The translations under genes were made by a program, and so were the position numbers. Positions 1-33,230 of a stretch of DNA of 33,230 bases are shown in pieces; within the stretch, counting starts at the first letter, position 1, and each line of letters starts with the position of its first letter. The stretch is from positions 1 through 33,230 of the forward strand of contig JAIFLP010000167.1 in NCBI GenBank assembly GCA_020049015.1. The letters are read 5' to 3'. This stretch comes from Bacteroidota bacterium. GTDB taxonomy: Bacteria > Bacteroidota > Bacteroidia > Bacteroidales > DTGW01. The notes beneath the pieces are model-generated. The model saw only the letters and a list, made by a program, of their open reading frames with translations, was not told the DNA's origin and ran no database searches.

Positions 1-79
1 GTTCAACTGGCGGGGCGGTCTACTCGATTGGGTGCTGGCCTTCTGTTTTTCAAATATTTATGTATCATTAAATCAATGT

Positions 80-919
80 TTACAATCTATAAATTATCAG
101 TTTTGCGTTAATTAAGTTTGCAGGATTGTTAGGGTCTTTAACTTGAACGTCTGCAATGCTTAATTTTGGATTACCCAAATTTTCAATTCTGTGTTTGCTA
201 TCTGTCGGAAACGAGTTGTATTTGTTGGACGGTATAACTGCAACGAGTTCAAAATCGTCTCCTGTTGTGTGTAAATAATTAAAAACTCTTCTTGGATTCT
301 GAATTTGCCACATTCCACGAATTCTCAAATTTGTAATACCAAGTGGGTCAACTCTATTTACTCTACCCAATTCATTCGTTTCAGCAAGTTCAACATTTGG
401 AATTTCATTTATTCCGTCTGTGATTTTTTGCTTAATGATTTGATATGTTTCGTGTTTGGCTGCATAAATATTACCATAAACCATCCATAATGATTTTATG
501 GTATCGTCTGTTGTATGTCCAACGCAATAAATTAAATCCTTTTCTGTCCAATTCTCACAAGTTCTACATTCTTGTGTAATCATATTGCTGTTTGACTGAA
601 TGTTTGATTTTGGATAAGAACTGTTTAAAGCCAAATCACTGTTTGGACTTTGTGTTTTCTTAACTTCGATTGCATCACCTTGACGAATCATTATATCTGG
701 TGGATGATTTTGATTACCAAGCCAAGAGAATATTTGGTTAAATTTTGTGATTTTAACTTGTTGGTCATGTTCTTGAATTGTGTTTGCAAAAGCATCTTTT
801 ACAAACATTTCTAATGCTTCACCAACATTGTTAGCTCTATTTCTTCCAGTGTAATGATTCCGAATCGCAACTACAGGATTATTTACAATATTTATTATCG
901 CTTCTAAAATATTTGTCAT
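80..919 (-). CDS. Type II restriction endonuclease, NgoPII-like (predicted GGCC specificity)
   Basis: 279-aa ORF; resembles remembered NgoPII sequence (N-terminal '[14 protein letters not shown]', '[21 protein letters not shown]', '[10 protein letters not shown]'). Last gene of an ATGA-overlapping operon with a C5 methyltransferase. Confidence 0.85.
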
Positions 920-1956
920 ACTGCTATGGCTTCAAGTTTTACAATTTTAAATTCTTGTTTTGATTCGTTTTGTTTAAGTTGTTGTTGAATAGTTTCTGCA
1001 AGAAATTTAGCAAGATTAACAGGAACTGCATTTCCAATCATTTTGTATCCTGCTGGTACACTTGTGTAATGAAAAATAAAATTGTCTGGGAAAGTTTGAA
1101 TTCTTGCACATTCTCTTACACTCAAACGTCTGTAAAGATGTTCTTTCCCCGGAACAAATACTCTTATATTCTGCTCTATAAACTTCATTTTAGGAGCTTG
1201 TGGATGAATAGGTGCGTGTCTGCCACCTGCTTGAATTGTAAATGATTGCTCATCCCAACTTCTTACTCTATTTCTTGACATAAAAATTGTGGAAAAATCA
1301 CCCATCATATATTCGTGATTTGGTAAAACACATTTTTCTCCATTGGTCTTGTTATAAGGTAATGCAGGCAAAGCATTATCCTTTAAATCAAATATTGTTT
1401 CTTGAAGTGTTAATTTAGGGAAGTTTGGCTTTTGAAATTGGTATTTAAAACCTAAATCTTTGCGAATTCCAACAAAAATTACTCTTTTTCTTTCTTGTGG
1501 CACATTATAATCGCAAGCATTTACCATTTCAAATGACAATTCATACCCGATTCCTGCATTTCTAAACATTTCTTTAATATTTTTTAAAGCATCTGAGTGT
1601 CTATCGAGCAACATTCCACTTACATTCTCAGCTAAAAAGAATTTAGGTTGTTTTGCTTCAAGAATCCGTATGAAATCAAAAAATAATTGTCCTCTTTTAT
1701 CTTCAATTCCTCTTAACGCACCTGCTTCACTCCAACTTTGACAAGGAGGTCCACCAATTATTCCGTCACATTCAGGAACATCACTTGCTGGAATATTAAC
1801 AATACTTCTTTTGTCTAGAATTGTATGCGGATGGTTTTTTTCGTAAGTTTCCCAAATTTCTTTGTCATATTCGTTTGCCCAAATTACATTGAAACCAGCC
1901 TTTTGAAAACCAAGGTCAAGTCCACCTGCTCCTGCGAAAAAAGATACTATATTCAT
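916..1956 (-). CDS. DNA (cytosine-5-)-methyltransferase
   Basis: 346 aa; C5-MTase motifs [12 protein letters not shown] (I), [12 protein letters not shown] (IV, catalytic PC), ENV (VI), [10 protein letters not shown] (VIII), [11 protein letters not shown] and GNAVP (IX/X). Confidence 0.95.
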
Positions 1957-2267
1957 ATTGTTGTAAGATTTTTAGATTTTAAATATTCAACTTTTTGTTC
2001 TGCTAAAATCAGCGTTTCATTATCGCAATTGTTTTCATAAATTTTCTTTGCAATTATGTCGCTGAAAAATTCTGTCCGAAGTTGTGCTAAGTCAAGACTA
2101 AAAACATTAGCTAAAAGCTCAAGTCTTTTTTCGTCAAACTCTCTTTTGTTGTTTTCGATTTTACTAAGGTTTGCAGAGTCCAAGTCAAGTTTGGCAGCAA
2201 GTTGAGTTAGTGTCAATTCGTTTTCAGTCCGAAGTCGTTTTATGTATTCTCCAAATATTTCTTTCAT
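1953..2267 (-). CDS. XRE-family helix-turn-helix regulator (C-protein-like controller of the RM operon)
   Basis: HTH signature '[33 protein letters not shown]'. ORF track starts at TTG (2279); ATG at 2267 gives [12 protein letters not shown]. Overlaps the MTase by ATGA. Confidence 0.85.
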
Positions 2268-2272
2268 TTGAC

Positions 2273-2294
2273 TTGTCAATTTTTGACAAATTTA
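2273..2294 (-). promoter_or_regulatory. Promoter -7 box with overlapping 7-3-7 palindromic operator (TTGTCAA-TTT-TTGACAA)
   Basis: + strand 2273-2289 TTGTCAATTTTTGACAA is a perfect 7-bp inverted repeat. + strand CAAATTTA (2287-2294) reads TAAATTTG on the - strand, matching the Bacteroidetes -7 box TAnnTTTG. Confidence 0.65.
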
Positions 2295-2409
2295 AAACAA
2301 TTAGCTTATCTTACAAATATTTTTAAAGATTTTTTCTGTCAGTCGTGTCTTTTTGTGGTTGCTGTCGGTTTTCTCAGGCTTGCACCCAACTACCGGATAT
2401 GTGTACCTT

Positions 2410-2441
2410 GTCGCGCCCCTCGTGGGTGCGTGGATTGAAAC
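2410..2441 (+). CRISPR. Solitary type I-C-like CRISPR repeat (orphan, no array)
   Basis: GTCGCGCCCCTCGTGGGTGCGTGGATTGAAAC, 32 nt, with the 'GTGGATTGAAAC' 3' end typical of I-C repeats and a GCGCCC/GGGTGC stem. No second copy seen. Confidence 0.6.
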
Positions 2442-2530
2442 AGAAAGTGGTAAATATATTTGCTTGTTTGGAACTTTTTTATTATTTTTGTATTATATAA
2501 TTATCAATAAACCTTATTAAATTCATAGTT

Positions 2531-3001
2531 ATGAAAAAAGTTGTCGCATTTTTTTGCTTCTTGTCAATATTATTGTCTTGCAAAAAGGATGATGATACAC
2601 AAATTATGGTGCTTGATGGTGAATGGGGATTGGTGAGAGAAGAAACTTATCACACCTTATATAGAGAAATTGTGGCAGATAGTTCTTCTGTTAATACTAA
2701 TAAAGTTAAAACCTTAAAGTTTTATACCGATACAATGTTGTTAAAAAACCACTCTGATACTATTGAATTTGGGAAATACGAAGCGAAAAATGATACAATT
2801 TATTATCAACATAATAGTATAGAATTGAAATTCCACTTTTATTTTAAAAACGATACTTTAGTTATCAACGAGAAAATTCAGAAGATGAGTATATCTTGCA
2901 GTTCTAATATCCCAATAGACGGTACTGATTCTGCAATGACTTGTACTGATCCTATTTTGGTTGAAGAAAGCTCTATTAATAGCTTTTATATTAGAAAATA
3001 G
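2531..3001 (+). CDS. Hypothetical lipoprotein
   Basis: 156 aa with signal peptide II and lipobox (MKKVVAFFCFLSILLSCKKDDD); possible -7 box TATTTTTG at 2483-2490. Confidence 0.75.
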   Translation: MKKVVAFFCFLSILLSCKKDDDTQIMVLDGEWGLVREETYHTLYREIVADSSSVNTNKVKTLKFYTDTMLLKNHSDTIEFGKYEAKNDTIYYQHNSIELKFHFYFKNDTLVINEKIQKMSISCSSNIPIDGTDSAMTCTDPILVEESSINSFYIRK

Positions 3002-3069
3002 TATTTATTACTCTATTTGAACTCATAAAATCAAATACTTGGTTAAGTGTCTCAGGAACCGGAATTTCT

Positions 3070-3114
3070 GACTTTCGACCTTCAGACTTTTGACTTTCAG
3101 ACTTTCGACTATCT
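3070..3114. repeat. Three degenerate 15-bp tandem repeats built from a GACTTTC heptamer
   Basis: GACTTTCGACCTTCA / GACTTTTGACTTTCA / GACTTTCGACTATCT, directly abutting the stop codon of the - strand FNR-like gene. Confidence 0.85.
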
Positions 3115-3779
3115 CAAAAATATATCTCCGTCTTAATAAATTCCTTTTTTAATCCTTTTTCTGTTAGAATATCAAACACATCAAAAATCATATTCCCATT
3201 TCCACATAGGTAGGCGGTGGTTTGGGAAGGAAGGGTATAATTCTTCAAGAATTGCGTAACACGACCATTAAAGTTTCCTTCGTTGGTTTTTGAAGTACAG
3301 ATAATGATTTTGGATGCATCGAAGGATTGGCGCATATAAGCTTCGTTTATTGAGCTAACACCATGAATGAGTGTATAATTTAATTTAGGATATGATTGTA
3401 TAACGCTGTGGAATGGTGAAATTCCGGTACCAGTAGCAATAAATAGGTGGTGCGTATTGTAAATACTTTCATATTTGGGATAAAAAGTACCAAATGGCCC
3501 TTCTATGCTTAGTTTGTCGCCAGGATCTGATCTTTTTAACTTTACTGAAACATCGCCATCTTCTACTTCTTTAATTAAAACTGAAAGAAAAGGATCGTTA
3601 ATACTACTGAAAATTGAGTATTCCCTGCGGTGTATACCCAATGAATCACCCAATATGATGTATTGGCCTGGAATAAATGAAAAATTCTTTTTTTCAAGCT
3701 TTAATATATAGGTATTGGGCGTGATGCTTATTACTTCTAAGACCTCATGCAATTGAATGTCTGTTTTAGTTTTGATCAT
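3114..3779 (-). CDS. Ferredoxin-NADP reductase-like FAD/NAD(P)-binding oxidoreductase
   Basis: 221 aa; FAD motif RREYSIFSS, NAD(P) motif GTGISPFHSVI, C-terminal YLCGNGNMIFDVFDIL. Confidence 0.85.
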   Translation of the reverse strand: MIKTKTDIQLHEVLEVISITPNTYILKLEKKNFSFIPGQYIILGDSLGIHRREYSIFSSINDPFLSVLIKEVEDGDVSVKLKRSDPGDKLSIEGPFGTFYPKYESIYNTHHLFIATGTGISPFHSVIQSYPKLNYTLIHGVSSINEAYMRQSFDASKIIICTSKTNEGNFNGRVTQFLKNYTLPSQTTAYLCGNGNMIFDVFDILTEKGLKKEFIKTEIYF

Positions 3780-3808
3780 ATCTATTTATTTAATTGTTAT
3801 TGTTTAAA

Positions 3809-3816
3809 CAAATATA
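3809..3816 (-). promoter_or_regulatory. Bacteroidetes -7 box (TATATTTG on the - strand)
   Basis: + strand CAAATATA, 30 nt upstream of the FNR-like start; overlapped by palindrome TTGTTTAAACAA (3800-3811). Confidence 0.5.
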
Positions 3817-3858
3817 TTATTCATCTGTTCATAGCATAGTATAAATTTTTTTAATGGT

Positions 3859-4740
3859 ATGCAAATTCAAGAAAAGGTATTAAGATTGCCTTCATGGATG
3901 AAAGTTCCATTGCCAAATGGCGAAAACTATTCAAAAATTAAGAATACCATACAGGAGCAAAAGCTACATACTATCTGTTCCAGTGGAAATTGTCCGAATA
4001 AAGGCGAGTGCTGGAGCGCTGGTACTGCTACTTTTATGATTTTAGGCGATATATGTACTCGCAATTGCAGGTTTTGCTATGTGAAAAATGCATTACCTGA
4101 AGCAGTTGATATGATGGAGCCTTTGCGATTGGCCAAAGCAATTAAAGCATTGGAATTAAAACACTGTGTTATAACTTCTGTGGCCAGAGATGATTTAAAG
4201 GATGGCGGTATTCATTTTTGGTCGCTTTGCATTCGTAAAGTTTTTGAGTTAAACCCGCAAGTAACGATGGAAACATTAATTCCTGATTTTAATCGTGATT
4301 ATTCTTTATATCAGGAAATATTTGATGCAGCACCACAGGTAATTTCGCATAATGTTGAAACGGTTGAACGATTGAGTCCTAAAATACGTAGTTTGGCCGA
4401 TTATAATAGGAGTTTGAAATTATTGAAGTTTATTTCTGATAATGGATTTATAGCTAAATCTGGTATCATGTTGGGCTTAGGTGAAACAAGAGAGGAAGTG
4501 CTAAAAACATTGCAAGATATTAAAAATACCGGGGTGCGGGTTGTAACTATAGGGCAGTATTTACCTCCTTCTGAAAAGCATACTACCTTGCTTGAGTATG
4601 TAAAACCTGAAATATTTGATTTTTATAGAGAAAAAGGATTGGAAATGGGATTTGATTATGTAGAGAGTAGTCCATTGGTCAGATCTTCTTATCATGCAGA
4701 AAGGCATGCACAAATTGTTATTAGTAAAAAAGTTTTATGA
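3859..4740 (+). CDS. lipA: Lipoyl synthase
   Basis: 293 aa; CSSGNCPNKGEC auxiliary cluster motif and radical-SAM CTRNCRFC; C-terminal RSSYHAE. Confidence 0.96.
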   Translation: MQIQEKVLRLPSWMKVPLPNGENYSKIKNTIQEQKLHTICSSGNCPNKGECWSAGTATFMILGDICTRNCRFCYVKNALPEAVDMMEPLRLAKAIKALELKHCVITSVARDDLKDGGIHFWSLCIRKVFELNPQVTMETLIPDFNRDYSLYQEIFDAAPQVISHNVETVERLSPKIRSLADYNRSLKLLKFISDNGFIAKSGIMLGLGETREEVLKTLQDIKNTGVRVVTIGQYLPPSEKHTTLLEYVKPEIFDFYREKGLEMGFDYVESSPLVRSSYHAERHAQIVISKKVL

Positions 4741-4760
4741 ATTTAAAAAAATAAGAAATA

Positions 4761-5774
4761 ATGATTACAACAATAAATTTTTGGTATAAAGCCCTTATTA
4801 CTATTCCTCGTGTTTCAAAAGAGGAATGGCTAAGGTTAGATGTAATTTCTAAATGGCTGGTCGCAACCAGGGCTTCTGTTTTAATAATGACTTCTATATC
4901 GGTCATAATAGGAGGTCTGTTGGCATATGCGTATGAATCTTTTAATTGGATTTATTTTATAGTGTGTTTCCTTGGAATAAATCTGGCACATGCTGCCAAT
5001 AACCTGATTAATGATTGGGTTGATTTCAGAAAAGGAGTTGATAAAGGGAATTATTTCAGGGCATTGTATGGCCCTCAAATATTAGAGCATAAATATGTTA
5101 CAGAAAGTACTTTTTTTAAGTATGTAGCAGTAACATTGCTATTAGGATTATTGGCAGGTTTATATTTGGTTAGTGTAGGGAATACTAATACCTGGTATTT
5201 TTTATTGGTAGGTTTATTCTTTTTATTGTTCTATACATGGCCTTTAAAATATTTGGGTTTAGGTGAGCCTGCGGTTGTGCTGGTTTGGGGACCATTAATG
5301 ATTGGGGGAACTTATTTTGTTGTTTCCGGAAATCAATGGAACCCCGATGTGGCTTTCTTGGCTCTTATATATGCAATAGGGCCTACTTCGGTGTTGTTTG
5401 GAAAGCACATTGATAAATTGAGTCAGGATAAAGCGAAAGGTGTAAAAACATTGCCAGTAATTTTAGGAGAAAAATATGCCCGCTATTCTGTAGTGGCATT
5501 ATGGATACTTCAATATGTAGCAATATTATATTTGGTAATAAGTTCCACATTTTCTCCGGTTTTGTTACTGGTTTTTATAGCCATTCCTTTGTTGATAACT
5601 ACTTTTAAATATTTTTCTGTTAGCAGACCTTCTGAAAAGCCTGAATCTTATGAAGCTGAAGCTTGGCCTTTATATCTTGTCCGATATGCTTTCGTATACA
5701 ACAAACGTTTTAGTGTGTTGTTAATGTTAGGTATTTTGCTTCATGTAGTGCAAGTAAAATTGGATTATTTTTAA
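4761..5774 (+). CDS. UbiA-family prenyltransferase (MenA-like)
   Basis: 337 aa, multi-TM; NDWVDFRKGVD prenyl-diphosphate motif and second acidic motif DKLSQDKAKGVKTLPVILG. Confidence 0.8.
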   Translation: MITTINFWYKALITIPRVSKEEWLRLDVISKWLVATRASVLIMTSISVIIGGLLAYAYESFNWIYFIVCFLGINLAHAANNLINDWVDFRKGVDKGNYFRALYGPQILEHKYVTESTFFKYVAVTLLLGLLAGLYLVSVGNTNTWYFLLVGLFFLLFYTWPLKYLGLGEPAVVLVWGPLMIGGTYFVVSGNQWNPDVAFLALIYAIGPTSVLFGKHIDKLSQDKAKGVKTLPVILGEKYARYSVVALWILQYVAILYLVISSTFSPVLLLVFIAIPLLITTFKYFSVSRPSEKPESYEAEAWPLYLVRYAFVYNKRFSVLLMLGILLHVVQVKLDYF

Positions 5775-5788
5775 TTGAATAAACTTTC

Positions 5789-8206
5789 ATGCAGAGAGAA
5801 GAACATTTGACCGTAAAGAAAAAAAAGAGTCCAAGCGAATTATCTTTTATAGAGGATTATAGACTTGCTTATTTAAGTCGGCAGTTGAGTATCTTAGGCC
5901 GTAAAGAAGTTTTAAGCGGAAAGGCCAAGTTTGGAGTTTTTGGCGATGGTAAGGAGCTGGCTCAAATAGCCTATGCTAAAAATTTCAAAAAAGGCGATTG
6001 GCGTTCTGGTTATTATCGCGATCAAACTTTTATGATGGCTTTGGGTATATTAAGTCCGGTTGAGTTTTTTTCGCAATTGTATGGCGAAACCGATGAGTTA
6101 GTAAATCCGATGCATGCGGGAAGAAATTTTAATAATCATTTTGCAACTGCAAATATTGACAGGGATGGTAACTTGATTGATCTTGCCCATTCTTTTAATA
6201 GTGCTTCTGATATTTCACCAACTGCAGGGCAAATGCCTCGCTTATTAGGTTTGGCATACGCCTCAAAATTATTTAGAAATAATAAAGAATTATCTGATTA
6301 TAAAAAGTTAAGTGAACAGGGTAACGAAGTTGCTTTTGGCTCCATTGGAGATGGTGCAACATCAGAAGGATTGTTTTTTGAAACAATAAATGCAGCCTGT
6401 GTCTTGCAAGTGCCCCTTTCTGTTGCGGTTTACGATGATGGGTATGCGATATCAGTACCTGTGGCGCTTCAAACAGCAAAATCTTCTATTTCTGAGGCAT
6501 TAAGGGGTTTTGAAATGGATGATAATACAAAGGGCTGTAAGATTTATGTGGCGAGAGGCTGGGATTATCTTCAATTATTAGAGGTGTTTAGAGAAGGGAT
6601 AGAAATTTGCCGGGCGCATCATATACCTATAGTTTTTCATATTACCGAAATGGTTCAACCTTCTGGACATTCCACATCTGGTTCGCATGAACGCTATAAA
6701 TCGAAAGAACGCTTAGATTGGGAAAAGGAACATGATCCACTCATTGTATTCCGAAAGTTTTTATTAGATTCAAATATGCTTAACGAAGAAAGCATAAAAG
6801 AAATAGAAGAAGATGCTAAAGCAATGGCTGCTAATGCCCGTAAAGTAGCATGGGAAAAGTATATTGATCCAATTTCACGAGCTAAATTTGAATTGATTGA
6901 TATCATAGATAAATTGATTTCAAGCGCTAAATTAAATATTCAATATTTAAATAGCAGTAAAGAAAAATTAAGTGGTAATGTTTTTCATATCCGTGAAATT
7001 TTGTCTGTAGCCAGGCGCTTATTGGTGCATTTAAAGTATTTAAAGAGAGAACCTGAAATTGTTTTTTACCTCGACTATTGGATTCAGGATTTAATGGATA
7101 AGGGAAAAGATGCATATTCTAGATTTTTATATGCAGAGAAGCAAAACTCTGCTTTAAATACTGATGAATGGAAACCCGCATACAATGAGAATGCAGAATG
7201 GGTAAGCGGTGTAGATATCTTGAATAAAAATTTTCATTTATTATTTAAAAAGTATCCATTGCTGGTTACATTTGGAGAAGATACTGGAAAATTAGGCGAT
7301 GTAAACATGGGTATGAGAAACATGCAGCAAGTGAATGGTGATTTGCGGGTTACTGATACAGGAATAAGAGAAGCAACAATAATAGGGCAGGGTATAGGAT
7401 TGGCATTGCGGGGGTTTAGACCTATTGCAGAAATACAATACCTTGATTATATTAATTACGCATTAACTACGCTCTCCGATGATTTAGCCATTACACATTA
7501 CAGAACCAAAGGATTACAAATTGCACCTGTTATTGTTCGTACCAGAGGTCATCGATTAGAAGGAATTTGGCATTCGGGTTCGCCTATGGCAATGTTACTA
7601 TCAACAATTAGAGGGATGCATTTATGTGTTCCCCGCAACATGACACAAGCTGCAGGAATGTACAATACATTGCTAGAATCAAATGAACCAGCAATTGTTA
7701 TTGAGCCATTAAAAGCTTATCAGGTAAAAGAACCAATGCCTATTAATCTTGGTGAATTTAGAATAAGTTTAGGAAAAGTTGAGGTACTAAAGGAAGGAAA
7801 CGATATTAGTTTGGTAACCTACGGATGGTGCGTGAGCATTGCTCAAGAAGCGATTAAGATACTCTCGCAGTATGAAATAGATATTGAATTGATTGATGTA
7901 CAATGTTTGCTGCCCTTTGATATTACTCATGAAATTAGCAAATCATTGATAAAAACAAACCATTTGGTTATTCTGGATGAAGATGTACCAGGCGGCGCAT
8001 CTGCATATATTTTAAAACATATTTTAGAAGAACAGGGAGCCTTTGATTATTTAGATTATCCTCCTATGACAATAACAGGAAAAGATCACCGTCCTGCATA
8101 TGGATCGGACGGTGATTATTTTTCAAAACCCTCAGTAGAAGATGTTGTAGAAAAAATATTGCTTATAATGTCAAAGCGCTATCCTGGACGTTTTGATTCG
8201 CTTTAA
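5789..8206 (+). CDS. 2-oxoacid (branched-chain/2-oxoisovalerate type) dehydrogenase E1, fused alpha-beta subunits
   Basis: 805 aa; ThDP motif GDGATSEGLFFETINAA in the N-terminal half, transketolase-like beta half (FGEDTGKLGDVNMGM..., DEDVPGGASAYILKHILEEQGAFDYLD). Confidence 0.9.
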   Translation: MQREEHLTVKKKKSPSELSFIEDYRLAYLSRQLSILGRKEVLSGKAKFGVFGDGKELAQIAYAKNFKKGDWRSGYYRDQTFMMALGILSPVEFFSQLYGETDELVNPMHAGRNFNNHFATANIDRDGNLIDLAHSFNSASDISPTAGQMPRLLGLAYASKLFRNNKELSDYKKLSEQGNEVAFGSIGDGATSEGLFFETINAACVLQVPLSVAVYDDGYAISVPVALQTAKSSISEALRGFEMDDNTKGCKIYVARGWDYLQLLEVFREGIEICRAHHIPIVFHITEMVQPSGHSTSGSHERYKSKERLDWEKEHDPLIVFRKFLLDSNMLNEESIKEIEEDAKAMAANARKVAWEKYIDPISRAKFELIDIIDKLISSAKLNIQYLNSSKEKLSGNVFHIREILSVARRLLVHLKYLKREPEIVFYLDYWIQDLMDKGKDAYSRFLYAEKQNSALNTDEWKPAYNENAEWVSGVDILNKNFHLLFKKYPLLVTFGEDTGKLGDVNMGMRNMQQVNGDLRVTDTGIREATIIGQGIGLALRGFRPIAEIQYLDYINYALTTLSDDLAITHYRTKGLQIAPVIVRTRGHRLEGIWHSGSPMAMLLSTIRGMHLCVPRNMTQAAGMYNTLLESNEPAIVIEPLKAYQVKEPMPINLGEFRISLGKVEVLKEGNDISLVTYGWCVSIAQEAIKILSQYEIDIELIDVQCLLPFDITHEISKSLIKTNHLVILDEDVPGGASAYILKHILEEQGAFDYLDYPPMTITGKDHRPAYGSDGDYFSKPSVEDVVEKILLIMSKRYPGRFDSL

Positions 8207-8771
8207 TATCATCGTAAAATTTAACAAAGCTAACGTACATATAGGGCATTAACCATAAAAATCCGATACCCAGTGTTAATATACATAATAAAGCCCATCC
8301 AAAGAAACGAAGAGATAAAAGGAATAATTTCATTTTAAATCCTTTCATCATTTTTTCGCTTTCCCGCAATGCTTCCATAGGAGCTGTTTCAGGTTTTTCG
8401 GCTAAAATCATAAATGTCATAGAATATGCAAAAGCTTTAATAATGCCAGGTACAATTAGTAGTAGCATCCATAATAAAACAAATACAGCCATTAATAGAT
8501 AAGTAACCAAAGCATTTGCGAAATTTTGGAATCCATTAAACATTTCAGATAATTCTACATCTTGATTTCTTGATATCTTAATAAAAAACATGTAAACGCC
8601 TAGCATTAGAGGTCCTGTTATTATTAAGGAAGCAATACTACCTAGAATAGGAATCATTCCGCAAAAGAGTGTAATAATTAAGTAAATAGCTGTAACACCA
8701 ATAGAAATTCCCCATTTTCCTTCTAAAGAGTTTTTTGCTTGTTGCATTAAAATTTTGTTTTCAGTTGTCAT
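8163..8771 (-). CDS. DUF975-like multi-TM membrane protein
   Basis: 202 aa; 'KWGISIGVTAIYLIITL', 'IVPGIIKAFAYSMTFMILAEKPETAPMEALRESEKMMKGFKMKLFLLSL' pattern. Confidence 0.7.
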   Translation of the reverse strand: MTTENKILMQQAKNSLEGKWGISIGVTAIYLIITLFCGMIPILGSIASLIITGPLMLGVYMFFIKISRNQDVELSEMFNGFQNFANALVTYLLMAVFVLLWMLLLIVPGIIKAFAYSMTFMILAEKPETAPMEALRESEKMMKGFKMKLFLLSLRFFGWALLCILTLGIGFLWLMPYMYVSFVKFYDDIKANQNVQDSALTL

Positions 8772-8793
8772 AATAATTTAATTTAAGTGGATA

Positions 8794-10659
8794 TTAACTA
8801 TGCCAAATGCCATCGGTAATATTTAATTTCCTTAGCATGGCTGTTTTTTTCTCTTGATGGTCCTGCATTCTGCTCAAAATACTATGTAAAAAATTCACCG
8901 TTTTTATAACATAAGGACCCTTATTCAACATTACGCATTCTGCTCTAGCGCTCATAGCAGCATCGGTTACTTCGCTTCGAGTAGGCAAACCTTTTTTATT
9001 CATTTGATCTAATACTTGAGTAGCCCATATAACAGGCGTATGGGCTGCTTCACAAAACCAAAGTATTTGTTCCTGAACTTCTGCCATGCGGTCAAAGCCT
9101 AATTCAACGCCTAAATCGCCTCTTGCTACCATAACTCCCAAAGGAGGATTTTTCAAACCTGTAATAAGCAGATTGGGCAGGTTTTCGAAACCTTGCTTAT
9201 TTTCAATTTTTAAAATAATTCCAATGTGATTAGCATTTGCTTCATTCATTATTTTTTGTATTTCTTCAATATCTTGTGGTTTTCTAACAAATGAAAGCCC
9301 TACCATATCAGCACTTGCAATGGCAAATTGCAAACATTCTTTATCATAATCGTTCAAAGAAGGAATATCTAAACTACTATCAGGAAGATTAATTCCTTTG
9401 TCTGATGACAATCGGGTTCCTTTAAATCCCGCATTCTTTATTCTTACGGTTAAAAAATCAGTGTTAACTTCTTCTATAATTCCCGATATTTTACCATCAT
9501 CAAATAAAATTCTCTCCCCGGGTTTTACTTGCTTCATAATTATGGGCAGTGTACAGGGTATTCTTGCTGGCTCTATTATATCGCCATGTAAACTGTGCAC
9601 TGCAGCTTTTCCTTTTTCAATTTCTGTTGTAATAATTAATTGGTCATTTTTGTTTAATATAATTTTAACCTGAATATTCGGAATGTCTCTGAATTCGCTT
9701 TGTGAAATCAATGTATCTCCTCTATATACTTCGAAAGGCAAATGGTTTTCGAGGTAAGTTGATTGATCTGTTTCTGCAACCATATAGTTACCTGCCTGAT
9801 GAAATACTTTTAAACTTCTTTTTCTACCGGGTATATCTGTAAATTTAATAATATCCCCATTCTTTAGAAATTTGTATATGCTTTCGTCTATGCTTATTTC
9901 TTCTAATTCGTCTTGAGAAAATGTGCTTCCTGTATTATTAGCTTTAATTTTTACAAAACCCGATTTTATGATAATACCTCTTTCATCGCGTATGGGTTGG
10001 ATATGCAAAACCGAAGGACCTTCTTCAATGTCTCCAGTGCGAAGTTTGGGTCCGGCTAGGTCCATCATTATTTTACAATCTTTTCCGGTTTCTGAAGTAG
10101 CCTTCTTAATATTTTCAATCATGCCTGTCCAAACCGCTGTATCATCGTGAGCACAATTAATGCGGGCTATATTCATGCCCGAAAGAATTAATTGTTTGAT
10201 CATGGCGTAATCTGTTGAGGCATGTGTGGGCAACGTAACCATAATTCTTACTCTTCGTTGAGGATTGGTATTGCCTAATAATCGCTGAGTATGTTTTTTT
10301 AATTTATCATCGCCATCTTTAAATTGCAGGGTAACAATTGGATTGTATTCTGGCTGCAATGGGGTAGGTGATATTCTTTGAAGAGCCATTAAAATACTTT
10401 CTAATGCCGCCATTACATGTGCTTCCATTCTGCCTAATGAACTTAGGCCCATATGCCCTAGTAGAACCTGTAATTCTCTTATATCATTGCCTCTAATGGC
10501 AATATAATGCAATAAGTTCTTAGCACTTTCTCTGTACTCTTCAGGTATTTGCGCCAATTCATTTTGATATTCTTTTTCTAATTCTAGGGCTTCTTCCCTA
10601 AGACGTATGATTTCAGAATAGCACTTTGTTATTACTTCGGGTCTATAGCGTATGGGCAT
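8794..10659 (-). CDS. Atypical pyruvate kinase-like protein with N-terminal extension
   Basis: 621 aa; PK motifs MVTLPTHASTDYAMIKQLILSGMNIARINCAHD, MMDLAGPKLRTGDI, LKIENKQGFENL, GVMVARGDLGVELG, WATQVLDQM, RSEVTDAAMSARAECVMLNKG; ~130-aa N-terminal extension and no clear C-terminal PK domain. Confidence 0.85.
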   Translation of the reverse strand: MPIRYRPEVITKCYSEIIRLREEALELEKEYQNELAQIPEEYRESAKNLLHYIAIRGNDIRELQVLLGHMGLSSLGRMEAHVMAALESILMALQRISPTPLQPEYNPIVTLQFKDGDDKLKKHTQRLLGNTNPQRRVRIMVTLPTHASTDYAMIKQLILSGMNIARINCAHDDTAVWTGMIENIKKATSETGKDCKIMMDLAGPKLRTGDIEEGPSVLHIQPIRDERGIIIKSGFVKIKANNTGSTFSQDELEEISIDESIYKFLKNGDIIKFTDIPGRKRSLKVFHQAGNYMVAETDQSTYLENHLPFEVYRGDTLISQSEFRDIPNIQVKIILNKNDQLIITTEIEKGKAAVHSLHGDIIEPARIPCTLPIIMKQVKPGERILFDDGKISGIIEEVNTDFLTVRIKNAGFKGTRLSSDKGINLPDSSLDIPSLNDYDKECLQFAIASADMVGLSFVRKPQDIEEIQKIMNEANANHIGIILKIENKQGFENLPNLLITGLKNPPLGVMVARGDLGVELGFDRMAEVQEQILWFCEAAHTPVIWATQVLDQMNKKGLPTRSEVTDAAMSARAECVMLNKGPYVIKTVNFLHSILSRMQDHQEKKTAMLRKLNITDGIWHS

Positions 10660-10664
10660 GTTAA

Positions 10665-12719
10665 TTAGTTATAATTGGGTAAAAACGAGTATTTTTCTGA
10701 GTATTTAATCATTTGTTTAATATAATCATTAGGATAAATAACTTGAATATCTTTTATTTTACCATTTTCAATAACAGGAACGAATTCAGGATTTATAAAA
10801 CCGTTGTATGGAGCCAAATTCAATGCTTTGTAACGGGTAAGAATTTCGCTATGCAAATCATAATCAATTTCAATACCATATTTTTCCACCAATGCTTTAC
10901 CCGCATTGTAGTCGCCTTCCGATTTTATTCTTTGCACTTCTGCCAATAATTGACCAAATAAGATTCTTAATTTCTCGAAGTCATTTACTTTTACAAATGT
11001 TTTATTTTCTCTTTTAAAAACCTCAATCACATTTTCTGCTTTTCCTTTTTCATAACACCATTTGGAAACTAACTGGCGGTTGCGCATGTGGGCTTGTTCC
11101 ACATTCTTTCCTAATTCAATTCGCACCAATTGAGTGAGCAAACCATTTCGTATATAGGATGTATATTCAGCTTTGGCAACATCTAGCTTATCTATGATTC
11201 CCAAATCAATCATTTTATTATCCATAATATAATACAAGGCAAAAAGGTCGGCGCGCGCTTCTTCTAAAGGAGAATGAAAACTTTTTAGAGCATGTGAACT
11301 AACACCTGGCAACAATTGTCCAGAGCCATGGCCTAAGCATTCATGCAGGTCGGTATGCAGATTTCCAGCAAGTCCGCCATGTTTTCTGATTAAATCTATT
11401 TCAATGCTATCAGCAGCAAATTCTTCAAGGAAACCACTCGATAGTGAAGCTTTTTCATATGCTTCGGTAATATTTTGAATGCTTACTGATTTTGAACCAT
11501 AATTTTTTCGAACCCAATCAGAATTTGGTAAGTTAATTCCAATAGGAGTTGTAGGATAACAATCACCTCCCAATTGTGCAACGGTTATTACCTTTGCGGT
11601 TACTCCTTTAACTTCAGTTTTCTTAAAACGTGTATCAACTGGTGAATGGTCTTCAAACCACTGAGCATTCTTACTTATTATTTCGGTTCGGCGGGTAGCT
11701 TCAATATTTTTAAAGTTCACGACCGATTCCCACGTTGCTCTCATGGCAAGCGGATCGCCATATACTTCAATAAAGCCATTTATAAAGTCAATATGACTAT
11801 TTACGTCTTGTACCCATAGAATACTATATTTATCAAAGGTCTCAAGATCGCCACTCTCATAATATTTAATTAATGATTCAATTACATTTTTCTGTTGTTC
11901 ATTTTCAGCTACAACAACCGCTTTTTTAAGCCAAAAAATAATCTTTTCAATAGCGGGTGAATACATGCCATTCAACTTCCATACTTTTTCATTAATGACT
12001 CCATTTTCTTTGATAAGTTTTGAGTTGAGACCGTATGAAATTGGGCTTGTGTCGGCCTCATTCTTGACGGTTTTATAAAACTGTTCAACTTCAGATTGGC
12101 TTACACCTTCATAAAAATTGTTTGCAGAATTCTTAACCACATCGGCGTCTGCATCTTGCAAAACGCGCTTTTTATCAAGTTCTGGATTAAAAATATATTC
12201 TGTAATCCTCAATTTAAATGAATCGATACTTTCGTTTTTCAATAAAGGAAGCTTTTTTAGGTCTGAATGATCTATTAAGAGCAATAAATAATCTTTTGAA
12301 AAACCGGGCATGAATTTTTCTGTAGAATAGTGGTGGTGTATACCATTGGAGAACCAAACTCTTTTTAAATAAATCAGAAAGTTTTTATATTCCTCCGTTG
12401 AGGTGTCCCCTGAATAGCTCTGGTACACATTTTCCAGGCAGCGTCGGATGGTTAAATTGTGTTTATAGTGTTGATCAAATAATATATCCCTTCCGCAAAG
12501 TGCTGCTTCGCTGAGGTAGTAGATCAGTTCTTTTTGTTGTAAACTCAGAGAGTCGAACCCAGGCACTCTATAGCGTAAAACCCTGCAATCGGCAAATTGT
12601 TCCACTACGTAATCAAATTCTTCAACTTCATTTCTCATATCCTCATTTTTATTGCTGCTACAAGCACTATTTAGCCAAGCCATAACGTATAGTATTATTA
12701 TTATTTGAAAAAAACGCAT
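10665..12719 (-). CDS. Dipeptidyl-peptidase III-like (M49) metallopeptidase, predicted lipoprotein
   Basis: 684 aa; zinc motif HECLGH (HEXXGH) with downstream EEARAD; lipobox MRFFQIIIILYVMAWLNSAC. Confidence 0.9.
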   Translation of the reverse strand: MRFFQIIIILYVMAWLNSACSSNKNEDMRNEVEEFDYVVEQFADCRVLRYRVPGFDSLSLQQKELIYYLSEAALCGRDILFDQHYKHNLTIRRCLENVYQSYSGDTSTEEYKNFLIYLKRVWFSNGIHHHYSTEKFMPGFSKDYLLLLIDHSDLKKLPLLKNESIDSFKLRITEYIFNPELDKKRVLQDADADVVKNSANNFYEGVSQSEVEQFYKTVKNEADTSPISYGLNSKLIKENGVINEKVWKLNGMYSPAIEKIIFWLKKAVVVAENEQQKNVIESLIKYYESGDLETFDKYSILWVQDVNSHIDFINGFIEVYGDPLAMRATWESVVNFKNIEATRRTEIISKNAQWFEDHSPVDTRFKKTEVKGVTAKVITVAQLGGDCYPTTPIGINLPNSDWVRKNYGSKSVSIQNITEAYEKASLSSGFLEEFAADSIEIDLIRKHGGLAGNLHTDLHECLGHGSGQLLPGVSSHALKSFHSPLEEARADLFALYYIMDNKMIDLGIIDKLDVAKAEYTSYIRNGLLTQLVRIELGKNVEQAHMRNRQLVSKWCYEKGKAENVIEVFKRENKTFVKVNDFEKLRILFGQLLAEVQRIKSEGDYNAGKALVEKYGIEIDYDLHSEILTRYKALNLAPYNGFINPEFVPVIENGKIKDIQVIYPNDYIKQMIKYSEKYSFLPNYN

Positions 12720-12842
12720 ACATCTTAATTTTGTTACTAACTGTGAGTGTAAATATCAGAAATTATTCTTAATAATCAAAGCAAGTATGAGGTAATAGCA
12801 AATAAATCTTTTAGTTGAGCCATTAATTATTATCTTTATTAT

Positions 12843-12910
12843 AACTCATAACTTAAAACTCATAACTTATAACTTATAACTTAAAACTCATAACTCATAA
12901 TTTATAACTC
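12843..12910. repeat. Degenerate heptanucleotide tandem array (AACTYAW)n
   Basis: AACTCAT AACTTAA AACTCAT AACTTAT AACTTAT AACTTAA AACTCAT AACTCAT AATTTAT AACTC: about 9.7 units with exact 7-bp period. Confidence 0.95.
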
Positions 12911-12938
12911 TTTTTATAGCGTAACTAAAAATAATTTT

Positions 12939-12946
12939 TATCTTTG
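12939..12946 (+). promoter_or_regulatory. Bacteroidetes -7 box (TATCTTTG) for the corA leader transcript
   Basis: Exact TAnnTTTG, 28 nt upstream of the leader ORF start. Confidence 0.6.
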
Positions 12947-12973
12947 CCACGATAATCAATACATAGTTTTATT

Positions 12974-13027
12974 ATGGACGATGGACCTGATCTTGAGATA
13001 AGTATTAATCCCACACCTTTAAGGTAG
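12974..13027 (+). CDS. Candidate corA leader peptide MDDGPDLEISINPTPLR
   Basis: 17 codons + TAG between a -7 box and corA; acidic/Pro-rich; its last codons overlap one arm of a 10-bp helix with the anti-SD element. Confidence 0.55.
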   Translation: MDDGPDLEISINPTPLR

Positions 13028-13072
13028 CCGTCTGATTTTTCGACCCTCCTTGAAGGTTTAAACATAGGAGGT
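13015..13072 (+). promoter_or_regulatory. Candidate translational switch controlling corA (mutually exclusive helices, SD sequestration)
   Basis: ACCTTTAAGG (13015-13024) pairs with CCTTGAAGGT (13048-13057), 10 bp with one G-U; alternatively CCTCCT (13045-13050) pairs with SD AGGAGG (13066-13071). Confidence 0.5.
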
Positions 13073-13076
13073 GACC

Positions 13077-14006
13077 ATGATTACTATCTGGAAACAAAAA
13101 GAAGTTTTACAACAAATCCAAAAGTTTGAGCGCAATTGCTGGGTAAACGTAATTAATCCTACTCAGGACGAAATTCTACGTTTGATTACAGAACTGCGTG
13201 TACCCGATTATTTTATTTCCGACATCCTTGATATTGACGAAAGATCGCGTATTGAAAATGACGTCCGCTGGTTCATGATCATTACCCGTATACCAATTTA
13301 CCGTTTCGATAATAATGTGCCTTTTGTTACTGTACCTCAGGGTATTCTAATCAGCGCCCATTCCATTATTACTATTTGTATATCCGACAATGAAATTATT
13401 AATGATTTAATAAACCCATTACGATACAGAACGGTTAGTTTGACTAATAAAGTGAATTTTGTACTCGAGATTTTTCTTCGCTCTGCAACCCAATATCTAA
13501 AATACCTGAAAGAAATTAATATACTTACCAACGAAATAGAAAAGGAATTAGAGAAATCGACTAAAAACAAGGAGCTTCACAAATTATTAAAGATGGAGAA
13601 GTGCTTAGTTTATTTTATAACCTCTATAAAATCAAATGATTTATTGTTGTTTAAATTGCAAAAATCAAGATTCTTGACCTTTGGAGAGGTAGATGAAGAT
13701 TTATTGGATGATGTGCAGATTGAGATAAAGCAAGCCTTGGAGACCGCTCAAATATACAGCGATATTCAGTCTGGGTTGATGGATGCCTTTGCTTCTGTTA
13801 TATCTAATAATTTGAACGTGGTGATGAAGCAACTTACTGCCATTACCATTTTACTTATGATTCCCAATCTGATTGCAGGATTTTTTGGGATGAATGTTAT
13901 CAATTTTCTGGAAGATAATAAATATGCCATGACCTATATCCTTGCCGGATCATCGATACTTGCTGTTCTAGGCTTTATGATCTTTAAAAAGAGGGACTGG
14001 TTCTAA
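13077..14006 (+). CDS. corA: CorA-family magnesium/divalent cation transporter
   Basis: Two C-terminal TM helices with GFFGMN signature. Track starts at GTG 13071; ATG 13077, 5 nt after AGGAGG, is the more likely start. Confidence 0.92.
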   Translation: MITIWKQKEVLQQIQKFERNCWVNVINPTQDEILRLITELRVPDYFISDILDIDERSRIENDVRWFMIITRIPIYRFDNNVPFVTVPQGILISAHSIITICISDNEIINDLINPLRYRTVSLTNKVNFVLEIFLRSATQYLKYLKEINILTNEIEKELEKSTKNKELHKLLKMEKCLVYFITSIKSNDLLLFKLQKSRFLTFGEVDEDLLDDVQIEIKQALETAQIYSDIQSGLMDAFASVISNNLNVVMKQLTAITILLMIPNLIAGFFGMNVINFLEDNKYAMTYILAGSSILAVLGFMIFKKRDWF

Positions 14007-14093
14007 AAATTTGAATAGATAATGTTCAAATTCCTAAATAAACTTTAAATTTACCCAACATATAATTAAAAGATAATTTAATTCAAATTTACT

Positions 14094-15089
14094 ATGGGAC
14101 TTATTATTGGATTAACTATGATTTTTTTCGGAGGGCTAACTTCCGCAGCTTGGTACTTACCGCTTAATCACGTTAAAAAATGGTCGTGGGAGTCAGGATG
14201 GTTCATGCAAGGCTTTATGGCATTTCTTATTTTTCCTTGGGTTTTGGCTTTTATTACCGTACCGGGCTTAATGGATGTTTATTCTTCTGCTGATGGCTGG
14301 TCTATAGGTTTGCCTATATTATTCGGAATCGGCTGGGGTGTTGGGGGATTGACCTGGGGATTATCTATTAGGTATCTAGGTATTGGATTGGGCAACGCAC
14401 TTCCTTTAGGAATTACTTTATCACTCGCTACTTTAATACCTATTATTTTTAAAGGTGAATGGGAATTTTTCTCCAGTGTGAAATTTATTAGCGTTATAAT
14501 AGCACTTATAGGTGTTGCTGTATGCGGATTAGCAGGAGTTTTAAAAGATAAGGATACTAAGAAAGAGGCTGTTAAAGGCGAATACAATCTTAAAAAAGGT
14601 TTGCTATTTGCATTAATTGGCGGTGTTATGAGTGCTTTTTTTGCTTTTGGCGAAGAAGCTGGAAACCAATTATACGTGTTGGCAAAGGATTTGAACCCAG
14701 GAAGTGTTTGGAATAAAAATGCTGTGTTCGCAGTAATCCTGATAGGCGGATTTACTTCAAACGCAGTATATTGTTTGTATTTACAAATGAAAAATAAGAC
14801 ATATAAGAATTATTCAGATCTTAGTACGCCGCTTACGAAAAACTTTTTACTCAGTTTTTTAGCCGGTACAATTTGGTTCTCTCAATTTGTTTTCAAAGGA
14901 GTTGCAACATCGGTAGATGAATCGTTACAAGCTGTTTCGTGGAGCTTGTTGTTTAGTTTAACCATCATATTGAGTAATATTATTGGTCTGGCTACAGGTG
15001 AATGGAAAGGCACTTCAATTGTTACTAAATTGGTTCTAATTGGTGGCTTGTTGCTTTTACTTTTTTCAGTAATAATAGTTGGTGTATAA
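14094..15089 (+). CDS. RhaT-like (L-rhamnose/H+ symporter family) transporter
   Basis: 331 aa, ~10 TM; 'FGGLTSAAWYLPLNHVKKWSWESGWFMQGF' and 'FGIGWGVGGLTWGLSIRYLGIGLGNALPLG' resemble the RhaT family. Confidence 0.8.
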   Translation: MGLIIGLTMIFFGGLTSAAWYLPLNHVKKWSWESGWFMQGFMAFLIFPWVLAFITVPGLMDVYSSADGWSIGLPILFGIGWGVGGLTWGLSIRYLGIGLGNALPLGITLSLATLIPIIFKGEWEFFSSVKFISVIIALIGVAVCGLAGVLKDKDTKKEAVKGEYNLKKGLLFALIGGVMSAFFAFGEEAGNQLYVLAKDLNPGSVWNKNAVFAVILIGGFTSNAVYCLYLQMKNKTYKNYSDLSTPLTKNFLLSFLAGTIWFSQFVFKGVATSVDESLQAVSWSLLFSLTIILSNIIGLATGEWKGTSIVTKLVLIGGLLLLLFSVIIVGV

Positions 15090-15833
15090 TTAATCTAATC
15101 GTCGTTGCCTTACTGATTCAAATAATAGTACGGCAGCGGCGTTTGATACATTCAACGATTCAATTTTTCCATTTACAGGTATCTTTGCTAAAGAATCAGC
15201 AAGTTTCAATATTTGTTCCGAAATCCCATCTTCTTCAGATCCCATTACAATAGCAAGAGGTCCTTTCAATGAAATATCCCAATAGTTTTCACTGGCTTTT
15301 TCTGTAGCCGCTACTATTGTTATTCCACTTTCTTTTAAGAATCGGATGCATTGATTTATATTTTTTACGCGGCAAACAGGAATTATATTGAGGGCACCCG
15401 CAGATGTTTTCATTGCGTCTGCATTTATTCTGGCTGATCCATTTTCGGAAATAATAATGGCATTTACTCCCGCACACTCTGCAGAACGAGCAATAGAACC
15501 AAAATTTCGAACATCGGTTAATCTGTCTAATACCATTATAAAAGGATCTGTACCTGCTTCGTATAACATAGGAATTAATTTTTCTATTTCCTGATATTCC
15601 AGCATTGACATATAAGAAACTACGCCTTGATGGTTTTTTGTTGTTATGCGATTTAATTTTTCCATCGGAACATATTGAAATGGAATAGCTTGTTGATGAA
15701 TTAATTCTGATAATTCCCTGAATAGCTCGCCACCCAATCCTTTTTTTATCAAAATCTTATCAATTTCTTTTCCTGCTTTGATGGCCTCTATTAAAGGTCT
15801 GATACCAAATATTAGCTGTTCCTTATTTTCCAT
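15090..15833 (-). CDS. rlmB: 23S rRNA (guanosine-2'-O-)-methyltransferase, TrmH/RlmB family
   Basis: 247 aa; SpoU motifs LDRLTDVRNFGSIARSAECAGVNAIII, IVMGSEEDGIS, IPVNGKIESLNVSNAAAVLLFE. Confidence 0.9.
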   Translation of the reverse strand: MENKEQLIFGIRPLIEAIKAGKEIDKILIKKGLGGELFRELSELIHQQAIPFQYVPMEKLNRITTKNHQGVVSYMSMLEYQEIEKLIPMLYEAGTDPFIMVLDRLTDVRNFGSIARSAECAGVNAIIISENGSARINADAMKTSAGALNIIPVCRVKNINQCIRFLKESGITIVAATEKASENYWDISLKGPLAIVMGSEEDGISEQILKLADSLAKIPVNGKIESLNVSNAAAVLLFESVRQRRLD

Positions 15834-15834
15834 A

Positions 15835-17097
15835 TTATTTATTTGTATGTATGATTATGCCTTTAGCCCAATTTTTTTTTGCTGTTTCAAGAAGTGGTAA
15901 ATCACTGCTTTTGCGCAGTAAAACATATACTTCGTTGCTTAATTGGGTATCTATTCTTTTAAAAATGAAATACTGATCTTTTCCGGAGTACTTATACATC
16001 CACTTTTCTTCATTATTAGCTTTCATTACCGATACAGGGGGACCTAATAGAATAAATACCATACCCCTATCGGTTTTCCATCCTTCCTGCCAATCAGAAA
16101 AATAGTAATTAGCCAGTTCAACTCTGTTGTAATATATCTTGATAAGTTCTTTTGCCTTGTCTTCTGCATTATTGTATATTGATAACCAGAATCTATCAAA
16201 AGATTTTTTTGGGTTTTCATTTTCTTTCATGTCTCTATATGCAGTTGAATCCATTATATAGATTAGGGCCTCTGACATTTCATCTATACCTGACATGCGG
16301 GGAAATGAGCTTCCCACAACATTAATTGTTTTCCCTTTTTGTAAATCAGGTTTCACAGAGAATAGATATGTTCCTTTTTTCTCTAATGAAAGTATTGATG
16401 AATCATTATATGGCAGTTTATAATCTTTATATATAACTGGATGTATCAATGTTTTGGCTTGTGAATCTATTTGATTGTATCCAGGTTGATGTGGTTCAAA
16501 ATACGCTACATATAAACTGTCGGGCTGTTTTTTTGCATATAGGAGCAAAAAATTCTCATTAACTTGTATATAAGGTTTTGCCAAATTGTTCATTGTAGAT
16601 GGATTGATGAGCAAGTAATTAGATGATGAATAAATACCTTGCTTGTCTATTTGCATAAAATGATGGTTTCGTTTTGAGTTTCCGGCATCGGCATAAATAA
16701 CATGTAGAATATAAGTATTGTTATATATACATTTAATTGGAATGCGAAATATTACTTCATCTTTTATTTTTGATTTGTCAACCTGAAACAAATAGCTGCC
16801 GCTGTCACTGCTCGAGCCTAGAATATTCTTTTCATTTATTAAACGATAGCTAACCCATATTTTGCCAATTTTTGTTCCTTGTTTATCAGCAGTAAAAACT
16901 ATGTTTGATGTATTGCAGTATATATTTATATTACTTATGCTATCGTTGGAGTGATACATTGTAAATATAGGACGAAGCGTATTTTCAAGAGGTTGATAAA
17001 GCTTAAAGTGCGAATTGTCATTTGTTTTTACAGCTTTTTTATTGCAGGAATAAGCTGTAAATATCAGAATAAATATGAATAAAGGTACTATTTTCAT
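15835..17097 (-). CDS. GWxTD domain-containing lipoprotein
   Basis: 420 aa; 'DWQEGWKTDRGMVFILLGPP' carries GWxTD; lipobox 'LIFTAYSC'. Confidence 0.85.
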   Translation of the reverse strand: MKIVPLFIFILIFTAYSCNKKAVKTNDNSHFKLYQPLENTLRPIFTMYHSNDSISNINIYCNTSNIVFTADKQGTKIGKIWVSYRLINEKNILGSSSDSGSYLFQVDKSKIKDEVIFRIPIKCIYNNTYILHVIYADAGNSKRNHHFMQIDKQGIYSSSNYLLINPSTMNNLAKPYIQVNENFLLLYAKKQPDSLYVAYFEPHQPGYNQIDSQAKTLIHPVIYKDYKLPYNDSSILSLEKKGTYLFSVKPDLQKGKTINVVGSSFPRMSGIDEMSEALIYIMDSTAYRDMKENENPKKSFDRFWLSIYNNAEDKAKELIKIYYNRVELANYYFSDWQEGWKTDRGMVFILLGPPVSVMKANNEEKWMYKYSGKDQYFIFKRIDTQLSNEVYVLLRKSSDLPLLETAKKNWAKGIIIHTNK

Positions 17098-19079
17098 TTG
17101 TTCTTGTTAATTAAATCATCTACTTCCATTTGATATAATTCCCAATGCGACATTTCTACATGCAACTGCTTTTCAAAATTGGAGTAGGTGTCAAAAATAC
17201 TATCTTTTCCTTCATATTTTTCCAGCAATTCAGGTTCGGCCATAATTTTTGATAAATGGGCTATTTTTTCTTCCAGCTGTTGTATTTTTTCTTCACTTTC
17301 CTTTACTTTATTTTGAGCTTTTCTAATAATTTTATCCCATTCTTTCTTATCGGCGTAGTTGTTTTTTTTGTCAACAATTTTAGTTTCGGCAATCACCACT
17401 TTGGCTTTTGTCTCTTGAATTGGGATAACTTTTTTATCCTCAATTATATTCAATTCGTTTAGATGACTTAGTTTCTTTTTTTCTAAAAATTCGTAAATAC
17501 CTCCTAAGAATTCTTTTGTTTTACCTTCTTTAAATTCATAAATTTTATTTACCAAACCATCGAGAAATTCACGGTCGTGACTAACTATTATTAACGTGCC
17601 TTCATAATTAATTAAAGATTGCTTTAGAATTTCTTTTGAACGCATATCAAGATGATTGGTTGGTTCATCAAGTACTAATAAATTATAAGGTTCTAATAAT
17701 AATTTAGCAATTGCCAATCTTGACCGCTCTCCTCCTGAAAGCACCTTCACTTTTTTTAGAACATCATCGCCCCTGAATAAAAAAGCTCCTAAAATGTCGC
17801 GTATTTTATTCCTTATTTCTCCTACAGCAACTCTATCAATGGTGTCAAATACAGTGCAATTCTCGTCCATTAATTCATCTTGATTTTGGGCAAAGTATCC
17901 AAGCTTAACATTATGACCGGGAGTTACTGTGCCTGTAGAATCAATTTCTTTAACAATTATTTTTGATAGGGTAGACTTTCCTTCGCCATTTTTTCCTACA
18001 AATGCTATTCTGTCGCCCGATTCAACTTTTAAGTCAATTCCATTCAGTACTATTTTTTCACCATATTTTTTTCCAACATTAAGTATGTCAAGTACGATTC
18101 TTCCTGATTTTACTGGAGTGGGAAATCTCATGTGAATTGAGCTGGTATCTTCTTCTTCTATTTCTATACGGTCAATTTTATCTAGTTGTTTTATTCTCGA
18201 TTGCACCTGTACCGCTTTAGATGCTTTATATCTAAATCTGTCAATAAAATCTTCAGTATCCTGAATCATTTTTTGTTGATTTCGAAAGGAAGATTCTTGC
18301 ACCTCTCTTCTTTCTTTACGAAGCACAACGTACTTGCTGTAGTTTGCTTTATAATCATAAATTTTACCCAAACTAATTTCAACCGTTCTATTGGTAACAT
18401 TATCTAAAAATGCTTTGTCGTGCGACACTAGAACAACGGCACCTTCATAATTTTTTAGGTAGTCTTCCAGCCATTGAATTGATTCAATATCTAGGTGATT
18501 AGTTGGTTCGTCTAATAAAAATACATCAGGTTTTTTTAACAATAGTTTAGCCAATTCAACCCGCATTCTCCATCCACCGCTAAATTCCTTTACATATCTA
18601 TTGAAGTCATGGCTTGTAAAACCCAAGCCTAATAATGTTTTTTCTACATTACCATGGATACTATGACCACCCATCAATTCAAATTGTTCAATGCAATCGT
18701 GGTGTTCTTCTATTAATTTTAAATAGGCTGATGATTCATAGTCAGTTCTTTCAGAAAGTGAAAATGACAGTTTTTCTATTTTTCGTTCCAAATCAAGAAT
18801 TTCAGAAAAGGCAACATAGGCTTCTTCAATGATGGTTTTGCTTGAGGTAATGGCTATTTGTTGAGGAAGGTACCCTACGGTAATATCAGGTGATTTGGAA
18901 ATGGTTCCTGAAGTGGGTTCTTGCAAACCTGAAATTATTTTTAACAAAGTAGACTTGCCCGCTCCATTTTTTCCAGTAAGCCCTATCCGGTCACGGGCAT
19001 TAACCATAAAGGAAACATCGTTAAATAAATTAAAACCACCAAATGAAACAGTTAATTGTCCTATAGAAATCATGTACAC
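17094..19079 (-). CDS. ABC-F family ATP-binding protein
   Basis: 661 aa; duplicated ATPase domains with Walker A GKNGAGKST/GKNGEGKST, signatures FSGGWRMRVELAKLLL and LSGGERSRLAIAKLLL, LLDEPTNHLD twice, no TM domain. Confidence 0.95.
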   Translation of the reverse strand: MYMISIGQLTVSFGGFNLFNDVSFMVNARDRIGLTGKNGAGKSTLLKIISGLQEPTSGTISKSPDITVGYLPQQIAITSSKTIIEEAYVAFSEILDLERKIEKLSFSLSERTDYESSAYLKLIEEHHDCIEQFELMGGHSIHGNVEKTLLGLGFTSHDFNRYVKEFSGGWRMRVELAKLLLKKPDVFLLDEPTNHLDIESIQWLEDYLKNYEGAVVLVSHDKAFLDNVTNRTVEISLGKIYDYKANYSKYVVLRKERREVQESSFRNQQKMIQDTEDFIDRFRYKASKAVQVQSRIKQLDKIDRIEIEEEDTSSIHMRFPTPVKSGRIVLDILNVGKKYGEKIVLNGIDLKVESGDRIAFVGKNGEGKSTLSKIIVKEIDSTGTVTPGHNVKLGYFAQNQDELMDENCTVFDTIDRVAVGEIRNKIRDILGAFLFRGDDVLKKVKVLSGGERSRLAIAKLLLEPYNLLVLDEPTNHLDMRSKEILKQSLINYEGTLIIVSHDREFLDGLVNKIYEFKEGKTKEFLGGIYEFLEKKKLSHLNELNIIEDKKVIPIQETKAKVVIAETKIVDKKNNYADKKEWDKIIRKAQNKVKESEEKIQQLEEKIAHLSKIMAEPELLEKYEGKDSIFDTYSNFEKQLHVEMSHWELYQMEVDDLINKNK

Positions 19080-19092
19080 TTATTTTGAGCCG

Positions 19093-19100
19093 CAAATATA
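19093..19100 (-). promoter_or_regulatory. -7 box (TATATTTG on the - strand) for the ABC-F/GWxTD/rlmB operon
   Basis: + strand CAAATATA, 14 nt upstream of the ABC-F start. Confidence 0.5.
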
Positions 19101-19153
19101 CAAATACTTGTTTTAACATGTCTTATATTTGTAGCTAGTGTTTAAATTTTTAT

Positions 19154-19161
19154 TACATTTG
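19154..19161 (+). promoter_or_regulatory. -7 box TACATTTG for rlmD (second candidate TATATTTG at 19124-19131)
   Basis: Exact TAnnTTTG, 11 nt upstream of the TTG start codon. Confidence 0.45.
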
Positions 19162-19172
19162 TCAGCAAAAAC

Positions 19173-20579
19173 TTGAGCAGAAAGAATAAAGATTTACCGG
19201 TTATTGAGAATCTTGAAGTATTGGATTTGGCATTAGAGGGCAATGCTATTGCCCGTTTTGAGAATCAAATAGTTTTTATCCCAATGGCAATACCTGGGGA
19301 TATAGTTACCGTTAAAGTAATTAGGAAAAAGAAAAACTATTTAGAAGCTAAAATCATTGAAGTTACTACTAAATCGCCTTTGCGTCAAGATCCTTGGTGT
19401 AAGCATTTCGGCATTTGTGGTGGTTGCAAATGGCAACACCTGCCCTATGAGGAGCAGCTTAAATGGAAGCAAAAGCATGTTTTAGATAATATGGAAAGAA
19501 TTGGAAAGGTAAGCCCTTCTGACGTTTTTCCTATTATGGCTTCACCCGAGATTCAATACTATAGGAATAAACTGGAATTTACATTTTCTCATAAGCGATG
19601 GTTAGAATTGATTGATTTGAAATCGGGGGTAGAAGCTTTTCCTGGCGCAGGCTTTCATATTCCTGGAATGTTTGACAAAGTTCTGGATATAGATGAATGT
19701 TATCATCAGCCCGAGCCATCTAATAAAATCAGAAACCATCTGAAACATATTGCAAAACAAAACAATATTCCCTTTTATAATATCCGTGAAAAGAGTGGAT
19801 TTCTGCGAACGTTAATCATACGTAATTCCAATCTTAATCACTGGATGGTAATTCTTGTTATTGCTTTTGAAGATGAAAATTGGCGAAAGCTTTTATTGAA
19901 TTCTCTTGTAGAAGCTTTTCCTGAAATAAGTTCATTGTATTATGTTATCAATTCAAAAGGAAACGATACCATTCATGATTTGGATATGTTCCTTTACAAA
20001 GGTGACGAAGTAATTTATGAGCAAATGGGCGACATTAAATTTAAAATAGGACCCAAATCATTTTTTCAAACCAATAGCAAACAAGCTCATCGCTTATATC
20101 AAAGGGTTTTAGAAATGGCTTCATTAAAGAAAAATGAAATTGTATACGATTTATATACAGGAACCGGCACTATAGCCCTATTTGTTGCATCTCAGGTAAA
20201 AAAAGTAATTGGGGTTGAATATGTTAAAGAAGCAATTGACGATGCTATTGCTAATGCAGATTATAATCAAATTGAAAATGTAGTATTTTTTGCTGGTGAT
20301 ATGAAGGACGTATTGAACGATGCTTTTATTGTAAAAAACGGACAACCTGATGTTATCATCTTAGATCCGCCTAGGGCTGGGGTTCATTCTGATGTTTTGG
20401 AAGTTATAAAACGAGCTGCGCCCAACAGAATTGTATATGTAAGTTGTAATTCTGCTACTCAGGCCAGAGATTTAGCTGTATTATGCGAATTATATCGTTT
20501 AGAAAGCATACAGGCTGTTGATATGTTCCCGCATACCCACCATATCGAGAATATAGCTTTACTGTGTAAAAATTCTTGA
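19173..20579 (+). CDS. rlmD: 23S rRNA (uracil-C5)-methyltransferase, RlmD/TrmA family
   Basis: 468 aa; TRAM-like N-terminus, Cys cluster CKHFGICGGCKWQHL, K-FFQTN, DLYTGTGTIALF, DPPRAGVH, YVSCN. TTG start. Confidence 0.92.
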   Translation: MSRKNKDLPVIENLEVLDLALEGNAIARFENQIVFIPMAIPGDIVTVKVIRKKKNYLEAKIIEVTTKSPLRQDPWCKHFGICGGCKWQHLPYEEQLKWKQKHVLDNMERIGKVSPSDVFPIMASPEIQYYRNKLEFTFSHKRWLELIDLKSGVEAFPGAGFHIPGMFDKVLDIDECYHQPEPSNKIRNHLKHIAKQNNIPFYNIREKSGFLRTLIIRNSNLNHWMVILVIAFEDENWRKLLLNSLVEAFPEISSLYYVINSKGNDTIHDLDMFLYKGDEVIYEQMGDIKFKIGPKSFFQTNSKQAHRLYQRVLEMASLKKNEIVYDLYTGTGTIALFVASQVKKVIGVEYVKEAIDDAIANADYNQIENVVFFAGDMKDVLNDAFIVKNGQPDVIILDPPRAGVHSDVLEVIKRAAPNRIVYVSCNSATQARDLAVLCELYRLESIQAVDMFPHTHHIENIALLCKNS

Positions 20580-20607
20580 AGTATTAGGGACTTATCTCGA
20601 AAAGTTG

Positions 20608-20615
20608 TATATTTG
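20608..20615 (+). promoter_or_regulatory. -7 box TATATTTG for the giant T9SS protein gene
   Basis: Exact TAnnTTTG 84 nt upstream of the ATG. Confidence 0.5.
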
Positions 20616-20699
20616 AATGAAGATATTTTAGAGTAAATAATTACCCAATTATTTAACCAAAATTACCAGAGAATTGTTAATGATTGAAATTTTAGAACT

Positions 20700-23600
20700 A
20701 TGAGAAAACTTTTTATATTTTGTATCTCTTTAATAACAGTTTCCTTATTTGGACAAAACGTATACTTAAATGAAGATTTTGAAGTATTAATTGATGGTAA
20801 ACCATTTGGCTGGACGCAAGAATATGTCAGTGGAACGGTTCAGTGGCGTTATCAAAACGGTGGTTTTTCTACTAGTTCCGATGTTACAACAAGAAATCCT
20901 TATCCTGCTAAAAGTGGTGGTCGCAATGCCTTGTTCCAGTTTCAGGGATTTAACAGGACTACAAAATTGATTAGTCCCCGACTTCCTCTTCGATATGCAA
21001 CCAAGCCGGTTTTAAAATTTTATCATGCTCAAGATGAATGGATCGCTCCCAATAATGATATGTTAATTGTATACTATAAAACTTCGGCAAAAGGAGCTTG
21101 GATTAAATTACAGGAATATAATACTAAAACCCCTGATTGGGTAATGCGAGAAATAGACCTTTCAAATACTACGCTTTCTGATAATTATTATATTGCATTT
21201 GAAGGAATTGCTAATTTTGGTTGGGGCGTTTGTATTGATAGTGTGGTAATAGCTGATACAGAAATTAAACAGAAAGAATTGAAAGGCATAAATGTTACAA
21301 TGGCTTCTACTAATCCTTTAGCGCAGGGTGCGGTAAATATGCCAGTTATTAAAATAGAGTTAAACGTTGCAGGAAATGATGGCAGTTTGAAATTGAATTC
21401 TCTTGATGTTAATTATACCGGAACTTTTGGAGCAGTTAAGGATAATGGAATGAAATTATTTCAAAAGAATGATACTCTATTTGGTGTTTCAAATCAATTG
21501 GGCGTAGGGCAAACGATTGTTAACAACAGTGTTTCGTTTAATAACCTGAATTTTGAAATCCCTTCAGGGAATTCTACACTATGGGTTACGGTTGATGTTC
21601 GTTCACAAGCACCCCAAGGTGGAATTATTGATGCGGAGATACCTGCTTCGGCCTTAAAAACAACAAATGGTAATTTTCCCGCTAGTAATGCTTCTCCTAG
21701 TGGGTATCGATCAATATTGAGTACCATTTTCTTCGATGATTTTGAATTAGAAAAAGGCTGGAGTATTACAGGCGAATTCCAAATTGATACTCCCAAAGTA
21801 TTTACTTTGCCCGATATGTTGGGTTATCCTAATCCTTCTCAATCTTATAGCGGGGGTAAAAATTTAGGTGTTGATCTCACAGGATTAGGCTCTCTACCTG
21901 GTTTTTACGAAAAAAATCTTGCTGATAAAGCTTATAAGGCTGTTTCACCCGCGTTTAGCTGCCGTTATTTTAAAAATACATCCTTGAATTTCCAAGAGTA
22001 TCTTAATATGGATGCTTCTGATAGTGCATATATTGAGTATTCTATCGATAATGGCGTAAGCTGGAAACAAATGTGGAAATATCCTGGTTTGAGTACCAGT
22101 ATATCTAATACATGGAAGCCGATTAGCTATGATACAAAGACTTTTTTAGATAGACAAAATTCAGTTCGTTTCCGTTTATCTTTTGGAAAAACAGATGATA
22201 CCTGGGAACTTTCTGGTTGGCATATTGATGATGTTTTCTTTACTGGAGATTATATCCCTCATGATATTGCTGTAACTGAGATTTTGGGGCCTTTTTCTGA
22301 TTGTAGTAAATCCAATTCAGAAAATGTTACAGTGCGCATTAAGAATACAGGTCCAAATAATGTTAATTCTCTTGTTCCTTTGGCGTATTCATTTGATAAA
22401 GGAAAGTTTTATTTTACCGATACAGTGAATATGAATCTTGCTCCTGACAGTTCAATGATTTATACATTTTCCCGCAAGATGGATTTAACTAAGCCAGGAT
22501 TTTATTATTTTGTAATTAAATCATCTTATGCGTTAGACTCTTATTTACCGAATGATACAATGTCATTTACCGTATTCAGTATTCCTTCTTATACATTGCC
22601 TCATTCCGATAATTTTGAAGGTAAATCTTTCTGGAAAACCGGAGGTACATCATCAAGTTGGAAATTAGATATACCGCAATCACAGTTTATAAATAATCCT
22701 CCTTCACCAGTTAAAGCTTGGAAAACATTTAGATCATTGGAAAATGAGGATTCTTATGTTGAAAGTCCCTGTTTCGATTTTACTGGTGTTGAAAAGCCGG
22801 TTATTGAATTCAACTATAATGTGCATACTGACAGTTTGGTTAATGGTGCCAGTCTTTTTTATTCAACCGATAATGGAGCTAATTATGTTCAGGTTCCAAA
22901 GCACTCTTACAGCTATTTGTGGAATTGGTATCATGGAAATGTACAAGGCTTAGGTTCCATACCGGGTTTTAGTGGTTATCAGGGAAAATGGATTACCGCC
23001 CGTCAGTTTCTGCCCGAATCACTTTCTGGTAAAAACGGAGTGAAGTTTAGATTTCGATTTTTTACTACCCGCGAAGATTATGGAGATGGTTTTGCTTTTG
23101 ACGATTTTAAAGTTATGGATGCCCCGCATGATTTAGGTGTTACTCAGATCGATCTTAATGATGCTTGCGTGAGTGGCATTGATAGTTTGGTCTCTTTTAC
23201 TATTAAAAACTTTGGAATTAGATCTCTATCCCCTTTAAAAGATACTATTGTTGCGGGGATTATTGTAAATGGAGCGCCTGCGGTGATCGATTCTTTTGTG
23301 TTAACTAATTATGTAGCACCTAATGCATCACTAAATCTCAAGTTTAAAAAACCTGTTTACATCAATTCCGAAGGTACTTATCAGGTAAAATTATTTACTA
23401 AAAATGAAGATAATTCACTGTTTTATAGCAGTCTATCTAATGATACTATGAGTGTTACTTTTTCTGTTTATGCAACTCCTTCTTCTGGATTACCTGATAC
23501 CATTGCAACACGCCGTCCTGATACTGTAATTCTTACTCCGACTTTTAATCCGAATTTTAATTATACTTGGCAAGACAATAGCAATAGCTCAGAGTTTTAT

Positions 23601-25364
23601 GTATATTATCCAGGAAAATACTATGTTGATATTGTTGATGGATTAACTGCCTGTTCCACTTCTGATACCGTTATCATTAAATTGTTGTTCAATGATATTA
23701 AATTAGATAGTATCATTCAACCCATAACATCATGTAATCCTTTATCTTCAAATGATGTGAAACTGATGGTACGAAATGTTGGAAATGATAGAATTCTGGC
23801 TGGAGATATTATTAATTTTTACTATGAATTTGATGGCAATCCTTCTGTTTATAATGCTTTTCAGTTAACGAATGACATGCTTCCTCAGGATACTATTCTT
23901 TTTACATTTGAAGAAAAAGTAGACCTACCCGATGAAAGAATTTATAATATTAGTGCTTATGTTTCATTAGATGGAGATACTGCCTATGGCAATGATACCA
24001 TTCATAAGCAGGTTCAAATATTTCCTGCAGCCAACATCACCTTAGGTGCAGATACCATTTCTTTTGCAGGTTCTTTTTATACTATGGATGCGGGTGATGG
24101 TTATAAAACGTATAAATGGATAGATGTTCTGCAAAAAGATACCATTATAGGATCTAGATTTTATGATGCTAAAAATTATGGCTATCATAAAGTTATTGTA
24201 ACTGATAATAATGATTGTCCGGCTACCGATTCAGCTTTGTTAAAACTTATTATTTACGATTTAGGACCAAAAACCTTGTTAACTCCTGTATCATCCTGCG
24301 TTATTGGAAAAGATAAAAAGATAAGTTTTAGTTTTGCTAATTTAGGTACCGATACTATTGAAATAGGAGAAACAATAAATGTTGGTTATCAATTGGATGG
24401 TAATGCTTGGGTGGAATCGGTGGTTAGTCTCACTAAAAAATTCTTACCTAAGGATACTATTATTCAAACATTTACCCCAAATGAGAATTTTTCAGAACTG
24501 AGGGCTTACAATTTATCTTATTACGCCCATATTGATGACGATATTAGGCCATCTAATGATACCGTAGACGTAACTATAAATGCGTTTGGTTATCCGGTGG
24601 TTGATTTGTGTAAAGGCGCTTGTTTAACAGGGAATCTTTTAAGGGTAAATGCACTTGAGAAAGTTTTTGATGCCGGTGCTGGTGATAGGTATAAGTATAA
24701 ATGGAATGATAATTCAACCCAGCAAACACTTACTGCGGTTAAATCTGGAGCTTATTCGGTTACAGTTACGGATAGTCTTTCAAAATGTTCTGCAACAGCC
24801 AATGTTAATTTGTTGTTGGTTATTATTGATGGCGCTATCACCAATGTGAGCATGAAGAATTTAGATTGTTCTGCAAACTTGGAAACCATTGAAGTTGAAT
24901 TTACCAATAAGGGAACTACCAACTTGATTAAAGATAAGGACACTTTGATTTTTGGATACAATGCCAATCAATACCCTGCTGTAGAAGATATAGTAATTGT
25001 GCCCATACAATTAGGCCCCAACGGAAAACTCGTTCACAAATTTAATGGAATTGATCAAAGAATGCTGTTTGGAACAGAGAACGAAATTACTTATTATGTT
25101 AAACTTACTGGTGATATGCGATTGTCAAATAATGATACTCTATTTGTTGCCGATATATTTGAATCGCCCGAACCTTTTAATCTAGCCGAAGGATATAGTG
25201 AGAATAAGGATGTAATATCTGGAGCACCTATTTTGTTAGATGCTGGTGATGGTTTTCAATATTTATGGCAAGATAGCACAACCAACCGTACTATGTTGGT
25301 AGATGAGAGTGGTAAGTATTATGTGCGTAAAACCAGTCCAAATGGATGTTTCCGATCTCCCTAA
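20700..25364 (+). CDS. Large secreted multidomain protein (MAM/choice-of-anchor-like plus CARDB-like repeats), T9SS cargo separated from its sorting domain by a frame change
   Basis: 1554 aa; signal peptide MRKLFIFCISLITVSLFGQ; three MAM-like modules; five CARDB-like modules; ORF ends just before an out-of-frame T9SS CTD. Confidence 0.85.
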   Translation: MRKLFIFCISLITVSLFGQNVYLNEDFEVLIDGKPFGWTQEYVSGTVQWRYQNGGFSTSSDVTTRNPYPAKSGGRNALFQFQGFNRTTKLISPRLPLRYATKPVLKFYHAQDEWIAPNNDMLIVYYKTSAKGAWIKLQEYNTKTPDWVMREIDLSNTTLSDNYYIAFEGIANFGWGVCIDSVVIADTEIKQKELKGINVTMASTNPLAQGAVNMPVIKIELNVAGNDGSLKLNSLDVNYTGTFGAVKDNGMKLFQKNDTLFGVSNQLGVGQTIVNNSVSFNNLNFEIPSGNSTLWVTVDVRSQAPQGGIIDAEIPASALKTTNGNFPASNASPSGYRSILSTIFFDDFELEKGWSITGEFQIDTPKVFTLPDMLGYPNPSQSYSGGKNLGVDLTGLGSLPGFYEKNLADKAYKAVSPAFSCRYFKNTSLNFQEYLNMDASDSAYIEYSIDNGVSWKQMWKYPGLSTSISNTWKPISYDTKTFLDRQNSVRFRLSFGKTDDTWELSGWHIDDVFFTGDYIPHDIAVTEILGPFSDCSKSNSENVTVRIKNTGPNNVNSLVPLAYSFDKGKFYFTDTVNMNLAPDSSMIYTFSRKMDLTKPGFYYFVIKSSYALDSYLPNDTMSFTVFSIPSYTLPHSDNFEGKSFWKTGGTSSSWKLDIPQSQFINNPPSPVKAWKTFRSLENEDSYVESPCFDFTGVEKPVIEFNYNVHTDSLVNGASLFYSTDNGANYVQVPKHSYSYLWNWYHGNVQGLGSIPGFSGYQGKWITARQFLPESLSGKNGVKFRFRFFTTREDYGDGFAFDDFKVMDAPHDLGVTQIDLNDACVSGIDSLVSFTIKNFGIRSLSPLKDTIVAGIIVNGAPAVIDSFVLTNYVAPNASLNLKFKKPVYINSEGTYQVKLFTKNEDNSLFYSSLSNDTMSVTFSVYATPSSGLPDTIATRRPDTVILTPTFNPNFNYTWQDNSNSSEFYVYYPGKYYVDIVDGLTACSTSDTVIIKLLFNDIKLDSIIQPITSCNPLSSNDVKLMVRNVGNDRILAGDIINFYYEFDGNPSVYNAFQLTNDMLPQDTILFTFEEKVDLPDERIYNISAYVSLDGDTAYGNDTIHKQVQIFPAANITLGADTISFAGSFYTMDAGDGYKTYKWIDVLQKDTIIGSRFYDAKNYGYHKVIVTDNNDCPATDSALLKLIIYDLGPKTLLTPVSSCVIGKDKKISFSFANLGTDTIEIGETINVGYQLDGNAWVESVVSLTKKFLPKDTIIQTFTPNENFSELRAYNLSYYAHIDDDIRPSNDTVDVTINAFGYPVVDLCKGACLTGNLLRVNALEKVFDAGAGDRYKYKWNDNSTQQTLTAVKSGAYSVTVTDSLSKCSATANVNLLLVIIDGAITNVSMKNLDCSANLETIEVEFTNKGTTNLIKDKDTLIFGYNANQYPAVEDIVIVPIQLGPNGKLVHKFNGIDQRMLFGTENEITYYVKLTGDMRLSNNDTLFVADIFESPEPFNLAEGYSENKDVISGAPILLDAGDGFQYLWQDSTTNRTMLVDESGKYYVRKTSPNGCFRSP

Positions 25365-25632
25365 GAATCTGGCATTATCAGAGGGAAGCTTAAGTATCTA
25401 TCCTAATCCTGCGCAAGAGTATGTTGTTATAGAGTATAGCAATACTGCCAGAGAACAGTTAGTTTTACAATTATTCGGTATGGATGGAAAAGTTATGTTG
25501 AACAAAGTAATAGACAAAGATGCTTTGGAATATAGAGATGTTATTGATCTATCTGCATATAATAAAGGGGTTTATTATGTTAGGGTATACAATCAGCAGA
25601 TTATCAAAACAGGAAAATTATGGATTCAATAA
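25363..25632 (+). pseudogene. T9SS type A C-terminal sorting domain in +1 frame relative to the preceding ORF
   Basis: 'SLSIYPNPAQEYVVIEYSN...LQLFGMDGKVMLNKV...IDLSAYNKGVYYVRVYNQQIIKTGKLWIQ' is a typical Por secretion tail; frame 1 versus frame 0 for the 20700 ORF. Confidence 0.85.
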
Positions 25633-25648
25633 ATAAATAGTTTAAAAA

Positions 25649-25680
25649 TTTGCATAATCCAATGAAAGGTTTTAGTTTTG
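25649..25680 (+). promoter_or_regulatory. Promoter for the aromatic operon: TTTG (25649-25652) N20 TAGTTTTG (25673-25680)
   Basis: Exact match to the Bacteroidetes TTTG/TAnnTTTG promoter; about 16 nt upstream of the leader ORF. Confidence 0.65.
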
Positions 25681-25695
25681 CATAAAATTAAATGA

Positions 25696-25764
25696 ATGAA
25701 AATTGCACTTACATATTTTGGTTTTTATTTTTTCTTTTACTTTCTGCGAAAAAATCGGGGCTGA
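25696..25764 (+). CDS. Phe/Tyr-rich attenuation leader peptide MKIALTYFGFYFFFYFLRKNRG
   Basis: 22 codons + TGA; residues 7-16 (YFGFYFFFYF) are 9/10 aromatic; sits between promoter and terminator directly upstream of pheA. Confidence 0.8.
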   Translation: MKIALTYFGFYFFFYFLRKNRG

Positions 25765-25818
25765 AATAGTATTGCTTAAAATATGAGAGTCCCGATATAA
25801 AGTCGGGACTTTTTTTTT
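25754..25818 (+). promoter_or_regulatory. Transcription attenuator (antiterminator/terminator pair) of the aromatic operon
   Basis: ATCGGGGCT (25754-25762) can pair with AGTCCCGAT (25788-25796), 9 bp with one G-U; exclusive with AGTCCCGA:TCGGGACT followed by T9. Confidence 0.75.
25788..25818 (+). terminator. Intrinsic terminator upstream of pheA (attenuator terminator)
   Basis: AGTCCCGA-TATAAAG-TCGGGACT perfect 8-bp stem, 7-nt loop, run of 9 T. Confidence 0.88.
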
Positions 25819-25833
25819 AATAATAATCTCTAT

Positions 25834-26691
25834 ATGGACAAAAACGTAAAGAAAACAAAAAGAATTGCCATTCAAGGTGGCTATGGTGCTTTTCACGAAA
25901 TTGCAGCGAAGCAGTATTTTGAAAATGACGATATAGAAATTGTTCCAGCCGATACATTTAATGATCTGTTTATTTCACTTAAAATGAAAAAAGCTGATAT
26001 GGGTATTATGGCTATTGAGAATTCACTGGCAGGAAGTATTCTTCCTAATTACACATTATTGCAAGAATCTCCTATGAACATTGTAGGAGAAATATATTTG
26101 CGAATCAAACAAAATCTGGTTGCTTTGCCTGGTGAAACAATTGAGAATATTAAAGAAGTATATTCCCATCCAATGGCAATTCTGCAATGCAGGCATTTTT
26201 TCTCTCAGTATCCGCACATAAAATTAATTGATAGTATTGATACTGCATTAAGTGCTAAAGAAATTAGCGATAAAAATCTGAAAGGTATTGGTGCTATAGC
26301 ATCAACTTTAGCTGCGGATAAATACAAGCTAGATATCTTGTTTGAAGGTATTGAAACCAATAAAATGAATTATACCCGATTCTTAATTCTTTCTGATAAA
26401 GGAGGTGCTACCAACCGCTCCCTTGTTAGCAAATCATCTGTTACTTTTGCTTTGCAACATAAAACCGGAAGTTTATCTAAAATCCTTTCTATTTTTTCTT
26501 ATTATGATATTTCATTGACTAAAATTCAGTCAATGCCCATAATTGGAAAAGATTGGGAGTATCAATTCTATGCCGATCTTACCTTTGAAGATTATGTTTT
26601 TTATAGACAGGCATTAGATGCAGCGCGACCATTTACAATGGATATGCGGATTTTGGGTGAATACGAAAGAGGAAAAACAGTATTTGAATAG
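25834..26691 (+). CDS. pheA: Prephenate dehydratase
   Basis: 285 aa; IAIQGGYGAFHEIAA, MAIENSLAGSILPNY, NYTRFLIL (TRF), ACT domain (GSLSKILSIFSYYDISLTKIQSMP). Confidence 0.93.
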   Translation: MDKNVKKTKRIAIQGGYGAFHEIAAKQYFENDDIEIVPADTFNDLFISLKMKKADMGIMAIENSLAGSILPNYTLLQESPMNIVGEIYLRIKQNLVALPGETIENIKEVYSHPMAILQCRHFFSQYPHIKLIDSIDTALSAKEISDKNLKGIGAIASTLAADKYKLDILFEGIETNKMNYTRFLILSDKGGATNRSLVSKSSVTFALQHKTGSLSKILSIFSYYDISLTKIQSMPIIGKDWEYQFYADLTFEDYVFYRQALDAARPFTMDMRILGEYERGKTVFE

Positions 26692-26706
26692 TAATTGTTA
26701 TAAGAT

Positions 26707-27789
26707 ATGGAAATTAAAATGGATTTGGAACCATTCTTCCCAGAAGATGTTCCTTTAAACCGACCGGTGGTAATATCCGGTCCTTGTAGTGCAGAATCGG
26801 AATCACAAATGCTCGAAACTGCAATGGCTTTATCAGATATAGGTGTGAAAATATTTCGTGCAGGTATTTGGAAACCACGAACCAGACCAAATAGTTTTGA
26901 GGGTTTTGGAACCGATGCTTTACCCTGGTTAAATACAGTGCGGGAAAAAACAGGAATGTATACTTCTACCGAAGTAGCTAATGTTAAACATGTATATGAC
27001 GCCTTAAAATTTGGGGTAGATATTCTATGGATAGGCGCTCGTACCAGTGCCAATCCCTTTGCTGTGCAAGAAATTGCAGATGCACTTAAGGGTGTTGACA
27101 TACCAGTAATGGTTAAAAATCCGGTGAACCCAGATCTTGAACTTTGGATTGGTGCTTTAGAACGTTTGTATCATGCGGGAATCCGTCGTTTGGCTGCCGG
27201 TCATAGAGGTTTTTCATCGTCCGAAAAATCTGAATACCGAAATAATCCTCAATGGCAATTACCAATTGAATTGAAACGCAGGATACCCAATATGCCTCTT
27301 ATTAATGACCCTAGTCATATTTGCGGTGCTAGAGAACGATTGCTAGAAGTTTCGCAAAAAGCGATGGATTTGAATTTCGATGGATTGATAATCGAGACGC
27401 ATCCCAATCCCGATAAAGCTATGAGCGATGCTAAGCAGCAAATTACACCTGCTCAATTACAAGAATTGCTTGCTAAACTTATCATTCGAAACCCTGAAGC
27501 TACTATCAATCAAAAGCCTTCTTTAGAAGAGTTAAGAGCTGAAATTGATAAATTAGACGATTCAATTCTTGAAATCTTTGAAAAAAGAATGAATATTATT
27601 GACAAAATTGGTCTTTATAAAAAGGAAAATAATATATCCATCTTGCAAAATAAACGATGGGATGAAATTCTGAACCGCCGAATAGATATGGGGCAGAAAA
27701 AAGGTCTTAGCGAGGTTTTTGTTTCTGATTTGTTCAAAGCCATACATCAGGAATCAATCAACCGTCAAACAAAAGTAATGAATGGTTAA
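26707..27789 (+). CDS. Bifunctional DAHP synthase / chorismate mutase
   Basis: 360 aa; VISGPCSAES, RAGIWKPRTRPNSFEG, LPLINDPSHICG; C-terminal AroQ-like chorismate mutase (LEELRAEIDKLDDSILEIFEKRMNIIDKIGLYKKENN). Confidence 0.94.
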   Translation: MEIKMDLEPFFPEDVPLNRPVVISGPCSAESESQMLETAMALSDIGVKIFRAGIWKPRTRPNSFEGFGTDALPWLNTVREKTGMYTSTEVANVKHVYDALKFGVDILWIGARTSANPFAVQEIADALKGVDIPVMVKNPVNPDLELWIGALERLYHAGIRRLAAGHRGFSSSEKSEYRNNPQWQLPIELKRRIPNMPLINDPSHICGARERLLEVSQKAMDLNFDGLIIETHPNPDKAMSDAKQQITPAQLQELLAKLIIRNPEATINQKPSLEELRAEIDKLDDSILEIFEKRMNIIDKIGLYKKENNISILQNKRWDEILNRRIDMGQKKGLSEVFVSDLFKAIHQESINRQTKVMNG

Positions 27790-27791
27790 TT

Positions 27792-28823
27792 ATGGAAACA
27801 AAAGTTATTCAAACTGATCGCCAACAATCCCGCATTCTTCTGGGTGAAAAGATTTCGAATTTAAAAAATTACTTGCCTACCGATAAGAAAGTAGTTGTTA
27901 TTACAGACGATAATCTTTACAGACATTATCATGCGGCATTTGATCAGTTCCCAATTATCAGAATAGGACAGGGTGAAACCAATAAAAACATGGATACCAT
28001 GGCTTTTATTATGTCTCAATTGATTGAAATGGGGGTCGACCGATCTTGTTTTGTATTAGGTATAGGCGGTGGAATTGTTACTGATGTTGCAGGTTTTGCT
28101 GCTTCGATATTTATGCGTGGGGTTAAATTTGGCTTTGTTTCAACGTCTTTACTTTCAATGGTTGATGCCAGTGTGGGAGGTAAAAATGGTGTTAATTCAG
28201 GTGGGTTTAAAAATATGATTGGTGTTTTTAATCAGCCTGAGTTTGTTGTTTGCGATTATGAAATGTTGCATACACTCGAAAGGGATGAGTTTATTTCTGG
28301 TTTTGCTGAGATAATAAAACATGGTGCTATAAAGGATAAAGACTATTTTGAATATATTGAAAAGAATGCAGACAAAGCAATAGCAATTGATCCGGAAGTT
28401 ATTCACGAATTGGTTAAAAAGTCTGTATACATTAAAGCTTCTGTTGTTGAAGCTGATGAAAAAGAAAAAGGAGAAAGAAAAAAATTAAATTTCGGTCATA
28501 CTTTTGGTCATGCAATTGAAAAATTAACGGGCATACATCATGGCGAAGCTGTTGCTATTGGTATGATGATGGCTGTTAAAGCTTCGCAAAAATTCAATTT
28601 CATTAGCCATGATGAAGCTGAAAAAATTAAAAAGGTAATTGAATTGTATCACTTGCCTATTGGTATTGATATAAAAGCAAATGATCTATTTTCGGCTATG
28701 ACGAAAGATAAAAAACGCGATGGCGATAGCATTAGTTTAATTTTACTTAAAGGGATAGGGAGTGCAGTAATTCATAAAATGAGCTATAAAGAATTAGAAA
28801 CATTGACGTATGATTTGTGTTAG
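27792..28823 (+). CDS. aroB: 3-dehydroquinate synthase
   Basis: 343 aa; GGGIVTDVAGFAASIFMRG, DASVGGKNGVN, GFAEIIKHGAI, LNFGHTFGHAIE. Confidence 0.96.
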   Translation: METKVIQTDRQQSRILLGEKISNLKNYLPTDKKVVVITDDNLYRHYHAAFDQFPIIRIGQGETNKNMDTMAFIMSQLIEMGVDRSCFVLGIGGGIVTDVAGFAASIFMRGVKFGFVSTSLLSMVDASVGGKNGVNSGGFKNMIGVFNQPEFVVCDYEMLHTLERDEFISGFAEIIKHGAIKDKDYFEYIEKNADKAIAIDPEVIHELVKKSVYIKASVVEADEKEKGERKKLNFGHTFGHAIEKLTGIHHGEAVAIGMMMAVKASQKFNFISHDEAEKIKKVIELYHLPIGIDIKANDLFSAMTKDKKRDGDSISLILLKGIGSAVIHKMSYKELETLTYDLC

Positions 28824-29448
28824 TATTTCGGAAAGAAAAATGGAGCGCTGTATTGAATTGGCTCAGCAATTTGAAATAGCAGAGTTACGATTAGATCTAT
28901 CGCATCTTAAAAATCATGAGCTGGTAGCTGTGTTCTCTGCTTGTAAGAACCTTATTGCAACATACAGAACAACAGACCTTGCTTCAGTTAAGCAAAAAGA
29001 ATTATTGAAATTGGCAATTCAAAGTGGTGCCGCATATGTTGATATTGAAGTGGAAGCGCCATTCTCATATAAAGATGAAATGATTCAATTTGCAAGAAAG
29101 TATCAATGTAAAGTTATTATTTCATACCATAATTTTGAACAAACGCCTGCTGTTGATTTTATGATCAATATGATTGACGAGTCTTTTAGTTATGGAGCCG
29201 ACCTTGTGAAATTGGCCTGTAAAGTAAATGTAGTTGATGACAATGCCCGCATCATGTCATTATATGGTATGAAGAAAAATATTATTGCTTTTGGTATGGG
29301 CGATTTGGCTAAGATTTCGAGAATTGCAGCGCCATTACTTGGATCGCCATTTACATTTGCTTGTTTAAGCGAAAATGAGCGTACTGCCCCAGGGCAAATT
29401 ACAGCAAATAATATGCAGCAAATTTATAAAATGATTCAGGAATCTTAA
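28810..29448 (+). CDS. aroD: Type I 3-dehydroquinate dehydratase
   Basis: 212 aa; LRLDLS, YVDIEVEAP, KVIISYHNFEQTP, DLVKLACKV, SPFTFACL...APGQI. Confidence 0.9.
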   Translation: MICVSISERKMERCIELAQQFEIAELRLDLSHLKNHELVAVFSACKNLIATYRTTDLASVKQKELLKLAIQSGAAYVDIEVEAPFSYKDEMIQFARKYQCKVIISYHNFEQTPAVDFMINMIDESFSYGADLVKLACKVNVVDDNARIMSLYGMKKNIIAFGMGDLAKISRIAAPLLGSPFTFACLSENERTAPGQITANNMQQIYKMIQES

Positions 29449-29460
29449 TTATATTTTATT

Positions 29461-30471
29461 ATGAACCAATTTGGAAAAGAATTCAGATTAAGTATTTTTG
29501 GTGAATCGCACGGAACCGGAGTGGGGATATCTATCGATGGTGTTCCTGCTGGATTGCCCCTAAATGAAGATGATTTCAAAAATGATATTCTTCGCAGAAA
29601 AAGTGGAGGTAAAGGTACTACACCCCGCATTGAAGGGGATGAACCCCGCATAATGAATGGCGTTTATAATGGGTTTACTACCGGAGCCCCACTGATGGTA
29701 TATTTTGATAACACAAATACTCGTTCACGTGATTATGCTTTTGTACATGATACACCACGACCAGGACATGCTGATTTTACCGCATTCAAGAAATATGGAG
29801 GATTTGAAGATTACCGTGGTGGGGGACATTTTTCTGGCAGACTTACATTAGGAATTGTTGCTGCGGGTGTAGTTGCAAAAAAAATGATAGGTGCTGTAAG
29901 TGTAAACGCAAAAATATTAGAATTGGGCGGTTCTGTTGAATTAGATAAAGTATTGGATGCAGCTATTGAAAAGGGCGATTCTATAGGAGGTATTATAGAA
30001 TGTACTGCAAGCAATATGCCGGTTGGAATTGGTGAACCGTTTTTTGATTCTCTCGAAGCACTTATTGCTCACATGGTTTTTTCAATTCCTGCCGTTAAGG
30101 GAATTGAGTTTGGATCTGGTTTTGCTGCTGCTAAAATGACCGGTAGTCAGCATAATGATAATTTTATTGATGTGAATGGGAAAACCGAAACCAATAATGC
30201 TGGTGGTATTAATGGCGGTATTTCTAACGGAAACGATTTGATTTTACGAGTTGCAGTGAAACCAACATCATCTATTCATGTAAAACAGCATACAATTAGT
30301 TTGAAAGAAGGAGTAAGAAAAGATTTGGAAGTAGAGGGCCGACATGATACCTGTATTGCCGTTAGGTTTCCTGTAGTTCTTGAAAGTGCTGTTGCTATTG
30401 TATTAGCTGATTTAATGCTTCAAGCACAATTAATACCCAGAATAAATAGCAAAGGTTACATTGGAAAATAA
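29461..30471 (+). CDS. aroC: Chorismate synthase
   Basis: 336 aa; FGESHGTGVGISIDGVPAGL, RPGHADFTAFKKYGGFEDYRGGGHFSGRLT, EGRHDTCIAVR. Confidence 0.97.
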   Translation: MNQFGKEFRLSIFGESHGTGVGISIDGVPAGLPLNEDDFKNDILRRKSGGKGTTPRIEGDEPRIMNGVYNGFTTGAPLMVYFDNTNTRSRDYAFVHDTPRPGHADFTAFKKYGGFEDYRGGGHFSGRLTLGIVAAGVVAKKMIGAVSVNAKILELGGSVELDKVLDAAIEKGDSIGGIIECTASNMPVGIGEPFFDSLEALIAHMVFSIPAVKGIEFGSGFAAAKMTGSQHNDNFIDVNGKTETNNAGGINGGISNGNDLILRVAVKPTSSIHVKQHTISLKEGVRKDLEVEGRHDTCIAVRFPVVLESAVAIVLADLMLQAQLIPRINSKGYIGK

Positions 30472-30510
30472 TAATATTCCATGTGTCCATAAAAAATAAA
30501 ATATAAACAC

Positions 30511-31296
30511 ATGAAAATTGCAATCATTGGAGCGGGTAATATGGGTAAATGGCTTGTGGAAGAGCTTTGTCTTAATCACGAAGTAGCTGTTTTTGATGCT
30601 ACCCATTCCAGAATGAAATATTTATTCAATGCCCATCGCTTGATGAATATAAAAGACATTGAAAGTTTTAATCCCGATATGCTGATCAATGCAGTGAGTC
30701 TTCAATATACCTATCAAGCTTTTGAAGATGTGCTACCTTTTCTTAATAAAAGTTGCATTCTTGTTGATATAGCAAGTGTGAAAAATGGATTAAAAAAGTT
30801 TTACGAAGAGAAGAATTTTAGATTTATTTCTGTTCATCCTATGTTTGGTCCCACATTTGCAAATTTAAGAGATTTAAGTTCGCACAATGCTATTATTATT
30901 ACTGAATCAGATGAAGAGGGGAAAAAATTCTTCAGAGCGTTTTTTCATTCGTTGAAATTAAAAATTTATGAATATTCTTTTGAAGAGCATGATAGAACCA
31001 TTGGCTATTCTTTATCCCTTCCATTTATAACTACTTTACTTTTTGCATCTTGCATGAAGGAAATTGAAGCGCCAGGTACTACACTCAAAAAGCATATGGA
31101 TATAGCTAAGGGTTTATTCTCTGAAAACGATTATCTTATTTCTGAAATTCTATTCAACCCACATACACAAGAACATTTGGATAAATTGAAGTTTCAAATT
31201 GATTTGGTTTCTGATATGTTAAATAATCGCAAAACTACTGAATTGCACAATTTTTTTAATACATTGAGAGGGAATATAGCAGAGAAAAAGAGCTAA
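30511..31296 (+). CDS. tyrA: Prephenate/arogenate dehydrogenase
   Basis: 261 aa; Rossmann IIGAGNMGKWL, 'VDIASVKNGL', 'SVHPMFGPTFANL'; downstream of aroC. Confidence 0.85.
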   Translation: MKIAIIGAGNMGKWLVEELCLNHEVAVFDATHSRMKYLFNAHRLMNIKDIESFNPDMLINAVSLQYTYQAFEDVLPFLNKSCILVDIASVKNGLKKFYEEKNFRFISVHPMFGPTFANLRDLSSHNAIIITESDEEGKKFFRAFFHSLKLKIYEYSFEEHDRTIGYSLSLPFITTLLFASCMKEIEAPGTTLKKHMDIAKGLFSENDYLISEILFNPHTQEHLDKLKFQIDLVSDMLNNRKTTELHNFFNTLRGNIAEKKS

Positions 31297-31387
31297 ATTT
31301 TTGTTTTATTTCTTTGGTAAAATGATTTATTTCATGTAGGTTTGAAACTGAAAGTAATTAGGTTTAAAAATATTTAACGTATTCATT

Positions 31388-32137
31388 ATGAGAAAGAAAA
31401 TAGTTGCCGGAAATTGGAAAATGAACAAATCACTACAAGATGGTGTAACATTGGCAAAGGAAGTTGAAGCCGCAGTTTCAGGAATAAATAATGGAGTTGA
31501 TGTGATCATTGCACCTCCTTTTATTCATCTTACCGAAGTTAAAAAGGTAATTTCTAAAGTTAAATTGTCTGCTCAAAATTGTGCATCTGAGGCTTCAGGA
31601 GCTTATACTGGCGAAGTAGCTGCCGATATGTTGAAATCAGCAGGTGTTGGTTATGTTATTATTGGGCATTCTGAAAGGCGTTCATATTATAAAGAATCGG
31701 ATGAAATTCTTAACAAAAAAGTTAAACTGGCTTTAGCCAATGGTTTAACTCCTATTTTTTGTATTGGAGAGTTATTGCCTGAGCGTGAGGCAAATAAACA
31801 TTTCGATGTGGTTAAAGATCAGATAACTAAAGGGTTATTTGATTTAAGCGAAACTGATTTCAAGAATATAGTATTAGCATACGAACCAGTTTGGGCTATT
31901 GGTACTGGAAAAACAGCTTCTGCTGCTCAAGCTCAAGAAATACATGCTTTTATACGTAGTTTAATTGTGGCTAAATATGGTAAGGCTGTTGCCGAAGATA
32001 CAAGTATTCTTTATGGTGGCAGTTGTAATGATAAAAATGCCAAGGAATTATTTGCAAATCCAGATGTTGACGGAGGTCTAATTGGTGGTGCTGCGTTGAA
32101 AGCAGACCAGTTTGCGGTTATTGTTTCTTCTTTTTAA
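31388..32137 (+). CDS. tpiA: Triosephosphate isomerase
   Basis: 249 aa; [51 protein letters not shown]. Confidence 0.98.
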
Positions 32138-32156
32138 ATTGATTCAAAAATAGATA

Positions 32157-32195
32157 TTCCGTTATACAGAAATACTGTATAACGGAGTTTTTTTT
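32157..32195 (+). terminator. Intrinsic terminator downstream of tpiA
   Basis: TCCGTTATACAG-AAATA-CTGTATAACGGA, 12-bp perfect stem (32158-32169 / 32175-32186), then T8. Confidence 0.9.
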
Positions 32196-32226
32196 AATAT
32201 GATCATAGATTTTATCTGGTTATAGT

Positions 32227-33048
32227 ATGGAATATATTGAGGTTGCTATAAAAATACCGGCTGATAAGCAAGAATGGTTTGATATTCTTTCAGCTCAACT
32301 GTCAGAATATGATTTTGAAAGCTTTGTTCAATCTGAAGAGGCGTTGCTAGCGTATGTTAAACAATCAAAATTCAATTCTGAAAATCTTGATGCTGTTCTA
32401 AGTATTAATAGTTTTCAATATCAAATAAAAAATATTCCTCAGCAGAATTGGAATAAAGTATGGGAAGAAAATTTCAATCCCATAACTGTAAAAGATAAAG
32501 TTGCAATTAGGGCTCCTTTTCATGCATCATTCGATAGTTACCCATATATTATTACAATAGAGCCTAAAATGTCATTTGGTACTGGTCACCATCAAACTAC
32601 CCAATTGATGATTTTGCAGATGTTGGAATTAGATTTTAATGGTAAATCTGTATTGGATATGGGATGCGGTACCGGAATTCTTGCCATTTTTTCGTCACTT
32701 TTGGGAGCTGATGATATTTTAGCAGTTGACATAGATGAATGGGCTTATGAAAATACGCTCGAAAATATAGAACGCAATAATATTGATAATATAGGTGCAC
32801 TGTGCGGCGATGCTTCAGTGTTGTGCGGCAAGTTTGATATAATTATTGCCAATATTAACAGAAATATATTGCTTCAGGATTTATCAGTATATAAATCGGT
32901 TGCTAAAGCAGATTCTGTCTTATTACTTAGCGGTTTTTATATGTCCGATCATTCTACTATATGCGATGCAGCTGAAAAAGAAGGCTTCCAATTCCAAAAA
33001 CTTATGGAGGACAATAACTGGGTATCAGCCCTTTTTATATTAAGATAA
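32227..33048 (+). CDS. prmA: Ribosomal protein L11 methyltransferase
   Basis: 273 aa; MSFGTGHHQTTQLM, VLDMGCGTGILAIF, IIANINRNILL. Confidence 0.93.
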   Translation: MEYIEVAIKIPADKQEWFDILSAQLSEYDFESFVQSEEALLAYVKQSKFNSENLDAVLSINSFQYQIKNIPQQNWNKVWEENFNPITVKDKVAIRAPFHASFDSYPYIITIEPKMSFGTGHHQTTQLMILQMLELDFNGKSVLDMGCGTGILAIFSSLLGADDILAVDIDEWAYENTLENIERNNIDNIGALCGDASVLCGKFDIIIANINRNILLQDLSVYKSVAKADSVLLLSGFYMSDHSTICDAAEKEGFQFQKLMEDNNWVSALFILR

Positions 33049-33123
33049 AATCTCTCTGCTTGTTTCTTTTTGATAATATTTAGTATATTTAGCCTTGAAT
33101 TGTTTATGGCTAATTTTTTTTAT

Positions 33124-33230
33124 ATGCAGCGGATCCTGTTATTTATTTTATTATGTGCTTTCAGTTTGATTTCATATTCTCAAATTGTAAAGACTTTCAC
33201 TCCCGATTTTCAAGAATTTCCAATTGAAGT
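33124..33230 (+). CDS. N-terminus of a predicted secreted protein, truncated by window end
   Basis: MQRILLFILLCAFSLISYSQIVKTFTPDFQEFPIEV..., open to window end; signal peptide with YSQ cleavage region; alternative in-frame ATG at 33106. Confidence 0.6.
   Translation, partial: MQRILLFILLCAFSLISYSQIVKTFTPDFQEFPIE

Follow-up and report, generated by a model that had tools for sequence, protein, structure and literature searches.

The sequence upstream of corA in a Bacteroidota contig probably encodes a Mg2+-responsive leader-peptide attenuator that acts on translation of the Mg2+ importer. The window, that is, the whole stretch of DNA that was analyzed (33,230 nt, contig JAIFLP010000167.1), contains a short leader ORF followed by two mutually exclusive helices (Table 1). 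At the level of sequence, comparison of related loci shows a conserved leader with constrained residues, two covarying alternative helices, a maintained geometry and restriction of the targets to Mg2+ transport. The promoter box, the leader ORF, both helices and the corA ATG were read directly and lie, exact to the base, where the initial annotation had placed them. A tandem repeat with unit TTATAACTTATAACTTAAAACTCATAAC and a period of 7/14/28 occupies positions 12839-12910, just 5′ of the corA promoter.

Table 1. Components of the element upstream of corA in the window
Feature	Position	Strand	Description
-7 box TATCTTTG	12939..12946	+	Bacteroidota-type box of the leader promoter, 27 nt 5′ of the leader ATG
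Leader ORF MDDGPDLEISINPTPLR	12974..13027	+	17 codons + TAG; read directly; conserved portion MDDGP
Arm 1 ACCTTTAAGG	13015..13024	+	End of leader ORF; forms helix A with arm 2 (proposed ON form)
Arm 2 CCTCCTTGAAGGT	13045..13057	+	Pairs with arm 3 through its 5′ part and with arm 1 through its 3′ part; 13048-13050 common to both helices
Arm 3 AGGAGG	13066..13071	+	corA Shine-Dalgarno; forms helix B with arm 2 (proposed OFF form)
Helix A	13015-13024 with 13048-13057	+	ACCTTTAAGG with CCTTGAAGGT; 10 bp including one G-U
Helix B	13045-13050 with 13066-13071	+	CCTCCT with AGGAGG; 6 bp
Full element, covariance model R1	12974..13079	+	E 0.0013, 33.7 bits; model built without the window
corA (predicted regulated gene)	13077..14006	+	ATG at 13077; 309 aa; PF01544 E 5e-45; TIGR00383 E 9e-29, under the equivalog cut-off

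The leader peptide is conserved and constrained at its acidic start

We gathered 80 corA loci by CorA protein sequence alone (49-61% identity to the query), and 77 of these carry an upstream mini-ORF that has 11-25 codons and an acidic start. All 10 loci added from a search of relatives, the window included, also have a leader ORF. Loss of the leader and both helices from orthologous loci had been named beforehand as grounds for abandoning the proposal made in the initial annotation; instead, the leader is kept and both helices covary (see below). The commonest form of the leader is MDEGPYHSKLKY; the window has MDDGP, and one subgroup has MDDYHASR. Of 117 leaders, 113 have a TAnnTTTG-like box on their 5′ side, in most cases at a distance of 24-28 nt from the ATG. 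Each of the 72 leaders of the main type has at least two acidic residues among residues 2-4, with the identity and position of these residues varying (MDEGP, MEEDP, MESDP and MEADP), and 69 of them have a proline at position 5 (Pro5); the remainder of these 72 leaders after the N-terminal part is mostly net basic. Across codons 2-5, pN/pS was 0.38 in frame as compared with 1.27 and 0.78 in the other frames. This in-frame constraint on acidity points to selection on a peptide. The acidic start is also kept in leaders that precede mgtE and mgtA (MKDDP and MNDDP).

The likeness to MgtL suggested by the initial annotation survives in part: an acidic start, usually with Pro5, is found family-wide. 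The 'PTPL' of the window leader, which had been counted toward the same likeness, is absent from relatives, even within the family, and is probably a coincidence because those codons belong to arm 1.

The prevalence of Pro5, together with the response of Salmonella mgtM and mgtP (mgtCBRU operon) to ATP and charged tRNA-Pro (PMC8092293), raises the alternative that the attenuator senses a cue other than Mg2+ through the speed of translation, such as proline or charged tRNA, EF-P activity or general translation stress, with the Mg2+ transporters merely its targets. We consider this distinctly unlikely, as the main group has a single proline and no Pro-Pro, Pro5 varies more than the acidic pair and is missing from the MDDYH subgroup, acidity is the only constant, and the targets are all Mg2+-transport genes.

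Three loci with a more distant corA have 8-9 codon leaders of a different type (L089, MDDYHPDS; L090, MDDYHPEID; L093, MDDYPPER); their three-arm layout is similar and their arm sequences are unrelated.

Two alternative helices covary and link the leader to the corA initiation region

Across the family, arm 1 begins near the leader stop codon in most loci and arm 3 holds the corA Shine-Dalgarno (SD) sequence, while arm 2 is complementary to both, so that the 1:2 and 2:3 pairings are mutually exclusive. In the window the two helices are staggered, with a 3-nt overlap. When the leader and SD were fixed and the spacer was shuffled with dinucleotides preserved, no overlapping helix pair matching that of the window in strength appeared in 400 shuffles, so that the arrangement exceeds chance expectation. 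A stricter test, in which both helices must use the same middle k-mer, gave no significant result for the window alone, with 69 of 100 shuffles as good, because its helices are staggered. The staggered layout recurs in three loci of the same family as the window (L082, L084 and L085); a fourth, L083, is marginal (18/400). Overall, 104 of 117 loci have an overlapping helix pair stronger than expected from the shuffles (p≤0.05). Minimum free energy folding of the window alone was unremarkable (z 0.03 and -1.35), and therefore the real evidence is comparative.

In an alignment of 66 sequences, 89.8% of the cells of helix A are paired as compared with 42-56% in slid controls, and 9 of its 10 pairs show two-sided changes; for helix B the corresponding values are 86.2% and 37-54%, and 8 of 10 pairs show such changes. 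Covariation among related corA upstream regions, the check proposed in the initial annotation, is thus seen for both alternative helices. One further pairing was considered, between the Gly-Pro codons (GGCCC) and a GGGC after arm 1; by eye it proved inconsistent where the codon varies (GACCC rows), and it was rejected.

Alternative helices and metal-transport targets are typical of riboswitches too, and a ligand-binding riboswitch (for Mg2+ or a different metal) with a short ORF lying by chance in its first half would account for both. This seems to us very improbable. The conserved block is protein-coding, with its constraint on acidity in frame, and the stretches of RNA that separate the arms are short, vary between loci and show no conserved core like that of an aptamer. 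Rfam, named as a check in the initial annotation, was searched: no regulatory family, the M-box and other Mg2+ sensors included, matches the window. At the gathering score the covariance models gave no hit in the window and, in 20 related loci, only one tRNA gene (L012). A permissive search of 12900-13120 returned sub-threshold chance matches only.

Placement of ribosomes on the leader agrees with the logic put forward in the initial annotation, in which a finished leader blocks arm 1. With a ribosome on the leader stop codon, half or more of arm 1 would lie under it in 111 of 113 loci, and a ribosome at codon 5 stops short of arm 1 in all 113. When folding was repeated with these positions occluded, moving the ribosome from codon 5 to the stop codon lowered SD accessibility by >0.2 in 37 loci, with no locus showing an increase; in the window the value went from 0.41 to 0.01. 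As a predictor of ON and OFF states, equilibrium folding is consistent in direction and weak in magnitude because most loci keep the SD mainly paired with no ribosome present (mean accessibility 0.13). Of the two hairpins, helix B is the stronger in 73 of 113 loci, and reaching the ON state must therefore depend, as a rule, on helix A folding first while the RNA is being transcribed. In the window, helix A is the stronger (-10.8 versus -7.2 kcal/mol for B).

Leader translation could also govern Rho-dependent or intrinsic termination before corA, with pairing of the SD being secondary, and in E. coli and Salmonella the corA and mgtA leaders do end in Rho-dependent termination (PMC11552253). We regard a transcriptional output of this kind as unlikely here: positions 12700-13200 of the window hold no intrinsic terminator, a U-rich run follows the hairpins in just 5 of 117 loci, and arm 3 coincides with the initiation region in nearly all loci and covaries in its pairing.

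The element precedes four unrelated classes of Mg2+-transport genes

A covariance model (R1) was built from 66 corA leaders, with the window excluded. Searched against 393 genomes of the order, R1 returned 41 matches, the window among them as the sole match in its genome, and all 41 precede Mg2+-transport genes: 16 corA, 18 mgtE, 6 genes with PRC, MgtE_N and CBS domains and 1 mgtA. Some of the corA matches are training loci, and the 25 non-corA matches are independent of training. One mgtE call was checked against NCBIfam (TIGR00400, 405 bits) and the others were made by evident sequence similarity; the mgtA target matches TIGR01524 with 1222 bits. A class-wide search added two further matches, both before PRC/MgtE_N/CBS and Nramp-related genes, and R1 found nothing beyond the window in a 386-genome sample of the phylum. 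A DNA pattern for MDEGPYH had no matches in 295 genomes of a class sample and 396 of a phylum sample because these samples contain few members of the order.

An acidic/Pro5 leader within 160 nt upstream was present for 95 of 112 targets as compared with 2 of 461 background genes, and both of the latter belong to PRC/Nramp-related operons already found by R1. Some mgtE homologues have no leader (L158 and L161-L163). Four unrelated transport families thus share one leader, and Mg2+ import is the one evident thing that they have in common; the occurrence of the element before four unrelated Mg2+-transport classes therefore makes Mg2+ sensing very likely. The Mg2+ hypothesis of the initial annotation, framed on corA, gains independent support from the same element before mgtE, mgtA and the PRC/MgtE_N/CBS-Nramp-related operons.

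Of the PRC-type loci, six in all, four have as their next gene an Nramp-family member that carries the NRMT motif DxxG...TxxA; in L147 the Nramp-family gene is not directly next, and one other contig ends too soon. The NRMT binding-site motif DxxG...TxxA/T, which replaces the standard Nramp motif (PMC8806188), takes the form DAGG and TTIA in the Nramp proteins encoded at six loci (L144, L149, L151, L152, L164 and L165). The same six loci conserve a two-gene operon in which a PRC-barrel, MgtE_N and CBS protein is followed by the Nramp-related transporter. By its domain content, this arrangement suggests an MgtE-like cytosolic sensor domain partnering an Nramp-type Mg2+ transporter.

Five relatives from the window's family (L082, L083, L084, L085 and L001) have a small ORF of ~28-45 aa, basic and hydrophobic (e.g. 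MFKRNFLRFFIWQVKGLRQQAAKQLLHRHFFGSCF), between the leader and corA. It lies about 70-160 nt after the leader, and corA follows at 200-285 nt. The switch feeds this small ORF in four of the five and probably in the fifth, L001, where no helix pair was found; the ORF is possibly a small protein under the same control.

Proposed model for control of CorA synthesis by leader translation

On the strength of the conserved leader and its targets, the element very probably senses Mg2+ through the ease with which ribosomes finish the peptide. In ample Mg2+, the leader would be finished and the ribosome at its stop codon would cover arm 1; arm 2 would then pair with arm 3, the corA initiation region would be hidden and CorA synthesis would be low. 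When Mg2+ is scarce, the nascent M-D-D/E-G-P start is predicted to make ribosomes dissociate after about five codons (intrinsic ribosome destabilization). The aborted leader would leave arm 1 free to pair with the emerging arm 2, and the corA initiation region would be exposed. We infer Mg2+ to be the signal, ribosome drop-off the sensing step and translation the output; the direction, with completion as OFF and abortion at low Mg2+ as ON, would follow by analogy with known leaders. Weighing against the model are the pairing of the SD at equilibrium in most loci and the greater strength of helix B in many of them, the lack of Pro5 in the MDDYH subgroup, the small ORF that precedes corA in relatives from the window's family, and the mgtE homologues that have no leader.

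In leaders of the MgtL/mgtQ kind, ribosome drop-off at low Mg2+ is counteracted by bL31, and the gene for bL31 is present in the window's genome. An ABC-F family gene lies a few genes beyond corA (17094-19079, minus strand; 401 bits, under the EttA/ChvD cut-off). In E. coli, ABC-F proteins such as EttA relieve ribosome destabilization on acidic starts. A link between the ABC-F gene of the window and the leader switch is speculative.

Relation to known Mg2+-responsive leaders

Sensing of Mg2+ by ribosome drop-off on an acidic nascent chain was known before from enterobacteria. The EPDP start of E. coli MgtL causes drop-off at low Mg2+ (Chadani et al. 2017, as cited in PMC11282234 and PMC11552253), and stalling of MgtL at Pro3 is rescued by EttA (PMC11282234). 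As these two citing papers present it, MgtL-mgtA of E. coli and Salmonella shares with the present element an acidic/Pro N-terminus, a basic C-terminus and a downstream Mg2+ transporter, as well as OFF control by efficient leader translation, which is proposed here. By the same accounts, MgtL acts through Rho-dependent termination in a large leader RNA, whereas the element described here spans ~100 nt, has three arms and would sequester the initiation region.

Salmonella mgtQ, like MgtL, works by intrinsic ribosome destabilization; abortion of this 8-codon acidic uORF, with its Asp2 and Glu5, frees the mgtB RBS (Choi et al. 2021, PMC8092293). That system resembles ours in its very short acidic uORF before a Mg2+ transporter, in its alternative stem-loops and in the release of the transporter RBS by uORF abortion, which is predicted here, as is the translational output. 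It differs in having four arms (1:2 and 3:4 versus 2:3), in being intergenic within one enterobacterial operon and in serving one transporter class, whereas the present element precedes four. Furthermore, mgtB falls when the mgtQ start codon is lost (PMC8092293), whereas loss of leader translation is predicted here to raise corA. Enterobacterial CorL-corA also has a uORF before corA, and in E. coli translation of corL inversely tracks corA in a Mg2+-dependent manner (PMC11552253). Compared by its published description alone, CorL has a UUG start, fewer acidic and Pro residues, a three-way junction and a Rho output (PMC11552253).

In the literature covered, largely open-access journal articles, we found no description of the element in Bacteroidota. 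What is new here is that, in a phylum other than that of the enterobacteria, a compact element of ~100 nt recurs upstream of four unrelated classes of Mg2+-transport gene. Its recurrence suggests that how stably ribosomes translate acidic starts serves generally as a gauge of Mg2+, and the element provides both a sequence signature for spotting Mg2+-controlled genes and a small reporter for testing the gauge idea.

Strong SD sequences in a phylum reported to ignore them

Bacteroidia ribosomes are reported to ignore the SD, with bS21, bS18 and bS6 holding the 16S tail (McNutt et al. 2023, PMC9976891). On that account, the effect of exposing an SD is uncertain, which weighs against the attenuator model favored above and raises the question of why Mg2+-transport genes carry strong SDs at all. 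Among the 22 window genes examined, corA is the only one that bears an SD-like sequence, in agreement with SD-less initiation in the phylum. An AGGA, GGAG or GAGG core was found in 104 of 112 switch targets as compared with 128 of 449 background genes, a background that includes most of those targets. Either arm 3 matters by hiding the start region, or ribosomes with a free anti-SD read these genes.

A double Mg2+ gate specific to Bacteroidota, in which abortion of the nascent chain and unmasking of the anti-SD both report Mg2+, would combine leader control with SD use, and we put it forward as an unlikely extension of the model. The exposed strong SD would be read mainly by the ribosome subpopulation with a free anti-SD, and low Mg2+ would, speculatively, also strip bS21 from ribosomes. 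Autoregulation of rpsU in Bacteroidota is similar in relying on a rare strong SD in a phylum otherwise without SD use; it responds to ribosomes that lack bS21, and the accessible part of that report describes neither a leader peptide nor alternative hairpins (PMC9976891). The window's genome encodes bS21.
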